Assembly: GCF_001618865.1 (NCBI RefSeq)
Contig: NZ_CP015136.1
Span: 1,151,001 to 1,215,000 of the forward strand
Length of the DNA stretch: 64,000 nucleotides
Direction: 5' to 3'
Source: Luteitalea pratensis
GTDB lineage: Bacteria; Acidobacteriota; Vicinamibacteria; Vicinamibacterales; Vicinamibacteraceae
Under the pieces are notes generated by a model. It was not told the origin of the DNA. It did not search any database and saw nothing but the letters and a program-made list of their open reading frames with translations. A program made the position numbers and the translations under genes. Of the stretch, positions 1-64,000 are shown in pieces; position 1 is the first letter of the stretch; the number at the start of each line of letters is the position of its first letter.

Positions 1-64
1 CGAGTTCGCCACGCGCAACCGGCCAGGGCAGGTCCGCATCGTCGGGCGCTCTGTTGCTACCCAT
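1..64 (-). CDS. possible N-terminus of an unidentified protein, cut by the window edge
   Basis: An ATG at 64 opens a minus-strand frame that reads MGSNRAPDDADLPWPVARGE and runs off the left edge without a stop. It would lie 76 bases downstream of the zinc-peptidase gene on the same strand, so it could be the next gene of that cluster. There is no clear ribosome-binding site and too little sequence to recognise a family. Confidence 0.3.
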   Translation of the reverse strand, partial: MGSNRAPDDADLPWPVARGEL

Positions 65-140
65 GGTGAGTTCCAAGAGTATCTACCATCCGGGCCCCGA
101 GAAACAGGGGTGGGCGCACGCCGCACCGGCCACTGTCCCC

Positions 141-1940
141 TCAGGTCTTTTTCGACCGTTTGCGCGCGTGGAACCTGCGGATCACTGCGGCAGGCGACCA
201 TTCCTCCTGCTCGAACGCCTGGCGATACTCGGCAGCTGAGCGTTCCAGGAACGCGTCGGTCCGCTTGTGGCGATCCCACTTGCCGATGCCCTTGCCGATC
301 ACGAAGCGGACCTGGCCGTCGGCGTCCAGGACGACGGTCGAGCCGCCCAGGTACCATCGGCGCTCCTTTTTCGCGCGCTGTGTCACTTCCGCAACGATGT
401 GGAAGTCCAGGTCATCGTCAGGCGTGAGCCGCCGCAGCGTACGAATGGACTCGACGACGGGTTCGTCGTAGAGGACCCCACCGGAGCGTCCGGGAGGCAC
501 GAGGCCGAAATGCTTGTGGCGGTCGTCGCTGGTGACGTATCGCCCCAACGCGTTGGCTCGCTCGATCCTCTCCTCCTGGTCCGCGAACCAGCCTGGTTCG
601 AACCGATGACGCAGGTCCGCGAAGCTCAAGCCCTGGATCGGCGGCAGTGGCCTCTCCGGGCCCTTCCAGAGCAGCGCCTCCTCCGACAGGTCCGGCACGC
701 CAGGGACCGTGATGCCGTACCGGCGAAAGGCCATGACCAGGGCTTCGCGATACTGGTACGGATCGGCGGGTACCGTCACCCAGTCCGCGGTGACGAGCGC
801 ACGCAGGAACTCGCCGAACGTGATGTCCACCGGCGGGCAATAGTCGATCGCGCGGATGACGATGTTCAGGAACTGACCCGCCAGGTCGCGCGCGGCCGTC
901 GTCAGCAGATCAATCAGGTGGTCGCGCGAACCTGGGGACTGCTCGGCAATCTTCCGGAGGGTCCTGGTCTTGCTCTTGAAGATCCGGCTCATGGCCTCGA
1001 ACACGGCTGCGACCAGGACCGCGCCCAGATCGTGGTGCTCTTTCTTCGGGTTGTAGCGATCCTCCCTGGGCACCGGCGCATCGGCCGGTCCCTGGCGGTA
1101 CAGGACCTCGCGGAGCGGGGCCCGCCCATCACCGTCCGTGCGTCCCCACTGCTTCGCCATGTCGGTGAGCAGCGGAGCGTCGAGTGTCTGGTCCTTCGAC
1201 TCCTCGAGTCCACGCCGGACGACGTCCCTGTAGCGGAACCGCATGAGCAGGGCGACGAGATCGGCCAGCCCCTCGTGGAAGGCCGCCACGTCGGGATTGG
1301 ACGGACGCATCAGGTGCGGCCGCATGCCGTCGAGCATGGCATGCGAGGTCTCGTGCGCGATCACGTCGTGCGAGAGGCAGGTGAAGACGTAAGCGCCGGG
1401 TTGCGTGGTCCCCAGCGACCTGGCGGTCGACTTCACGTAACCGAAGCAGAGCGCGGCCTCGTCGGGCTCGTAGTACGCGTTGTCCTCGTGGTCCCAGTGC
1501 GGGCGGATCTCGATGCGTCCTCGCTCGGTCTTGCGGAGGACGGCAGGGGAGAACTCCGGAAGACGGCCGAGCGCCATGCGAAAGCGCTCGTAGGTGGACA
1601 TCGCGACCGCATAGGTCATCTGCTGCGCGAAGCGGGGATTCGTCGTGCTTGGGGCGAGTCCCTTGTCGACGGTGACGCGGAACTCATCGAGGTCGATGGG
1701 CGCCCACACGTCGCCCGTGGGCTTGTGGATATCCCGCACGACGAAGACGCTGCCGGTCGGTCCGGGCCCGACCGGTTCCCAGGGCAGCTCCATTTCGGCG
1801 ATGGCCCCGTCGGCTTTCGACGTCCCCGGGTCCTGCGTGTAGACGCGCAGCACGCGCTGCACCGGATCGTCGAGCTTCCGCCGGTACGGCTCGGGCCTGG
1901 CGTTCTGCAGGAGTCCCGATCCGAGGTTGAACGGGGCCAC
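141..1940 (-). CDS. putative zinc metallopeptidase (HETSH, gluzincin-like)
   Basis: A 599-residue protein when started at the GTG at 1940, one base after the TGA of the caspase-fusion gene, an arrangement that suggests translational coupling. An ATG at 2075 is also in frame but would overlap the upstream gene by 134 bases. No strong ribosome-binding site decides between them. Residues about 196-200 (from 1940) read HETSH, a HExxH zinc motif, and HEGLAD follows about 25 residues later, giving a likely third ligand Glu as in gluzincins. A basic segment ends the protein. There is no signal peptide or membrane helix, so it is probably cytoplasmic. The exact peptidase family is not recognised. Position directly behind a metacaspase-containing protein suggests a partner or a proteolytic effector; this is inference. 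Confidence 0.7.
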   Translation of the reverse strand: MAPFNLGSGLLQNARPEPYRRKLDDPVQRVLRVYTQDPGTSKADGAIAEMELPWEPVGPGPTGSVFVVRDIHKPTGDVWAPIDLDEFRVTVDKGLAPSTTNPRFAQQMTYAVAMSTYERFRMALGRLPEFSPAVLRKTERGRIEIRPHWDHEDNAYYEPDEAALCFGYVKSTARSLGTTQPGAYVFTCLSHDVIAHETSHAMLDGMRPHLMRPSNPDVAAFHEGLADLVALLMRFRYRDVVRRGLEESKDQTLDAPLLTDMAKQWGRTDGDGRAPLREVLYRQGPADAPVPREDRYNPKKEHHDLGAVLVAAVFEAMSRIFKSKTRTLRKIAEQSPGSRDHLIDLLTTAARDLAGQFLNIVIRAIDYCPPVDITFGEFLRALVTADWVTVPADPYQYREALVMAFRRYGITVPGVPDLSEEALLWKGPERPLPPIQGLSFADLRHRFEPGWFADQEERIERANALGRYVTSDDRHKHFGLVPPGRSGGVLYDEPVVESIRTLRRLTPDDDLDFHIVAEVTQRAKKERRWYLGGSTVVLDADGQVRFVIGKGIGKWDRHKRTDAFLERSAAEYRQAFEQEEWSPAAVIRRFHARKRSKKT

Positions 1941-1941
1941 G

Positions 1942-4833
1942 TCAACGTCCCAGGCGCTGACGCCAGTACGCCGCGCCCGCCTCGTGGATTTGCAGCCACC
2001 ATTCCGCCATTGCGCGCTCGTCCTGGGGTACACCGGCACCTGGCGCCTTTCCCCCCGGAACGACGTCGGCCGCATCCACCACGCCGCCAGCGCCGCCTTT
2101 GCCGGCGAGCAGGGGGAGTTGATCGAGGCCTGCGGGCAACCGCATCAGCCGCGGCGTCTGCGGACGGCCGAGGCCGATGACCTGCGTCGCGACCTCGCTG
2201 CCGTAGTCCTCGTTGGTCTGGCGGCGCGACACCGCCGAGGCGAGCGCGGCGGCTGCGATGCGCGTGAAGTGGCCCTGGCCGCCGGACTCATACGCGAACT
2301 GGTTGTCGAGGCAGGCTGCGAAATGGATGAGGCCGGGCAGCGACTCCTCCGCGTTGGTCGGATCGGTTGCCGGTGCGCGGGCGCGGAAGCGCCGGTGCGC
2401 CTCCTCGACAGCCGGGGTCAGCTGGAGAAACCGTCGTCGCTCGTCGTTGCGAGGCACGCTGCGGTCCAACGGCGCGAAGCGGCTATTCGTGCCGGAATGA
2501 CAGCAGTCCATGAGCAGGGTCAGCACGGCGCCGTCGGGCAGGCGGCGATACACGTCCGCGAGATCGTCATCCAGCAGCAGCGCGCCGCTGGTGTAGTCGA
2601 TCGGCACCAGCGCCTCGTCATAGCGATCGCTTTCGTCGCCGTTCAGATCTTCGGCTTGCGTGCCATGGCCGGAATACTGAAAGACGAGCGAGTCCCCGGG
2701 CCTGGCCGCGCCGACGAGCGTGTTGAGGGCATCGATCATCCGTTGCCGCGTGGCGTCGCGGTCCAGCACGGTGGTGACGTCGAAACGCAGTCCACGCAGC
2801 GCATCCGCCCAGGTCTGCGCGTCACGGACGCAACCGGCAAGCGGGCTCGTGGGGTAGCTGTCGATGCCGATGCAGAGCGCGCGCCGCGCGCCAGCCGTGG
2901 CTCGCGAGGCGGGAGCAGGAGAGGTCACCGGCCAGGCCGCCCGTCCTGCGTCGAAACCGGCGCCCAGCGCCCGCGACGACGCCTTGTCGCACTTCGTGTC
3001 CTTGATCGGGAATGCCACCGTCGTCGGCAGCCCCGCAATCGTCTCGAGCACCGAACGCATTGTCGCGTCGTCATTGTCGAAGCAGCCGTGCATCCGTGAG
3101 TGCGTCGCCGGGTTGTGCGGCTTGCCTTTCGCGTGCGAGAACTCCAGGCGGTGCGCGCCGGTCGGCTTGAAGAGACCCGTGATGCCGGTGTCGGTGCGGA
3201 ACCGCTCGTCGAGACCGAGGATGGCGGCCTTGTTCGTCTCCGGCTCGAAGGCATTGGACACGAGGTAGAGCAGCGACTTGCCGTAGACCGGGACGCCCAG
3301 CGGTTCGATGAGGTCGTCGTCCTTTTCGGCCTCTTCGTCCATCGTGTACATCTCGAATCGTGCGACCTTGCCGCTGGTGAGGTGGGGCACGACCATCTGT
3401 TTGAACAGATCGATGCGGACCGCCGGCGCGAGCAAGGCGAGGCTGTCGACCTGCATCGACGCATCGACCAGCGCCGGCACGAAGTGGCTGTGGAAGATCG
3501 CACCGGCGCTGTGGCCGACCGCGTGCAGTGTGATCGGCTTGCCGCCTGGTGGACTTGCGATCAGCGAGCGCAATGCCTGGGCGAAGATGCGCGCACCACC
3601 TGCCTCGCCGCCGCCTGCGTCAGTTGCGGACGACTTCAGGGCGTAGTCCTTCATGTCGTCCCAGAGGGGACGGGCGAGCGGGCGTGCGAAGCGTTCGAAG
3701 CGGCGGTCCCACCAGTCGCCGAGGCCGCGGCCGAGGCCGAGGCGGTTCTTGATCACCTCGAATGCGCCCGTCTCCCAAACGAAGTAGACCGGGTAGATGC
3801 CGTGACTCCGCCACCACGGGAACGCCGCGCGCGCGTAGTTCAGCGCCGACCGCTCATCGACCAGCCCGCCGTGGGCGTGCAGCATGAGGCGCGGTGAAGG
3901 GGTCGACTCGGCATAGCTCCTGATGCCCTCGATGATGTCGGCGATGGAGTGGTCGTCCATCTTGAACAGGCCGCGGCGCGAGAGCTTCCCCTGGCTCAGG
4001 TTGACGACGTGCGGACGCAGAACCAGCCATTCGTCCGCGTCCCGGCCGACGACAGCAGCCAGATCGTTTCGAGCGAAAGCACCGGCGCGGGTGGCCGCTT
4101 CGGCAGCGATGGCCCGAGCCGACGCACCGTCTTCAGGAATTTCCCGATCGTCGTAGCCGGCAGTGGGCTTGTCCACTGGCTCCGCAACATCGCGGCTGAC
4201 GAGATACTCGAGCGGCAGCGGCAGCGGTGTGGCAACGCTCGCTTTCGCCTTGCTGCGGGCGCCACTCCCCCCCGTCGCACGCGCACCGCTGGCAGGGGCG
4301 GCACGCAGCGACGCCAGCGCCTTGTCGATCTCGGTGACCAGCTGTTTCTTGTCGACCCCCGTCCCGGGACAGGTCTTGGGTGAGCCCAGCTCCCGGTGGA
4401 AGTGGACGTCCTTGGTACCGAGACCGCACTGGTCGAGGATCCCGGCGACGACCGCACACACGGCGGCGCGTTGCTCTCCGTCGAGGATGTCCTGTCCCGT
4501 GTCGAAGTCGCCGACCATCTCGATCATGAACGGCCCGGCGTCCGGCTTGCCGTTCCTGCCCTTCTGACTGGCCGGGGGCAGGTTCCAGTTCCGGCCCGTC
4601 CACGAGATGCCGAACGGATCGATCGTGAGATGCTGCGCGATGTCGTCCCACCCCAGCCCGATGTGGTAGTCCCGCATCGCCTGTACCGAAGCAACGCCCC
4701 GGAACTGTGACCGGTTGGGCCGCCATGTGTGGTGCAGGTGGACAGCGGTGATCTTCCTGCCAAGACCTGGGCGGACGGAGGCGAGGAGCGAGAGAAACTG
4801 ATCGGTGGTCAGGCGACGGATCTCTGGGCGCAT
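1942..4833 (-). CDS. three-domain protein: PGRP/amidase_2, alpha/beta-hydrolase, C14 metacaspase
   Basis: A 963-residue protein. ATG 4833 is chosen because GGAGG lies 8 bases upstream; longer in-frame starts lack this. Residues about 28-175 look like an N-acetylmuramoyl-L-alanine amidase/PGRP domain: LHHTW (33-37), HFHRE (144-148) and CPGTG (155-159) supply the usual zinc ligands. Residues about 265-620 contain HAHGG (319-323) and GHSAG (440-444), a lipase-like nucleophile elbow with Ser442. Residues 651-800 are a clear metacaspase p20 region: SGHG with His723, then DCCHSG with Cys778, and an acidic DLNGDESD stretch between them like the calcium site of type I metacaspases. No signal peptide is seen. 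Each domain is known alone. The combination, with a membrane protein upstream, a peptidase downstream and a TIR gene alongside, suggests a regulated suicide or defence effector (inference). Metacaspases normally cut after Arg or Lys. Confidence 0.85.
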   Translation of the reverse strand: MRPEIRRLTTDQFLSLLASVRPGLGRKITAVHLHHTWRPNRSQFRGVASVQAMRDYHIGLGWDDIAQHLTIDPFGISWTGRNWNLPPASQKGRNGKPDAGPFMIEMVGDFDTGQDILDGEQRAAVCAVVAGILDQCGLGTKDVHFHRELGSPKTCPGTGVDKKQLVTEIDKALASLRAAPASGARATGGSGARSKAKASVATPLPLPLEYLVSRDVAEPVDKPTAGYDDREIPEDGASARAIAAEAATRAGAFARNDLAAVVGRDADEWLVLRPHVVNLSQGKLSRRGLFKMDDHSIADIIEGIRSYAESTPSPRLMLHAHGGLVDERSALNYARAAFPWWRSHGIYPVYFVWETGAFEVIKNRLGLGRGLGDWWDRRFERFARPLARPLWDDMKDYALKSSATDAGGGEAGGARIFAQALRSLIASPPGGKPITLHAVGHSAGAIFHSHFVPALVDASMQVDSLALLAPAVRIDLFKQMVVPHLTSGKVARFEMYTMDEEAEKDDDLIEPLGVPVYGKSLLYLVSNAFEPETNKAAILGLDERFRTDTGITGLFKPTGAHRLEFSHAKGKPHNPATHSRMHGCFDNDDATMRSVLETIAGLPTTVAFPIKDTKCDKASSRALGAGFDAGRAAWPVTSPAPASRATAGARRALCIGIDSYPTSPLAGCVRDAQTWADALRGLRFDVTTVLDRDATRQRMIDALNTLVGAARPGDSLVFQYSGHGTQAEDLNGDESDRYDEALVPIDYTSGALLLDDDLADVYRRLPDGAVLTLLMDCCHSGTNSRFAPLDRSVPRNDERRRFLQLTPAVEEAHRRFRARAPATDPTNAEESLPGLIHFAACLDNQFAYESGGQGHFTRIAAAALASAVSRRQTNEDYGSEVATQVIGLGRPQTPRLMRLPAGLDQLPLLAGKGGAGGVVDAADVVPGGKAPGAGVPQDERAMAEWWLQIHEAGAAYWRQRLGR

Positions 4834-4935
4834 CGGGACAGCCTCCGGCGATCTGGACGGACAGATATGACGTTGTGCCAGAAAGCATATGCGAACAGGT
4901 AGTCGGTACGCAGGGCGCGTCGTCGCCACGACCGA

Positions 4936-6138
4936 CTACGTGACGTTGGTCGTCGTAATCGAATCTGACGCAGTCGTTGACTGCCGCTCCTGCCGCTGGG
5001 TGTCGTCCTTGGCCGCGAGCACTGAGCGTAGCTGCAGCAATTTGCCGAGCGCGCTGTACCAGAACGGCGCACCGAGGCTGAGCAACAACGCCGTGATCAG
5101 CATTCCGAGGATGCTCGACATCGAATAGCCACGCTGCCAATCCTCGAACGAGGACGGGAGCGAAACGATGCCGGCGACGTCGAGTGTCTGGCGCGACCAC
5201 GCGCGGGCTGCAGACGCGGGCGTTTCCTTCGGGGCACCGGTCGCTCCCTCACCGGTGGACGGTTGTCCAGCGGCGGGGGCGCCGGGCTCATCCGCGCTCC
5301 CCGTTGCGGGAGCCGTCGCGGTTTCGGCAGGATCGGACGGCGTCGTGGCGTCGGTACCAGCGTCCTTCGCGTCGGGAGGGGACGCCGCCGTGCTCCCTTC
5401 CGAAGCTGGCGTGTTCGATTCGGGCGGCGGCACGGATTTGGCTCGTTCCACAAGAGCCGCTACCAGCTCTGGATCGGCAGCGAGGCGGTTGACCAGCGCT
5501 GGCGTGTCCACCTGCAGGCCGAAGGCGACCAGGAATGCGGCCACGAACGTCACGGCGCGTGTGGACGCCGTGAACCGCTGCGACGTCCGATCCATGCTCT
5601 GGTCGAACCAGCCGTTGATCTTGGCGACGAGATCGCTGGGTGCGGCCTGGAGTACGGCCAGCGTCTGGCGAGTCGCGTGCGACAGCTCTGGCGACTTCTG
5701 CTCGAGTTGAAGGGCCAGCATCCGGATCTGTGCGAGCTTCGCGTTCGGGTCGCCGATACCGTTGTTTGCGAGCGCCGTGTTCAGCGCGGCGACGACATCG
5801 GGCTTCAGTGACGTCCCCCTCGCGCCGGCGGCGAATGCCATGAGCAGTTTGGTGAACTCTTCACGGTGTATGACGTTACCGAGACGGCGCGCGGAGGTAC
5901 CGACAACGCTCGAGCCGCTCACGAGGGGATGCCTGAGCACGGCGCCCGCGATGGCCCGGCTGTGCTCGGGACCGAGCGTCTCGTCCAGTTGCTGCAGCAG
6001 GTCCGTCAGGCCTTGTCGCAGGTGAGACCCGCGGCTGTTCACGATGCTCGTCAGCGCCTGTGTGATGACCGTCACGGCCATGCTGAGGGCGAGCAGCACG
6101 ACCACGAGACCAATGAGTACGTCCAGAGACTCCAGCAT
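4936..6138 (-). CDS. three-helix membrane protein with Pro/Ala/Thr-rich linker, unknown function
   Basis: A 400-residue protein from the ATG at 6138, which has GAGG 5 bases upstream; upstream in-frame codons give non-globular sequence. Helices are predicted from composition at residues about 5-30, 194-210 and 340-360. The first soluble segment (30-190) is mostly helical. A low-complexity linker rich in Pro, Ala, Thr, Gly and Ser occupies about 236-310. The last helix is followed by FWYSALGKLLQLRS and a polar tail. No catalytic motif is visible. It is transcribed 102 bases ahead of the amidase-hydrolase-caspase gene, so the two are probably co-expressed and the protein may be its membrane anchor, sensor or pore. 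Function is unknown. Confidence 0.75.
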   Translation of the reverse strand: MLESLDVLIGLVVVLLALSMAVTVITQALTSIVNSRGSHLRQGLTDLLQQLDETLGPEHSRAIAGAVLRHPLVSGSSVVGTSARRLGNVIHREEFTKLLMAFAAGARGTSLKPDVVAALNTALANNGIGDPNAKLAQIRMLALQLEQKSPELSHATRQTLAVLQAAPSDLVAKINGWFDQSMDRTSQRFTASTRAVTFVAAFLVAFGLQVDTPALVNRLAADPELVAALVERAKSVPPPESNTPASEGSTAASPPDAKDAGTDATTPSDPAETATAPATGSADEPGAPAAGQPSTGEGATGAPKETPASAARAWSRQTLDVAGIVSLPSSFEDWQRGYSMSSILGMLITALLLSLGAPFWYSALGKLLQLRSVLAAKDDTQRQERQSTTASDSITTTNVT

Positions 6139-6421
6139 CGCCACCTCGCGGAAGCCGGCGATCGCACCGGCTCGTCTATGAACGTCGAGCCCGCCATGGG
6201 CGTACAGGTCCTTGCGGCTGCCCCTGGTGCCGAAACCGTCGCCCGTCGGCCCAGCGGACGTGCGCGGACGTGTTTGGCACGCGTACCGAGAAGGTGACGC
6301 GCCACCTGCACGCCCGCCACCACACCTGTACGGTGAGCGTGCCGGGAGCGTCTTCCCAGAGAGGGTTTGGCCGCGACACGCGGCGGTACGATCCACGTCG
6401 CGCGCCGTCAAGGAGGTTCGC

Positions 6422-6886
6422 TTGGGTGACCGCAACCGACTGTTCATCAGCTACAGCCACCTCGACACCAAGTGGCTCGATGCCATCACCGAACAACTCG
6501 CCGTTCTTCAGGCAGAGGGGCTCGTCTCCATCTGCGACGATACGAAGCTGCAGGTCGGAGAGAACTGGTATGAGCAACTCAACGAGATCATGCTCGGCGC
6601 CAGGCTTGGACTGCTGCTGATCTCGGCTCCGTTCCTGAACTCGGAGTTTGTGCGCAAAGAGGAGGTCCCGCGTCTCTTCGATCAGCATGCAGCGGTCGGA
6701 ATGAAGATCTACCCTCTCCTTGTCGAGCCGTGCCCCTGGAAGCGTGTCGAATGGCTCGCCAGGCTGCAGCTACGACCGCAAGACGCCAGACGGGAGGCCA
6801 AGCCGCTCTCGACGTTCCAGGGGGCGGCGAGGAAGCAGAAGATTGTCGACGTCGCGTACGAAATCGCCACCCTCGTCCAGCAATGA
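6422..6886 (+). CDS. TIR-domain protein
   Basis: A 154-residue protein that is essentially one TIR domain. The start is the TTG at 6422, preceded by AAGGAGG with 5 bases spacing; this matches the beginning of the domain, and longer in-frame starts lack such a site. The first strand is RLFISYSH (residues 6-13), followed by the BB-loop region CDDTKLQVGENWYEQLNE (38-55) and GLLLISAPF. Bacterial TIR domains of this kind often cleave NAD+ or make cyclic ADP-ribose signals; E51 or E55 in the WYEQLNE helix could be the catalytic glutamate. No sensor domain is fused to it. It is divergent from the membrane protein and metacaspase genes, 283 bases away, which suggests a shared role in a stress or anti-phage response (inference). 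Confidence 0.85.
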   Translation: MGDRNRLFISYSHLDTKWLDAITEQLAVLQAEGLVSICDDTKLQVGENWYEQLNEIMLGARLGLLLISAPFLNSEFVRKEEVPRLFDQHAAVGMKIYPLLVEPCPWKRVEWLARLQLRPQDARREAKPLSTFQGAARKQKIVDVAYEIATLVQQ

Positions 6887-7391
6887 CGTGGCTCGCTCCT
6901 CAACCAACCGGAGTTGCCCGGCTTCCTCGCGCTGGTGAGGTTCTCCACCGGCCGCAACGTGGCCTGATACGTCGCCCTCCTGAGGCCCTGCCCGCGCCTT
7001 CCCGTTTCGGGCCAGTTGAGGTGTCCGAAAGGTCACGTCGCGACGTCCTCTCCTGATGCGATCACCGCAGGGCCGTCCCGGCGGGTGTGTGCCTCTGGAT
7101 GGTGAAGACGGCGCACGGGCTGACCACGCCCGGTCGCCTGGGAGCTTCGCGTGTCAACGTCCGGGCGACACCGGCCGCGTTCCGGCGGACGTGTGAGGAA
7201 GAACATGCCAAAGGCATTGCGCGTCAATGGAGTGCCCGACCTGAAGCCGGATGCGTCGCCGGGGACTTCGAGGTGGATGGCCCCCCTTGCCTTCAATGGC
7301 CGGCGCCGATAGCCGCCCGTTTCACAGCGATGTCACGCGCGGTCGAGGATGACGTACGGGATCACTGGCGCAGTCGGCCTGCCCCGGTGGG
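6887..7391. other. intergenic region without a supported gene
   Basis: This 505-base stretch follows the TIR gene and precedes the 3' end of a convergent hydrolase gene. The only candidate is a 35-codon frame at 7205-7312 (plus) beginning MPKALRVNGVPDLKPD with GAGGAAG upstream, which matches nothing I recognise. No terminator hairpin or repeat stands out. Confidence 0.4.
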
Positions 7392-8210
7392 TCAAGACCT
7401 CGTCGCAACTGTGGCCGTGACTGCGGCGGGCGTGTCCGCGTGCAGGAAGCGGAGGACCGACGCCACGTATTCCGCCGGTGCCGTGGTCATGCCCTCATGA
7501 GCCTGGCCTGCCAGAGTCTCGACGCGAGCGTCAGGCAGCACCGCGGCCAGTGCGTCGGTGACGTAGAACTCGCGCGGGCTCTCTGAGCCGACCTGGAGCA
7601 GGACGGGCACGCGCAGGTTACCGAACCGAGCGGCATCGAAGTCGTAGGCGCCCAGGGCCCGGAGATCCTCGAGTGATGCTCGAGCGTCGGCGACGATCGG
7701 CGGCCAGTCGTCCGAGGCGCGCACCGCATCGAGGTCCTCGCTTGGGACGTGGAGCACATTGGCGAAGAACGCATACGCGAGCTGATCCCAGGCGCCGGCT
7801 CCCGCAAGGGCCTCGAGCGCCGCAAACGCATCCGGCTGGATCAAGTGCGGCCACGCGGGCTCGTAGAGCACGAGTTTCGTGACGCGGTGAGGCTCGCGCG
7901 CCGCGGCGACCAGGGCACAATGCGCGCCGTACGAATGGCCAACCAAGGCCACGGGTTCGCCGGCGGCGCGAATGACCGCGAGGACGTCCTGTGCTTCGTC
8001 CGCCAGAGAGTGGCCCAACGTCGCCTCGGTCGCGCCACGGCCACGCCTCGCCACCGCGTGGACGCTGGCGTATCGCCGCAACTCGGGTGCGACCCGTGCC
8101 CAGTTGCTGTCGTGGTCGCTGAACGCGCCGTGGACGAGCAACAGCGGTGGACCGCTGCCCTCGACGGTATACGACACCTTTGATCCTGTGGCTGTGGGAA
8201 TGACCAGCAT
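7392..8210 (-). CDS. alpha/beta-hydrolase
   Basis: A 272-residue soluble alpha/beta-hydrolase fold protein. HGAF (27-30) forms the oxyanion region, VGHSYG (90-95) is the nucleophile elbow with Ser93, and AGQAHEG near residue 239 supplies the catalytic His. The acid residue is probably in the LLQVGSESP strand, where the usual Asp is replaced by Ser/Glu. Length fits esterases, epoxide hydrolases or lactonases; substrate cannot be told. It stands alone, divergent from the TolB/TPR gene, with 184 bases between the start codons for promoters. Confidence 0.85.
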   Translation of the reverse strand: MLVIPTATGSKVSYTVEGSGPPLLLVHGAFSDHDSNWARVAPELRRYASVHAVARRGRGATEATLGHSLADEAQDVLAVIRAAGEPVALVGHSYGAHCALVAAAREPHRVTKLVLYEPAWPHLIQPDAFAALEALAGAGAWDQLAYAFFANVLHVPSEDLDAVRASDDWPPIVADARASLEDLRALGAYDFDAARFGNLRVPVLLQVGSESPREFYVTDALAAVLPDARVETLAGQAHEGMTTAPAEYVASVLRFLHADTPAAVTATVATRS

Positions 8211-8394
8211 GGCACGCCTCCTCGCGATAAATGACCGTGTTGCGGTTGTCCGCGCCCGGTTCGACGAATGGTCGAGCCGGCCTGAGGTTCCGGATGCGCC
8301 GAGCTGGAATGGCGTTCGGCTGGCACCTCGGCGCCGTTCAATTCAAGGGCGTGAGTCCGCGCCTTCCGGTGTGAGGCGCGAGCGAGGGGGGCAC

Positions 8395-10167
8395 GTGAGC
8401 GCGACCGTTGCGATTGCGCCGTTCGACAATCTGTCCGGCGATCCGGCGCAGGACTACTTCGCCCGCGGGTTCGTCGAGGATGTCGCCACCGAACTCTCGC
8501 GGTTCGGCACGCTCGAAGTCCTGCATCCGCGCGCGTTTGGCGCCGCTCCTCTCGACGCCGACTCGGCCCGCCCCGTTCCGGCCGCGCACATCGTCCACGG
8601 CAGCGTCCGCCGTACTGGCAGTTCGGTGCGAGTCAACGTGCAACTCGTCGAGGCGGCCAATGGACGGCAGCTCTGGGCCGATCGCTACGACGCTACCGCC
8701 GCCGACCTGCTCGCGGTGCAGGATGCGATCGCCGCCCGCATCGCCAGCACGCTGGCAGTCCGGATCAACGAGGCCCGGCTCGGCATCGCGCGGCGCGCGC
8801 CCCTCTCCAGCCTCGAGGCCTACGACTGCTGGCTACGCGGCCTCGAGCGCTTGCGCACCGGCAGCGTGGAGGCCGACGCCGAGGCTCGATGCTTCTTCGA
8901 GCGGGCGCTGCAGATCGATCCCGGCTATGCGCGAGCCTACGCAGGGATCTCGCTGACGCACTTCAACGAATGGAGCTGCCAGGCATGGGTCAAGTGGGAC
9001 GAGAAGGAGCGCCTTGCGCACGAGTACGCACGGCGCGCGCTCGCGCTCGACGAGACCGACGCGGTTGTGCAGGTCGTGCTCGGGCGCATCCTGGTTTACC
9101 GGCGTCAGTACGACGAAGCCGCTCACCACGTCGAGCGCGCACTGCTGCTCAATCCCAATGACACCGACGTCCTCGTCCACGCGGGCCTGTGCCAGGCCTA
9201 CCTTGGTGATCTCGAGGCCGCGCTCGAGACGGGCACCAAGGCGATGCGGCTCAACCCAGCGCATCCGACGTGGTACGCCGCGCCGGCCGGCCTCGCGCTG
9301 TTCCTGCTCGGTCGAGATCGTGAATGCCTGGAGCTGACGCCGCCGACCATGATGTTCGTGGACGTGCCCGCCTTCCTGGCCGCCTCTTGTGCGTTCACCG
9401 GGGACATGGAGTCCGCCCGTCGATACCTGCGCAGGTTTCTCGACGACTTCCAGGAGCGCATCGGCTTCGGACGCACCGCCGAACCGGGTGAGCCGCTGCG
9501 CTGGCTGCTGCACGTGAACCCGTTCAGGCGTCCCGAAGATGCCGAGCGTCTTGCGCGCGGCCTCGCACTCGCGGGACTCGAAGCCGATCCCGACGAGGGA
9601 CGTCCCGAAGCCGTCGCGCGCCCACTCGCGCCCGACGCCTCACCGGCCACGTTGCGCCGCGATGGGCCGCTCTGGACGATGGGGTTCGGCGGTGTGTCGG
9701 TACGATTGACGCACCAGAAGGGCTTCCTGGATCTCGCGCAGCTCCTCGCGCGCCCGAGCATCGAACTGCACTGCCTGGAACTCGCCGATCGGCCCGCGGA
9801 ACCCGCCGGTGATGCGCCCATGCTGGACGACCGCGCGCGCCGTGAGCTGAAGGCGCGCGTATGCGACCTTCAGCGCGAGATCGACGATGCCGATGCCGCC
9901 TGTGACCTCGGTCGAGCCGAAGCCGCTCGCGAAGAGCTCGATCGCATCGTCGAGCACCTGTCGGACGCCGTCGGCCTGGGAGGCCGCTCCCGGCACCTGG
10001 GCAGCGCCGCCGAGCGGGCGCGGTCGGCCGTGACCTGGCGTATTCGCAGCGCGATCCGGAAAGTGGCTGCCATGCATCCGCGACTCGGCCGGCACTTCGA
10101 GAACGCCGTACGCACGGGGACGTTCTGCGTGTACGAGCCGGAATCGCCGACTGCCTGGACCCTGTAG
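8395..10167 (+). CDS. TolB-N-like/TPR protein with conserved C-terminal helical domain
   Basis: A 590-residue protein from GTG 8395, which follows a G-rich ribosome-binding site and begins directly with the domain VSATVAIAPFDNLSGD. The first 130 residues resemble the TolB N-terminal-like domain found next to adenylate cyclase or winged-helix domains (FARGFVEDVATELSRF, then GSVRR and QLWADRYD). TPR-like helices fill roughly residues 140-400 (ALQIDPGYARAYAGIS, ALLLNPNDTDVLVHAG). The last 190 residues, with LDDRARRELKAR, VGLGGRSR, AERARSAVTWRIRSAI and RTGTFCVY, match a C-terminal domain I recall from predicted ATPases and regulators. The usual N-terminal cyclase, kinase or DNA-binding domain is absent. 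The frame stays open upstream of 8395, so a longer form is possible. Probably a signalling scaffold. Confidence 0.7.
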   Translation: MSATVAIAPFDNLSGDPAQDYFARGFVEDVATELSRFGTLEVLHPRAFGAAPLDADSARPVPAAHIVHGSVRRTGSSVRVNVQLVEAANGRQLWADRYDATAADLLAVQDAIAARIASTLAVRINEARLGIARRAPLSSLEAYDCWLRGLERLRTGSVEADAEARCFFERALQIDPGYARAYAGISLTHFNEWSCQAWVKWDEKERLAHEYARRALALDETDAVVQVVLGRILVYRRQYDEAAHHVERALLLNPNDTDVLVHAGLCQAYLGDLEAALETGTKAMRLNPAHPTWYAAPAGLALFLLGRDRECLELTPPTMMFVDVPAFLAASCAFTGDMESARRYLRRFLDDFQERIGFGRTAEPGEPLRWLLHVNPFRRPEDAERLARGLALAGLEADPDEGRPEAVARPLAPDASPATLRRDGPLWTMGFGGVSVRLTHQKGFLDLAQLLARPSIELHCLELADRPAEPAGDAPMLDDRARRELKARVCDLQREIDDADAACDLGRAEAAREELDRIVEHLSDAVGLGGRSRHLGSAAERARSAVTWRIRSAIRKVAAMHPRLGRHFENAVRTGTFCVYEPESPTAWTL

Positions 10168-10174
10168 CCTATGC

Positions 10175-10220
10175 GTAGCCGTCGAGCTTGCTCGACGGGC
10201 AGCGTAGCGGCGGGACAAGT
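10175..10220. repeat. dispersed palindromic repeat, copy A (GTAGCCGTCG family)
   Basis: GTAGCCGTCG at 10175-10184 begins a 9-bp perfect stem, CCGTCGAGC (10179-10187), TT, GCTCGACGG (10190-10198), followed by CAGCGTAG and ending GGACAAGT (10213-10220). It lies between two convergent genes. The same left and right ends recur at 51559-51608 and 54731-54786, so this is an interspersed extragenic element rather than a simple terminator. Confidence 0.7.
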
Positions 10221-10384
10221 ATCCATGACGCCAGCGCCACCGGCCCAAACGAATCTGGCAAGCGCTCTCGACATTCCGCATGGCCGCATTCCAGCATTGC
10301 GGTTCGCGGGCGCGCGGCGGGCGTGCCCGCGAGATTCGTTGGAGTCCCGCAGCTACGCACCTGAGGTTCGTGCCGTCCCGCCGA

Positions 10385-10987
10385 TCAGCGCACCATCTTG
10401 CGCAGCACGAACGTCACGCGGAGGTTCACACCGCCCGTCGGGTTGAACCCGAGAAACGTCGTCCGCTGCTCGCCGATGAACCCGACGTAGTTGCCCGCAC
10501 CGCCGGTGACGACGCGCGTGAGTGCGCCCGAGCCTTCCAGGCCCTCACTCGCCATCATCTCCTTACCCTGGCGGCCGAGGACGAAGAGCTGCGCCGTGTG
10601 GGCCCACCAGTCGGCCGCAGGAATGTCCGAGGCCGACACCAGGTGCGTGCCGCGGGATATCCAGACGCCGACGTGGCCGATTCGGTACGGATTGAAATCC
10701 GCCCCATCACCTTGAATGGTGCCGCCTGGGAACACGCGCCCCTCGGTGACGTAGAAGGCGCCCCGTTCGGGTTGCGTGTGTTCGGGCTTGACGAGCGTCG
10801 GCACGAACTTGCCGCCGAGATCCTCGGCGACATCAACAGTGATTTCGATGACGTCCCGGTCCTGGCTGGCCCCCTGCACCTGCGCGTGCGAGACGGTTGC
10901 TGCCGACAGCGCGAGGGCGAGCGCGGAGACCGCGAGCACGAACCTGCGGCGACGAACGCGGGTGACGAGAGAGGATGACGATGACAT
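10385..10987 (-). CDS. secreted protein, possibly dirigent/allene-oxide-cyclase-like barrel
   Basis: A 200-residue protein from ATG 10987, with AGGAGG 6 bases upstream. It begins MSSSSSLVTRVRRRR followed by a hydrophobic segment and SHAQ, a clear Sec signal peptide cleaved near residue 36. The mature part is beta-rich, with FYVTEGRVFPGGTIQGDG, HVGVWISRG and TRVVTGGAGNYVGFIGEQ. The GGAGNYVGFIG stretch resembles the GGTGRFAGARG turn of dirigent and allene-oxide-cyclase barrels, but the match is by eye only. It lies behind the MFS gene on the same strand, separated by an imperfect hairpin, so it is probably a separate unit. Function unknown. Confidence 0.7.
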   Translation of the reverse strand: MSSSSSLVTRVRRRRFVLAVSALALALSAATVSHAQVQGASQDRDVIEITVDVAEDLGGKFVPTLVKPEHTQPERGAFYVTEGRVFPGGTIQGDGADFNPYRIGHVGVWISRGTHLVSASDIPAADWWAHTAQLFVLGRQGKEMMASEGLEGSGALTRVVTGGAGNYVGFIGEQRTTFLGFNPTGGVNLRVTFVLRKMVR

Positions 10988-11011
10988 GGTGTTCCTCCTG
11001 GATGAATGAAG

Positions 11012-11050
11012 GCGAGCATCCTGCGCGCACGGGTGAACCCTCGTGCTCGC
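11012..11050 (-). terminator. imperfect hairpin between MFS gene and secreted-protein gene
   Basis: GCGAGCA at 11012-11018 pairs with TGCTCGC at 11044-11050, and CACG-GGT/ACC-CGTG pairing fills part of the inside. It sits after the MFS stop (11122) and 25-63 bases ahead of the next start (10987). It may end MFS transcription or form a leader structure; there is no T-run. Confidence 0.3.
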
Positions 11051-11121
11051 AGGCATCCAGTGGGCGTGAGGCGCGGCGTCACGATGGGAGGGACGGCGAG
11101 GCCGATCCTCCTTCCTCCCCT

Positions 11122-12423
11122 TCACGACAGGCGCGCGGCGACGGTGTGTCGGTAGGCCGAACGGCCGGATCCGAGGATGGCGATGACGGCGACCATGCCG
11201 CACACCGTGCAGATCGCCAGGGAATAGCGAACCGCGGACGGATTCGCGAAGACTCGGTCGGTGATCACGGCCACGCTGGTCGGGCCGACGACGCCCGCAA
11301 AGAGATTCACCACGAGCAGGTAGAGGGCCGTGCCCTGTCCCCTGAGGTGCGTGGGCAGCGCCTCGGCAACCGCCGCGTTCGCAGCGCCCCACGGCATGGC
11401 CGCGAAGATGTTCACGGGCACGAGCAGCCAGGCGGCCACCACGGAGGACGAAACGAGAGGGTATGCGCCGGCGGTGACGATCATGCCGAACGCCGCGATG
11501 ATTGCGACCAGTAGTGGCGCGTCCGCGCGACCGCTGTAGACCCAACGGTCCGTGAGCCAGCCACCGGCGAGCGCGCCAAGTACGCCGAAGGTCATCGTCA
11601 GGAGGCCCTGCAGGGCGCCCGCTTCCGTGGCGGTCCACGCGTGCGTCCGGACGAAGAACGTGGCCAGCCACGCCGCGATGCCGTAGTTGACGGCAGACGA
11701 GCACGCGAATCCGAAGGCCAGCGTAGCCAGGGTGCGGCGATGGATGCGCACGTAGTCGAACACCTCGCGCGGCGACGCCGCAGCGGCGCGGGCTCCCCGC
11801 TGCGGTTCATGCATCGTCAGGGCCAGCGCCCCGACGACGAGGCCCGGCGCGCCCACGACCAGGAACACCACCTGCCAGGAGCGGATCGGCCCGAAGAAGG
11901 GAAGGGAGACGGTCATCCCCTCGGCCGACACGCCCGCCACGTACGCGCCAATCGCGTACGCGATGCCAGACCCGAGGAACGTGCCGAGTGCGAACACGCT
12001 CATGGCGCGGGCGCGGCTCTCACGCGGGAACACGTCACCGAGCAGCGACACGGCTGAGGGCCCGAGTGTCGCTTCGCCGACGCCGACTCCCATGCGGAGG
12101 ACGAGCAACTGTCCGAAGGACTGCGCGAAGCCGCACAGTACGGTCATCCCGCTCCACAGGAGGGCGCCGGCTGCGACGATGCGTCGCCGGCTGTAGCGAT
12201 CAACGAGCGCACCGACGGGCACGCCCAGCACGGAGTAGAAGAGGACGAAACTGAGGCCCATCAGCAACGACACCTGCGTGTCGCTGATCTGGAGGTCCCG
12301 CTTGATGGGCTCGACGAGAAGCGCGATCACCTGTCGGTCAACCAGGCCGCACACATTGGCGAGCGTGAGGACGGCGAGGGTGTACCAGGGCTGGCCGGTC
12401 AGGGACCGCGGGGGACGACCCAC
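11122..12423 (-). CDS. MFS transporter (spinster-like)
   Basis: A 433-residue protein from the GTG at 12423, where VGRPPRSLTGQPWY leads into the first helix. The twelve-helix major facilitator pattern is visible, with NVCGLVDRQVIALLVEPIKR in helix 1, the loop GALVDRYSRRR between helices 2 and 3 (the GxxxDRxxRR signature) and GEATLGPSAVSLLGD in helix 4-5, as in spinster-type carriers. The central loop carries HEPQRGARAAAASP. Substrate is unknown; relatives export sphingolipids, hydrophobic compounds or organic acids. The start is weakly supported because there is no clear ribosome-binding site. It follows the Kef-type gene by 26 bases on the same strand and may be co-transcribed. Confidence 0.85.
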   Translation of the reverse strand: MGRPPRSLTGQPWYTLAVLTLANVCGLVDRQVIALLVEPIKRDLQISDTQVSLLMGLSFVLFYSVLGVPVGALVDRYSRRRIVAAGALLWSGMTVLCGFAQSFGQLLVLRMGVGVGEATLGPSAVSLLGDVFPRESRARAMSVFALGTFLGSGIAYAIGAYVAGVSAEGMTVSLPFFGPIRSWQVVFLVVGAPGLVVGALALTMHEPQRGARAAAASPREVFDYVRIHRRTLATLAFGFACSSAVNYGIAAWLATFFVRTHAWTATEAGALQGLLTMTFGVLGALAGGWLTDRWVYSGRADAPLLVAIIAAFGMIVTAGAYPLVSSSVVAAWLLVPVNIFAAMPWGAANAAVAEALPTHLRGQGTALYLLVVNLFAGVVGPTSVAVITDRVFANPSAVRYSLAICTVCGMVAVIAILGSGRSAYRHTVAARLS

Positions 12424-12449
12424 ACGTGCACAGTAACGGTTTCCGTGCC

Positions 12450-13868
12450 TCAGCTCTCGAAGGCCGGTGACGATGCTGGTACACCGGAGGCGCGTCGTGC
12501 CGCTCTCGGATAGAGCCGCATCAGCAACGGCGTCGTCATGAAGGTCGTCACCAGCGCCATCACGACCAGCATCGAGAACAGGGCCGGCGAGATGATGCCG
12601 AGGTCGAGGCCCAGGTTCAGCACGACCAGTTCCATCAGCCCGCGCGTGTTCATCAGCACGCCGAGTCCGATGGCGTCGCGCGGCGGCAGGCCGGAGATCC
12701 ACGCCGCCAGGGCCGACCCGAGCAGCTTGCCGATGATGGCCAGCGCCAGGATCAGGCCGCAGTAGAACCACATCTGTCCGCCGGACACGAGGCCGATCTG
12801 TGTGCGTAATCCGGTGAGGGCGAAGAAGATCGGCAGCAGCAGCGTCGTCGCCACGAGCTCGAACCGCGCCGTGACGGCCTCGACGAACGCCTCGTTCTTC
12901 GGCAGCATCACGCCGATGAAGAAGGCTCCGAACAGCAGGTGCAGTCCGAGCCACTCGGTGAACACCGACGCCACCATCACGATCGTGAGGAGGACCGCGA
13001 CCGTGTCCTCGGAGAGCCTTCCGCGCCTGTTGTAGCTGGCCAGGAAGACGCCGAGTCCGAACCGGCGCAGGAGGGCGACCGCCGCGACGAACGCACCAAG
13101 GCCCGCGAGCATCCAGGGGACCGGGAGGGCATGTTCCGACACGCGCACCAGGGCGACGATCCCGGCCAGCAGGCACCACGCCGTGACATCGTCGACCGCG
13201 GCGCACGCGATCGCCACGGTGCCGATGCGCGTGTCCTGCAGCCGCCGCTCGCGCAGGATGCGGGCGAGCACGGGGAACGCGGTCACGCTCATGGCCGTGC
13301 CCATGAACAGGGCGAACTCGTTGAAGCGCACTTCTGCCGAGGAGAGCCGCGGGTAGAGGTACAACGCCAGCACGACGCCGAGCAGCATCGGCAGTGTGAT
13401 GCTCGCGTGACTGGCAAGCACCGCGGTGTGCCCGAGGTGTCGCAGGCGCTTCAGGTCGAACTCGAGGCCGACCAGGAACATGAACAGCAGCAGGCCGAGC
13501 TGGCTGAGGGTATTCAGGTGCGCATGGTTGCCGGGCGGGAACAGGGCCTGCGAAAATGTCGGCGCCATCCAGCCGAGCAGCGACGGGCCGAGGGCGATGC
13601 CCATCGCCATCTCGCCGACCACCTGCGGTTGGCCGAGCCAGCGCGCCGCGACACCAGCCAGCCGGGCACAGGCGACGAGGACCGCCACCGAGAACAGGAG
13701 CGACGGGAGGCTGAAGCCGCCGTTCGCTGCGGCCCCGCGAAACGCGCCCGTGGCGGTCGCCGCTGGCGCCTGCAGCCAGGCGCCGACCTGCAGCGCGGCG
13801 AGCACGCCGATCACGGGAATCCCGACAAGCCCAGCGTATTCGATCACCACGCGCGAAACCTTGTTCAC
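12450..13868 (-). CDS. Kef-type/CPA2 cation:proton antiporter
   Basis: A 472-residue inner-membrane protein from the GTG at 13868 (GGAG nearby); an in-frame TTG at 13931 would add 21 residues. About twelve to thirteen helices are visible. Signature segments are VVGEMAMGIALGPSLLGW, LLLFMFLVGLEFDLKRLR, the discontinuous-helix region MSVTAFPVLARILRERR and CAAVDDVTAWCLLAG with its paired Asp, and GLGVLMNTRGLMELVVLN. These fit the CPA2 family exchanging Na+ or K+ for H+. It lacks the C-terminal TrkA-N/RCK nucleotide-binding domain of KefB/KefC, ending soon after the last helix, so glutathione-type gating is not expected. Confidence 0.9.
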   Translation of the reverse strand: MNKVSRVVIEYAGLVGIPVIGVLAALQVGAWLQAPAATATGAFRGAAANGGFSLPSLLFSVAVLVACARLAGVAARWLGQPQVVGEMAMGIALGPSLLGWMAPTFSQALFPPGNHAHLNTLSQLGLLLFMFLVGLEFDLKRLRHLGHTAVLASHASITLPMLLGVVLALYLYPRLSSAEVRFNEFALFMGTAMSVTAFPVLARILRERRLQDTRIGTVAIACAAVDDVTAWCLLAGIVALVRVSEHALPVPWMLAGLGAFVAAVALLRRFGLGVFLASYNRRGRLSEDTVAVLLTIVMVASVFTEWLGLHLLFGAFFIGVMLPKNEAFVEAVTARFELVATTLLLPIFFALTGLRTQIGLVSGGQMWFYCGLILALAIIGKLLGSALAAWISGLPPRDAIGLGVLMNTRGLMELVVLNLGLDLGIISPALFSMLVVMALVTTFMTTPLLMRLYPRAARRASGVPASSPAFES

Positions 13869-14019
13869 GGCCGTCGTCTCCGGGGTGTCATCCCGACACG
13901 ATACACGCGTCAGCGTGAAGAAACTCTTCAAGAACCACCGGAAGCGAAGTGCCGCTGAGGTGCGCCTGTGTGTGGCCGAGATGGGTGACGACGTGCGTTC
14001 GCGCCAGGCGAGGGGACCG

Positions 14020-16734
14020 TCAGTCGTAAGTGTGTCCTATCGTGTTCGGGAGCCACGCGTGCGCCACGTCTTCGGGGCAGTGGCGAGCGAGGTTCTCTGG
14101 GGTCAGCCAGTTCAGGAGCACCGTCAGCGTGTTGTTGCGACGCGTGACGCGGTCGAGCCCGAGGAAGCGCTGGCCATCTGGCGTGACGCCGTACTGGTTC
14201 AGGTTCGGATTCGGATCGATGTTGGTCTCGAAGAGGGCGACAGGCTTCTGAATGACGAGTGCGTCGCCGATGCTGATCGCCACGCTCATCATCGACGAGT
14301 CCGGCGCAAGGTAGAACAGTTCCTTGCCGTCGGCTCGCCAGTGCGGTTGGACTCCGCCGGCGGTAGATACGCGGCGCCTGGTCGTGAAGTCCGGAAATCG
14401 GGCGACATAGATTTCCCACGCCCCTGATTCGTCGGAGTTGTAGGCGATCCAGCGGCCGTCCGGCGAGACGTGCGACTCATCCACGACGTAGGGACTCTTC
14501 ATGAGCCGGCGCGGGGCGCGGTCCACTCCCACTGTCACTGTGGAGAAGCCCGGTTGTCCGGGTTGGCGCACTACCAGCGACCGTCCATCGGGAGTCCACC
14601 CGTCCACGACGAGTCGGCCGCCGTCAGGAAGTGATGCGGCCAGATCCTCGCGCCCGCTCGACACGTTCTTGACGTAGACAGCCTGGCCTCCCGTCCGGGT
14701 TGACGTGAACGCCAGGCGCGTGCCGTCTGGTGACCAGACGGCGTCAGTATCGGCAGCGGGATCTGTCGTCATTCTCGAGGTTACCTCGGTGGAGAGGTCG
14801 ACCTCCCACACGTCCCTGTCCGCGGTCGTCTTCCATACGGCGACCCGTCGGCCATCGGCCGACAGCGCCATGCCACCGTGTTCGTCCCAGTCCGCAACCG
14901 TGCTCGACCGAAGGCCGGCTCTCGAAAACCAGGTGAGTCGTGTGGACAGGTTCTCGCTGGAACGGATCACGATCGTGCCGTCGCCCGATACCGAAAAGGA
15001 TCGGACGCGATCGGCGAGCCGGGTCTGTGCCGCGACGAGCGCGGCAGTGCGCGGGTCGAACGCGCGGGCGAACAATTGCGCGTTCTCGACAAACAACAGT
15101 GACCCGCCACTCGGCCGGGCCTGCCTCCCGAAGCCATCGGCCACCTTGCGGGCTCCAGACCCATCCAGGGCGACCACGTGCAGGCTGTCGTCAGGAAAGG
15201 TGCCGAGGAGGAACGATTTCCCGTCTGCGAGGGATCGCGGGAGCACGTAGGCGTTCCCCGGCGGCGGAACCAGAGATGGCACCGGCTCCGGCGTGCCGCC
15301 GTCCGCAGACACCGTGTAGACCCCTGCGCCCTCTATCATCCCCGCCGGAATTTCCTTGCCAGCGGCGAAGATCACACGGTCGTCGGTCCATGTGCCTCCG
15401 AGGCGAATGGGAGCCGCTGTTGCGATGACTCGCGCCGCCCCACCGCTGACCGGGACCCGCTTGAGGTAGCCGCGGCTGAAAAAGCCAATCGAACGGCTGT
15501 CGGGTGCCCAGAACGGGTAGACCACATCCTCGTTTTCAAGCAGCACCCTCGATTCCTGAGACGTCAGGCTCCGAAGCACGAGTTGTCGTTGCCCCCTGAC
15601 GGTTGCGCTAAAGGCGACCCACCGTCCGTCCGGCGAAATCTCCGGCATATCGAAGGCGATGCCCAATGAAAGGGCGGTGTCCTCCGGCAGCACCATCTCG
15701 AAACGGCGCGGCACCGCATCGTCGACGGCGATCGGCATCCGCCATAGCGTGAACGCAGCTGTCGCGAGCGCTGCGCCCAGCGCTATGCCGACAGGCAATG
15801 CCAAACGTCGCCGGATCCGCGAGGTCTCGGCGGGACGATCGACGCCGCTTGTGGCGTGGAGTTGCAGCCACTCCAGTTGCAGCTTGACGTCGTGGGCCGA
15901 CTGCCAGCGGTCCTCGGGTCCCTTCGCGAGGCAGCGCTGGATGACAGCCGCGAGGGCGGGCGGCGTGGCGGGCACGGCCGCGGTCATCGGCGGCGGATCG
16001 GCCTGCAGGATCTGGGCGATCAGGCCGGCAGCCGTCGGCGCCGCGAACGCCTTGCGCCCCGTGATCATCTCGTAGAGCACGACGCCGAGCGCGAAGATGT
16101 CGGTGCGCGCATCGGTGGCGCGCCCATGCACCTGTTCGGGCGCCATGTACTGCAGGGTGCCGACGATCGTGCCTTCAGCCGTCGCGGGACCATCGTGGAC
16201 CACCGTGGCGGTCAGCGGTGTGGCCACGGTCGGCACGGCAACCGGCTTGGCGAGCCCGAAGTCGAGTAACTTCACCCCCGACGCCGTCAGCATGATGTTG
16301 GCCGGCTTCAGGTCGCGATGGACGATGCCGTGGCGGTGCGCGGCGGCAAGGGCGTCGGCAATCTGGGCGCCGAGGTGGGCGGCCTGGCTGAAGGGCAGGG
16401 GACCGCGGGCGAGTCGCGCCGCGAGCGTCTCGCCCTCGAGTAACTCGAGGACCAGGTAATGAAGGGACTTCTGCTGGCCGACGTCATGCAGCGCACAGAT
16501 GTGCGCGTGGTTCAGTGACGAGATGATCCGTGCTTCACGCTGGAATCGCGCCTGGTGCGCCGCGTCTGCCGCGACGTCTGGGGGCAGCACCTTGAGGGCG
16601 ACCGAGCGCTCGAGGCGTGTGTCGCGCGCCTTGTACACCTCGCCCATACCGCCGGCGCCGAGGAACCGATCGATGGTGTACGGGCCGAGCCGCGTACCAA
16701 CGGAAAGCTGCACTGTGCGGTCATCGTGTGCCAA
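14020..16734 (-). CDS. Ser/Thr protein kinase with transmembrane helix and TolB-like propeller
   Basis: A 904-residue Hanks-type kinase. The glycine loop is LGAGGMGEVYKAR (25-37), the ATP lysine K48, the catalytic loop HRDLKPAN (139-146), DFG at 158-160 and the activation end YMAPEQ. One helix near residues 315-335 (LALPVGIALGAALATAAF) separates the cytoplasmic kinase from an extracytoplasmic propeller with PD40-type repeats: PEISPDGRWVAFSA, ALSADGRRVAVW, VWSPDGTRLAFTS, HVSPDGRWIAYNS, HWRADGKELFYL. This layout is common in Acidobacteriota. The start is a TTG at 16734; the GTG at 16713 is possible. It stands alone, without a neighbouring sigma factor or phosphatase. It probably senses an envelope signal; targets are unknown. 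Confidence 0.9.
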   Translation of the reverse strand: MAHDDRTVQLSVGTRLGPYTIDRFLGAGGMGEVYKARDTRLERSVALKVLPPDVAADAAHQARFQREARIISSLNHAHICALHDVGQQKSLHYLVLELLEGETLAARLARGPLPFSQAAHLGAQIADALAAAHRHGIVHRDLKPANIMLTASGVKLLDFGLAKPVAVPTVATPLTATVVHDGPATAEGTIVGTLQYMAPEQVHGRATDARTDIFALGVVLYEMITGRKAFAAPTAAGLIAQILQADPPPMTAAVPATPPALAAVIQRCLAKGPEDRWQSAHDVKLQLEWLQLHATSGVDRPAETSRIRRRLALPVGIALGAALATAAFTLWRMPIAVDDAVPRRFEMVLPEDTALSLGIAFDMPEISPDGRWVAFSATVRGQRQLVLRSLTSQESRVLLENEDVVYPFWAPDSRSIGFFSRGYLKRVPVSGGAARVIATAAPIRLGGTWTDDRVIFAAGKEIPAGMIEGAGVYTVSADGGTPEPVPSLVPPPGNAYVLPRSLADGKSFLLGTFPDDSLHVVALDGSGARKVADGFGRQARPSGGSLLFVENAQLFARAFDPRTAALVAAQTRLADRVRSFSVSGDGTIVIRSSENLSTRLTWFSRAGLRSSTVADWDEHGGMALSADGRRVAVWKTTADRDVWEVDLSTEVTSRMTTDPAADTDAVWSPDGTRLAFTSTRTGGQAVYVKNVSSGREDLAASLPDGGRLVVDGWTPDGRSLVVRQPGQPGFSTVTVGVDRAPRRLMKSPYVVDESHVSPDGRWIAYNSDESGAWEIYVARFPDFTTRRRVSTAGGVQPHWRADGKELFYLAPDSSMMSVAISIGDALVIQKPVALFETNIDPNPNLNQYGVTPDGQRFLGLDRVTRRNNTLTVLLNWLTPENLARHCPEDVAHAWLPNTIGHTYD

Positions 16735-16814
16735 GTGCCGCTTAGTGTCCAGCTACGCCTGTCGCCATCCTGTCGACGGCCCAGGGCCTTCCTCGATGGT
16801 GGAACGGCGCCGCT

Positions 16815-17471
16815 TCAGCGTTTACCAGCGGCGGTTCGCGCGGCGCGGCGCGGTCGACCTGTCGTGGCCAGCGCCGCAGCTGCCGCAAGCTTGTGCCTCG
16901 CCTGCCAGGGCGGCCCGATCGATTGGCCCATCGCGCGGAGGAAAACGTCGATATCCTCGCGGCCGAGCGCCGCCGCTGCGTCGAGAAATACCTGCTCGCG
17001 CTCGTACCAGTGCACGGACCAGCCGCGCGCCTCCGCTGCGCTCGCAAGGGCCTCGCGATACATGACGGAGTCGGCGACGGTTTGCGCACGATTGTCGGCG
17101 ATCCGTTCCTCTGTCGTCGGCGGAAGCTCGGGGCACACGCGGATCGCGATGCTCGCAATCGGCACGGGGACTGCCGCGGCCAGCGCCTCGAGGCCCTCAC
17201 GCGCGCCACGCGCGGCGGCCGCGCGCACGCGTTCGACGAGCGCTACGGCCTGCGCGAGCGACAGCGATCGCGCTCCCGGTGTGTTGAGGTACCGGCCCAC
17301 CGCCCATGACCCTTCGTGGTGATGAGGATGCGTTGGCAGGCCGTGCCCCGTGAGATCAACGCGCCGGCGATCGAGCAGCTGACCGTCGGGCGCGATCGTG
17401 ACGAGCACCGCCGAGTTGCCGTGCTCGGCGACTCCGACAGTTGCGGCCCGCTGCGTTCGCGCTCTCGCCAT
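16815..17471 (-). CDS. conserved protein of unknown function
   Basis: A 218-residue soluble protein from ATG 17471. It opens MARARTQRAATVGVAEHGNS and contains DRRRVDLTGHGLPTHPHHHE, a His-rich loop, then AIRVCPELPPTTEERIADNR and HWYEREQVFLDAAAALG. The alternating strand and helix pattern at the start recalls an RNase H-like fold, but no acidic triad can be assigned, so that is only a suggestion. The tail is basic. It lies between the kinase and TPR genes on the same strand. I do not recognise the family. Confidence 0.65.
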   Translation of the reverse strand: MARARTQRAATVGVAEHGNSAVLVTIAPDGQLLDRRRVDLTGHGLPTHPHHHEGSWAVGRYLNTPGARSLSLAQAVALVERVRAAAARGAREGLEALAAAVPVPIASIAIRVCPELPPTTEERIADNRAQTVADSVMYREALASAAEARGWSVHWYEREQVFLDAAAALGREDIDVFLRAMGQSIGPPWQARHKLAAAAALATTGRPRRAARTAAGKR

Positions 17472-17590
17472 GTCTTGTCTCGTCGGAATCTCGCTGCGGA
17501 GGTGGAGCGCAACTCCGCGCGTATTGTTCATCGCTCGCGCCGAAGGACCCTGGGGCCGGCAGCGGCCTCGAGAAGTTCGCGTGCCGGACG

Positions 17591-19231
17591 TCACCGCGCC
17601 GCGGCGCCGTTGCGGACCTCCGGCAGAGCGGGAACGTCCGGGTCAGCCTTGTGCCAATTGGCCAGGAGTTGACAATAGGCTTCCACCGATCCCGCACGGT
17701 CTCCGGCCGCCAGCCTGGCCCGCGACAAGCCGAGCAGGGCAGCGCTGCGCTTCGGTGTGAGCTGCAGCGCGCGCTCGTAGGCGGCGACGGCTTCGCGCGG
17801 CCGCCCCGCCTTCAGGAGCGCCTCACCGAGCAGTTCGTCGGTCCTCAACGTCGAGGGTGGACCGACTGGCGGCCGCCCGGCCGGCGGGAGTTCGGCGATC
17901 AGCGCGTCGAGGTCGCGAGGACCTTCGCGGATCGACGCAAGAAGCCGCGCGTGGAGGAGTGTCGTCTTGAGGAGCGGCGCCTCCACATCGCCGCCAGCGA
18001 GCGACGTCACGCGGGCGCGCAGCGACTCGATCGTGGAGTCACGGCCGCACATCATGTTGGCGATAGCTGCCTGGTAAATCGCGGACCCGCGAAACGAGCG
18101 CTCGCGAGCCGACGAGGAGCCCGGCGCGGCAGGTACGTACGTCGTCGAGCAGACCGGGCCCGACCAGTCGCCCGTGTTGGCGGCGTAGGCGAACGACAGC
18201 CATCCCACGGTGTACCGGCCGTCTACATGAAGCGGATTCGTCAGGTCGACGCCGGCGAGCACGTCGCGCGCCGTGTCGATCAGGCCGCGCGCCTTTCCGT
18301 ACTGGCCTTGCTGGAGGTAGCCGTACTGCAGCCACTGCAGCGCGTGGAAGCTGAGATCGGCATTCGACAGCTTGCGCGCCGCTACCTCGGCGCGCGACGC
18401 GGCCCATGCTCGCTCATTGGAGGCCACCGCATCGTCCCACAGCCCGAGCTGCACGAAGATGTGCGACGGCATGTGCAGCGCGTGCTCGGCCTCCGGGGCA
18501 ATGGCGGCGTATCGCCGTGCGGCCTCCAGCCCGCGCGCCGCGAAGTCGGGTTCATCGGTGGCGTGAATGAGATAGTGGACGCCGCCCGGATGCCGTGGAT
18601 ACTGCGTGAACACGCGCTCGGCAAAGGTGATGGCCTCGTCACGCGCCGCGCGGCGCGCGTCGGGCGGAAGCTCACCGACATAGGCGCTGAACAACAGGGC
18701 CAGCGACGTGAACGCGGCTGCGTCGGGATCGTCGGGGTAGCTGGCCGACACCTGGCGCATCCCCTCGGCGAATCCGCGCACGCGGCTTGGAAGGTCGCCC
18801 TCCGAATGCAGCGCCTCGACGGCCGTGCCGTAGGCGCGCTCCCTCGCCGTGCCGGCGCGGGCCAGCCGTGCCTCGCGCGTGGGGGCCAGCCGCTCCAGGG
18901 CACGGCGTGCCGCATCCCGGTCGTCCTCTCCCCAGAGAAGGTGGCTGTAGGTGACGGCCTCGCCCCAGAACGCCATCGCGAAGGATGGATCGGCGTGCTG
19001 GGCGTCACGGAAGCCCTCGGCCGCTTCCTCGTACTCGAAGCTGTGGAGCAGGGCGAGCCCGCGAAGGAACGGCGCCTGTGCCGATGGCGCTCCGGAGTTG
19101 GCGAACCGAATCTCGCCAAGTCCGACACCCGGCTCGGACCGGGGATGCACGTGCTGCTCGGGCGGCTGTGCGACGACGATCGCCGAGCAGCAGGCGGCAA
19201 GGACACCAGCGAGGCAGGACCTGAAACGCAT
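17591..19231 (-). CDS. exported TPR protein, probable lipoprotein
   Basis: A 546-residue protein from ATG 19231, with GGAGG 4 bases upstream. The N-terminus MRFRSCLAGVLAACCSAIVV has a possible lipobox (LAAC). The mature protein holds degenerate tetratricopeptide helices: FLRGLALLHSFEYEEAAEGF, FTQYPRHPGGVHYLIHATD, QLGLWDDAVASNERAW and near the end LLGEALLKAGRPREAVAAYE. The HALHMPSHIF segment is typical of a secreted TPR family common in Acidobacteriota and Bacteroidota that is often annotated only as tetratricopeptide repeat protein. It probably acts in the periplasm as a scaffold. No operon partner is evident. Confidence 0.8.
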   Translation of the reverse strand: MRFRSCLAGVLAACCSAIVVAQPPEQHVHPRSEPGVGLGEIRFANSGAPSAQAPFLRGLALLHSFEYEEAAEGFRDAQHADPSFAMAFWGEAVTYSHLLWGEDDRDAARRALERLAPTREARLARAGTARERAYGTAVEALHSEGDLPSRVRGFAEGMRQVSASYPDDPDAAAFTSLALLFSAYVGELPPDARRAARDEAITFAERVFTQYPRHPGGVHYLIHATDEPDFAARGLEAARRYAAIAPEAEHALHMPSHIFVQLGLWDDAVASNERAWAASRAEVAARKLSNADLSFHALQWLQYGYLQQGQYGKARGLIDTARDVLAGVDLTNPLHVDGRYTVGWLSFAYAANTGDWSGPVCSTTYVPAAPGSSSARERSFRGSAIYQAAIANMMCGRDSTIESLRARVTSLAGGDVEAPLLKTTLLHARLLASIREGPRDLDALIAELPPAGRPPVGPPSTLRTDELLGEALLKAGRPREAVAAYERALQLTPKRSAALLGLSRARLAAGDRAGSVEAYCQLLANWHKADPDVPALPEVRNGAAAR

Positions 19232-19803
19232 CACCCCTCCGAACGCCATGAAATCAACAATTTTCGAGTGACCCAGTGTGGCGGGGCGGGATGTTGTCGT
19301 CAATGACGCCGTTCATCAATCGGCGGCCCGCATCTCGCGGAGAAGCGCCTCCGCCACCCGGTCCGGTTCGTCCGAACCAACCCGGAAGGCGGGCGTGGGA
19401 CGCCTCCCCGCCGCTCGTTGAATACCCGACCGCCAGCGTTCACCCGCGTGCCGTTCTCAGTTGTTCAGGCTGACGTGTCCCTCGAACGATCCGGATCCGG
19501 TCGCCATGCTGGTTGCGAAATCGATTTCCTGGCGCACGTGAATGGTGAACGTTCCGGTGGCTGCGGCGAACCGGCCGGTCCCGTCAGGGTGATTCAAGCC
19601 GCCCGATGTTTCGATGACCTGGTAAAGAGTGTAGAGACAGAGCCCCGACGACGACATCGTCCGGCGGTTCGAACGCTATGCTGATCCCATTCCAGGTTTC
19701 GCGTTGGCCCATGGCGATCGTGGCTGCTGCGTCCTGGCACGACCGAAGGCCTCGGACAAGTACGCACCTGCTGTTCGCCGCGCCGCGAGTCGATCGGGTC
19801 GCG
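19232..19803. other. 572-base interval with only a gene remnant
   Basis: Between the TPR gene start (19231) and the membrane-protein stop (19804) there is no intact gene. The left part should hold the TPR gene promoter. The right part contains a short reading frame at 19457-19657 described separately and, upstream of it in another frame, the unplaced peptide ETWNGISIAFEPPDD. Confidence 0.5.
19457..19657 (-). pseudogene. 3' remnant of a secreted beta-rich protein gene
   Basis: This 66-codon frame lacks a signal peptide but ends with a coherent beta-rich segment: GLNHPDGTGRFAAATGTFTI and then GSGSFEGHVSLNN before the stop. The GTGRFAxATGTFT and GSFEG pattern matches the C-terminal end of secreted barrel-like proteins common in this phylum. 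The upstream 5' half is missing or lies out of frame (ETWNGISIAFEPPDD in another frame near 19660-19710), so a frameshifted or decayed gene is the best reading. Confidence 0.45.
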
Positions 19804-20664
19804 CTACAGGATCGAGATGGCGATCCACGCAGCGTACGCCAGTACGATCGCCGCCGCGCCACCGAAGAACACGCGTACCGCAGTGCGCAGCGTCATCATC
19901 TCTCGCACGACCGCCCACGCGAGGAGGCCGCACACGGCCGTGATCGCCGATTGCCAGAACAGGACGAACGCCCAGACGAACTCCGCGCCCTGGCTGCGGA
20001 AGCCGCCGATGGTCGGCGATTCGGTCATGAGCAGCGTGGTGGCCGTCAACCCGATGAAACAACTGACGATGGTGCGAAACAGTGCTGCGGCCGGTCGCAG
20101 TTCGGCCGGCGTTCGCAGCAGCAGCGCGAGGCAACCGAAGACGACAGTCATCGGTGCGACGGCCATGACCGAGGCCCCGGACCAGTCGCTCAACTCGGGC
20201 CCGATGCGCCAGGTGACGGCAATCAGCAGCGTCAACGTCAGCCACAGCACTTCCGGCGATCGGAGCACCGCCGCCCGCCAGCCGTCGGCTAGGCGCCCGC
20301 CCGCACGCGCCAGCGTCGCCAGGTGCGCGGCAAGGGCGAGTTGGATGAACCAGATCAGGACGACGACATGGAACACCGCGGCGGACGGAGTTGTTTCGAG
20401 GGTAGTGCCTGACACCGCGAGCCAGGTGAACACAAGAAAGGAGCCGACCACCGAACTGACCAGCGCGCGACTGACACCAAGCACTGGACGGGCGACGTCC
20501 GGCCGCGGCCGCACGCAGGAGAACGCGCCACACGTGGCCGCTGTTGCCACGACGAGCTGAATCGTCATCGACGCGACTTGCGTCGTCACCATGAGTGACA
20601 GCATCACCGTGGCCATGATGGTGGACGCCCAGACGATTTCTGGCTGTCGAAGCATGCGTGGCAT
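19804..20664 (-). CDS. integral membrane protein of unknown function, about eight helices
   Basis: A 286-residue very hydrophobic protein from ATG 20664, with GGGGTGG upstream. Helices alternate with short loops: IVWASTIMATVMLSLMVTT, IQLVVATAATCGAFS, VVGSFLVFTWLAVSG, VFHVVVLIWFIQLALAAH, LWLTLTLLIAVTW, SVMAVAPMTVVFGCLALLL, FRTIVSCFIGLTATTLL, FVWAFVLFWQSAITAVCG and VFFGGAAAIVLAYAAW. No transport or enzyme signature was seen. It runs in the same direction as the serine hydrolase upstream, 103 bases apart, and might share its transcript. Confidence 0.7.
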   Translation of the reverse strand: MPRMLRQPEIVWASTIMATVMLSLMVTTQVASMTIQLVVATAATCGAFSCVRPRPDVARPVLGVSRALVSSVVGSFLVFTWLAVSGTTLETTPSAAVFHVVVLIWFIQLALAAHLATLARAGGRLADGWRAAVLRSPEVLWLTLTLLIAVTWRIGPELSDWSGASVMAVAPMTVVFGCLALLLRTPAELRPAAALFRTIVSCFIGLTATTLLMTESPTIGGFRSQGAEFVWAFVLFWQSAITAVCGLLAWAVVREMMTLRTAVRVFFGGAAAIVLAYAAWIAISIL

Positions 20665-20767
20665 GTGGATCCACCCCGCAATCAGCGCACTGTCAAGGAA
20701 GAGTCACGCCCTGATGAACCGCATCGCCGTGCCCATGGCGGGCCTCCTCCCAGCGCGCGAACGACGG

Positions 20768-21925
20768 TTACCGTGCCCCCGACCAGAACTCGCGAACGAT
20801 CGCATCGCGCACGTCGTCGTCGACGGCTCGCGTCGTGTGACGCGGGTCGCGCACCGAGGTGACGTTGGTGTTGAAGGCGACGATGTAGCCGGACCGGGAT
20901 GGGCGATGGATGTAGAGGTGCGAGATGAACCCGTTCTGATCGCCGCTGTGTCCGGCCAGTTCCACACCGCCGTGCCGCTCGATGAAGCTGGACAGCCCGG
21001 CCTGCACGTCGTCGCCGCTGCCGCCTTCGCCATCGGCTGCGCGCAGTTGCGGCGTGAACATCTCGTCGAGGGACGAACGCTGGAGGACGGGGCCGTCGGT
21101 CGTACTCAAGAACGCGAGGTACCTGGCCATGTCACCAAGGGGTGCGTTCAGGCCACCGTTGGACACCGTGATGCCCGAGTCGAAATCGAATGGCTGCTCG
21201 GTGGTGCCATCGTCGGTGCCCACGTAGCTGTGCGATCGATGTCCGACGAGATGATAGGGCGCCCGGTCGAAGAAGCTGTGGCTCATGCCGAGAGGCATGA
21301 AGATGTTCTTCGTGATGTAGACCTCGTAATCGTCGCCCGACAGCAACTCGATGATGCGGCCGAGGATGATCACCCCGGGGTTCGAGTAGCTGTACTTCGT
21401 CCCCGGCTGGAATCGCAGATCGGTATACGGCAGCATGGCGACGAACTGGGCCCAGCGGGTCGGCTCGAACGGATGCCACGGCTTGTCGCCGCCCCACGGC
21501 CACGTCCCGGCCCGCAGTCCCGAGCTGTGCGACATCAGGCTCCGCACGGTCACCTGGGCGACGTCACCGTACGGATTGTGGATCTCGCGCAATTCTGGCA
21601 CGTACTTGACGGCTGGATCGTCGAGGGACAGTCGCCCGCGGTCGCGCAACTGCATGATGGCGATGCCGGTGAACGTCTTCGTGATCGACGCCCAGTGGTA
21701 GATCGTGTCGTCGTCCACGACGCGTTTGGTCGCGAGGTCCTGGTAGCCGACCGCTGTCTTGTGCGTGACCTGGCCGTTGGCGACAAACACCAGGCTGCTG
21801 CCGACGATGCCGACCTGCTGGACACGTTGGCTGTGCAGCGCGGCGACCCGCGACCAGGCGTCGCCGGTGGCGGTGCGCTGGATCAGCGCCGCGAGGGCTG
21901 TGAGCGCGATCAAGGCCCGCATCAT
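20768..21925 (-). CDS. serine beta-lactamase-like hydrolase (class C/PF00144)
   Basis: A 385-residue exported protein: MMRALIALTALAALIQ forms a short signal peptide. Catalytic features of the class C beta-lactamase/DD-peptidase fold are present: S80-ITK with Ser80 and Lys83 (HWASITKTFTG), the Y180-SN triad (KYSYSNPG) and HSGDQNGF near residue 340 in place of KTG. SHSSGL at 132-137 also matches the family. It is likely a periplasmic esterase, D-aminopeptidase or penicillin-binding-protein-like enzyme; true beta-lactamase activity cannot be claimed. It is divergent from the small HELEH protein gene. Confidence 0.88.
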   Translation of the reverse strand: MMRALIALTALAALIQRTATGDAWSRVAALHSQRVQQVGIVGSSLVFVANGQVTHKTAVGYQDLATKRVVDDDTIYHWASITKTFTGIAIMQLRDRGRLSLDDPAVKYVPELREIHNPYGDVAQVTVRSLMSHSSGLRAGTWPWGGDKPWHPFEPTRWAQFVAMLPYTDLRFQPGTKYSYSNPGVIILGRIIELLSGDDYEVYITKNIFMPLGMSHSFFDRAPYHLVGHRSHSYVGTDDGTTEQPFDFDSGITVSNGGLNAPLGDMARYLAFLSTTDGPVLQRSSLDEMFTPQLRAADGEGGSGDDVQAGLSSFIERHGGVELAGHSGDQNGFISHLYIHRPSRSGYIVAFNTNVTSVRDPRHTTRAVDDDVRDAIVREFWSGAR

Positions 21926-22127
21926 GTGACGACTCCCTGCGTGCGTGACGTCGGATTCTGTCTGTTTGCACCGACGGGGCCATCAACCGCGATAGTCCGG
22001 ACGTCAGGATAGCTGGAACCAACTCGGCTGCCTATTCACGGCAGGTTCGCTGCTGAGGCGCTCCCGAATCGGGCCTCATCCCACTTGAGGCTCGGCATGC
22101 CCCTTTTTCCCCAATGGTTCTCGCCTT

Positions 22128-22160
22128 GGGTAACAGCAACCACTCGCTGTTATCCGGAGG
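22128..22160 (+). promoter_or_regulatory. leader hairpin next to ribosome-binding site
   Basis: GGGTAACAGC (22128-22137) pairs with GCTGTTATCC (22146-22155), nine of ten positions, across an 8-base loop. The ribosome-binding GGAGG starts at 22156, directly after the stem, 6 bases before the ATG at 22167. The structure could restrict translation of the HELEH protein. Confidence 0.45.
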
Positions 22161-22166
22161 CGAACC

Positions 22167-22817
22167 ATGACCCGGTCGTCCAGTCTTCTCCTCTTGATCA
22201 TCTTGATGTCCGCCGGCGTGCAGGCGCGCCCCTGCGGCGACGTCCCGAAACTGGCACTGGGGACGACGGCTATCGCGGGCATCAGCGCGTCCGGTGCACG
22301 GATGCCTGGTAAGAGCGAGTGGCCCTGCCGGCTCGGCGTGCCCAGGCCGATCATCCCGAGAGTCCAGGAACTGTGGATGGCGTCGCGCACCTTCCGGCAG
22401 CAATGTATCCGCCTGGCCGAGTCCGACGTCACCATTGCGGTCGGCTTCTCGCTGATGCTCCCGCCGAACCTGCGCGCGGCGTCGAAAATCCTGAAACGGG
22501 ACGGTCGCGTCTTCTACGTGTCGACGACCTTGCGTGACGACCAGTACATCGAAGAGGACCTTCCGCACGAACTGGAGCACGCGATCGAACAGATCGAGGG
22601 CCGCGACCTTGCGACCGACGCCGCGGCAGGTCGCGGCGCCTGGCCTTCAGCCCTCCATGGCTATGAAACCGTACGAGCGAGAGCCGCCGCAAGGCAGGTA
22701 CGCGAGGAGGTGCGGGCGGCGCGGTGCCGCGGCACATCGGCTCTGGTGGTGGCCGAGCCGGCGGCGCGTCCAGCAGGCGCCGTTACCTTGGCAATCGCGC
22801 CCGCCAGTCCATCGTGA
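22167..22817 (+). CDS. small secreted protein with HELEH zincin-like motif
   Basis: A 216-residue protein from ATG 22167 with GGAGG 6 bases upstream. MTRSSSLLLLIILMSAGVQA is a typical signal peptide. Residues 134-138 read HELEH, embedded in DLPHELEHAIEQIEG, a zincin-like metal site followed by acidic residues that could be the third ligand (E141 or E144). The preceding DGRVFYVSTTLRDDQ strand fits the edge strand of a metallopeptidase. The C-terminal third is Ala/Arg-rich and low in structure. Its 3' end overlaps the convergent kinase gene by 35 bases. A peptidase role is an inference from the motif. Confidence 0.65.
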   Translation: MTRSSSLLLLIILMSAGVQARPCGDVPKLALGTTAIAGISASGARMPGKSEWPCRLGVPRPIIPRVQELWMASRTFRQQCIRLAESDVTIAVGFSLMLPPNLRAASKILKRDGRVFYVSTTLRDDQYIEEDLPHELEHAIEQIEGRDLATDAAAGRGAWPSALHGYETVRARAAARQVREEVRAARCRGTSALVVAEPAARPAGAVTLAIAPASPS

Positions 22818-25671
22818 TCATGATGGGTGGTTGGCTCCGCTGATCGATGGCCGTTGGTATGAGGAACCGCTGACCATCGGCGGTAACGGCGTACGGGCGC
22901 AGCGTGACCAGGCTGAGGCCGCTGGGGAACAGCGGCTCCGGGACGAGCATCCTGAATCCCCGGACCGTTTCAACGCGTGCCGCCATCATCGTGGCGTCCA
23001 GCGACAAGAAGAAGATCTCCTTGCCGTCACCGCGCCATCTTGCGGCCATCCCGCCATCAACCGACACCTTGTGCTCGGCAGCGCCGGAAGGAAACTCCCT
23101 GACGTAGACCTCCGAGCGGCCCGACTTGTCGGACGAGTAGGCCAGCCAGCGGCCGTCGGGAGAGAGCGTGCCGGCGCGTTCCCGCGCGGGCGTCTTCCAG
23201 AGGACCGAAGGCGGAGACTTGCCATCGAGCGTATGGATCCAGTTGTCGCCATCGTCTCCGTAGACGATCGAACGATCGCCTGGCACCCAGGACGGCGTCT
23301 CCGCGGCGTGCCTCGCTGCGACCACGCGTTCGTCCTGTCCGCTTCCGTCCGCTGCACGCAGGAAGAGATCGACGCGACCATCGCTGCGATTCGAGTTGAA
23401 CACGAGTTGCTTGCCGTCGCGAGACCAAGTGGGATCGAATTCCCAGGCCGGATCGGTCGTCAGCGGCACCGCGTCACCGCGCTCGAGATCGAGGATCCAG
23501 ATGTCGGACGCGGCCGTTCCCCTCACCAGCGACGCGGCCACACGCTTGCCGTCTGGACTCAGGTCCAGGGTCGGGTAGCGGCCGGGCTCGCCAAACACGC
23601 CGACGGTCTTGCCACTCCGGTCGCGCCATGTCAGTCGCTGCTCAGACGGGATCGGCCCACCGGGATGAGTCGCCAGCACGCCCGACTCGGAAACGGAGAA
23701 CGCCGCGAGTAGATTCCAGGTGGCAAATGGCGGTTTCGTCACGACCGGCAGCGGAGTTCCTGTCAGCCGGCCAGCGTCTGCATCGAAGCGCTGCGCAACG
23801 AGGTGGCGGCCACTCAGGAAGAGCAGGTGGCCTGCGGAATAGCGCGCGTTCGATTCATGGCGGCCGAGTGAGATCGGGGGCGTGCCGTCGAGGTAGCCGA
23901 TCCGCAACTCTCCTGGATCCCCGGGACGCGTGAGCGCGAGGTACAGAAAGCGCTGGCCGTCCGGGAGAAACGACGGCCAGCGATGAGCGGTCTCTCCCTT
24001 CGCCAGGACCGTGAGCGCCGCAGGAGCCGCACCCGCGCGGGCCAAGACACTGTTCAGCGTGAAAGCACTCGACATGAAGATGATGACGTCGTCGCGATTC
24101 CAGCTGCCGCCGACTTCGTCGCGTTCCGATCCTTCGGGCAAGTCGGGCGCCTCGCACACGACGGTCGGCAAACCGCCGCGCAGCGCGACGATCTTCAGCA
24201 GCCCTTCGGCGAAGAAGCCGATTGCGAGGCCATCCGGCTTCCAGAACGGAAACAGGGCGTCATGAGTTCCGGGAAGCTCCCGGTACTGCAGGCTGCCGAT
24301 GGGCCGCACCCACAGGCTCGACCGGTTCCCAGATTTTGCCGTGACAACAATCTGGCGTCCGTCGGGAGAGACAGCGAAGCCGCCGTATCTGGGCAAGAGC
24401 GTCGCCTGATCTGAAGGAACGACGGGGAATTCGAATAACTCGGACGGGAGCGGCAGGCCGCCAATCTTCGAGAAGACCAACGCCGAAACCGACGCGACAA
24501 CGAGAAGCGCAGCCGCGAGCCACCAGACCGGCCTGGTACGCTGGGCGGGCTCCTGAACTGGCGCCGGCGTCAGATCGCACTCGTCGATCTCGATCCGCGC
24601 ATCGGCAATGTCGTGCAGCCGTTTCGCCGGATCCTTGCGCAGGCACCGCTCGAGCAGCGTCCGGATGGCCCTGGGCGTGTCGGCTGGCAGCGACCCCCAA
24701 TCGGGATCACGTTCAAGGACTCGGCCCAGCGTCTGTGCCGTCGTCTCGCCGTGGAAGGCAGGTCGCCCCGCCAGCATCTCGAAGAGCACGCAGCCGAACG
24801 CCCAGATGTCGGTGCGGTCGTCCACGGCGTCGCCACGCGCCTGCTCAGGGCTCATGTACGCGGCGGTGCCGACGACAAGGCCGGGACTGGCGTCGCTCAA
24901 CGAGACCGCCGATTCGGCCTCGAGCCAACGCTCCGCGGCACGGGTCGGTACGGCGATCTTGGCCAGCCCGAAATCGAGCACCTTCACCTGTCCGTTGCCC
25001 GTGATCTTCACGTTTGCCGGCTTGAGGTCGCGGTGCACGATTCCCTTGGCATGAGCCGTCTCGAGGGCCGTGGCGATCTGTGACGCGATGGACAGCGCCT
25101 CAGCCACCGGCAGTCCCACATGGGTCCTCGCGCGTGCACTTTTCAGCTGCTCGGCCAGTGTGGGACCTTCGACGAGTTCGAGCACGAGGGCTTGTCTGCC
25201 GCCCGCATCGTGCTCGAGGCCATAGATCGCACTGATATGCGGGTGATTCAAGGACGCGAGCACGCGCGCTTCGCGATCGAAACGGGCGAGACGATCCGCG
25301 TCGTTCAGGAAGGCCGGCGGCAGCACCTTGATAGCGACGTCACGACCCAGTTGCGAATCATGGGCCCGGTAGACATCGCCCATCCCGCCCGCACCCAGAA
25401 TCGCAATCATCTCGTAGGGGCCGATGCGGGCGCCCACGAGACCTCGCTCCGGGAGGACCTTCGCCGCCACGTGAAGCGCCGGACTCTCGATGAAGCCTGC
25501 CGCCGATTGTTCGTGGGCGAGGAGCGACTCCACCTCCCGCTGGAGGTCGACATCGCCGGCGCAGACCTCCGCGAGGAAGGCTGCCCGATCGCCCGCATCG
25601 TGATCGAGCGCCGCCTGGCAGATCTGCTCAATCCGTCCCTGGCGCTCAGACGGGGCGTGTTCTCTCGTCAC
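22783..25671 (-). CDS. Ser/Thr protein kinase with C-terminal TolB-like propeller
   Basis: A 962-residue protein from GTG 25671, giving the N-terminus MTREHAPSERQGRIEQICQA, which fits the N-terminal helical extension (DRAAFLAEVCAGD, REVESLLAHE) typical of kinases paired with ECF factors of this type. Kinase motifs: LGAGGMGDVYRA, K115, HRDLKPAN (213-220), DFG from D233, YMSPEQARG. A membrane helix near residue 385 (WWLAAALLVVASVSALVF) precedes propeller repeats such as AVSPDGRQIVVTA, DLSPDGKRVAAS, TWSRDGKQLVFNS and TLSPDGRWLAYSS. It overlaps the sigma-factor gene by 26 bases, so the two are translated from one message and probably form a signalling pair. Confidence 0.92.
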   Translation of the reverse strand: MTREHAPSERQGRIEQICQAALDHDAGDRAAFLAEVCAGDVDLQREVESLLAHEQSAAGFIESPALHVAAKVLPERGLVGARIGPYEMIAILGAGGMGDVYRAHDSQLGRDVAIKVLPPAFLNDADRLARFDREARVLASLNHPHISAIYGLEHDAGGRQALVLELVEGPTLAEQLKSARARTHVGLPVAEALSIASQIATALETAHAKGIVHRDLKPANVKITGNGQVKVLDFGLAKIAVPTRAAERWLEAESAVSLSDASPGLVVGTAAYMSPEQARGDAVDDRTDIWAFGCVLFEMLAGRPAFHGETTAQTLGRVLERDPDWGSLPADTPRAIRTLLERCLRKDPAKRLHDIADARIEIDECDLTPAPVQEPAQRTRPVWWLAAALLVVASVSALVFSKIGGLPLPSELFEFPVVPSDQATLLPRYGGFAVSPDGRQIVVTAKSGNRSSLWVRPIGSLQYRELPGTHDALFPFWKPDGLAIGFFAEGLLKIVALRGGLPTVVCEAPDLPEGSERDEVGGSWNRDDVIIFMSSAFTLNSVLARAGAAPAALTVLAKGETAHRWPSFLPDGQRFLYLALTRPGDPGELRIGYLDGTPPISLGRHESNARYSAGHLLFLSGRHLVAQRFDADAGRLTGTPLPVVTKPPFATWNLLAAFSVSESGVLATHPGGPIPSEQRLTWRDRSGKTVGVFGEPGRYPTLDLSPDGKRVAASLVRGTAASDIWILDLERGDAVPLTTDPAWEFDPTWSRDGKQLVFNSNRSDGRVDLFLRAADGSGQDERVVAARHAAETPSWVPGDRSIVYGDDGDNWIHTLDGKSPPSVLWKTPARERAGTLSPDGRWLAYSSDKSGRSEVYVREFPSGAAEHKVSVDGGMAARWRGDGKEIFFLSLDATMMAARVETVRGFRMLVPEPLFPSGLSLVTLRPYAVTADGQRFLIPTAIDQRSQPPIMITMDWRARLPR

Positions 25672-26233
25672 TGAGTTCTCGCAGTAGCCACAACTTGGCA
25701 AACCGCCAGTCGCGCTTCACCGTGTCGACCGACACGCCGAGCGCCTCCGCAGTTTCTTCGAACGTGAGTCCCCCGAAGAACCGCAACTCGACCACGCGGC
25801 TCTTGCGCGGAAAGGCCTCCTCGAGCAGCTGTAGCGCATCGTCCAACGCGACCAGATCGTCAGGCAGGCTTGAGACGACGAGCGCCTCGTGGAGGGAGAC
25901 ATGACGGATCCCGGCGCCACGCTTGCCGCAGCCGCGTGCCCGAGCGAAATCGACAAGGATGCGCCGCATGGTCCGTGCGGCCACACCAAAGAATTGTGCA
26001 CGGTTCTGCCACTGGACCTTGTTGACATCGATCAGCCGAAGATACGCTTCGTTCACGAGTGCGCTGGCCTGCAGGGTATGGTCGGCGCGCTCCCGTCCCA
26101 TGTAGCGTCGCGCAATACGCCTCAGCTCGTCGTGGACGAGCGGGACCAGCCGATCGAATGCACCACCATCGCCGCGGCCCCATGCCTGCAACAACTCCGT
26201 CGGCGTGGCCGAGTCGTCGGACACGCGGGACAT
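25646..26233 (-). CDS. ECF-type RNA polymerase sigma factor (TIGR02999-like)
   Basis: A 195-residue protein from ATG 26233. Region 2 is visible as LVPLVHDELRRIARRYMGRE, QASALVNEAYLRLID and NRAQFFGVAARTMRRILVDF. Region 4 is RVVELRFFGGLTFEETAEAL followed by VSVDTVKRDWRFAKLWLL, the helix-turn-helix for the -35 element. These are hallmarks of the ECF subfamily found in Acidobacteriota and Planctomycetota next to Ser/Thr kinases. No anti-sigma factor is nearby; the overlapping kinase may take that role. It is divergent from the first PadR gene, with 116 bases between starts. Confidence 0.93.
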   Translation of the reverse strand: MSRVSDDSATPTELLQAWGRGDGGAFDRLVPLVHDELRRIARRYMGRERADHTLQASALVNEAYLRLIDVNKVQWQNRAQFFGVAARTMRRILVDFARARGCGKRGAGIRHVSLHEALVVSSLPDDLVALDDALQLLEEAFPRKSRVVELRFFGGLTFEETAEALGVSVDTVKRDWRFAKLWLLRELSDERTRPV

Positions 26234-26312
26234 GTTACGCCGCTGGCCGGCGGTCGGCGAGAGCCTGATCGGCACGCCTTGCGCCGCGTCACGGTGGCTT
26301 CGCTGCCACCTC

Positions 26313-26359
26313 TTGCCAAACTAGGAGAGCGGCGGTACCGTTTCCTAGTATGACTAGGA
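26313..26359 (+). promoter_or_regulatory. promoter and operator of PadR gene 1; start codon lies inside the palindrome
   Basis: TTGCCA (26313-26318), 17 bases, then TACCGT (26336-26341) form a plausible sigma70-like promoter. ACTAGGA occurs at 26320-26326 and again at 26353-26359, with the inverse TCCTAGT at 26343-26349. The last two flank the ATG (26350-26352), making the perfect palindrome TCCTAGT-ATG-ACTAGGA. The predicted transcription start falls at or next to the ATG, so the mRNA is probably leaderless. PadR proteins usually repress their own gene, so this is the likely autoregulatory site. Confidence 0.7.
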
Positions 26360-26712
26360 GTCGAATCGACGCCGACAAGCCAGCCAGCCTCCTTCCCGGC
26401 ACGCTGGACATGCTGATTCTCAAGGCCGTGTCGCTGGCACCGCTGCACGGATATGGCGTCCTGCTCCGCATTCGGCAGATCTCCGGCAACGCCCTCGACA
26501 TTCCGCAGGGGTCGCTATACCCGGCGCTCCACCGCCTGGACCACCAGGGCCTGATCGCGACCGAATGGGGCCAGAGCGAGAACAACCGCCGGGCGAAGTA
26601 CTACACGCTGACGGCAGCGGGTCGGCGTCGCCTCCGCGACGAGGCCGCGGGCTGGACCCGGCTCGCGACGGCCATCGATGCGGCGATGCGCGCCACGTCC
26701 GAGGAGGTCTGA
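26350..26712 (+). CDS. PadR-family transcriptional regulator 1
   Basis: A 120-residue protein with the PadR winged helix: LLPGTLDMLILKAVSLAPLH, GYGVLLRIRQ, then GSLYPALHRLDHQGLIATEW and NRRAKYYTLTAAGRRRL, followed by the C-terminal dimerisation helix. No ribosome-binding site precedes the ATG, in keeping with a leaderless message. Its TGA ends one base before the ATG of the ADOP permease, so regulator and transporter form an operon, with malic enzyme as a possible third gene. Confidence 0.93.
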   Translation: MTRSRIDADKPASLLPGTLDMLILKAVSLAPLHGYGVLLRIRQISGNALDIPQGSLYPALHRLDHQGLIATEWGQSENNRRAKYYTLTAAGRRRLRDEAAGWTRLATAIDAAMRATSEEV

Positions 26713-26713
26713 G

Positions 26714-29371
26714 ATGCTCGCGCGGCTCCGTTCCCTCGTGGGTTCGCTTGCGCAGCGTCGTACATTCGAGGCCGACCTCGACGAGGAGCTCGGCGCCCAC
26801 ATCGAGCAGTACACCCGGGACCTCATTGGTTCGGGAATGTCACCGGAGGACGCGCACCGGCAGGCGCGCCTCGAGCTTGGCGGACTGAACACGGTCAAGG
26901 ACGAGTGCCGTGAGGCGCGCGGACTCGGCGCATTCGATGCGTTCCAGCGGGAGTGCCGGTACGCCGCCCGCCAGCTGCGGCGCAGCCCAGGATTTGCCGG
27001 CACCGTCGTGCTCACGCTCGCCCTCTCGATCGGCGCCAACACCGCCATCTTCTCCCTCGTCAACACGCTGCTGCTGGAAGCGTTGCCTTACGCGCAGCCG
27101 GAGCGCATCGGGACGCTGTATGCCCGGACCTCGGGTCTCGAGTCGGCGGAGGCGCGCAGAACCGTCGATGGCGAGCAGTGGGAACACGTGCGCGACGAGG
27201 TGTCGTCGGTCGTCCCGGCGGTGGCGACGACGGGGACATCCGGGGCGAACATTCGCGCGGGTTCCGTCGTTCGATATGTTCGTGCCGGCCGGGTCTCGGC
27301 ACGATATTTCGACGTACTGGCGCTGCACCCCGTCGTGGGACGTACGTTTGCACCGGACGAAGACGTTCCAAACGGTCCGAACGTCGCGATGCTGAGCCAC
27401 GCCCTGTGGCAGAACATGCTCGGCGGCCGCACCGACGTCGTCGGGCAGTCCGTGATGCTGAAGGGCGAACCGTACACGGTCGTCGGCGTCCTGCCCGAAG
27501 GGGCCACGACGCCTCTCGAAGCCGACGTGTACACCGCCCTGCAACCGAACCGCGACGGGGACGGGAGGGCAGCAAACTTCCGCCTCGTCATGCGGCTGCG
27601 TGATGGCGCGACATGGCAGCAGGCCGACGCCGAACTGCATCGCGCGTTGAGCGCGAGCTCCCGTTTCCAGAACTTTGCGCGCGAAAATCCTGGCACGCAG
27701 CTGAACTACCACGCGGTGCCACTGCAGCAGGCCGCGACCGATACCCTCAGGCCCCAGGTCCTGGCACTGATGATCGCGGCAGGACTCATCGTGCTCATTG
27801 CGTGCGCCAATATTGCCGGCCTCAGCCTGGTCCGCATGTTGCGCCGGACGCGCGAGATCACCATCCGCCTGGCGCTGGGTGCGTCCCGATGGCAGATTCA
27901 GCGCCAGCTGTGGGTCGAGCACCTGTTGCTGGCCGCGGCGGGCGGCATGGTGGGTCTCGGCGTCGGCGCGCTTGCGCTTCGCGGGTTGCTGCAACTCCTG
28001 CCGGAGCGCTTCCTGCCTGTCGCCACCGTGACGCTCGATGGCCGGGTCCTGGGCTTCACGCTCCTGCTCTCGCTGATGACCTGCGTGCTGTCGGGAGTGT
28101 TGCCAGCCGTCGCCATGGGCGGCGTCAGCCTACGATCCTCCGCGCCGGGGCGCGGCGTGATCGGCGGCGGACACATCCGTCTCAGGCAGATGCTGATTGG
28201 CGGAGAAGTGGCGCTGACGGTCGTGCTGCTTGCCGCGGCGGGACTGCTGGTCCGGACGCTCATCGGCCTGCAGACGATGCCGCCCGGCTTCAATCCGGCC
28301 GGTGTGATCACCGCGAAGGTATCGCTCGACGACGTTCGATATCACGACCCCGGGGCCTTTCGCAGGTTGCTGACCGAGAGTCTGTCGGCGATGAGCCGGA
28401 TTCCTGGCGTGCAGAGCGCCGCCGTCGCCTTGACGCTGCCCTACGAGCGGGCCGTGTTCAACGGCGTGAAGCTCGGTTCCGGCAAGGAGGCGGGGCGAAC
28501 GATCAGCACGAATCATGTGTACGTGACGCCTCGCTATTTCGAGACCATGCAGATCGCGGTGCTCGAAGGCCGCGTGTTCACGGACGCGGACGGCCCTGAC
28601 GACCAGCCGGTCACCATCGTCAACCGGTCGTTCGCACGCAAGTTCTTCGGGGAGGAGAGTCCGGTCGGCCGGTATCTCGACGACAAGGTCCTGATCGTCG
28701 GCATCGTCGCCGACACCGTCCTGTCCGCGGAAGGCCGGTTGAACCCGGGAACGGCCCCCTTGACCCGCGAAGAGATGGTCTATGTCCCTGCCGCCCAGGT
28801 GACCGACTCCAAGATGCTCGCCCTCGCGCACGGCTTCTTCCAGCCAAGCTGGATTGTCCGGACGGCCGCCCCGGCGGGTGTGCCTGCCCAGATGCAGCGC
28901 GTACTGTCGAACGCCGATCCGCAACTCGCCATGTCGGGCGTGTTCGAGATGAGTGACCTCATGGCTCTCGCACTCGCGCGCCAGCGGGTCGCCGTGGCGC
29001 TGTTGGCCGTGATGTCGGCGCTCGCGCTTCTGCTGAGCGCGGTGGGCATCTTCGCGTTGGTCGCCAGCGTGGTTGCGCAGCGGACACGGGAAATCGGGAT
29101 CCTGATGGCGTTGGGCTCGACCGTTCCACAGACCATGGTCCGCGTCGGCAGGGCCGGCGTGATCACCTCGGGAGTGGGATTGCTGCTTGGACTGATCCTG
29201 TGCGCCGTCGTGCTGCCGGCGATGCGCAGCGTCCTGTACGGCGTCGGCGTGTACGACCTGCCGACCATGCTGGCGGTGGTGCTGACGCTGGTGGCCGTGA
29301 CCCTCCTGGCCACGACGCCCATCCTGAGGATTGCGCGCATCGACCCCGTGAAGGCCCTCCGCGAAGAATAA
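26714..29371 (+). CDS. ADOP-type ABC transporter permease 1 (MacB/FtsX-like)
   Basis: An 885-residue protein from ATG 26714, with GGAGG 6 bases upstream inside the end of the PadR gene. The N-terminal segment with DLDEELGAHIEQYTRDLI is typical of acidobacterial duplicated orphan permeases. Two MacB-type periplasmic domains and two FtsX-type membrane blocks follow: helix 1 GTVVLTLALSIGANTAIFSL, the middle block LMIAAGLIVLIACANIAGLS with REITIRLALGASRWQIQRQL, and the C-terminal block EIGILMALGSTVPQTMVRVG ending ARIDPVKALREE. No ATPase gene is nearby, as usual for the family. Substrate is unknown. Confidence 0.92.
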   Translation: MLARLRSLVGSLAQRRTFEADLDEELGAHIEQYTRDLIGSGMSPEDAHRQARLELGGLNTVKDECREARGLGAFDAFQRECRYAARQLRRSPGFAGTVVLTLALSIGANTAIFSLVNTLLLEALPYAQPERIGTLYARTSGLESAEARRTVDGEQWEHVRDEVSSVVPAVATTGTSGANIRAGSVVRYVRAGRVSARYFDVLALHPVVGRTFAPDEDVPNGPNVAMLSHALWQNMLGGRTDVVGQSVMLKGEPYTVVGVLPEGATTPLEADVYTALQPNRDGDGRAANFRLVMRLRDGATWQQADAELHRALSASSRFQNFARENPGTQLNYHAVPLQQAATDTLRPQVLALMIAAGLIVLIACANIAGLSLVRMLRRTREITIRLALGASRWQIQRQLWVEHLLLAAAGGMVGLGVGALALRGLLQLLPERFLPVATVTLDGRVLGFTLLLSLMTCVLSGVLPAVAMGGVSLRSSAPGRGVIGGGHIRLRQMLIGGEVALTVVLLAAAGLLVRTLIGLQTMPPGFNPAGVITAKVSLDDVRYHDPGAFRRLLTESLSAMSRIPGVQSAAVALTLPYERAVFNGVKLGSGKEAGRTISTNHVYVTPRYFETMQIAVLEGRVFTDADGPDDQPVTIVNRSFARKFFGEESPVGRYLDDKVLIVGIVADTVLSAEGRLNPGTAPLTREEMVYVPAAQVTDSKMLALAHGFFQPSWIVRTAAPAGVPAQMQRVLSNADPQLAMSGVFEMSDLMALALARQRVAVALLAVMSALALLLSAVGIFALVASVVAQRTREIGILMALGSTVPQTMVRVGRAGVITSGVGLLLGLILCAVVLPAMRSVLYGVGVYDLPTMLAVVLTLVAVTLLATTPILRIARIDPVKALREE

Positions 29372-29390
29372 GACAACAGAAGGTACACCC

Positions 29391-30989
29391 ATGAAACGTG
29401 GCTTCGACGTCCTTCGGGACAAGGCGCTCAACCGGTCGATCACATTCAGCCGGCGCGACCGCGATCGCCTGGGTCTGCGTGGATTGCTGCCGCACCGCGT
29501 GGCGACCGACCGGCAGATGGTGCAGCGGGTCATGGACAACCTGCAGCGGTTGCCTCGCGACATCGATCGCTACATGCTGCTGTCGTCGCTGCAGGAGCGG
29601 AACCAGCGGCTCTTCTACCAGGTCATCGACGCGCACGTCGACACAATCCTGCCACTCATCTATACGCCCACGGTCGGCGAGGCCTGCCGGGAGTTCTCGC
29701 ACATGGCGCGAGACCCGAAGGGCTTCTTCATCACCCCGGACGACCGCGGATCGATTCGTCGCATCCTCGCCAACTGGCCTCGCAAGGACATCCGCGTCAT
29801 CGTCGTCACCGACGGCGAGCGGATCCTGGGCCTCGGCGATCTCGGGGCGAATGGCATGGGCATCCCGGTGGGGAAGCTGGCGTTGTACACGGCGTGTGCC
29901 GGCATCGATCCGGAGAAGTGCCTGCCGGTGACGCTCGACGTCGGTACCAACAACGATGCACTGCGAAAGGACCTGCTGTACCTCGGCTATCCGCGCCGGC
30001 GGTTGACGGGGAACGCGTACTTCACATTGGTCGACGAGTTCGTGAGCGCGGCGCAGTCGCGTTATCCCGATGCGTTGATCCAGTTCGAGGACTTCCTGAC
30101 GCCCAACGCTTACGCGCTATTGAACAGGTACCGGCAGCGCGCATTGTGTTTCAACGACGACATCCAGGGCACCGCCGCCGTCGCCCTGGCCGGTGTCTAC
30201 TCGTCGACCCGAATCACCAACCTGCGGTTCACGGACCTGAACATCATGTTTCTCGGCGCCGGCTCCGCGGCCACGGGCATCGCGGACCTGATGACCGCGG
30301 CGTTCGTGGACGAAGGGCTCACGGTCGACGAGGCGCGACGGCATCTCTCGTTCGTGGACGTGAATGGCCTGGTGGTGAAATCGCGCACGGATCTGCTGGA
30401 GCACAACCTGCCGTACGCGCACGAGATGAGGCCGCTGGGATTCGTCGACGCGATCGAGGCGATCCGGCCGCACGTGCTGATCGGCGCTACCGGCGCTCCG
30501 GGGACGTTCACGCAGGCAGTCGTCGGCAAGATGAGCAGCATCAACCAGCGCCCGGCACTCTTTGCGCTGTCGAATCCGACATCGCGCGCAGAGTGCACCG
30601 CCGAACAGGCGTACGCCTGGAGCGGAGGGCGGGCGCTGTTCGCCAGTGGCAGTCCCTTTGGCCCGGTGGCATTCGGCGAAACGATGTTTCACCCCGCACA
30701 GGGCAACAACGTCTACGTCTTCCCCGGCATCGGCCTTGGCGCCCTGGCCTGCCGTGCGCGCACGCTGCCGGACGAGTTGTTCCTGACCGCGGCGCGCACG
30801 CTGGCCGGCCTGGTGCGCCGCCCCCACCTCGACAAGGGCTCGCTCTACCCGCCGCTGCGCGACATCAGGAAGATCTCGCTCGCCATCGCCGCCAGCGTCG
30901 CCACACAGGCGTATGCAATGAACCTGGCGCGTGAGGCGCGGCCCCGGAACGTGCGGGCAAGCGTCGAGGCCATGATGTATCGCCCGTGA
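29391..30989 (+). CDS. NAD-dependent malic enzyme
   Basis: A 532-residue enzyme that decarboxylates malate to pyruvate with NAD(P)+ reduction. PLIYTPTVGEACR contains the catalytic Tyr91, NGMGIPVGKLALYTACAGI the general base Lys162, QFEDF and CFNDDIQGTAAVALAG the metal ligands, and FLGAGSAATGIADL the nucleotide fold. ALSNPTSRAECTAEQAYAW is the usual C-terminal signature. ATG 29391 has AGAAGG 6 bases upstream. It begins 19 bases after the ADOP gene, so it may be read through from the PadR1 promoter, which would tie carbon metabolism to that regulator. Length agrees with SfcA/MaeA. Confidence 0.95.
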   Translation: MKRGFDVLRDKALNRSITFSRRDRDRLGLRGLLPHRVATDRQMVQRVMDNLQRLPRDIDRYMLLSSLQERNQRLFYQVIDAHVDTILPLIYTPTVGEACREFSHMARDPKGFFITPDDRGSIRRILANWPRKDIRVIVVTDGERILGLGDLGANGMGIPVGKLALYTACAGIDPEKCLPVTLDVGTNNDALRKDLLYLGYPRRRLTGNAYFTLVDEFVSAAQSRYPDALIQFEDFLTPNAYALLNRYRQRALCFNDDIQGTAAVALAGVYSSTRITNLRFTDLNIMFLGAGSAATGIADLMTAAFVDEGLTVDEARRHLSFVDVNGLVVKSRTDLLEHNLPYAHEMRPLGFVDAIEAIRPHVLIGATGAPGTFTQAVVGKMSSINQRPALFALSNPTSRAECTAEQAYAWSGGRALFASGSPFGPVAFGETMFHPAQGNNVYVFPGIGLGALACRARTLPDELFLTAARTLAGLVRRPHLDKGSLYPPLRDIRKISLAIAASVATQAYAMNLAREARPRNVRASVEAMMYRP

Positions 30990-31008
30990 CGCGGGTGCGC
31001 GTGAGCGA

Positions 31009-32286
31009 TCAGAACGCTTCCTGCACGGCCAGGTAGACGCCCTTGGACCCCTGCTTGCCGAAGCCGACGTCAAAGCACAGGTTGGTCTTCGACCGCTTGT
31101 TGATCAGCAACCGCAACCCGGCACCGCCGCCCGTGGCGAAGCTGTCGAAGAGGCGTTCGCCCTGATCCAGGCTGCTCACCGTGGTGGTGTTGAGGAAGGC
31201 AACCATACCCAGCAGCCCATTCCGCGTCAGCGTCGCCCTGTATTCGATCTCGCCGTAGGCAAGCCGTTCGCCCCGAAACTGGCCTTCGGCGTAACCGCGC
31301 GCCGACCGGCCGTACGTGTCGCCGGCCGTGGAGGGCAGGTCCAGGAACGGAGCCACGCCGCCGACGACGAGATCGGCGAACGTCCAGAAGGCGATCTTGT
31401 GCCGGCGATCGTGCGACAGGTTCACGTAGGTCCGCAAGTCGAGGTTGACCTTCTGCCAGCTCGAATCGCCGCCGAGGAAACCGTCGAACAGCGTTCGATA
31501 GCTGGCCTTGGCCAGCCATCCCCGATCGGCGTTGATGAAGCTGTCGCGATTGTCCCAGAGGATGTCCACGCTCGTGCCGGCGGCGATCTGCGAGTCGAGT
31601 GGAAGGCCGTGCTTCTGGCTGTATTCCACGTACGGGGACTCGGGCCAGGCCACTTCTTCGTCGTCGCCGGGGCCGACGCTGGTGTGGTTGTCGAAATAGA
31701 GGCCCGCGCCCGCGTACAGTGCGCGATGCACCCGGTAGAAGGCCGTGTGATGCAGCCTGAAGAAATCGAAATCGGCGACGGTGCCCTCACGCGTGTCGGC
31801 ACTCGTACCGAGATCGTAGGTGTCGAGCGACGTCCACTGGAAGCGGTGGTCAGCGTCGAGTCGCCAACGGTTCTCCCGCGAAAACATGGTGAAACGGTCG
31901 GTAATCGACGTCTGCTTCTTCGTCGAGAAGGTCACGCTGGTGACAATCGACGATATCCGCGTCGTCGACGGATCGCCCCGATAGAAGGCGATGTTGCCGG
32001 CCGCCCCGAACAGGGCGCCGCTCGAGGGCTTCGCGCCGATCACCGGGGCAAAGGCCCGCATCGGTTTGCGATAGTCCCAGGGCTGGTCCTGATCCGCCGT
32101 CTCCTTGTGGCGGACCTTGCGCCACAGGTCGAAGATGTCGATCGTCTCCGGGGCCGGCGACACCGCCTGCTCCGGATCGCCCTCGGCAGCGGGCGGTTGC
32201 GCAGGAGAGGGCGTCGCCATCACCAGCATGGCGATGATGAAACACGCAAGGACGCGAGGCGGAGCCCGAAAACATGGTGGGTTCAT
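31009..32286 (-). CDS. BamA/TamA-like outer-membrane beta-barrel protein without POTRA
   Basis: A 425-residue exported protein: residues 1-29 (LACFIIAMLVMATPSPAQ) are a signal peptide. After a short acidic segment come amphipathic strands typical of the surface antigen family: GALFGAAGNIAFYRGD, LDADHRFQWTS, YAGAGLYFDN, SVDILWDNRDSFINADRGWL, LDLRTYVNL, RGYAEGQFRGERLAYGEIEY and, at the C-terminus, LCFDVGFGKQGSKGVYLAVQ. The chain ends in Phe, as in barrels recognised by Bam. POTRA repeats are absent. It starts 12 bases after the methyltransferase gene, so the two form an operon; the functional link is unclear. Confidence 0.82.
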   Translation of the reverse strand: MNPPCFRAPPRVLACFIIAMLVMATPSPAQPPAAEGDPEQAVSPAPETIDIFDLWRKVRHKETADQDQPWDYRKPMRAFAPVIGAKPSSGALFGAAGNIAFYRGDPSTTRISSIVTSVTFSTKKQTSITDRFTMFSRENRWRLDADHRFQWTSLDTYDLGTSADTREGTVADFDFFRLHHTAFYRVHRALYAGAGLYFDNHTSVGPGDDEEVAWPESPYVEYSQKHGLPLDSQIAAGTSVDILWDNRDSFINADRGWLAKASYRTLFDGFLGGDSSWQKVNLDLRTYVNLSHDRRHKIAFWTFADLVVGGVAPFLDLPSTAGDTYGRSARGYAEGQFRGERLAYGEIEYRATLTRNGLLGMVAFLNTTTVSSLDQGERLFDSFATGGGAGLRLLINKRSKTNLCFDVGFGKQGSKGVYLAVQEAF

Positions 32287-32298
32287 CGAAGGATCGCC

Positions 32299-32943
32299 TC
32301 AGCGCTTGCAACTGATGGACACACCCGCACTGCTCGACGTGTCCACGGTGGTCGTGGCATCCGGCAAGGCCTTCATGTAGGCCAGGAACTCCGCAATGCC
32401 GCGGCTTACGCGTCCGGCGACATTGTGGGCCGTGAAGCAGCCACCGCGAGCGACCTTCGGCCAGACGGCCTGCGCGTACTGCGTGTACCACTCCTTGTCG
32501 GCGTCGGAGAACACGAAGTCGAACGGACCCGGCAGCGCGGGGACGATGTCGTGCGCGTCGCCGAGGCGCGCGTCGATGTAGGACGCGACACCGGCCTCCT
32601 TGAAATTCGCGAGGGCGGTGCGGTGCCGTCCCGGGTCGAGTTCCACCGTCGTCAGCCTGCCACCAGTCTTCGCGAGCGCCCACGCGATCCAGATGCCTGA
32701 ATGCCCCGTGGACGTCCCGATCTCCAGCGCGCGCGTGAACTTGTGCTTGACGATCAGATCGTGGAGGAGCTGACCGTCGCTCTCCGGCACGTTGAGGTCA
32801 TGCCATGTGCCCTTGCGCTGCTCCAGGAATGCCTTGACCTTGCTGTCCAGTTCGGTGCCCGTCGGCTGCTGCCCAGCGATGTGAACGGGCAGCAGCAGGG
32901 TCATGCCGGCGATCGATGCCACTGCGAGGACGAGTGTGCCCAT
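32299..32943 (-). CDS. class I SAM O-methyltransferase with N-terminal signal sequence
   Basis: A 214-residue protein from ATG 32943 with AGGAG 11 bases upstream. The N-terminus MGTLVLAVASIAGMTLLLPV is a signal peptide or anchor. The body is an AdoMet-dependent O-methyltransferase of the class with ALEIGTSTGHSGIWIAWAL (motif I), TTVELDPGRHRTALANF, ARLGDAHDIVP and FDFVFSDADKEWY. This family normally methylates catechols or CoA esters in the cytosol, so an export signal is unexpected; a membrane-anchored form is the alternative. It is divergent from PadR gene 2, sharing a 234-base control region, and leads the barrel gene. Confidence 0.82.
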   Translation of the reverse strand: MGTLVLAVASIAGMTLLLPVHIAGQQPTGTELDSKVKAFLEQRKGTWHDLNVPESDGQLLHDLIVKHKFTRALEIGTSTGHSGIWIAWALAKTGGRLTTVELDPGRHRTALANFKEAGVASYIDARLGDAHDIVPALPGPFDFVFSDADKEWYTQYAQAVWPKVARGGCFTAHNVAGRVSRGIAEFLAYMKALPDATTTVDTSSSAGVSISCKR

Positions 32944-33118
32944 GTTCGTGATTGCTCCTGCCCAGGCATCAAAGGTCGGCCCGACGCTGAGGATGACCGG
33001 AAAGCCAACGCCCACACCGTAGTGCTCTTTCTGGAAACCTACAACAGGTGTGGCCTTCTTGTGGTGGTCCAGGGGTGCAGCAGAGGTACGCGCTGACAGG
33101 GGGCCCGCGCCGTGCCGC

Positions 33119-33138
33119 GGTGCCGCACGTGCGGCACC
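33119..33138. promoter_or_regulatory. 20-bp perfect palindrome between divergent methyltransferase and PadR2 genes
   Basis: The arms GGTGCCGCAC (33119-33128) and GTGCGGCACC (33129-33138) form a perfect palindrome with no spacer, 40 bases upstream of the PadR2 start codon and just upstream of its -35 element. It could be an operator for a second regulator or for the divergent methyltransferase gene. Confidence 0.5.
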
Positions 33139-33140
33139 TA

Positions 33141-33180
33141 TGGACATTGCAAAGGGAGCCTGCTAGCCTCATATGCAATG
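33141..33180 (+). promoter_or_regulatory. promoter and operator of PadR gene 2
   Basis: TGGACA (33141-33146), 17 bases, TAGCCT (33164-33169) give a promoter whose start point should fall at about 33176-33178, the position of the ATG (33178), so a leaderless message is likely. CATTGCA (33145-33151) and TGCAATG (33174-33180) are inverted half-sites; the first overlaps the -35 element and the second contains the start codon. The layout parallels PadR1 although the half-site sequence differs. Confidence 0.6.
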
Positions 33181-33537
33181 GCCAAAGGACGACTTCGCGC
33201 CGCATCGAGGCTCGACGTGCTGCAGGGAACGCTCGATCTGATGGTGCTGCAGACGCTCGAGAGCATGGGGCCCCAGCATGGCTACGGCATTGCCCGCCGC
33301 CTCGAGCAGGTCAGCGACGACATCCTGAAACTGAACGAAGGAACCGTGTACACCGCTCTCATGCGGCTCCAGCACCAGCGATGGATTTTGGCGAACTGGG
33401 GAACCTCGGAGAACAACCGGAAGGCCAAGTTCTACGCGATCACGCCTGCAGGCCGGCGCCAGCTGGCGCGTGAAGTGCAGAGCTGGGACCGCCTCGCGGG
33501 CCTGATCGCCCGCCTCCGTGCCGTGGAGCCCTCCTGA
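33178..33537 (+). CDS. PadR-family transcriptional regulator 2
   Basis: A 119-residue PadR protein from ATG 33178. The winged helix reads LDVLQGTLDLMVLQTLESMG, HGYGIARRLEQ, NEGTVYTALMRLQHQRWILA and NNRKAKFYAITPAGRRQLA, with a C-terminal dimerisation helix. No ribosome-binding site precedes the start. Its stop codon is one base before the next gene, the same arrangement as PadR1, so it is the likely repressor of permease 2. Confidence 0.93.
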   Translation: MAKGRLRAASRLDVLQGTLDLMVLQTLESMGPQHGYGIARRLEQVSDDILKLNEGTVYTALMRLQHQRWILANWGTSENNRKAKFYAITPAGRRQLAREVQSWDRLAGLIARLRAVEPS

Positions 33538-33538
33538 C

Positions 33539-36193
33539 ATGTGGACCCGTCTTCGCGCGAGCGTGTCGCGATTGCGCTTCGCCTGGATACGGCGGCGCCT
33601 GGACGCGGACGCCAGGCAGGAGATGGAGGCGCATCTCGACCTCCTGGCCGACCGCTACATCGGCCAGGGCATGTCTGCCGACGAGGCGTACACTGCCGCG
33701 CGCCGTCAGTTCGGCAACCCGGCGGTGATGCGCCAGGGCCTCCTGGACATGAACAGCATCGGATGGCTCGAGCAGGCGTCACGCGATCTGCGGTACGCCT
33801 GCCGGCAGTTGCGCCGCGGCCCCGGGTTTGCGGCCGTGGTCGCGGCCACGCTCGGCGTCGGCATCGGCGGCACGACCGCGGTGTTCAGCATCGTCCAGGC
33901 CGTGCTGTTGGCGCCGTTGCCGTACGAACAGCCCGGACAACTGGTCCGCTTCTTTCAGCAGGAGCCCGCGAGGCCGGACACGCGAGACGTCCTGGCCGGC
34001 ACGCACTTCACGTTCCTTCGCGAGCATGCCGGGTCGTTCGAGGACGTCGCCGCGCTTGCCCATTACTCGGAGACGGGACTCGACCTGGTCACCGATGGCC
34101 GTGCCGAACGACTACGCGTGCTGCGGGTGTCGAGCGGCTACTTCAGCACGCTCCGCTCGTTGCCCAGGCTTGGCCGTGCCTTCGACCTCGACGACGAGAC
34201 AGGCGCGCGTCGCGTCGTGCTGAGTGATCGAGTCTGGCGGACGCATTTCGGCGGCGATCCGTCGGTCGTGGGATCGATCGTCCGGCTGAGCGACGAGCCC
34301 TACGAAGTGACCGGAATCGCCCCACCCGGCTTCACGGACCCGATTGCGCCAGACGTCGCTGCGTGGATCCCGTACGCGCTCGCGAGGGACAGGTACGAAG
34401 AGAACAACTCGCTGACCGCCATCGGCCGGCTTCGCAACGGGATCAGCCTGGAACGCGCGCAGGCGGAACTGGCCACCCTGACCAGGCCGATGCGCGAACA
34501 ATGGCCGGGCGCGGCCAAGAGCGCCATCGTCGCGGTGCCGCTGCAGGAAGAACTCGTGTCGAGCGCACGAGGGCCCCTGCACCTGCTCCTGGCCGCCGTG
34601 ATTCTCGTCCTGCTCGTCGCGTGCGTGAACGTGGCCGGTCTCGTCCTCGTGCGGGCCACGGGGCGTGTGCACGAGTTCGCGGTTCGCGCAGCGCTCGGGT
34701 CCAGCCGTCACCGGCTCGCTCGCCAGTTGCTGGTCGAGAGCCTCCTGCTTGGGTGTCTCGGCGGCCTGCTCGGACTCGCCCTGGGAACCGTCGGCATCCG
34801 CGTGCTGCAGCGCCTCGGTCGCGACGCGTTGCCACGGCTCGACGGCGTCGGGCTCAACCGTGCTGTGCTGGCCGTTGCGCTGCTGACGACCGTCGTGACA
34901 GCCGTCGTCTTCAGCGTCGCGCCGGCATTGCGACTCACGCACGTCGCACCTGTCGAAGCGCTCCGGCAACAATCGCGCTCCGCTACGGGAGCCCGAGGGC
35001 TGGCGCGCCTGCGCGCCACACTGGTTGCAGCGCAGGTGGCGCTGGCGTTGACCCTGGTCGCCGGTGCGGCCGTCCTGCTGGGAAGCCTCCATCATCTGCA
35101 ACAGGTAGACATCGGCTTGCGGATCGAACGCGTCCTGACCTTCGAGGTGCATCTACCCACCGCCTCGTACGACGCCGTGCGCCGCGCGTCGTTCCAGGAG
35201 GAACTCGCCCGTCAACTGGAAGCGATTCCCGGAGTGACGGCGGCTGGCGGCATCTCCCGCCTGCCGGCCACCGGCAGCTATCACCCGTGGAATACCCAGA
35301 TCCGCACGGGCCCGCTGGCCGGAACCACCGTTGACCGAACCCGGTTCGCGATGCAGCAACGGGTCACCAGTGGTTCATTCTTCCCGGCCATCGGCATTCC
35401 GCTTCTCGCCGGGCGCGTCTTCGATGACCGCGACGATGCGAGCTCGCCTGGGCGCGCGATCGTGAGCGCGAACTTCGCGGCCCAGGCCTTTCCGCACGTA
35501 CCGCACGAGCAACTGCCTGGGCAGCGCATTGCCGTTGCCGGCCGCGAACTGGAGATTGTCGGCGTCGTCGGCGACGTGTCGTTGAACGTGTATGGCACGC
35601 CCACGATGGTCGTCTACCAGGCCCACCGTCAGTTCGCGGCCAATCGCAATTGGGCGCTCGTCCAGGTCGTCGCCACCGATCAGCCACTGGAGCCGCTGGT
35701 CAGCGCCGTGCGCCAGGTGGTGGAGCGGCTGGATCCGGAACTGGTGGTTCACAGGCCAGCGGCCATGGCGGACGTCGTCGGCCGCGGCGCGAGTCGAGAG
35801 CGGTTCGCCGCCGTCCTGATGGGCACCTTCGCACTCGTGGCTCTCGTCCTCGCTGCCCTCGGACTCTATGGCGTGCTGGCGTACACGGTGCGCCAGCGCA
35901 CGAAAGAGATCGGGATCCGCATGGCCGTCGGCGCGAGGTCTGCCCAGGTGCGCGCGATCGTGTTCCGTCAGGCCGCGGCTGTCGTCGTTCCTGGCCTCGT
36001 GGCTGGCCTGCTGGGCACCCTGGTGAGCCGACCATGGTTGGCCACGCTGGCGTTCGAGGTCAGCCCATCAGACCCGCGCATTCCTGGCGCCACTGTTCTC
36101 CTGCTCACGGTGGTGGCCAGCGTCGCCGCCTGGGTGCCGGCCCAGCGCGCAGCGAGCGTGCCACCCAGGGTCGCCCTCGAGGAGGGAGCGTGA
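33539..36193 (+). CDS. ADOP-type ABC transporter permease 2
   Basis: An 884-residue protein from ATG 33539, one base after the PadR2 stop. The N-terminal part with RRRLDADARQEMEAHLDLLA is the family's cytoplasmic leader. Membrane blocks include AAVVAATLGVGIGGTTAVFS, LHLLLAAVILVLLVACVNVA with HEFAVRAALGSSRHRLARQL, and the C-terminal EIGIRMAVGARSAQVRAIVF. MacB-like periplasmic domains lie between them. No ATPase gene is adjacent. It converges on permease 3, with only 4 bases between stop codons and no hairpin to separate the transcripts. Confidence 0.92.
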   Translation: MWTRLRASVSRLRFAWIRRRLDADARQEMEAHLDLLADRYIGQGMSADEAYTAARRQFGNPAVMRQGLLDMNSIGWLEQASRDLRYACRQLRRGPGFAAVVAATLGVGIGGTTAVFSIVQAVLLAPLPYEQPGQLVRFFQQEPARPDTRDVLAGTHFTFLREHAGSFEDVAALAHYSETGLDLVTDGRAERLRVLRVSSGYFSTLRSLPRLGRAFDLDDETGARRVVLSDRVWRTHFGGDPSVVGSIVRLSDEPYEVTGIAPPGFTDPIAPDVAAWIPYALARDRYEENNSLTAIGRLRNGISLERAQAELATLTRPMREQWPGAAKSAIVAVPLQEELVSSARGPLHLLLAAVILVLLVACVNVAGLVLVRATGRVHEFAVRAALGSSRHRLARQLLVESLLLGCLGGLLGLALGTVGIRVLQRLGRDALPRLDGVGLNRAVLAVALLTTVVTAVVFSVAPALRLTHVAPVEALRQQSRSATGARGLARLRATLVAAQVALALTLVAGAAVLLGSLHHLQQVDIGLRIERVLTFEVHLPTASYDAVRRASFQEELARQLEAIPGVTAAGGISRLPATGSYHPWNTQIRTGPLAGTTVDRTRFAMQQRVTSGSFFPAIGIPLLAGRVFDDRDDASSPGRAIVSANFAAQAFPHVPHEQLPGQRIAVAGRELEIVGVVGDVSLNVYGTPTMVVYQAHRQFAANRNWALVQVVATDQPLEPLVSAVRQVVERLDPELVVHRPAAMADVVGRGASRERFAAVLMGTFALVALVLAALGLYGVLAYTVRQRTKEIGIRMAVGARSAQVRAIVFRQAAAVVVPGLVAGLLGTLVSRPWLATLAFEVSPSDPRIPGATVLLLTVVASVAAWVPAQRAASVPPRVALEEGA

Positions 36194-36197
36194 CCGT

Positions 36198-38831
36198 TCA
36201 CGACGACCGGAGCGCACATGATGGATCGACGAGCGCTGCCCGTCGTGCCACCACGGCCACCGCGAGCATGGCAGCCGCAATCGTGACGACAATCGCCGCC
36301 GCGTAGGTGAGTGGGTCCCGATTGGTGATCCCGAACAGGTAACTCGACGCGAACCTGCCCGCCGCGACAGCGCCGACAACTCCGGCAATCACGCCGACGC
36401 ACACGAGGCGTCCCCCCTGCCACAGCACCTGCTCGGCGATCACGCCTCTCGTCGCGCCCAGGGCGACACGAATCGCGAATTCCCGACGCTGCTGTGCGAT
36501 CACGTGGGCGACCAGCCCGTACACGCCGACTGTCGCCAGGACGATGGAAAGCAACGCCGCACCAGCGACCAACCACGCCTGCAACCGCGGCCGCGCAAGG
36601 ACCTTCGCCACGTCCTCTTCGACAGTCCTCACCGCCGAGACCGCCTGCAAAGGATCAGCTTCGTGGATGGCACGTCGAATGGCGCCGGCCATGGTGCCTG
36701 CATCACCACTGGTACGCACGACCACCGTGGTGATGTATCCGGGGCTTTGCGCATGCAGGGCATAGACGGTGGGGATGGGTTCCGACATCAGTCCCGAATG
36801 CCGTACCTCGCCGACGATGCCGATGATCTCGGCCAGCGAGGCATTCGAGCCGTCGACGAGGATGCGCTGTCCAATTGCGTCGCGACCGGGGAAGTACTTC
36901 CGGGCGAACGTGCGGTCGACGATCACGACCCGTGGACTCGACGGGCGGTCGGTCTCCGCGAAGTCACGGCCGGCGAGTACGGGGATGCCCATGGCCGCGA
37001 AGTACCCACGACTCACGAGCCCGCAGGAGGTTGGGCGGCTGTCGGCGGGGCTTCGCGCGCCAGCCTGCGCGCCGTGCCAGAAGCCCGTGCCGCACGTCAT
37101 GCCGCGCAACGGTGGAAACTGGATCGTGCCGGCCGCAACGACACCGGGTACCGAGGCAACCCGCCCGAGGATCGCATCGAGCGCGGCGATGCGGGCCTCC
37201 GGCGGCCGCACGCCCAGGAACACCCCCATCGTGAGCGTCCGCGTCGGCTCGAAGCCAAGTTCGAGACGCGTCAGGTTCACCAGCGTGCGAAACAGGAGGC
37301 CTGCCCCGACCAGCAGCATCACGGAGACGGCGACCTGTGCGATCACGAGCACGAACCTTGCCCGCCTGGTGTGACGATCGGCGCTCGCGCCACGGCCACC
37401 TGTGCGCAGCACGGCGTCCGGTTGCGCATGGCTTGCCTCGATCGCCGGCACGAGCCCGAAGGCCACCGCGATGATGACCGACGTGCCCAACGCGTAGACG
37501 ATGGCCCAGGTGTCCAGTGTCACCGCACCAAAGGCGTCGACCGGAAACGCGAGCGCTGCCAGCGTGGAAAGCGCGCGCGTCAGCCACCACGCGAGCGCGA
37601 CGCCGGCCAGGCCACCGGCCAGCGAGAGCAGGAGACTCTCGGTGACGACCTGGCGGACGAGGCGTCCGCGCCGGGCGCCCAGCGCGACCCGTAGCGCGAA
37701 CTCGGCGCGGCGATCGGCGCTCCGTGCCATCAGCAGCCCAGCGATGTTCACGCCCGCGATCGCCAGCACCGCGAGCACGACGCCCAGCATCAGGTGCAGC
37801 GCCGGTCGTGTCTCCCGCGACAGGTACTCGTGCAGGCTCGAGACCGCCACGCCCATGTCCTTGTCCATCGGGTACACCTGGCGCAGACCAGTCGCAATGG
37901 CGGTCATCTCGCCTTGCGCGCCGGCAAGGGTGACGTTCGCGTTCAGCCGGCCGTAACACTGGAAGGCGCGCGATCCGGCCGCGCCGGGGTTGGCGGGATC
38001 CAGGACGAGCGGCGTGAAGACGGCCGGCTCGTCGCCGCCGATCTTGAAGCCGCGCGGAGCCACACCGATCACGGTGAGCGAGCCGGCGGGAAGGCGGAGT
38101 TCACGGCCCAGCACGCCGGGGTCGCCGCCGAACCAGCGCTGCCAGAACGCGTATCCAAGGACTGCCACCTGCGGTCCGCCCGGTCGCGTGTCGGCATCGA
38201 TGAAGCCGCGCCCGAGCGCAGGGACGACACCGAACACGCGGAACAGATCCGACGTCGCCATCATGCGGCTGACCTGTTCGGCGCCCTCCGTGCCCATCAC
38301 GTTCAGGGGCGGCGTCTGCACGAGGACGAGCGACTCGAACACCCCGGACCGGGAACGCCACTCGACGAAGTTCTGCGGATGCACGTTCAGTGGTGCAGGA
38401 ACATCGAGCGCGCGCTCGTGCAACACCACGATCCGGCCTGGCGACGGGTATGGAAGCGGGCGCAGCAGCACCGCATTGGCAAAGGCGAAGATCGTGGTAC
38501 TCGCCCCGATGCCCAGCGCCAGGACGGCGATGATCGTCGCGGTGAGCGTGGCGCTGCCGCGCAACGTCCGACCGGCGTATCGCACGTCCTTGAGGGCATC
38601 GTCGAACCACGTCAGACCGCGCGCGTCGCGGCACGCCTCGATCGGGCTCGTCAGTGCGCCCATTTCTCGAATGGCGCGGTGTCGTGCGTCGACGGGCGAC
38701 AGGCCGGCCTCGATGTGGCCCTCGATCAGGAGGTCGACATGGTGCCGCAGTTCGTCATCGAGATCGCGGTCCACCAGCCGTCGCCGGAACAGCGATCGCA
38801 ACCGCAGGCGGAGGAGTGAAGGCGATTTCAC
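36198..38831 (-). CDS. ADOP-type ABC transporter permease 3
   Basis: An 877-residue protein from GTG 38831, with GAGG 7 bases upstream and 9 bases after the PadR3 stop. The family leader (LDDELRHHVDLLIEGHI) is followed by TATIIAVLALGIGASTTIFA, the middle block LMLGVVLAVLAIAGVNIAGL with AEFALRVALGARRGRLVRQV, and the C-terminal block EFAIRVALGATRGVIAEQVL. Periplasmic MacB-like domains lie between. Overall size and order match permeases 1 and 2, but the sequences are well diverged, so this is an old paralogue rather than a recent copy. Confidence 0.92.
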   Translation of the reverse strand: MKSPSLLRLRLRSLFRRRLVDRDLDDELRHHVDLLIEGHIEAGLSPVDARHRAIREMGALTSPIEACRDARGLTWFDDALKDVRYAGRTLRGSATLTATIIAVLALGIGASTTIFAFANAVLLRPLPYPSPGRIVVLHERALDVPAPLNVHPQNFVEWRSRSGVFESLVLVQTPPLNVMGTEGAEQVSRMMATSDLFRVFGVVPALGRGFIDADTRPGGPQVAVLGYAFWQRWFGGDPGVLGRELRLPAGSLTVIGVAPRGFKIGGDEPAVFTPLVLDPANPGAAGSRAFQCYGRLNANVTLAGAQGEMTAIATGLRQVYPMDKDMGVAVSSLHEYLSRETRPALHLMLGVVLAVLAIAGVNIAGLLMARSADRRAEFALRVALGARRGRLVRQVVTESLLLSLAGGLAGVALAWWLTRALSTLAALAFPVDAFGAVTLDTWAIVYALGTSVIIAVAFGLVPAIEASHAQPDAVLRTGGRGASADRHTRRARFVLVIAQVAVSVMLLVGAGLLFRTLVNLTRLELGFEPTRTLTMGVFLGVRPPEARIAALDAILGRVASVPGVVAAGTIQFPPLRGMTCGTGFWHGAQAGARSPADSRPTSCGLVSRGYFAAMGIPVLAGRDFAETDRPSSPRVVIVDRTFARKYFPGRDAIGQRILVDGSNASLAEIIGIVGEVRHSGLMSEPIPTVYALHAQSPGYITTVVVRTSGDAGTMAGAIRRAIHEADPLQAVSAVRTVEEDVAKVLARPRLQAWLVAGAALLSIVLATVGVYGLVAHVIAQQRREFAIRVALGATRGVIAEQVLWQGGRLVCVGVIAGVVGAVAAGRFASSYLFGITNRDPLTYAAAIVVTIAAAMLAVAVVARRAALVDPSCALRSS

Positions 38832-38840
38832 CGGACTGCC

Positions 38841-39170
38841 TCAGAGTGGCTTCATCACGAGGTTGACGGCCGCGGACAGCCGTGCCCACTGTTCCGACTC
38901 CGCCTCGAGCGCGCGGCGTCCTCGCGCCGTGAGCGTGTAGTACTTCGCGCGGCGATTGCTGTCGCTGATCGCCCACTCGGCCTTCAGCCACCCTTGCTGC
39001 TCGAGACGATGCAGGGCCGGGTACAACGCGCTCTGGCCCACCTGCAGCTGCTCGTCGGACATCAGGCGTATGCGCTGTGCAATCGCCCACCCATGCATGG
39101 GTTCCAGCGTGAGCACCCGCAGGATCATCAGGTCCAGCGTGCCCTGGACGAGAGCGTTCGGTCTGGTCAT
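38841..39170 (-). CDS. PadR-family transcriptional regulator 3
   Basis: A 109-residue PadR protein from ATG 39170. MTRPNALVQGTLDLMILRVL opens the winged helix, followed by MHGWAIAQRIR, GQSALYPALHRLEQQGWLKA and NRRAKYYTLTARGRRALEAE. It precedes permease 3 in an operon. A promoter and a 29-bp palindrome lie directly upstream and are described separately; the predicted leader is about 22 bases and has no obvious ribosome-binding site. Confidence 0.93.
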   Translation of the reverse strand: MTRPNALVQGTLDLMILRVLTLEPMHGWAIAQRIRLMSDEQLQVGQSALYPALHRLEQQGWLKAEWAISDSNRRAKYYTLTARGRRALEAESEQWARLSAAVNLVMKPL

Positions 39171-39175
39171 GGAAG

Positions 39176-39228
39176 ATGCTTGTGTCAGTGACTGACACAA
39201 GCATACCCGTGGGCACCGGCAGTGGCAA
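39176..39228 (-). promoter_or_regulatory. promoter and 29-bp palindromic operator of PadR gene 3
   Basis: Read on the minus strand, TTGCCA (39228-39223), 17 bases, TATGCT (39205-39200) form a good promoter. A perfect inverted repeat covers its -10 element and start region: ATGCTTGTGTCAG (39176-39188), spacer TGA, CTGACACAAGCAT (39192-39204). A dimer bound here would block RNA polymerase. The palindrome ends 5 bases before the ATG. It is the longest and cleanest of the three PadR operators in the window. Confidence 0.8.
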
Positions 39229-39312
39229 GTGCCCACACGCGGCGACGACTTCCCGCCAACTGATCGGCCCCATTGAAGCGCGGAGGTGCGCCTGCCGATT
39301 CGTGGGACGAGC

Positions 39313-42960
<3,648 letters not shown>

Positions 42961-42970
42961 GCGAACGGGG

Positions 42971-43999
42971 TCACGCGTGCTGGAACTCGCCTGGCGTCTG
43001 GCCGGTCCACCGCCGGAATGCGCGATGGAACGCCGCCCGTTCCGAATAGTCGAGGAAGAACGCGACGTCGGCGACACTCGAGCCCTGGTCTCCGAGCATG
43101 ACCCGTGCGAACTCGGCCCGCACGTCATCGTGCAAATCGCGAAAGCTCGTACCCTCGGCCGCCAATCGGCGGCTGAGCGTGCGCCGGGTCGTGCCGAGCG
43201 CCTCGGCCATGGTGTCCGGCGTCACCGACGTCCGGCCAAGCGACTCGACGAGCACCCGTCGCACGCGCCCACTCAGCGGCCCGGTCGAACGAGCATCCTG
43301 CAGCGCCAGCACACGTTCGAGCCGGCGCCGGACGATGGCGGCCAGGGCTTCGTCGGCGTCGCGCAGCGGCCGCCGTGCGTCGCGTGCGTTCAGCAGCAGG
43401 GAGTTGCTGCCGGCGCTGAAGCGCGCGCGGGTCCCGAAGAAGCGGCGGTGCTCATGGTCGTCGGCGGGAGCAGGGTGTCTGAAACAGACCCGCCTCGGGA
43501 CGAGTTCGTGCCCGGTGCCATCACGAGCGAGCTGCATGGCGATCGCGAGAGCGAACTCGGTGCGGGCGGGATGGAGGCGGGTGCGCCCGACATCGTCCAC
43601 CATCAGGAGCAGCGCCTCGTCGTTGGCTTCGGTGCGGGCCGCGACACGGTCGCTGAGCACCCGGCCGTATCGGGCGAGCCGCTCGAGTCCGTCACCGAGC
43701 GATGCGCTCGAACGGAACGCGTACTCGACGAGATCGAGGGCGCCGCGCGGCAGCGACTCCGCGACCAGGATGCCGATCGCGTCGTCGCGCGTCAGCTCCG
43801 CCGCCAGGCTCCATGCCGCTTCGACGACATGCTCGGGAGCGCGGGCATCAGGGTCGTCGGCCGCCAACAACCCGGGCAACCGCCGCATCATCGACGCGTC
43901 CGCGCCTCGCCGCTCGACAAAGGCCAGCAGGTACGGCAACGACCAGGCGTGCACGGATTGGCCTTGGGCGGGCCTCGCGCCCCTATGCTCGACAGTCAT
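42971..43999 (-). CDS. AraC-family transcriptional regulator (OruR/Arabinose_bd type)
   Basis: A 342-residue regulator. The N-terminal 230 residues match the Arabinose_bd-type ligand domain of OruR-like proteins (SLPYLLAFVERRGAD, AFRSSASLGDGLERLARYGR, FALAIAMQLARDG). The C-terminal HTH_18 region reads LGTTRRTLSRRLAAEGTSF and VADVAFFLDYSERAAFHRAF, ending RRWTGQTPGEFQ. It is convergent with the histidine kinase (10 bases apart) and divergent from the PAS gene. Ligand and targets are not evident. Confidence 0.9.
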   Translation of the reverse strand: MTVEHRGARPAQGQSVHAWSLPYLLAFVERRGADASMMRRLPGLLAADDPDARAPEHVVEAAWSLAAELTRDDAIGILVAESLPRGALDLVEYAFRSSASLGDGLERLARYGRVLSDRVAARTEANDEALLLMVDDVGRTRLHPARTEFALAIAMQLARDGTGHELVPRRVCFRHPAPADDHEHRRFFGTRARFSAGSNSLLLNARDARRPLRDADEALAAIVRRRLERVLALQDARSTGPLSGRVRRVLVESLGRTSVTPDTMAEALGTTRRTLSRRLAAEGTSFRDLHDDVRAEFARVMLGDQGSSVADVAFFLDYSERAAFHRAFRRWTGQTPGEFQHA

Positions 44000-44241
44000 G
44001 AGTTCGATTCACGTCAGGTTATTCGTGATGTGGCCGATTCTGTCACGTACATGGCCCGTTCGGACACTCGGTGCGGGGGGGATGTCTGCTGAAATCATGG
44101 TCGCGCCAGTCCGTCCAGTGCCTGCACTGGTAGGTAGACGCTTTCACACGATGCCGCGATTCGGCCGCACGCATGAGCTGCCGTCACCAATTCCGGTGCG
44201 CAGCGGTGGGGGCCAGACGCTGGCAGACAGTCCACGGAGCC

Positions 44242-45519
44242 ATGCACGCATCGCAGTCAGCGCACCTCGACGACCATGCCGACGGTCTGGGGAGCCACGC
44301 CTTTCGTGAAACGGCGATGACCTACGTCGCCGCGTTGATCGCGCTGGGGACGGCCATCCTCGCCAGGCATGTCCTGAGTCCATGGATCGGTGCCACCCTC
44401 CCGTTTGTCACCGTGCTCGGTGCCGTGGCGGCAGCGGCGTGCCTGGGTGGATACCGTCCGGCCGCGCTCGTGGCGGTACTCGGGTACGCGTTGTCGGCCT
44501 GGCTCCTGGTGCCTGACCATGCCGTGCCGAGCAACGCGAGCGAGTTCGGTGGCTGGCTCGGACTCGCCGCGTACCTGCTGACGTGCGCTCTCATCGTCGG
44601 CTTCGTCGAGATGGCCCGCAGGAGGCACGCGGCCGATCGAGAGGCCCGCGCCGTGCAACGCGCGGCCCTGCGCAACGTCGAGGAGGCCGTGGTGACAGCC
44701 AACGCGCACGGGTGGGTGACATCGATGAATCCGGTCGCAGAACGGCTCACAGGTTGGCGTGAGATCGACGCGATCGGCCAGCCGATCGACGTCGTCGTCC
44801 GGCTGATGGACGCATCGACGGGAACGCCGATCGGCAGTCCAGCCGCCCTGGGCATCGATCAGGACTGCGTGATGGTTGGCCTTGCCCGGCGCACGGTCCT
44901 CGTCAGCCGCCATGGGACCGAACGCGACGTCGACGAGAGTACGGTGCCATTGCGCGACGGGCAGGGATTCCAGACCGGCATCGTCATGATCCTCACCGAC
45001 ACCACGGAGTCGCGACGCGAGGAACGCGAGCGCCAGGCCCAGCTTCGGGAACTCCGCCGCCGAGCGTCGATCGTGGAGGCATCCAGCGACGCCATCGTGG
45101 TGACCGGGATGGACGGCACCATCGTGACCTGGAATACCGCTGCGACGCGCCTCTTCGGCCATGCCGATGCGCTCGGCAAGCACGTCTCCCTCATCGTTCC
45201 ACGGCAGCGCGTTGCCGAGGAAGCGGCGATCCTCGGCGGCGTCCTGGCAGGATGCCGGACCGAGCACTACGAGACCGAGTGCCTTCGCGCCGACGGCCAG
45301 CGCCTCATCGTCTCGCTTTCGATCTCGCCGATCCGGAACGAGCGCGGGCAGGTGACCGGCGCGGGCCTGATTGCCCGCGACGTCACCCGGCAACGTCATG
45401 CCGAGCAGCGTGATCGTGCTCTCCTCGCGCAAGCCATTGCCGAAAAGAAGAGCCTCGCGGAGGATTTACAACGGCTCGCGGAGGCTCTGTCCGAACGCGA
45501 CCGATACAAGAACGCGTAG
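44242..45519 (+). CDS. membrane PAS-domain sensor lacking a transmitter domain
   Basis: A 425-residue protein from ATG 44242; ATG 44317 is an alternative closer to the first helix. Residues about 25-140 hold three to four helices similar to the DUF4118 region of sensor kinases (YVAALIALGTAILARHVL, ATLPFVTVLGAVAAAACLGG, LVAVLGYALSAWLLVP, GLAAYLLTCALIVGFVEMA). Two PAS domains follow: one with AVVTANAHGWVTSMNPVAER and one with IVVTGMDGTIVTWNTAATRL, the latter ending GAGLIARDVTRQR. A coiled tail ends LAEALSERDRYKNA and then stops where a HisKA domain would begin. It is therefore a truncated kinase or a stand-alone sensor that signals through partners. Confidence 0.8.
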   Translation: MHASQSAHLDDHADGLGSHAFRETAMTYVAALIALGTAILARHVLSPWIGATLPFVTVLGAVAAAACLGGYRPAALVAVLGYALSAWLLVPDHAVPSNASEFGGWLGLAAYLLTCALIVGFVEMARRRHAADREARAVQRAALRNVEEAVVTANAHGWVTSMNPVAERLTGWREIDAIGQPIDVVVRLMDASTGTPIGSPAALGIDQDCVMVGLARRTVLVSRHGTERDVDESTVPLRDGQGFQTGIVMILTDTTESRREERERQAQLRELRRRASIVEASSDAIVVTGMDGTIVTWNTAATRLFGHADALGKHVSLIVPRQRVAEEAAILGGVLAGCRTEHYETECLRADGQRLIVSLSISPIRNERGQVTGAGLIARDVTRQRHAEQRDRALLAQAIAEKKSLAEDLQRLAEALSERDRYKNA

Positions 45520-45548
45520 CCGCCAGGGCCACCGACGCCGGTGCGGAC

Positions 45549-47138
45549 TCACCTCGAGCCGCCGGTTGGTCTGGCCGCCCTCTTCGACGCAGCCGTGCTG
45601 ACGGCGATGCACGCGAAGTTGGCGGCCTGGTCGATGCTGCCGGCTCCTTTGTACCGCGCCACCTGCGGGTACGGGCACAGCGGGCGTGATCGATCGATCG
45701 CGCCGTTGGTGCTGTGCGTCGCGACCAACGTGTCTGGCGCGATGCCCTTTTCCACCCACTGCTCGAGCGCGCCGAGGGCGTCGAACTGGTTGGGCCCCGG
45801 CCCACCGGAACAGTGGCCCATGCCCGGCGCGGTGAACAGGCGGAAGAACGACTTCGTCTTGTCGTACCCGCCCATCGTCCGCGCGACCGACTCGTAGTAC
45901 TCCGCCGCGTCCTGCGGCGGGACGATCGGATCCATCCAGCCGGTATACATGATCAACTTGTTGCCGCGTGCCTTGAACGGGGTGAGGTCGCGGTCGACCG
46001 CGTGCAGGTGCGCGAGACGCTGCTCCGCATACGCGAGATCCCGGTCGTAATCGAGCGTGCGCGCATCCCATCTCGGGTCGGCAAACAGGAAGTAACGGAA
46101 CAGCCCGACGCGCGATGGCTCGCGCGGATCGATCAGGTACTGGCCCCAGCCCTGGTTGGGGCTGTTGCCGAACGCCTCGCTGCCGCGTGGCCAGCCCGTG
46201 AAGATCTGCTCGCCGGTACGGGGATTCTTCACGCCGGCATACACCTTGTCGATCGCCTCGACCTGCGTCACCGTCAGGCACATCGCTTCATCCGCGCCCG
46301 GCTGGCAGGTGAGCCTTGCCGGATCGAACTGGCAGCGGCGCGGGTCATCGATGAGGCCGTCGGTCAGGCCGTCGAGTGCATCACACGCGTCGACAACCGC
46401 CCTGGTCACCAACTGCAGCTTTGCCCGCGTGAGCAGCGGGGCGCCGTCGGTATCGTGCGTCGCCATCCACGACCACACGAAGCCGAAAGGCTGGCGGATG
46501 CGATTGTGTGCCGGATGGCCGGCGACGATGCCGTCGTAGTCGGCGGGGAAGCGCTGCACTTCCGACATCGCCTGGTGCCCGCCGGCAGAACAGCCGACGA
46601 AGTACGACTTGTCAGCGAACCGGCCCATCGCGTTGCGGACGATCAGGTTTGCCGTTTCCGTCATCACGTGGATGGCGCGGTAGCCGTAATCGATCACCTT
46701 CTCCGGGTGGCCCTCGCCGAACTTCATGTCGTCGCCCGTGTGGCCGGTGTCGGTGCTGGCGGTCGCGTAGCCCCTGCGCAGTGCGGTCGCCATCGCGGCA
46801 TACGAGATGGATCCCTGGTAGCCGCCGTTGCCCACGCCCTGGAACTTGCCGTTCCACGCCGCCGCCGGCGGTAGCCAGACCTCGAGGTTAATCTCGGAAT
46901 CGCTCGTCGGCCTGGCCGTCGCCTCGACGCGGCAGAAGGCGGGCAGCGTGAGTGCGGCCTGTGAGGCGGGAGGAGTGAAAGGCCCGGCCTCGATCATCGC
47001 TGCCGATCGGATCGTGACTGTCGGGATCGTCAGCGCCGCGAGATCAGCGCCCGAGGTAGCCGCGGCAGCCGGCGTCACGGCACCGACTGGAGACATCAGC
47101 GACAGCGCGAACACGCACAGCAGGCGACCACGACTCAT
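45549..47138 (-). CDS. tannase/feruloyl esterase family protein (PF07519)
   Basis: A 529-residue secreted esterase from ATG 47138, with GGAGG 8 bases upstream. The signal peptide is MSRGRLLCVFALSLMSPVGA with a cleavage site after AAAA. Catalytic features: GCSAGGHQA with Ser184 directly after a Cys, as in the family's CS-D-HC arrangement; YTGWMDPIVPP with the Asp; and APGMGHCSGG with the His followed by the paired Cys. GKFQGVGNGGYQGSISY and RGYATASTDTGH are further family blocks. It should hydrolyse aromatic esters such as gallates, ferulates or plant-wall phenolics in the periplasm or outside. It is divergent from the FISUMP gene. Confidence 0.92.
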   Translation of the reverse strand: MSRGRLLCVFALSLMSPVGAVTPAAAATSGADLAALTIPTVTIRSAAMIEAGPFTPPASQAALTLPAFCRVEATARPTSDSEINLEVWLPPAAAWNGKFQGVGNGGYQGSISYAAMATALRRGYATASTDTGHTGDDMKFGEGHPEKVIDYGYRAIHVMTETANLIVRNAMGRFADKSYFVGCSAGGHQAMSEVQRFPADYDGIVAGHPAHNRIRQPFGFVWSWMATHDTDGAPLLTRAKLQLVTRAVVDACDALDGLTDGLIDDPRRCQFDPARLTCQPGADEAMCLTVTQVEAIDKVYAGVKNPRTGEQIFTGWPRGSEAFGNSPNQGWGQYLIDPREPSRVGLFRYFLFADPRWDARTLDYDRDLAYAEQRLAHLHAVDRDLTPFKARGNKLIMYTGWMDPIVPPQDAAEYYESVARTMGGYDKTKSFFRLFTAPGMGHCSGGPGPNQFDALGALEQWVEKGIAPDTLVATHSTNGAIDRSRPLCPYPQVARYKGAGSIDQAANFACIAVSTAASKRAARPTGGSR

Positions 47139-47218
47139 GCAGACAACCTCCGGGCCGTGATTATAGAAGGGCGCCGACACTCGGGGTCGCGTCGCGCGGA
47201 ACCTGCTACGCTCCCACC

Positions 47219-47818
47219 ATGCGCGTCTCGGTCGTCGTCGTGGCGATCGCACTCGGGTCTGCCGGTGTCGCGTCCCCGATGCAGCAAACACCGGATGCAC
47301 GTGGCGTGGCCTCTGCGAGGGCCTCGGCAAGAGGGATGCCGGATGGCAGGCAGTGGACGACGGAGAACCTGAACGTCGACGCGGAGCCGTCCTTCTGTTA
47401 CGAGAATGCGGAAGCGCACTGCCGTCGGTACGGCCGGTTGTACACCTGGGAGTCCGCGCAGCGGGCGTGCCGGGCACTCGGATCGGGATGGCGACTGCCG
47501 ACCGTCGACGAATGGCGGCAACTGGCCAGCCACTACGGTGGGGTCCGGGGCGACTCGGACGACGGGGGACGGGCGGCGTACGAGGCGCTTGGCGCCGGTG
47601 GCCGCTCGGGGTTCAACGCACTGCTGGGCGGCGGCCGCGATGCCGCAAGCGGCCTGTACGCGCGCCTGGATGCCCATGGCTTCTACTGGACGGCATCGGC
47701 CAGTGGTCCCGACCGGGCATGGTTCTACAACTTTGGCAAGGGCTCAGGCGCGCTCAACCGTCATGACGGCGGCGAGACGCAGAGGGCCTTTTCGGTCCGC
47801 TGCGTGAACGGTGACTGA
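47219..47818 (+). CDS. secreted FISUMP-domain protein
   Basis: A 199-residue exported protein: MRVSVVVVAIALGSAGVASP is a signal peptide. The mature part has the fibrobacter-type paralogous domain: DGRQWTTENLNVD, YGRLYTWESAQRAC, GSGWRLPTVDEWRQLASHY, FYWTASASG and AFSVRCVNGD. The domain resembles the C-type lectin-like fold of formylglycine-generating enzyme relatives and is found in cell-surface proteins. One copy is present. Function is unknown; binding to a surface or polysaccharide is plausible. Confidence 0.85.
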   Translation: MRVSVVVVAIALGSAGVASPMQQTPDARGVASARASARGMPDGRQWTTENLNVDAEPSFCYENAEAHCRRYGRLYTWESAQRACRALGSGWRLPTVDEWRQLASHYGGVRGDSDDGGRAAYEALGAGGRSGFNALLGGGRDAASGLYARLDAHGFYWTASASGPDRAWFYNFGKGSGALNRHDGGETQRAFSVRCVNGD

Positions 47819-47910
47819 GGCCGCCAGAACTCGGCAGATGGGCGTGTGATAGAACACTCGCAACGCCAGACCGTGTCCCTTTCGCAGTCCGCCGTTTACG
47901 AGGAGTCGAC

Positions 47911-48771
47911 ATGTGTGAACAGGATCAATTCGAGAAGGATCGCCAGGAGTACGAGGCGCGAGGCCTGGTCACGCGCCGCCAGTTCGGCGTGCTCGTCGGC
48001 GCGGGGATGACGATGATCCTGCCGCGGGTGGTGGGGGCGGTTGCGGTGACGGAATCGGATGTGACGATTACCACACCCGACGGCACCGCCGACTGCTACT
48101 TCGTCCATCCGGCGAGCGGGACCGCCCCTGCCGTGCTGATCTGGCCGGACATCTTCGGCCTGCGGCCGTCGTTCCGGCAGATGGGCAAGCGGCTGGCCGA
48201 ATCGGGTTATGCCGTGCTGGTGGTCAACCCGTTCTACCGCGTCAAGAAGGCGCCGACGGCGGAACAGGGCGGCGCGACGCCGATCGATCAGGTGAGGCCG
48301 CTGGCGCAGGGGCTGAACGAGACGACGCAACTGACCGACGCGAAGGCCTTCATCGGCTGGCTGGATCAGCAGGCCGCGGTCGCGAAGAACAAGAAGGTCG
48401 GGACGCAGGGCTACTGCATGGGCGGTCCGATGGCGTTCCGGACTGCGGTGGCGATGCCGGGCCGAATTGGCGCGGTCGCCTCGTTCCATGGCGGTGGGCT
48501 GGTCACCACGGCACCCAACAGTCCGCACACGCAGGCGGCGGCGACGAGTGCACAGTTCCTCATCGCCATCGCGGAGAACGACGACGCGCGGGCGCCCGAC
48601 GACAAGACGACGCTGAAGGACACGTTTGCCAAGGCCAACCGTCCCGCGGAGATCGAGGTCTATGCCGCGGCACATGGCTGGTGTCCACCCGACTCTCGGG
48701 TCTACAACGAACCGCTGGCCGAGAAGGCGTGGAGTCGCCTGCTGGCGCTCTATACCAAGGCGCTGGTATAG
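47911..48771 (+). CDS. dienelactone hydrolase family protein with Tat-like signal
   Basis: A 286-residue protein from ATG 47911 with AGGAG 5 bases upstream. Residues 22-43 read RRQFGVLVGAGMTMILPRVV, a Tat signal with an unusually long N-region that starts MCEQDQFEKD. The catalytic triad of dienelactone hydrolases is visible: Cys169 in QGYCMGG, Asp at 224-225 in AENDDARAP and His254 in YAAAHGW. Substrates may include dienelactones from aromatic catabolism or other lactones. It is followed after 10 bases by msrB, indicating an operon. Confidence 0.9.
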   Translation: MCEQDQFEKDRQEYEARGLVTRRQFGVLVGAGMTMILPRVVGAVAVTESDVTITTPDGTADCYFVHPASGTAPAVLIWPDIFGLRPSFRQMGKRLAESGYAVLVVNPFYRVKKAPTAEQGGATPIDQVRPLAQGLNETTQLTDAKAFIGWLDQQAAVAKNKKVGTQGYCMGGPMAFRTAVAMPGRIGAVASFHGGGLVTTAPNSPHTQAAATSAQFLIAIAENDDARAPDDKTTLKDTFAKANRPAEIEVYAAAHGWCPPDSRVYNEPLAEKAWSRLLALYTKALV

Positions 48772-48781
48772 GAGAACGGAT

Positions 48782-49255
48782 GTGTTGACCTGGAAAGACG
48801 TGCTGGACCGGGCCCAGAAGGGCAACCCGCCGGCGCCGCAGCGCGTCGAGCGCAGTGACGGGGAGTGGAAGACACGGCTCACGCCGGAGCAGTACCACGT
48901 CACCCGGCAGCACGGAACCGAGCGCGCGTTCAGTTCGGCGATGTGCAGCCGCTTCGAGCCGGGCCGATACGCGTGCATCTGCTGCGGCACGCTGCTCTTC
49001 GATGGCACGAGCAAGTTCGAGTCGGGCACAGGGTGGCCCTCGTTCGGTCAGCCGTCCGCGCACGACGTGGTCGCCTATACCGCCGACAACTCGTACGGCA
49101 TGGTTCGCATCGAGGCCACCTGCAGTGTGTGTGATGCGCACCTCGGGCACGTGTTCCCCGATGGTCCAGCCCCGAGCGGACTGCGGTACTGCATGAACGC
49201 GGTGTCGCTCGAGAAGCTCTCGGTCGACGACGAGGCTCCAGCCGCCGATCACTGA
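48782..49255 (+). CDS. msrB: peptide-methionine (R)-S-oxide reductase
   Basis: A 157-residue MsrB from GTG 48782, preceded by AGGAG with 7 bases spacing. It reduces methionine-R-sulfoxide in proteins. Zinc-binding pairs are C65/C68 (CICC) and C114/C117 (CSVC), the substrate loop is SGTGWPSF and the catalytic cysteine is C137 in LRYCMNAVSL. There is no signal peptide, so it should act in the cytoplasm. Pairing with the dienelactone hydrolase suggests a shared oxidative or aromatic-stress response. Confidence 0.96.
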   Translation: MLTWKDVLDRAQKGNPPAPQRVERSDGEWKTRLTPEQYHVTRQHGTERAFSSAMCSRFEPGRYACICCGTLLFDGTSKFESGTGWPSFGQPSAHDVVAYTADNSYGMVRIEATCSVCDAHLGHVFPDGPAPSGLRYCMNAVSLEKLSVDDEAPAADH

Positions 49256-49284
49256 TCGGCCTGTCACGTCGCGCGGTCGTGGTT

Positions 49285-49307
49285 CGGCCCGCTGGGACAG
49301 CGGGCCG
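49285..49307 (+). terminator. GC-rich hairpin after msrB
   Basis: CGGCCCGCT (49285-49293), loop GGGAC, AGCGGGCCG (49299-49307) is a perfect 9-bp stem 30 bases after the msrB stop, between convergent genes. It lacks a T-run; AATCTTT follows at some distance. The CTACC that follows also follows the hairpin near 52361, so it may be a mobile palindromic repeat serving as a terminator. Confidence 0.5.
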
Positions 49308-49346
49308 CTACCAATCTTTGGGGGGCCATCATGCGTGGGGGCCACG

Positions 49347-50033
49347 TCAGGACCGCTGCCGCTTCGTCGCCGGCTTGGCGACCGGTGGCGCGTCGCGTCG
49401 CGGCCGCTCGGGGACGATGGTCTCGCCGCGCGCGAGCATGTCGACGAGAACGGCGATCTTGCGGGCCCGCCCGGCGGGCGTCTTCATCGCGTTGGTCCGG
49501 AACGCCAACGCGAACAGGTTCATGCGCCCCAGGGTGGCGAAGGTCCGGCGCGCCTTCGGATTGGCATCGATCGCGGCGCGCAGGTCGGCGGGAATGCTCG
49601 CCATGCTCGCCTCGCGAACCGGTGCGTACGCGGCGTCCCAGCGGCCGTCAGCCCTGGCGAGGTCCACCTGCCGCTGCCCGTGCGGCGTCATCCGACCGGC
49701 CGCGGTCAGCCGGGCGATGTGATCGCGATTGATCTGGCTCCACAGGCTGCGTGACCGGCGCGGTGTGTAGCGCTGCAGGAACGACTGCGCGTCGAGTGAC
49801 TTGCGGATGCCGTCGATCCACCCCCAGCACAGCGCCACATCCAGGGCCTCCGCCAGCGTCACCGTCGGCAGCCCGGTTCCCTTCCTGTAGATGGCGAGCC
49901 AGATCTCGGGCTCGCGGTCGTGGTTGGCACGCATCCAGGCCTCGAAGGTCCGGCCGGTGGGGAAGCGCTGAATACGTGAAGGGTCGGGATTGGTCGGCGC
50001 CACCCCTTTCGCGTACCACGCTGCGGGCCCCAT
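49347..50033 (-). CDS. YdeI/OmpD-associated family protein
   Basis: A 228-residue soluble protein from ATG 50033; a GTG at 50003 would remove ten residues. It matches the YdeI/OmpD-associated family: RFPTGRTFEAWMRANHDREP, IWLAIYRKGTGLPTVTLAEA, ALDVALCWGWIDGIRKSLDA, YTPRRSRSLWSQINRDHIAR and the C-terminal SIPADLRAAIDANPKARRTF. Members are linked to bacteriocin or antimicrobial peptide protection in enterobacteria but the biochemical role is unsettled. It is a single gene, divergent from the RNB ribonuclease. Confidence 0.88.
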   Translation of the reverse strand: MGPAAWYAKGVAPTNPDPSRIQRFPTGRTFEAWMRANHDREPEIWLAIYRKGTGLPTVTLAEALDVALCWGWIDGIRKSLDAQSFLQRYTPRRSRSLWSQINRDHIARLTAAGRMTPHGQRQVDLARADGRWDAAYAPVREASMASIPADLRAAIDANPKARRTFATLGRMNLFALAFRTNAMKTPAGRARKIAVLVDMLARGETIVPERPRRDAPPVAKPATKRQRS

Positions 50034-50086
50034 CGGCAAGGCCCGCCTGACAGGAGACGCATGCAGCCACCTGTTAGTCTGTCGGC

Positions 50087-51553
50087 ATGGAACAGGACGC
50101 CGTCGATCTGGTGGGGCTTGCGCGCATCGCGATGCGCGAGCGCGGCCTCGAACCCGAGTTCCCGCCGGAAGTGCTCGCGCAGGTCGCGCGGCTCGACGGT
50201 CCGGTGGCCGACGCGTCGCTGGCCGACCTGCGTCACCTCGCCTGGTGCTCGATCGACAACGACGACTCGCGTGACCTCGACCAGCTCTCGGTCGCGGAAG
50301 GAACATCGAGGGGCACGCGGGTGCGCGTGGCCATCGCCGACGTCGATGCGTTCGTGCCGCATGGCACGCCAGTGGACCAACACGCCGGTATCAACACCAC
50401 GTCGGTCTACACGCCGATGCATGTCTTCCCGATGCTTCCCGAGCGGCTCTCGACCGACCTCACGTCGCTCAATCCCGACGCGGATCGCATCGCGGTCGTG
50501 TTGGCCTTCGACGTCGACGCCGAAGGTACGGTGAGCGGTGGCACCGTTGAACGGGCACTGGTGCGCAACCAGGCCCGCCTGTCGTACGACGACGTCGCCG
50601 CGTGGCTCGAGGCACGCGCCCCGGCTCCGCGGCCGATCACGTCGCGCGAGGGCATGGCCGACCAAGTGCGATTGCAGGACGAGGCGGCTGCATGGTTGCG
50701 CGTGCGGCGGTACAGGGACGGCGCGCTCGACTTCCAGAGCACTGAAGCCCGTGCCGTCGTCGCCGACGGGCACGTCGTCGGCCTGAAGAAGGAGGAGAAG
50801 AACCGCGCCCGGGCGTTGATCGAAGACTTCATGATCGCGGTCAACGGCGTGTCGGCGCGTTTCCTCGAGGAGCGCGGCGTGCCCTCGATCAGGCGCGTGG
50901 TGCGGACCCCCAAGCGCTGGGATCGCCTGCAGGTCATTGCCCAGGACGCGGGCGAACGCCTGCCGGACGAGCCCGAGCCCGCCGCACTTTCGGCGTTCCT
51001 GGCCAGGCGGCGCGCCGCCGACCCTGACGGCTACGGCGTGCTGTCGCTCGCAGTGCTCAAGCTGCTCGGCCGGGGGGAGTACGTGCTCACGCGACCTGGC
51101 GACGCCAACGCCGGCCACTTCGGGCTCGCGGTGCACGAGTACGTGCACTCCACCGCTCCCAACCGGCGCTATCCCGATCTGGTCACGCAGCGGTTGCTGA
51201 AAGCCGCGGTCATTGACGCCGCACTGCCGTACACGGACGAGGCCCTCGACGTGCTGGCCCGGCACTGCACGCGCCAGGAAGACGCAGCCGACAAGGTCGA
51301 GCGACAGATGCGCAAGGCGGCAACCGCCCTCGTGCTGTCCTCACGCGTCGGCGAAGAGTTCGACGGCATCGTCACCGGTGCGTCGAGCACGGCGACATGG
51401 GTGCGGACATTCGACCCGCCGGCCGAAGGGCGGATCGTCCGCGGCACGGCCGGCCTCGACGTCGGTGAGCGCGTGCGCGTGCAGCTGACCGGCACGGATG
51501 TGGCGCGTGGGTTCCTCGACTTCGTGCCGGTGGCCCGGCAAGCTACTGGGTGA
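50087..51553 (+). CDS. RNase II/R-family (RNB) exoribonuclease
   Basis: A 488-residue RNB-domain protein, shorter than RNase R because N-terminal cold-shock domains are absent. The metal site reads CSIDNDDSRDLDQL: Asp57, Asp63 and Asp65 match the first three catalytic aspartates of E. coli RNase II, but the fourth position is Gln66. HEYVHSTAPNRRYPDLVTQR is the substrate-channel signature. The last 70 residues (FDGIVTGASSTATWVRTF, GERVRVQLTGTD) resemble a reduced S1-type domain. Single-strand 3'-to-5' RNA decay is the expected activity if the Gln is tolerated. The start lacks a clear ribosome-binding site. Confidence 0.88.
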   Translation: MEQDAVDLVGLARIAMRERGLEPEFPPEVLAQVARLDGPVADASLADLRHLAWCSIDNDDSRDLDQLSVAEGTSRGTRVRVAIADVDAFVPHGTPVDQHAGINTTSVYTPMHVFPMLPERLSTDLTSLNPDADRIAVVLAFDVDAEGTVSGGTVERALVRNQARLSYDDVAAWLEARAPAPRPITSREGMADQVRLQDEAAAWLRVRRYRDGALDFQSTEARAVVADGHVVGLKKEEKNRARALIEDFMIAVNGVSARFLEERGVPSIRRVVRTPKRWDRLQVIAQDAGERLPDEPEPAALSAFLARRRAADPDGYGVLSLAVLKLLGRGEYVLTRPGDANAGHFGLAVHEYVHSTAPNRRYPDLVTQRLLKAAVIDAALPYTDEALDVLARHCTRQEDAADKVERQMRKAATALVLSSRVGEEFDGIVTGASSTATWVRTFDPPAEGRIVRGTAGLDVGERVRVQLTGTDVARGFLDFVPVARQATG

Positions 51554-51558
51554 GACTT

Positions 51559-51608
51559 GTAGCCGTCGGACTTGTCCGACGGTCAGCGTCCCACGCTGCC
51601 CGACAAGT
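51559..51608. repeat. dispersed palindromic repeat, copy B (GTAGCCGTCG family)
   Basis: GTAGCCGTCG at 51559-51568, stem CCGTCGGAC (51563-51571), TT, GTCCGACGG (51574-51582), then CAGCGTC and CGACAAGT at 51601-51608. The stem base changes are compensated relative to copy A (GAGC/GCTC versus GGAC/GTCC), showing that pairing is maintained. It lies between convergent genes and may end transcription. Confidence 0.7.
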
Positions 51609-51625
51609 CCGGCAGCCACACCTGC

Positions 51626-52282
51626 TCAGCCCGCGCGATAGCGGTCGGCGAGGTCGCGGATCTCGCGGTTCTCGACGATCCGTCCGGAGAGGCCGTCAGC
51701 GTGGGCCTGCAGCATCGCGCGGCCGAGATCGTCGCCGCTCACATACAGGCCTCGGAAGGGGCGGAGGAGCCACAGGGCTGGCCGCATCACGCGATATGCC
51801 ATGGGCTCGCTCGCGGACGGATGGCCACCGATGGCGGCCGGGCGCCAGCACAGGGCACGGGTGCCGGCAAGCAGGTCGCGTTCGGTCTCCGCCTTGACGC
51901 GCGCCCACATGGCGCGGCTGCCGAGAGCCGCGCCGGCACCGCTGACGAAGTGGAAGGTGGCCGCGGGGCTCGCCTTGCGCAAGGCGCCTGCCGCCGCGAT
52001 GGCGAAGTCGTAGGTGGGGCGCCGGTACGCGGCCTCTCCGTCCACCTGTGACACCGACTTGCCGAGACACCACAGGCACAGATCAGCGCCCGCGAAGGCC
52101 TCGTCGCCGTCACCGTAGTGAGCGAAGTCGTCGCGCAGCACGATGCTCATGCGGGGATCGCGAAGCGCCGGCGCTCGTCGCGTCACGAGCCGTAGCTCGC
52201 CGACCGAGGGCGACGCCAGGCACTGGCGTACCACGCAGGCACCGGCTGATCCCGTCGCCCCGAACACCACCACCGTGAGCAC
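51626..52282 (-). CDS. NAD(P)-binding atypical SDR/epimerase-like protein
   Basis: A 218-residue Rossmann protein from GTG 52282. MLTVVVFGATGSAGACVVRQ is the nucleotide-binding strand-turn-helix, GADLCLWCLGKS and FHFVSGAGAALGSRAMWARV follow, with the active-site Tyr of classical SDRs missing. It resembles HSCARG/YwnB-type atypical SDRs that act as NADPH sensors or nucleoside-diphosphate-sugar epimerase-like proteins. Function unknown; it stands alone. Confidence 0.82.
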   Translation of the reverse strand: MLTVVVFGATGSAGACVVRQCLASPSVGELRLVTRRAPALRDPRMSIVLRDDFAHYGDGDEAFAGADLCLWCLGKSVSQVDGEAAYRRPTYDFAIAAAGALRKASPAATFHFVSGAGAALGSRAMWARVKAETERDLLAGTRALCWRPAAIGGHPSASEPMAYRVMRPALWLLRPFRGLYVSGDDLGRAMLQAHADGLSGRIVENREIRDLADRYRAG

Positions 52283-52337
52283 GATGTCGCAGTCTACAGC
52301 GGCCCTTGCCTGGGCCGCCCAGGACGACTCCTCGCCG

Positions 52338-52370
52338 GGGCCGGGCTCGGAGAGCCGGCCCTACCGGCTC
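52338..52370 (-). terminator. alternative GC hairpins after the ManD-like gene
   Basis: GGGCCGG-G-CTC (52338-52348) can pair with GAGCCGGCCC (52352-52361), one base bulged. Alternatively GAGCCGG (52352-52358) pairs with CCGGCTC (52364-52370). The element follows the ManD-like stop (52393, minus strand) and probably ends that transcript or is an interspersed palindrome. Confidence 0.4.
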
Positions 52371-52392
52371 CCCGAATTCCCACATGTGGATG

Positions 52393-53760
52393 TCACGGAC
52401 GGATGACGGTCCCGTCCCGCCGCCGCGTGGTGCCCCACGAGTAGTCGAAGTTGGGCGGACCCGGCTTGAACGGGAACTTCGCCGCGACGGCCTCGTCAAC
52501 GTCGACGCCGTGACCGGGCGAGTCGTTGGCGACCATGTACCCGTCCTTCTGCTCGGGCGAGCCCTTGAACACCTCGCGCGTCTCCGGCGGAAATGCGCCG
52601 CCTTCGTGGATGCCGAAGTTGTAGGTCGAGAGCTCGAGGGCGAGCTGCGCCGCGTGCGCCACCGGTGACGCATCGCCGGGCCCGTGCCATGCGGTACGCA
52701 CGCCGAAGAACTCGGAGAGCGCGGCCACCTTGCGTGCCGGCGTGAGGCCGCCGATCTGCGAGATGTGGATGCGGATGAAGTCGATCAGGCGCTCGGAAAT
52801 CAGCGGCAGGTACTCCTGCACCGTGTTGAACAACTCGCCCATCGCGATCGGGATGCTCGTGTGTTGGCGCAGTTGCCGGAACCAGGCGTTGTCCTCGGGC
52901 GGGAACGGATCCTCGAGGAAGAAGAGGTTGTAGGGCTCGAGCGCCTTGCACAGGTTGATGGCCTCGGCCAGCTGTACGCGCTCATGGACGTCGTGCAGCA
53001 GCTGAACTTCGTCGCCGAGCTCGGTGCGCAGGTGCGCAAACAGCTTCGGCAGCATACGTACGTAAGGGGCCGATTCCCAGATCGCCCGCGGGTTGGTCGG
53101 GCCGACCACGTCGGCGGCCGAGCCGCTCGCCGGCGCGTCGCTGCGCGCCCCGTAGGTCGCGAGCCCCGGCACGCCGCCCTGCACCCGTACGTGCCTGAAC
53201 CCTGCCGCGATGCCCTTCTTTGCGTTGTCGGTGACCTCCGTGAAGTCCCGCCCGCTCGCGTGGTAGTAGCAGTCGGCGCCGTGTCGGACCTTGCCGCCGA
53301 GCAACTGGTGCAGCGGCAGCCCGGCGCGCTTGCCGAGAATGTCCCACAGGGCGATGTCGACGCCGCTCATCGCGTTGAACAGCACGGGGCCGTTGCGCCA
53401 GTACGAGCTCACGTACATCGACTGCCAGATGTCCTCAATCTCGTCGACCCGCCGGCCGATCAGGAATGGCCGCAGGTACTGGTCGATCGCGGTCTGCACG
53501 ACGAGCGCGCGTTGGGTGAACGTCGCGCAGCCCCAGCCGTACAGCCCCGGCTGGTCGGTGATCACCTTCACGACCACGAGGCGAATGCCGTTGGGCGCGG
53601 TCAGGACGACCTGCACGTCCTTGACGCGAATCACCGGCAGCCCCCTCGGCGCCGGCGGCACCACCGGTGCCTGCGCCAGCACGTCGTGCCCGGCGAGTAT
53701 GCCGGTTCCTGCCACCATCGGTCCCGCGGCCAGCTTGCGCAGCGCATCACGTCTGTTCAT
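52393..53760 (-). CDS. Tat-exported mannonate dehydratase-like enolase-superfamily protein
   Basis: A 455-residue protein from ATG 53760 with GAGGG upstream. MNRRDALRKLAAGPMVAGTG is a Tat signal. The body matches the ManD/RspA branch of the enolase superfamily: SSYWRNGPVLFNAMSGVDIA, LPLHQLLGGKVRHGADCYYH, LLHDVHERVQ, FFLEDPFPPEDNAWF, IAMGELFNTVQEYLP, FIRIHISQIGGL and TAWHGPGDASPV. Asp, Glu and Glu metal ligands are in DVHE, LEDPFP and MGELF. Cytoplasmic relatives dehydrate D-mannonate or other sugar acids; an exported form is unusual. It is divergent from the Nif3-like gene, 81 bases apart. Confidence 0.9.
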   Translation of the reverse strand: MNRRDALRKLAAGPMVAGTGILAGHDVLAQAPVVPPAPRGLPVIRVKDVQVVLTAPNGIRLVVVKVITDQPGLYGWGCATFTQRALVVQTAIDQYLRPFLIGRRVDEIEDIWQSMYVSSYWRNGPVLFNAMSGVDIALWDILGKRAGLPLHQLLGGKVRHGADCYYHASGRDFTEVTDNAKKGIAAGFRHVRVQGGVPGLATYGARSDAPASGSAADVVGPTNPRAIWESAPYVRMLPKLFAHLRTELGDEVQLLHDVHERVQLAEAINLCKALEPYNLFFLEDPFPPEDNAWFRQLRQHTSIPIAMGELFNTVQEYLPLISERLIDFIRIHISQIGGLTPARKVAALSEFFGVRTAWHGPGDASPVAHAAQLALELSTYNFGIHEGGAFPPETREVFKGSPEQKDGYMVANDSPGHGVDVDEAVAAKFPFKPGPPNFDYSWGTTRRRDGTVIRP

Positions 53761-53841
53761 CGGTGCCCTCGTGGCCCGCATCCTGCGTGGCCCGGGACGA
53801 CGGTGTCAAGCGATGAGGCCGGACGTGTCAGAATCGCGCGC

Positions 53842-54696
53842 ATGTGGACACGACGCGAGTTCCTCGGGTCTGCGGGCGCGTTCGCGCTCGCCGGCAGTGC
53901 CCATCGCGCCGAACCGACGGCAGCGGAAGTCGTCGAGCGGATCAAGTCCCGTGTCGGCATTCCGTGGATGGCCGAAACCGTCGACCGCATCGTGGCTGGA
54001 CGGCCCGAGACGCCCGTGCGGGGCATCGCCACGACGATGATGGCCACCTTCGCGGTGCTGCAACGAGCCGCACGCGAGGGGCGGAACCTGGTGATCACGC
54101 ACGAGCCCACGTTCTATTCGCACCAGGACGTGGTCGCGCCGCTCGCGTCGGACCCGACGTACAAGGCCAAGGCGGACTTCATCGCGAAGCACGACATGGT
54201 GGTCTTCCACTTCCACGATCACTGGCACCGCATGCAGCCGGACGGCATCGCGACCGGCATGGCGAGAGCGCTCGGATGGGAGGCCCACGTCGAGAGCGCC
54301 TCCCCACCGCGGTTTGCGCTGCCGCCGACGACGCTCGAACGGCTGGTCGCGGACATGAAGGCGAAGCTGAAGGTACGGTCGATGCGTGTCGTGGGCGAGC
54401 GCGGCCAGCGCGTGAGCCGTGTCGCCGCGAGCTGGGGGTACGCGAGCCTGATGCCCCGGCTGATCGAGGTCGCGGCCAGCCCGGACGTCGATGTGATCGT
54501 GGTGGGCGAGACCCGCGAGTGGGAACTGGTCGAGTACGTGCAGGACCAGATTGCCGCGGGGCAGCCGAAGGCGTTGATCGTCATCAACCACGTGGTCTCC
54601 GAGCAGGCCGGGATGGCGTACTGCGCCGAGTGGCTCCGGCCCATCGTCCCCGAGGCGCCGGTGACGTTCATCGCCGCGGACGAACCCTTCTGGTGA
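53842..54696 (+). CDS. Tat-exported Nif3-like (DUF34) protein
   Basis: A 284-residue protein from ATG 53842. MWTRREFLGSAGAFALAGSA is a Tat signal. The mature domain resembles the Nif3/YbgI dinuclear-metal family: RGIATTMMATFAVLQRAARE, NLVITHEPTFYSHQDVV, where the family has an HHP-type metal motif, HFHDHWHRMQPDGIATG and near the end INHVVSEQAGMAYCAEWL. The second canonical His-Glu pair may be the NHVVSEQ segment. The family is normally cytoplasmic and its cellular role is uncertain. The exported form next to a Tat-exported ManD-like protein suggests a shared extracytoplasmic pathway. Confidence 0.78.
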   Translation: MWTRREFLGSAGAFALAGSAHRAEPTAAEVVERIKSRVGIPWMAETVDRIVAGRPETPVRGIATTMMATFAVLQRAAREGRNLVITHEPTFYSHQDVVAPLASDPTYKAKADFIAKHDMVVFHFHDHWHRMQPDGIATGMARALGWEAHVESASPPRFALPPTTLERLVADMKAKLKVRSMRVVGERGQRVSRVAASWGYASLMPRLIEVAASPDVDVIVVGETREWELVEYVQDQIAAGQPKALIVINHVVSEQAGMAYCAEWLRPIVPEAPVTFIAADEPFW

Positions 54697-54730
54697 CGAG
54701 CGTGCCGGCCGAGGTGGCGTCAGGCCGGGC

Positions 54731-54786
54731 GTAGCCGTCGACCTTCCACCTTCGCCAAGGCTACGGTGGACAAGTCAGGTCGACGG
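54731..54786. repeat. dispersed palindromic repeat, copy C (GTAGCCGTCG family)
   Basis: GTAGCCGTCG at 54731-54740; outer arms CCGTCGACCT (54735-54744) and AGGTCGACGG (54777-54786); inner arms TCCACC (54745-54750) and GGTGGA (54765-54770) around TTCGCCAAGGCTAC; GGACAAGT at 54768-54775 matches copies A and B. The inner 28 bases recur in the ankyrin gene with two differences. Confidence 0.7.
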
Positions 54787-54858
54787 AAGTGCTGTCAGTC
54801 GCACGCCGGGCACGTCGTCATCATGAGCGGGAACTGGTTCCCGGCATGTGAGGTAGCG

Positions 54859-55416
54859 ATGCGCAGGATCGCGGTCTTCGACAACGTCTCGCTGGACGGA
54901 TACTTCACCGACGCCAACGGCGACATGAGCTGGGCGCACAAGCACGACGAGGAGTGGAATGCCTTCGCGAGCAGCAACGCGGGGGGCGACGGTGCGCTGC
55001 TGTTCGGCAGGGTGACCTACGACATGATGGCGGCGTTCTGGCCGACACCTCAGGCGGCGCAGATGCTCCCCGCCGTTGCCGCGGGGATGAACGCGATGCC
55101 GAAGTACGTCTGCTCGCGTTCGCTCGACCGCGCCGACTGGCAGAACACGACGCTGCTGAAGGGCGACCTGGTGACCGAGATCACGCGCCTGCGTGCGCAG
55201 CCCGGACCGGACCTGGTCATCCTCGGCAGCGGCAGCATCGTCTCCCAGCTCGCGGAGGCTCGACTGATCGATGAGTACCAGCTGGTGGTGTGCCCAGTCG
55301 TGCTCGGCAGGGGACGCACGTTGTTCGAGACCGTGCAGGCCCGGCAACCGCTCACGTTGACGCGGTCGCGCGCCTTCGCCAACGGCAACGTCGTGCTTTG
55401 GTACCATCCGGCCTGA
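54859..55416 (+). CDS. RibD C-terminal/dihydrofolate reductase-like protein
   Basis: A 185-residue protein from ATG 54859, with GAGG 5 bases upstream. It matches the RibD_C/YyaP dihydrofolate-reductase-like family: MRRIAVFDNVSLDGYFTDAN, LLFGRVTYDMMAAFWPTPQA, VCSRSLDRADWQNTTLLKGD, LVILGSGSIVSQLAEARLID and LVVCPVVLGRGRTLFE. NADPH-dependent reduction is likely; true folate or riboflavin activity is uncertain. Its stop codon is followed after one base by the ankyrin gene, so the two are co-transcribed. Confidence 0.92.
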   Translation: MRRIAVFDNVSLDGYFTDANGDMSWAHKHDEEWNAFASSNAGGDGALLFGRVTYDMMAAFWPTPQAAQMLPAVAAGMNAMPKYVCSRSLDRADWQNTTLLKGDLVTEITRLRAQPGPDLVILGSGSIVSQLAEARLIDEYQLVVCPVVLGRGRTLFETVQARQPLTLTRSRAFANGNVVLWYHPA

Positions 55417-55417
55417 C

Positions 55418-57094
55418 GTGGTGCTGCCTGCGCTGATCCGGCCGATCGAGCTGCGGCCGGGAGCGACCCGCGAACTCCCGGATGGCACGCGCGTGCCATC
55501 CGACGACGTCTACGCGATGTTCGAGGCCGCGCGGGTCGGTGATCTCGAGCGCGTACGCGCGCTGGTTGCCGACGTGCCCGGCCTTGCGACGGTCGAGTAC
55601 AACTACACACCGCCGATCCATTTCGCGGTGCGCGAGGGGCATGCGGGCATCGTCCAGTTCCTGCTCGCGCACGGCGCCGACCCCGCGTATCGCAGTTACC
55701 CCTTCCAGGAGTCGCTGCTGCAGTTTGCCGAGGACCGCGGTCACTCGGACGTGGCGGCGATCCTGCGCGACCCGCTCTCGCGCCGCTTTCCACTGGCGCC
55801 GGGAACGGCACCGCTGATCGAGGCGGCTCGCAAGGGCGACCTCGAGGCAGTGCGTGCGGAACTGGCTCGCGATCCCGACCTCGCGCACGTGTCCAATGAG
55901 ACCGGCGACACGCCGCTGTTGCAGGCGGCGCACAAGGGGCACCTGGACGTCGTTCTCGCGCTGCTCGCTGCCGGGGCCAATCCGGATGCCACGCGCGCCG
56001 ACGGCACCCGTCCGATCCATGCCACGTTGATGCCGGACTGGCGCAGCCGCGTCCCGGAGGATCGGAAGGCGGCCATCGCCGATGCGCTGCTGGCGCGCGG
56101 CGTGCGCTACACCATGCTGGTCGCTGCCCTGCGTGGCGACATCACCTGGATGCGTCAGGAGCTGGCGCGCGATCGATCGTCCACCTTCGCCAAGGCTGCG
56201 GCGGACACGCTCGCGAACGATGAGGACACCTGCCATCAGCGGCCGCTGTCGGCGGCCGCCGGCAGAAACGACATGGAGATGGTGCGGCTGCTCCTCGAGC
56301 ACGGCGCCGACCCGAACCTGCCCGAAGAAGGTGCTCCCCGCGGCCAGGCCCTGTTCCGCGCGGTCCTGCATCGTCACGAGGCGATCGTGCCGCTGCTGCT
56401 CGCGCATGGCGCCGATCCCAACGCGATGGTCGAGTCGGGCGGCACGCCCATGGAACATGCGCGGCACGATCCTGCGATGCTCGCGCTGCTGAAGGCCCAC
56501 GGCGGCGTGGTGCCCGACGACGAACGGAACCACCTGGAGCGGCTCATCGAGGCCAACGATCTCGACGCCCTCGAGCGCGAGATCCTGGCCAACCCCAGGC
56601 TGGCCACCTTCGACGATGCGTCATGGGGCGATGGTGTCCTCGCCGGCCCTGCGCACTCGGGCAACCATGCGCTGATCGCGTTGCTGATCAAACTGGGCGC
56701 GCGCGTGCCCCTCATGTCGAAGTGGGCGCCGTACTACTACTTCAAGCACGAGGCGACGGCCGCATTCCTGCTCGATCACGGGATGGATCCGAACCACATG
56801 AACTGGCACCGGCTGACGCTGCTGCATCACATGGCGGCCGAAGGCGAGCTGGGGAAGGCGCGCCTGCTGGTGGATCACGGCGCCGCCATCGATGCGATCG
56901 ACGAGGAGTACCAGTCGACGCCGCTGGGCCTCGCGGCACGCCGGGGCCAGCGCATACTGGTCGAATTCCTGCTGACGCGCGGCGCACATCCTCAGGCGGC
57001 GGGAGCGTCGTGGGCCACGCCGTTGTCGTGGGCGCGCCGCTACGGCCATGGCGACATCGCCGACGTGCTGCTGGCCGCCGGCGCGACGTCCTGA
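55418..57094 (+). CDS. ankyrin-repeat protein
   Basis: A 558-residue protein from GTG 55418 (a second GTG at 55421 is possible), one base after the reductase stop. Ankyrin units are visible throughout: PPIHFAVREGHAGIVQFLLA, TPLLQAAHKGHLDVVLALLA, RPLSAAAGRNDMEMVRLLLE, ALFRAVLHRHEAIVPLLLA, TLLHHMAAEGELGKARLLVD and TPLGLAARRGQRILVEFLLT. No signal peptide, so probably a cytoplasmic binding protein. An insertion reading STFAKAAAD near residue 257 is encoded by a copy of the dispersed palindromic repeat at 56180-56207. The TGA is the first unit of a 7-bp tandem array. Confidence 0.92.
   Translation: MVLPALIRPIELRPGATRELPDGTRVPSDDVYAMFEAARVGDLERVRALVADVPGLATVEYNYTPPIHFAVREGHAGIVQFLLAHGADPAYRSYPFQESLLQFAEDRGHSDVAAILRDPLSRRFPLAPGTAPLIEAARKGDLEAVRAELARDPDLAHVSNETGDTPLLQAAHKGHLDVVLALLAAGANPDATRADGTRPIHATLMPDWRSRVPEDRKAAIADALLARGVRYTMLVAALRGDITWMRQELARDRSSTFAKAAADTLANDEDTCHQRPLSAAAGRNDMEMVRLLLEHGADPNLPEEGAPRGQALFRAVLHRHEAIVPLLLAHGADPNAMVESGGTPMEHARHDPAMLALLKAHGGVVPDDERNHLERLIEANDLDALEREILANPRLATFDDASWGDGVLAGPAHSGNHALIALLIKLGARVPLMSKWAPYYYFKHEATAAFLLDHGMDPNHMNWHRLTLLHHMAAEGELGKARLLVDHGAAIDAIDEEYQSTPLGLAARRGQRILVEFLLTRGAHPQAAGASWATPLSWARRYGHGDIADVLLAAGATS
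56180..56207 (+). repeat. copy of dispersed repeat inside the ankyrin gene
   Basis: The 28 bases TCCACCTTCGCCAAGG-CTGCGGCGGACA match 54745-54772 at 26 positions. The two differences keep the frame open and conserve the TCC/GGA ends. It is translated as STFAKAAAD. Similar peptides (STFAKATADK) occur widely in proteins of environmental bacteria from repeat insertion. Confidence 0.7.
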
Positions 57095-57145
57095 GCCCCT
57101 GAGACCTGAGACCTGAGACCTGAGACATCAGGCATGAGGCATTAG
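57091..57145. repeat. 7-bp tandem array 1 (CCTGAGA)
   Basis: Eight consecutive 7-base units: CTGAGCC, four exact CCTGAGA (57098-57125), CATCAGG, CATGAGG and a partial CATTAG. It lies between the ankyrin gene and the convergent YhbY gene. The ankyrin TGA (57092-57094) is in the first unit and the YhbY stop (57130-57128) is in the CATCAGG unit. Confidence 0.9.
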
Positions 57146-57454
57146 TTCCGGCCGCGGCCGCCACAGGATCAGCACGCGGCCCACGCGCTGCACGACGGCC
57201 GCTCCCGTCCGGACGGAAATCGCCTCGGCATGGGCGACACGGGCATCGCGATCGCCTTCGCCGATCTTCACCTTGATCAGTTCATGCGCCTCGAGCGCGC
57301 GATCGATCTCGGCCACCATCGCGTCTGTCACACCGGCGTGGCCGACCCGGACCACCGGCTCGAGCGCATGTGCGCGGGCCTTCAGGGCGGCACGCTCGCG
57401 CGTGGTCAGGGAGGGTGCGGGCCGGGGCGAGACGGGATCGGGCATGTCGGTCAT
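57128..57454 (-). CDS. yhbY: YhbY/CRM-domain RNA-binding protein
   Basis: A 108-residue protein from ATG 57454 (an in-frame ATG at 57445 is possible). The CRM fold is clear: LTTRERAALKARAHALEPVV, RVGHAGVTDAMVAEIDRALE with the GxxG-like RNA-binding loop, AHELIKVKIGEGDRDARV and GAAVVQRVGRVLILWRP. YhbY binds pre-50S ribosomal particles, so a role in ribosome assembly is expected. The last codons, giving LMPHA, and the stop come from the adjacent 7-bp array. It is convergent with the ankyrin gene. Confidence 0.93.
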   Translation of the reverse strand: MTDMPDPVSPRPAPSLTTRERAALKARAHALEPVVRVGHAGVTDAMVAEIDRALEAHELIKVKIGEGDRDARVAHAEAISVRTGAAVVQRVGRVLILWRPRPELMPHA

Positions 57455-57483
57455 CCAGCAGGGATCCTACGCCAGCCCCCGCA

Positions 57484-57597
57484 GCGTAAAAAGGTGAGAA
57501 GGAAAATTGAGAAAGGGCAAAACGGCAGAACCGAAGCGCAAAGAGGGAAGACCGACGGCTGAAGGGTCGGACAGAAGGCTCGGCCTTTGAAGTTCCC
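57484..57597. other. purine-rich intergenic tract
   Basis: Between yhbY and the symporter the plus strand becomes strongly purine-rich and less GC-rich than the rest of the window, with runs such as AAAAAGGTGAGAAGGAAAA and GAGAAAGGGCAAAA, followed by GACCGACGGCTGAAGG. No gene is evident. It may act as promoter or spacer DNA, or be a degenerate repeat. Confidence 0.5.
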
Positions 57598-57705
57598 ACG
57601 GCAGTCGCGCGCGCACCTGGCATCGCGGGTAGGATTGCGGAGCACTCAACCCATCAGGGCGGAGCGGCGTGGGCCGCCACCCAGATGCAGGAGCCGGAGA
57701 GCCTC

Positions 57706-59508
57706 ATGCAGCTTGCGACGATCGACTGGCTGATCCTGGCCGCCACCCTGGCGGTCTGCTTCGCGCCAGCCCTGTTCTTCGGGCGGCGTGCCGGCACGAG
57801 CACGTCGGAATTCTTTGCCTCCGGTCGATCGGTGCCATGGTGGCTGGCGGGCCTGTCGATGGTCGCCACGACGTTCAGCAGCGACACGCCGAACCTGGTG
57901 ACCGACATCGTCCGCCGCAATGGCGTGGCCGGCAACTGGGTGTGGTGGGCCTTCGTCCTCACCGGCGTCTCCACCGTGTTCTTCTACGCGCGCCTGTGGC
58001 GGCGGTCCGGTGTGCTCACCGACCTCGAGTTCTACGAGGTCCGCTACTCGGGCACCGCGGCCGGCGTGGTACGCGGGTTCCGCGCGCTGTACCTCGGCTT
58101 CTTCTTCAACTGCATGATCATGGCCACGGTGAACCTGGCCGCATGCAAGATCGCGGCGATCCTCTTCGGGCTCGAGCGATGGCAGACACTGGCGATGGTC
58201 GGCGTGCTGAACGTGGCGTTTGCCGCCCACTCAGGTCTCTGGGGCGTGCTGGTCATCGACATGATCCAGTTCTTCATCAAGATGACCGCGGTGATCGCCG
58301 CCGCCTACTTCGCGCTGCACGCGCCAGGCGTTGGTGGGCTCGACGGACTGATCACGCAACTCTCCACACGGCGCGGGCCGGGGGGCATCGACTACCTTGC
58401 GGTGCTGCCGGACTTCACGAGCAACTGGGACCTGGCGGTCGCCGTGTTCATCATGCCCATCGCCGTCCAGTGGTGGGCGGTGTGGTATCCCGGCGCCGAG
58501 CCGGGCGGCGGCAGTTACATCGCCCAGCGCATGCTCGCGTCCAAGTCGGAAAAGGATGCGCTGGGCGCGGTCCTCTTCTTCAACGTCGCGCATTACGTCC
58601 TGCGCCCGTGGCCGTGGATCCTCGTCGGCCTCGCATCGATCATCGTGTATCCGGAACTCTCGGACATCAGCGCTGCCTTCCCCAACCTCGATCCGCGGCT
58701 GCTCGGACACGACATCGCGTATCCGGCGATGCTGAAGTTCCTGCCGGCCGGGTTCGTCGGCCTGATGGTCGGTGGCCTCGTCGCGGCCAACTCGTCGACG
58801 ATCCTCACGCACCTGAACTGGGGTGCTTCGTACCTCGTGCACGATTTCTATCGGCGATTCGTCAGGAAGGACGCCGCCGAAGCGCATTACGTGCTGGTCG
58901 GGCGGCTGGCCACCATCCTGCTGTTCGTCTGTTCGTCGGCAACGGTATACCTGCTGGACACGGCCAAGGATGCCTTCGACGTCATCCTGCAGGTGGGCGC
59001 CGGCACCGGGCTGCTGTACCTGGTGCGATGGTTCTGGTGGCGGGTCAACGCCTGGTGCGAGGTTGCGGCGATGGCCAGCTCGTTCCTGGTGTCGGTCGGC
59101 TTCCTGGCCATGGCTCGTGCCGGGTCGCCGGTGAGCACCCACATTGCGCTCGTCCTCACCGTCGCGGTCACGACCATCTGCTGGGTGGTGACGGCGTTTG
59201 TCACGCCGCCCACCGATCGTGACGTGCTGATTGCGTTCTATCGCAAGGTCCGTCCGGTGGGTCCGGGCTGGAAACCGATCCGCGACATCGTCGGCGTCGA
59301 TGCCAATGCGCATGCCGCTCGCGACAGCATCCCGCTCGGGTTACTGGGCTGGTCAGCGGGCAGCGCGATGATCTGGTCGGCCCTGTTCGCCGTCGGCAAC
59401 GTTCTTTATGGGCGCCACCTGCAGGCGGGCGTGCTGATCGTCACCTGCCTCATGTGCACGGGCATCGTGCTCTGGGTCATGCGCCAGCAATGGCCAGATA
59501 ACGCCTGA
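57706..59508 (+). CDS. sodium:solute symporter (SSS family)
   Basis: A 600-residue inner-membrane protein from ATG 57706, chosen because GGAG lies 6 bases upstream; ATG 57685 would add 7 residues. It has about thirteen helices of the SSS/LeuT fold: LILAATLAVCFAPALFFGRR, RSVPWWLAGLSMVATTFSSD (Na+ site), GVLTDLEFYEVRYSG, FNCMIMATVNLAACKIAAIL, GLWGVLVIDMIQFFIKMTAV, VGLMVGGLVAANSSTILTHL and FDVILQVGAGTGLLYLVRWF. Substrate may be a sugar, organic acid or amino acid. The last codons and TGA lie in a 7-bp tandem array. Confidence 0.92.
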   Translation: MQLATIDWLILAATLAVCFAPALFFGRRAGTSTSEFFASGRSVPWWLAGLSMVATTFSSDTPNLVTDIVRRNGVAGNWVWWAFVLTGVSTVFFYARLWRRSGVLTDLEFYEVRYSGTAAGVVRGFRALYLGFFFNCMIMATVNLAACKIAAILFGLERWQTLAMVGVLNVAFAAHSGLWGVLVIDMIQFFIKMTAVIAAAYFALHAPGVGGLDGLITQLSTRRGPGGIDYLAVLPDFTSNWDLAVAVFIMPIAVQWWAVWYPGAEPGGGSYIAQRMLASKSEKDALGAVLFFNVAHYVLRPWPWILVGLASIIVYPELSDISAAFPNLDPRLLGHDIAYPAMLKFLPAGFVGLMVGGLVAANSSTILTHLNWGASYLVHDFYRRFVRKDAAEAHYVLVGRLATILLFVCSSATVYLLDTAKDAFDVILQVGAGTGLLYLVRWFWWRVNAWCEVAAMASSFLVSVGFLAMARAGSPVSTHIALVLTVAVTTICWVVTAFVTPPTDRDVLIAFYRKVRPVGPGWKPIRDIVGVDANAHAARDSIPLGLLGWSAGSAMIWSALFAVGNVLYGRHLQAGVLIVTCLMCTGIVLWVMRQQWPDNA

Positions 59509-59584
59509 CGCCTAACGCCTAGTGCTTGATGCTTGACGCTGGACGCTGGACGCTGGACGCTGGACGCTTGACGCTTGACGCTTG
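59501..59584. repeat. 7-bp tandem array 2 (ACGCTGG/ACGCCTA)
   Basis: Twelve contiguous 7-base units without an indel: ACGCCTG, ACGCCTA twice, GTGCTTG, ATGCTTG, ACGCTGG four times, ACGCTTG three times. The first unit overlaps the last codons and stop of the symporter. The rest of the 312-base gap up to 59820 has no clear gene; GGAGG at 59812-59816 serves the next gene. Confidence 0.92.
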
Positions 59585-59820
59585 ACCACTGGCCTGCCAG
59601 GGCGCTTGGTTTCACGCGTGACGCCTCGCGTTTCTCGTCTCACGTCCAGTAAGTTCCGAGCGTAGTCAGCGTGTCGCGTGGCGGTGTACGCTTACGCGAC
59701 TTTGACCACGATGGTGATGCCCACCGGTCCCTGGAGGCCAGTGGGCGTGGCCGTGTCGGCCTGTGCAGATCGCACTCCGCGTCCTGCCTGGGCGACCGCC
59801 CTGTGGTGACTGGAGGATCC

Positions 59821-60873
59821 GTGACGAGAGAACGCAGCGGCATGTGGCAAGTCGGTGTGGCAACGGCGTGGGCATGGACATGCCTGGCGGGGGTGGGACT
59901 TGCGCAGCCCACCGTCGTGATGCGCGGCCTCGACAACCCGCGTGGGCTCGCATTCGGCCCCGAAGGTGCGCTGTACGTGGCCGAAGCCGGCCGCGGGGGG
60001 GACGGGCCGTGCGGCACGACAGGAACCGGCGCCACCGCCTGTGTCGGCGACAGTGGCGCCATCTCCCGGCTCTGGAAGGGCGAGCAGTCGCGCATGGTCT
60101 CGGGCCTGCCATCGTCCGCGCCGGTCAGCGGCGCCGAGGCGAGCGGCCCCCAGAACATTGCGTTCCTTGGACGCGGCGGCAGCTGCGTGACGTTCGGATT
60201 GGGGGGCGGTCCCACGTACCGCGCCGCCCTGGGTGAGGCAGGCGAAGCCCTGGGCACGCTCGTGCGGATGTCGGCGAGCGGCCAGTGGAAGGTTCAGGCC
60301 GATTTGGTCGCGTACGAGATGGCGAACAATCCCGCCGGCGGGATCATCGACTCCAATCCCTTCGGAGCGCTCGCGGTGCCCGCGGGGTGCGTCGTCACCG
60401 ACGCCGGCAGCAATACCCTGCTCGGCGTCGCGGCCAATGGCGCGATCGAAACGCTGGCCGTCTTCCCATCGCGTCCAAACGCCTCGACTGACGCAGTTCC
60501 CACTGGTGTCGTGATCGGACCCGACGGCGCCTACTACGTCAGCCAGCTCACGGGAGCGCCGTTCACCACGGGCGCGGCCAACGTGTATCGCGTCGTGCCT
60601 GGAGAGGCGCCGACGGTCTACCGCTCCGGTTTCAAGACCATCACGGACCTCGCGTTCGCCTCCGATGGCAGCTTGTACGTCGTCGAAGTGGCCAGCGGAC
60701 CGGGCCTGTCGATGCCGGGCCGCCTGCTTCGGGTGAACCCCGACGACACCCGCGTGCCGGTGCTCATCGGGCTCGACCGGCCGACGTCGGTCGCCATCGG
60801 ACCCGACGGCGCCATCTACGTGACCAACCACGGCAGCTCACCCGGCATCGGGGAAGTGTTGCGGGTGCAGTAA
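59821..60873 (+). CDS. secreted ScyD/ScyE-like beta-propeller protein
   Basis: A 350-residue protein from GTG 59821, with GGAGG 4 bases upstream. Residues 1-30 form a signal peptide (MWQVGVATAWAWTCLAGVGL). The mature protein has NHL/SMP-type propeller blades: VVMRGLDNPRGLAFGPEGAL, GPQNIAFLG, PTGVVIGPDGAYYVSQLTGA, ITDLAFASDGSLYVVEVASG and PTSVAIGPDGAIYVTNHGSS. This matches the ScyD/ScyE family, named from scytonemin clusters but widespread in other bacteria as secreted propellers. Function here is unknown. Its TAA borders a large 7-bp array. Confidence 0.85.
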   Translation: MTRERSGMWQVGVATAWAWTCLAGVGLAQPTVVMRGLDNPRGLAFGPEGALYVAEAGRGGDGPCGTTGTGATACVGDSGAISRLWKGEQSRMVSGLPSSAPVSGAEASGPQNIAFLGRGGSCVTFGLGGGPTYRAALGEAGEALGTLVRMSASGQWKVQADLVAYEMANNPAGGIIDSNPFGALAVPAGCVVTDAGSNTLLGVAANGAIETLAVFPSRPNASTDAVPTGVVIGPDGAYYVSQLTGAPFTTGAANVYRVVPGEAPTVYRSGFKTITDLAFASDGSLYVVEVASGPGLSMPGRLLRVNPDDTRVPVLIGLDRPTSVAIGPDGAIYVTNHGSSPGIGEVLRVQ

Positions 60874-61089
60874 CGCCTGACGCCTGACGCCTGACGCCTA
60901 ACGCCTCCCGCTTGGCGCCTGACGCCTGCGGTTCGTCGCAAGTCTCAAGTCTCAAGTCTCAAGTCTCACGTCTGAGACCTGAGACCTGAGACCTGAGACC
61001 TGAGACCTGAGACCTGAGACCTGAGACCTGAGCCGTTAGCCTGCAGGCTGTAGGCCGCAGCCCTTTGGCGTTAGGCGTTAGGCGTTAGC
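60873..61089. repeat. nested inverted 7-bp arrays (array 3), about 220 bp
   Basis: Left outer array: eight units close to ACGCCTG/ACGCCTA at 60873-60928. Left inner array: AAGTCTC four times at 60940-60967. Right inner array: ACGTCTG then AGACCTG eight times at 60968-61030. Right outer array: TTTGGCG, TTAGGCG twice and TTAGC at 61064-61089. TTAGGCG is the inverse of CGCCTAA, and GAGACCT is the inverse of AAGTCTC with one change, so left and right halves are complementary and could fold as a long hairpin. It separates the ScyD-like and DUF1080 genes. Confidence 0.92.
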
Positions 61090-61111
61090 ATGGGCCCGGA
61101 GGGCTCTGCGC

Positions 61112-61894
61112 ATGCATGTTCGTTCGACGATGGCCGCGGCTGCGGTGGTGGCATTCCTCACTCTGGGCGCTGCTCATGACGCGTCGGCGCAGGCCACTGC
61201 GCCGAAGCCGCGGGCAGGTTTCACGGTGCTGTTCAACGGCAAGGACCTGAGCGGCTGGCGTGGCCGGCCGGGTGGCGGCGGCGTGTTCAGCCCGTACGTG
61301 GAGGCCAAGTTCACGCCCGAGGAACGTGCCGCCAAGCAGGCCGAGTGGAACGCCGATCGTGACCTGCATTGGAGTGTCGACGCCGCGACCGGTGAACTCG
61401 TCTCCGACGGCAAGGGCGTGCACCTCGCCACCGAGAAGCCGTACGGCGACTTCGAGTTCCACGTCGACTGGAAGCTGACGCAGCCGGGCGGCGACTCCGG
61501 GATCTATCTGCGCGACTATCCACAGGTCCAGATCTGGGATCCCAACAGCGCCCGCGAGAAGAAGAATGGCGCCGACAAGGGATCGGGCGGCCTCTGGAAC
61601 AACAATCCGGACAATCCGGGCCGTTTCCCGCTCGCGCTTGCCGACAAGCCGATCGGGGAGTGGAACACGATGCAGATCAAGATGGTCGGCACGCGTGTCT
61701 GGGTGACGCTCAACGGCACGCCGGTCGTCGTCGGCCAGGTGCTCGACAACTTCTTCGAACGGACGCAGCCGGTGTTGCCGACCGGCTCGATCGAGCTGCA
61801 GACGCACGGGTCCGAGGTCCGGTTCCGCAACGTCTACGTGCGCGAGATTCCCGAGAAGGAAGGCAAGACACTGCTGGCCACCGTGTCGAAGTAG
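61112..61894 (+). CDS. secreted DUF1080 (3-keto-disaccharide hydrolase-like) protein
   Basis: A 260-residue exported protein: MHVRSTMAAAAVVAFLTLGA is a signal peptide cleaved near ASAQA. The DUF1080 lectin-like fold shows FTVLFNGKDLSGWRG, HWSVDAATGELVSDGKGVHL, PYGDFEFHVDWKLTQPGGDS with GIYLRDYPQVQIWD, KPIGEWNTMQIKMVGTRVWV and SIELQTHGSEVRFRNVYVRE. Members are linked to keto-sugar glycoside cleavage or polysaccharide binding. It is a single gene. Confidence 0.92.
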   Translation: MHVRSTMAAAAVVAFLTLGAAHDASAQATAPKPRAGFTVLFNGKDLSGWRGRPGGGGVFSPYVEAKFTPEERAAKQAEWNADRDLHWSVDAATGELVSDGKGVHLATEKPYGDFEFHVDWKLTQPGGDSGIYLRDYPQVQIWDPNSAREKKNGADKGSGGLWNNNPDNPGRFPLALADKPIGEWNTMQIKMVGTRVWVTLNGTPVVVGQVLDNFFERTQPVLPTGSIELQTHGSEVRFRNVYVREIPEKEGKTLLATVSK

Positions 61895-62012
61895 ATCGGG
61901 CCGGTCGCGCGATGCACCCTCGCCCTTGCTGGACGACGCGATCGCACGCGGCGACACGGGCCTGACCGCAGGCGCCGGCATCGCGAGCATGAGACCACAG
62001 GAGTGATGGGGG

Positions 62013-62270
62013 CTATCGCCCGTCGTCCTGCTCGGTAATCTCGCCCTCGATGTCGGCCAGTTTCTCCTGCAGGAATCCGGTCGCGTCTTTCACGCCCTGG
62101 TTGTAGACGGGCGGACCGAGGTGGCGCACGAAGAAGTCGACGAGGCCCTCGGCGCGGAAGGCGCTGAGCGGCTCGTCGAACTCGTCCTCGAAATGGCGCT
62201 GCAGCGCCGCGAGCAGCGATGCGCGGCGTTCGGGCGACAGGCGGATGCGCTGAGGCGACCTTGGAGGCAT
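62013..62270 (-). CDS. DUF2164 family protein
   Basis: An 85-residue protein: RIRLSPERRASLLAALQRHF, EDEFDEPLSAFRAEGLVDFF and HLGPPVYNQGVKDATGFLQE match DUF2164 over its usual length. The protein is helical, acidic at the C-terminus (EITEQDDGR) and probably cytoplasmic. Function of the family is unknown. It lies downstream of the methyltransferase on the same strand, with a 7-bp array in the 112-base gap. Confidence 0.9.
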   Translation of the reverse strand: MPPRSPQRIRLSPERRASLLAALQRHFEDEFDEPLSAFRAEGLVDFFVRHLGPPVYNQGVKDATGFLQEKLADIEGEITEQDDGR

Positions 62271-62332
62271 GCTTCAGGATACCGGGGACGGCCGGCCCCG
62301 AACCGCGGGGCTGTACCGGTCTTGGGTGCTTG

Positions 62333-62363
62333 CCCGGTGCCCGGAACCCGGAACCCGGTGCCC
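62333..62363. repeat. 7-bp tandem array 4 (CCCGGAA/CCCGGTG)
   Basis: CCCGGTG, CCCGGAA, CCCGGAA, CCCGGTG and a partial CCC follow one another between the methyltransferase stop and the DUF2164 start. Units are unlike those of arrays 1-3 in sequence but have the same 7-base period. Confidence 0.85.
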
Positions 62364-62382
62364 GACCACCATGACACGGCCG

Positions 62383-63396
62383 TTACTTGATGCCGATCAC
62401 CATCGAGTCGGGGCCGACGAGTGGTTCGACTCGTGTCGACGTGAAGCCGGCCTCGCGCATCCACGCCGCGCAATCGGCGCCGGTGTAGTCGAATCCGCCG
62501 GGCGTCTCGATCAGCATGTTGAGGCTCATGAGCAGGCCGAAGGCACTCTTCGACCGATCGTCGTCGATGATCGACTCGTAGACGATCAGCGCGCCGCCGG
62601 CGGGAATCGCTGCATACGCCTTGCGAATCAGCCTGTGCTTCTGGGCCAGGTCCCAGTCGTGCAGGATGTGACCCATCATCATGACGTCGGCCTTCGGCAG
62701 GTCGTCGGTGAAGAAACTGCCCGGGGCGAACGTGAGCCGGTCCGCGACGCCGGATGCCTTCGCGTAGTCCTCGAAGATGGGCGCCACCTCGGGCAGGTCG
62801 AAGCCCTGGCCCGTCAGGTGCGGGTGGGCCGCGGCGACCTGCACGGCGAGGTCACCCTGCGCCGTGCCGACATCGACGAACGTCGCGTGGTCCTTCCACG
62901 GAAACTGACGAGCGATCGCCATGTTGGCGCCCCGGCTGAGACCCGACATGGCGGACAGGAACTCCCGCAGCCTCGCGGGATCGGCGTAGAGACCCTCGAA
63001 GAGCCCCGGTGAACCCAGCTTCATCTCGTTCTGCGGCAAGCCGGTGCGCAGCGCCTCGGTGAGGTGCCCCCAGAACGGATACAGCCGGTGGTTGGCCATC
63101 TCGAGCATGCCGCCGACGTAGCTCGGTTTCTGCCGATCGAGGAAGAGGTCCGCGTCGGCTGTATTGGCGTAGGTATCACCGCTGCGGGTCAGGAAGCCTA
63201 TGGCAACCAGGGCATCCAGAAAATCGCGCGCCGACCGCGGATGCAGGCCCAGCCGCCCCGACAGCGCGGCGAAGGGTTCCGGTCCACGTGCCAGCTCGGT
63301 GAAGACCCCCATTTCGATGGCGCTCAGCAATGTCTTGGAAGCCCAGAATGCCAGGCCGGTCTGCAGGATGCGTTCGGGGTTCAACGACTCTGACAC
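62383..63396 (-). CDS. SAM-dependent O-methyltransferase (acetylserotonin/plant-type fold)
   Basis: A 337-residue protein from GTG 63396, with GGAGG 7 bases upstream. The N-terminal winged-helix dimerisation domain ([60 protein letters not shown]) and the C-terminal Rossmann domain ([75 protein letters not shown]) follow the hydroxyneurosporene/acetylserotonin O-methyltransferase layout. The HDW motif holds the likely catalytic His. Targets are probably small phenolics, quinones or secondary metabolites. Confidence 0.93.
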
Positions 63397-63514
63397 GAGG
63401 TAGCCTCCAGTTCGCGCCCAAACGCCCGAGCGCTCGAATGACGATGCGCGGGCATCCTAGCTGAAAAATCAGATCGGCGAACTCGTCGCGCTCGCGCGTC
63501 GCCATCCAGTGAAC

Positions 63515-63643
63515 ATGGCCTGTCCCCGGTGCGGCAATCCAGCCGACGAATCTGCGGAGACCTGTCCGTCCTGCCAGGACGGGGCGTCAAGACAGCTTGA
63601 TTCTTCAAGGAGGCGAGACGCACCGACGCAGGCGCAGCAATAA
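63515..63643 (+). CDS. small zinc-ribbon ORF, 42 residues
   Basis: ATG 63515 begins MACPRCGNPADESAETCPSC, a four-cysteine zinc ribbon (CPRC and CPSC), then a polar tail to TAA at 63643. It lies 8 bases before the GH127-like gene on the same strand. Such ribbons normally head longer regulatory or membrane proteins, so this may be a remnant or a real small protein. There is no ribosome-binding site. Confidence 0.4.
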   Translation: MACPRCGNPADESAETCPSCQDGASRQLDSSRRRDAPTQAQQ

Positions 63644-63651
63644 TCACGCCC

Positions 63652-64000
63652 ATGAACCGCCGAAACTTCCTGGCCGGCGTGGCTGGTGCCGCGGTTGTCG
63701 GTCCGACGCTGACCGCTCAGACCGGAACGGCTCCTGCAGCGGGGCGTGCAGAAGGCGATCTCGCGGCGCCGCACTTCAGGCCACTGCCGCTGGGGACCAT
63801 CCAGCCGGCCGGGTGGCTGCGTCGCCAGTTGCAGATTCAGGCAGACGGGCTCACGGGTCACCTTGACGAGTTCTGGCCCGACGTCGCCCGCAGTCGCTGG
63901 TTCGGCGGCGAGGCCGAGGGCTGGGAGCGGGCGCCGTACTGGCTCGATGGCGCCATTCCTCTCGCCTGGCAACTTCGCGACACTGCGTTGCAGGCGCGCA
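63652..64000 (+). CDS. GH127-like (beta-L-arabinofuranosidase type) protein, N-terminal part
   Basis: From ATG 63652 the frame is open to the window end, 116 codons. MNRRNFLAGVAGAAVVGPTL is a Tat signal. The mature start FRPLPLGTIQPAGWLRRQLQ, HLDEFWPDVARSRWFGGEAE and GWERAPYWLDGAIPLAWQL match the N-terminal part of DUF1680/GH127-type glycosidases, which release beta-L-arabinofuranose or related sugars from plant polysaccharides. The catalytic region lies beyond the window. Confidence 0.82.
   Translation, partial: MNRRNFLAGVAGAAVVGPTLTAQTGTAPAAGRAEGDLAAPHFRPLPLGTIQPAGWLRRQLQIQADGLTGHLDEFWPDVARSRWFGGEAEGWERAPYWLDGAIPLAWQLRDTALQAR

Follow-up and report, generated by a model that had tools for sequence, protein, structure and literature searches.

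The 64-kb stretch of DNA analysed here, referred to below as the window, carries a padR–ADOP permease operon that is likely self-repressed, with PadR acting on two upstream operators, O1 and O2, with the padR start codon in the spacer of O2, and with a message that is leaderless or nearly leaderless. Both operators are conserved in relatives, the start codon of padR is shifted into O2 compared with its orthologues, and the same geometry recurs at other PadR genes. From the sequence we infer PadR binding, repression, the position of +1 and leaderless translation. The best reading of padR is leaderless or near-leaderless, self-repressed expression, the leaderless part of which appears moderately supported. 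The features of the locus are as follows:

26309–26327, plus strand: O1, the upstream operator, CCTCTTG-CCAAA-CTAGGAG, with 11 of 14 arm bases as in the family consensus
26313–26318, plus strand: −35-like TTGCCA, the TTG of which forms positions 5–7 of O1
26336–26341, plus strand: weak −10-like TACCGT, 17 bp past the −35 and 8 nt ahead of the ATG
26342–26360, plus strand: O2, the downstream operator, TTCCTAG-TATGA-CTAGGAG, with 13 of 14 arm bases as in the family consensus, containing the 17-bp palindrome at 26343–26359
26350–26352, plus strand: ATG start codon of padR, the three central bases of O2 and the sole ATG, GTG or TTG in frame before the conserved core
26350–26712, plus strand: padR, an ATG-initiated open reading frame of 120 aa, assigned to TIGR03433 and PF03551 by profile scores
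26371–26373, plus strand: GCC, codon 8 of padR, the start-codon position in 65 of 80 orthologues
26701–26707, plus strand: GAGGAGG, a Shine-Dalgarno-like sequence for the permease gene, recognized from the letters
26714–29371, plus strand: ADOP-family permease gene, above the TIGR03434 cut-off, with MacB_PCD and FtsX domains

The padR locus contains two operators

The initial annotation had described TCCTAGT-ATG-ACTAGGA as a perfect palindrome with the start codon as its spacer. This was confirmed at 26343–26359, without a mismatch and with the ATG at 26350–26352, and the site was extended to 19 bp. When up to 3 mismatches were allowed, the shuffled window gave a mean of 0.39 matches to the palindrome, while the real site has 0 mismatches; two further places in the 64-kb window match it, each with 3 mismatches. 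In the genome of 7,480,314 bases CCTAGTNNNACTAGG at up to 1 mismatch was found at this locus alone, compared with 28 matches per strand for the reversed control. A chance palindrome was ruled out by the shuffles, by the uniqueness in the genome, and by the conservation in relatives. The half-site ACTAGGA is present in three copies in 64 kb, all of them at the padR locus (26320–26326, 26343–26349 on the minus strand, and 26353–26359). Because 10 of 100 shuffles of the window also reached three copies somewhere in 64 kb, it is not the copy number alone but the clustering that is significant. The copy at 26320–26326, previously regarded as a third half-site, is present, but it is the right half of a second full operator, O1, which embeds the −35 element; this follows from the O1 consensus of relatives, CTCC[TTGACA]GT-CTAGGAG, in which the arm bases TTG open the −35 hexamer. 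Both operators have a 19-bp, 7-N5-7 form and are sited before the padR–ADOP permease operon, and their centers are 33 bp apart, which is about three helical turns. The classical PadR operator motif is ATGT-N8-ACAT. Reading of both 19-bp sites showed that ATGT/ACAT half-sites are absent from O1 and O2.

The PadR protein scored 136.2 bits against TIGR03433 (curated cut-off 101.8) and 75.8 bits against PF03551 (cut-off 27), and 42 distinct sequences of solved structures, mostly PadR regulators, matched it at E ≤ 0.001; there are 41 matches to it in its own genome. Compared with eight relatives, padR differs mainly in the third position of its codons (versus L045 there are 11, 4, and 47 differences at positions 1, 2, and 3), and the padR coding region is under purifying selection. 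The permease scored 676.8 bits against TIGR03434 (curated cut-off 622.3), and its frame is intact. Its start at 26714, one base past the padR stop, was our choice; the list of open reading frames gives an in-frame ATG at 26678. On the minus strand (22783–26275), divergent from padR, are an ECF sigma factor and then a protein kinase with PD40 repeats, and O1 is located about 35–75 bp from the possible starts of the divergent genes. The window PadR shares 85% identity with proteins from genomes labelled Acidobacteria and Acidiferrum (L045 and L072), and its best identity in its own genus is 63%. Horizontal spread of the padR–ADOP cassette is possible.

The operators are conserved in relatives

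A contig scan yielded 205 confirmed relatives, of which the best 80 were examined. In 78 of these best 80 of 205, O2 was found near the gene at 12/14 or better to CTCCTAG-N5-CTAGGAG, compared with 6 of 1600 shuffled promoter regions, so the motif does occur upstream of orthologues, where the initial annotation had suggested looking for it. O1 (at least 10/14) was present upstream along with O2 in 74 of the same 80, and the spacing between the two was 31–35 bp in 72 of the 74. O2 was absent in L076 and L083, and it occurred without O1 in L064, L079, L100, and L106, the L079 site being O1-like in sequence. Because of this retention of both sites among the 80 relatives, the interpretation of O1 and O2 as a conserved autoregulatory operator pair is well supported. 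The earlier proposal of a PadR-type operator over the first codon thus gains from the presence of O2 in relatives and from ATG codons at operator centers elsewhere (see below), but none of the 80 orthologues examined has its ATG start inside the operator. Overall, padR is probably repressed by its own protein at the palindrome over its first codon.

The padR start codon is shifted into O2

In the 78 relatives that bear O2, the in-frame start nearest to the conserved core is located 4–24 nt past O2 (39 ATG, 30 GTG, and 9 TTG), and for the 74 with both sites the predicted leaders are 14–35 nt long, 22 nt being the commonest. In 65 of the 80 relatives, this start is at offset −6 from codon 10 of the window gene, that is two codons before it, and in none of the 80 is the core-nearest start inside O2. 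An additional in-frame non-ATG start is present in the O2 spacer of L081 (GTG) and L113 (TTG), both of which also have a downstream start, and in L117 and L119 there is an ATG in the spacer which is out of frame. Among 24 loci from the order or genus, at least four of which were already in the set of 80, the start is two to three codons before codon 10 in 23 and at codon 10 in one, compared with nine codons before it in the window. The right arm of O2, CTAGGAG, which is ahead of the relatives' starts, resembles a Shine-Dalgarno sequence.

The spacer of O2 in the window reads T-ATG-A. Because the distance from O2 to the core is unchanged (−35 in the window, mostly about −36 to −29 in relatives), no deletion is needed to explain the shift. 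With GCC at the old start position, the ATG of O2 is left as the sole canonical start in frame, so that what was the leader now forms codons 2–7 of the coding sequence. An exact match to TCCTAGNATGNCTAGGA was found in one of 396 genomes of the phylum, which is the own genome, while the other 395 are without it. The layout with the ATG in the operator is thus not one that the examined orthologues share, which corrects the initial picture as regards conservation. Since these orthologues are leadered, the window gene stands alone within the operator family in having a shifted start.

The promoter would place the 5′ end of the message near the ATG

The −10 hexamer in the window is TACCGT, compared with mostly TATACT-like hexamers in relatives, where the promoter frame is TTGnCA-17/18-TAnnnT and the O2 center lies close to the predicted +1. 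The predicted +1 was 1 nt from the O2 center in six of nine examples; the offsets of the other three were −2 (L066), 3 (the window), and 4 (L118). A strict consensus promoter scan at padR called nothing. With the gap of 8 nt between the −10 and the ATG, the predicted padR leader is expected to be 0–2 nt long, not certainly 0. The proposed start of transcription at the ATG is therefore supported by the spacing to within about 2 nt, but the −10 on which it depends is weak and escaped the strict scan.

A TANNNT sequence about 12 bp before the start has been read as a mark of leaderless genes (PMC3160421), and the same signal of a −10 close to the start, with a spacing requirement, is described in Deinococcus-Thermus (PMC12340547). 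TACCGT fits TANNNT, with its first T 14 bp before the ATG, compared with about 12 bp in this criterion. The signal was surveyed in 464 kb of the own genome, using a crude gene call that gave 231 open reading frames, 168 of them with a usable ATG. TANNNT was located 6–8 nt before the ATG in 12 of the 168 genes, while elsewhere it occurred about 0.8 times per position; it was also 6–8 nt upstream of 7 of 172 GTG candidates in the same 464 kb. Only two of the TANNNT genes also had a TTG −35 at 16–18 bp, both with the 8-nt spacing seen in the window. A Shine-Dalgarno-like sequence was found in 49 of the 168 ATG genes.

The operator geometry recurs at other PadR genes

Other PadR promoters were searched, with no sequence supplied, for two 7-N5-7 dyads that are 28–36 bp apart and have half-sites in common. 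Because the spacing and the form were set after the orthologues had been viewed, this tandem-dyad test is independent only for other half-sites. Among 38 PadR promoters of the own genome, 15 were significant at p ≤ 0.05. In a larger set of 128 promoters, with 200 shuffles each, p ≤ 0.03 was reached by 12 of 39 from the own genome and 23 of 89 from genomes G003, G005, and G006, when about 4 would be expected by chance overall. O1 and O2 of the window gave p = 0.01 in the set of 38 and p = 0.005 in the set of 128. Two short, C-terminal own-genome matches (5415828 and 1812685) were left out, and the 38-promoter sets omit L034 as well. For the three other genomes, 90 of 119 matches were examined and 29 left out, and L158 was dropped because of stop codons, which gave 89; L166 was kept among them although its anchor is not PadR-like, and L036, a broken gene, was kept among the 35 significant promoters. 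TTG was found at O1 positions 5–7 in 10 of the 12 own-genome and 16 of the 23 other significant promoters. The remaining 93 of the 128 gave no significant dyad pair in this test; their sites may be spaced differently, and some clearly carry other inverted repeats. The tandem-dyad test superseded a test for the single best inverted repeat, in which 15 of 38 promoters reached p ≤ 0.05 and the window gave p of about 0.2, because that test allowed spacers up to 21 nt and ignored the tandem frame.

The positions of in-frame ATG codons relative to the O2 center showed two peaks, one at exactly −1, with 7 of the 35 significant promoters, the other at +10 to +20. The seven cases are the window (CTCCTAG), L018 (CGGGTTG), L020 (CCATTGG), L021 (CCTATGG-like), and L174, L217, and L232 from the sister genus, with fewer of them independent because L217 and L232 share one operator. 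When the window is excluded, 6 of 34 remain, with a binomial tail of 1.3e-5 at a rate of 1/64 and 0.0014 at 1/27, the latter rate allowing for the start having to fall somewhere nearby. These six promoters are mostly without another nearby in-frame start. L024 of the own genome shares this frame, with p = 0.04 in the 38-promoter test, and falls short of the cut in the 128-promoter test. In the window gene and in L018, L020, L021, and L024, O1 and O2 have the same positions relative to the ATG (−41 and −8), with different half-sites. In L227 and L231 the codon at the O2 center is an in-frame GTG, one of several candidate starts. In L017 (176948) and L031 (6202976) of the own genome, the start codon is in or beside an inverted repeat, off its exact center. 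L036 (own genome, about 6839735–6839999) has three tandem 19-bp sites of the same family, at 6839735, 6839766, and 6839798, before a PadR N-terminus whose reading frame extends into a permease-like region, which suggests the remnant of a second such cassette with an internal deletion.

Across the paralogues, operator similarity tracks PadR similarity (r = 0.45, 0 of 5000 permutations). When overall relatedness was removed, the partial correlation between the half-site and the recognition segment was 0.17, a value reached by 143 of 5000 permutations; this comparison used 25 of 28 entries after removal of near-duplicates, with L036 left out. The covariation of recognition segment and half-site is weak, and overall PadR relatedness explains more. 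Outside padR promoters, a degenerate operator pattern gave 32 sites per strand in the own genome compared with 31 for the reversed control, and because of this similarity a regulon beyond padR promoters cannot be claimed.

Alternative readings of the locus

The operators could be real and the gene could have kept a short leader, with translation starting at a non-canonical ATC (26365–26367), CTAGGAG at 26354–26360 serving as the Shine-Dalgarno sequence, and the ATG of O2 being incidental. The window retains that right arm in full, and the starts of the 78 O2-bearing relatives are also located past O2. On the other hand, the frame has no ATG, GTG, or TTG from 26353 to the conserved core, the gap from AGGAG to the ATC is only 4 nt, and an ATG occupies the same place in O2 in six other promoters that mostly offer no alternative, so that such a start is unlikely. 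It is quite unlikely that the cassette is instead losing expression, its old start and a good −10 having decayed and the ATG in O2 being a fortuitous replacement from which little or nothing is translated. The departure of the −10 from the TATACT-like form and the restriction of the pattern to one of 396 genomes of the phylum would fit such decay, but third-position differences prevail between padR and its eight relatives, both operators are retained, and the permease frame is not interrupted.

Two further explanations concern what the sites do. A regulator other than the adjacent PadR might bind O1 and O2, as the weak covariation with the recognition segment would allow; this is very improbable given that close PadR relatives in many genomes have the half-site unchanged and that operator similarity follows PadR similarity with the correlation given above. 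It is extremely improbable that the palindrome functions in RNA, as a hairpin at the 5′ terminus of the transcript, and not in DNA as an operator. Its arms are perfectly complementary over 7 bp, but a +1 near the center leaves only one arm in the message, and the motif occurs again in O1, ahead of the predicted start. The predicted fold of the first 81 nt was also no more stable than that of shuffled sequences (z = 0.07), on which ground the hairpin was set aside as the main reading.

DISCUSSION

In the self-repressed operon proposed here, two PadR dimers would occupy O1 and O2, with O1 covering the −35 and O2 the transcription start, and RNA polymerase would be shut out because both elements are covered. 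A ligand would release PadR and admit RNA polymerase. Because the start codon has moved into the five-base spacer of O2, which is centered on the predicted +1, the padR message would begin at the AUG or within about 2 nt of it. Translation of PadR would then not involve a Shine-Dalgarno sequence; the permease has kept one of its own. Leaderless translation may keep PadR low relative to the permease, as in AcuR (PMC3017554). The relatives would use the same operators with a start about 21 nt further downstream and CTAGGAG of O2 as the Shine-Dalgarno-like element, which in the window would have been turned, with the rest of the old leader, into codons of padR. The natural intermediate would be a message with both a 5′-terminal AUG and a downstream Shine-Dalgarno start. 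Because O2 marks the +1, an ATG in its spacer would convert a leadered gene to a leaderless one, absorbing the leader and the Shine-Dalgarno sequence into the protein, and such conversion would make the five bases of the spacer serve both repression and the start of translation. More tentatively, acidobacterial padR–ADOP cassettes may share a frame with O1 on the −35 and O2 on the +1 while having private half-sites, and repeated independent leaderless conversion might have given dozens of insulated self-repressors per genome.

A literature search on acidobacterial PadR operators or ADOP control found nothing relevant. Lambda cI and Tn1721 tetR have operators nearby, their families and operator layout differ from those of padR, and to our knowledge neither has an operator centered on the start codon. 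The leaderless autorepressor AcuR of the TetR family, from the acuR-acuI-dddL operon of Rhodobacter sphaeroides, resembles the window padR in that the repressor gene is first in the operon and an inverted-repeat operator lies over the promoter; the acuR message starts exactly at the AUG and is translated less than the downstream genes (PMC3017554). It differs in family and in having one operator, with 8-bp arms and a 6-bp spacer, that overlaps the promoter and is not described as start-codon-centered in the excerpted account, and its leaderless ATG is conserved in homologues, while that of the window padR is not (PMC3017554). The same account names lambda cI and Tn1721 tetR as leaderless repressor messages (PMC3017554). 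PadR regulators of the LmrR type repress themselves via palindromes in their own promoters, and LmrR of Lactococcus lactis is like the window case in being a PadR dimer with such a palindrome and in controlling a transporter (PMC4534193). The binding of several dimers to the lmrR promoter can be likened to the two-dimer layout predicted here; unlike the window, LmrR has another motif, lmrCD has its own promoter, and overlap with the start codon is not described in the excerpts of that report (PMC4534193). E. coli messages that combine a 5′-terminal AUG with a downstream Shine-Dalgarno start exist, and they keep the downstream start which the window padR has lost (PMC4965119). Leaderless genes led by TANNNT share with the window the −10 close ahead of the start codon, while an operator at the start codon is not described in the cited parts of those studies (PMC3160421, PMC12340547).

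PadR proteins of the TIGR03433 type are very numerous in some Acidobacteria: among close relatives, G003 has 4 matches, while two other genomes, G005 and G006, have 70 and 45. The predicted operator frame is thus testable across many padR cassettes together. The padR gene of the window is a concrete case of an untranslated leader turned coding, and it indicates a route between Shine-Dalgarno-led and leaderless translation, a route on which discussion has otherwise mostly stayed general. Numerous paralogues, each with a half-site of its own, would form a natural set of insulated repressors.
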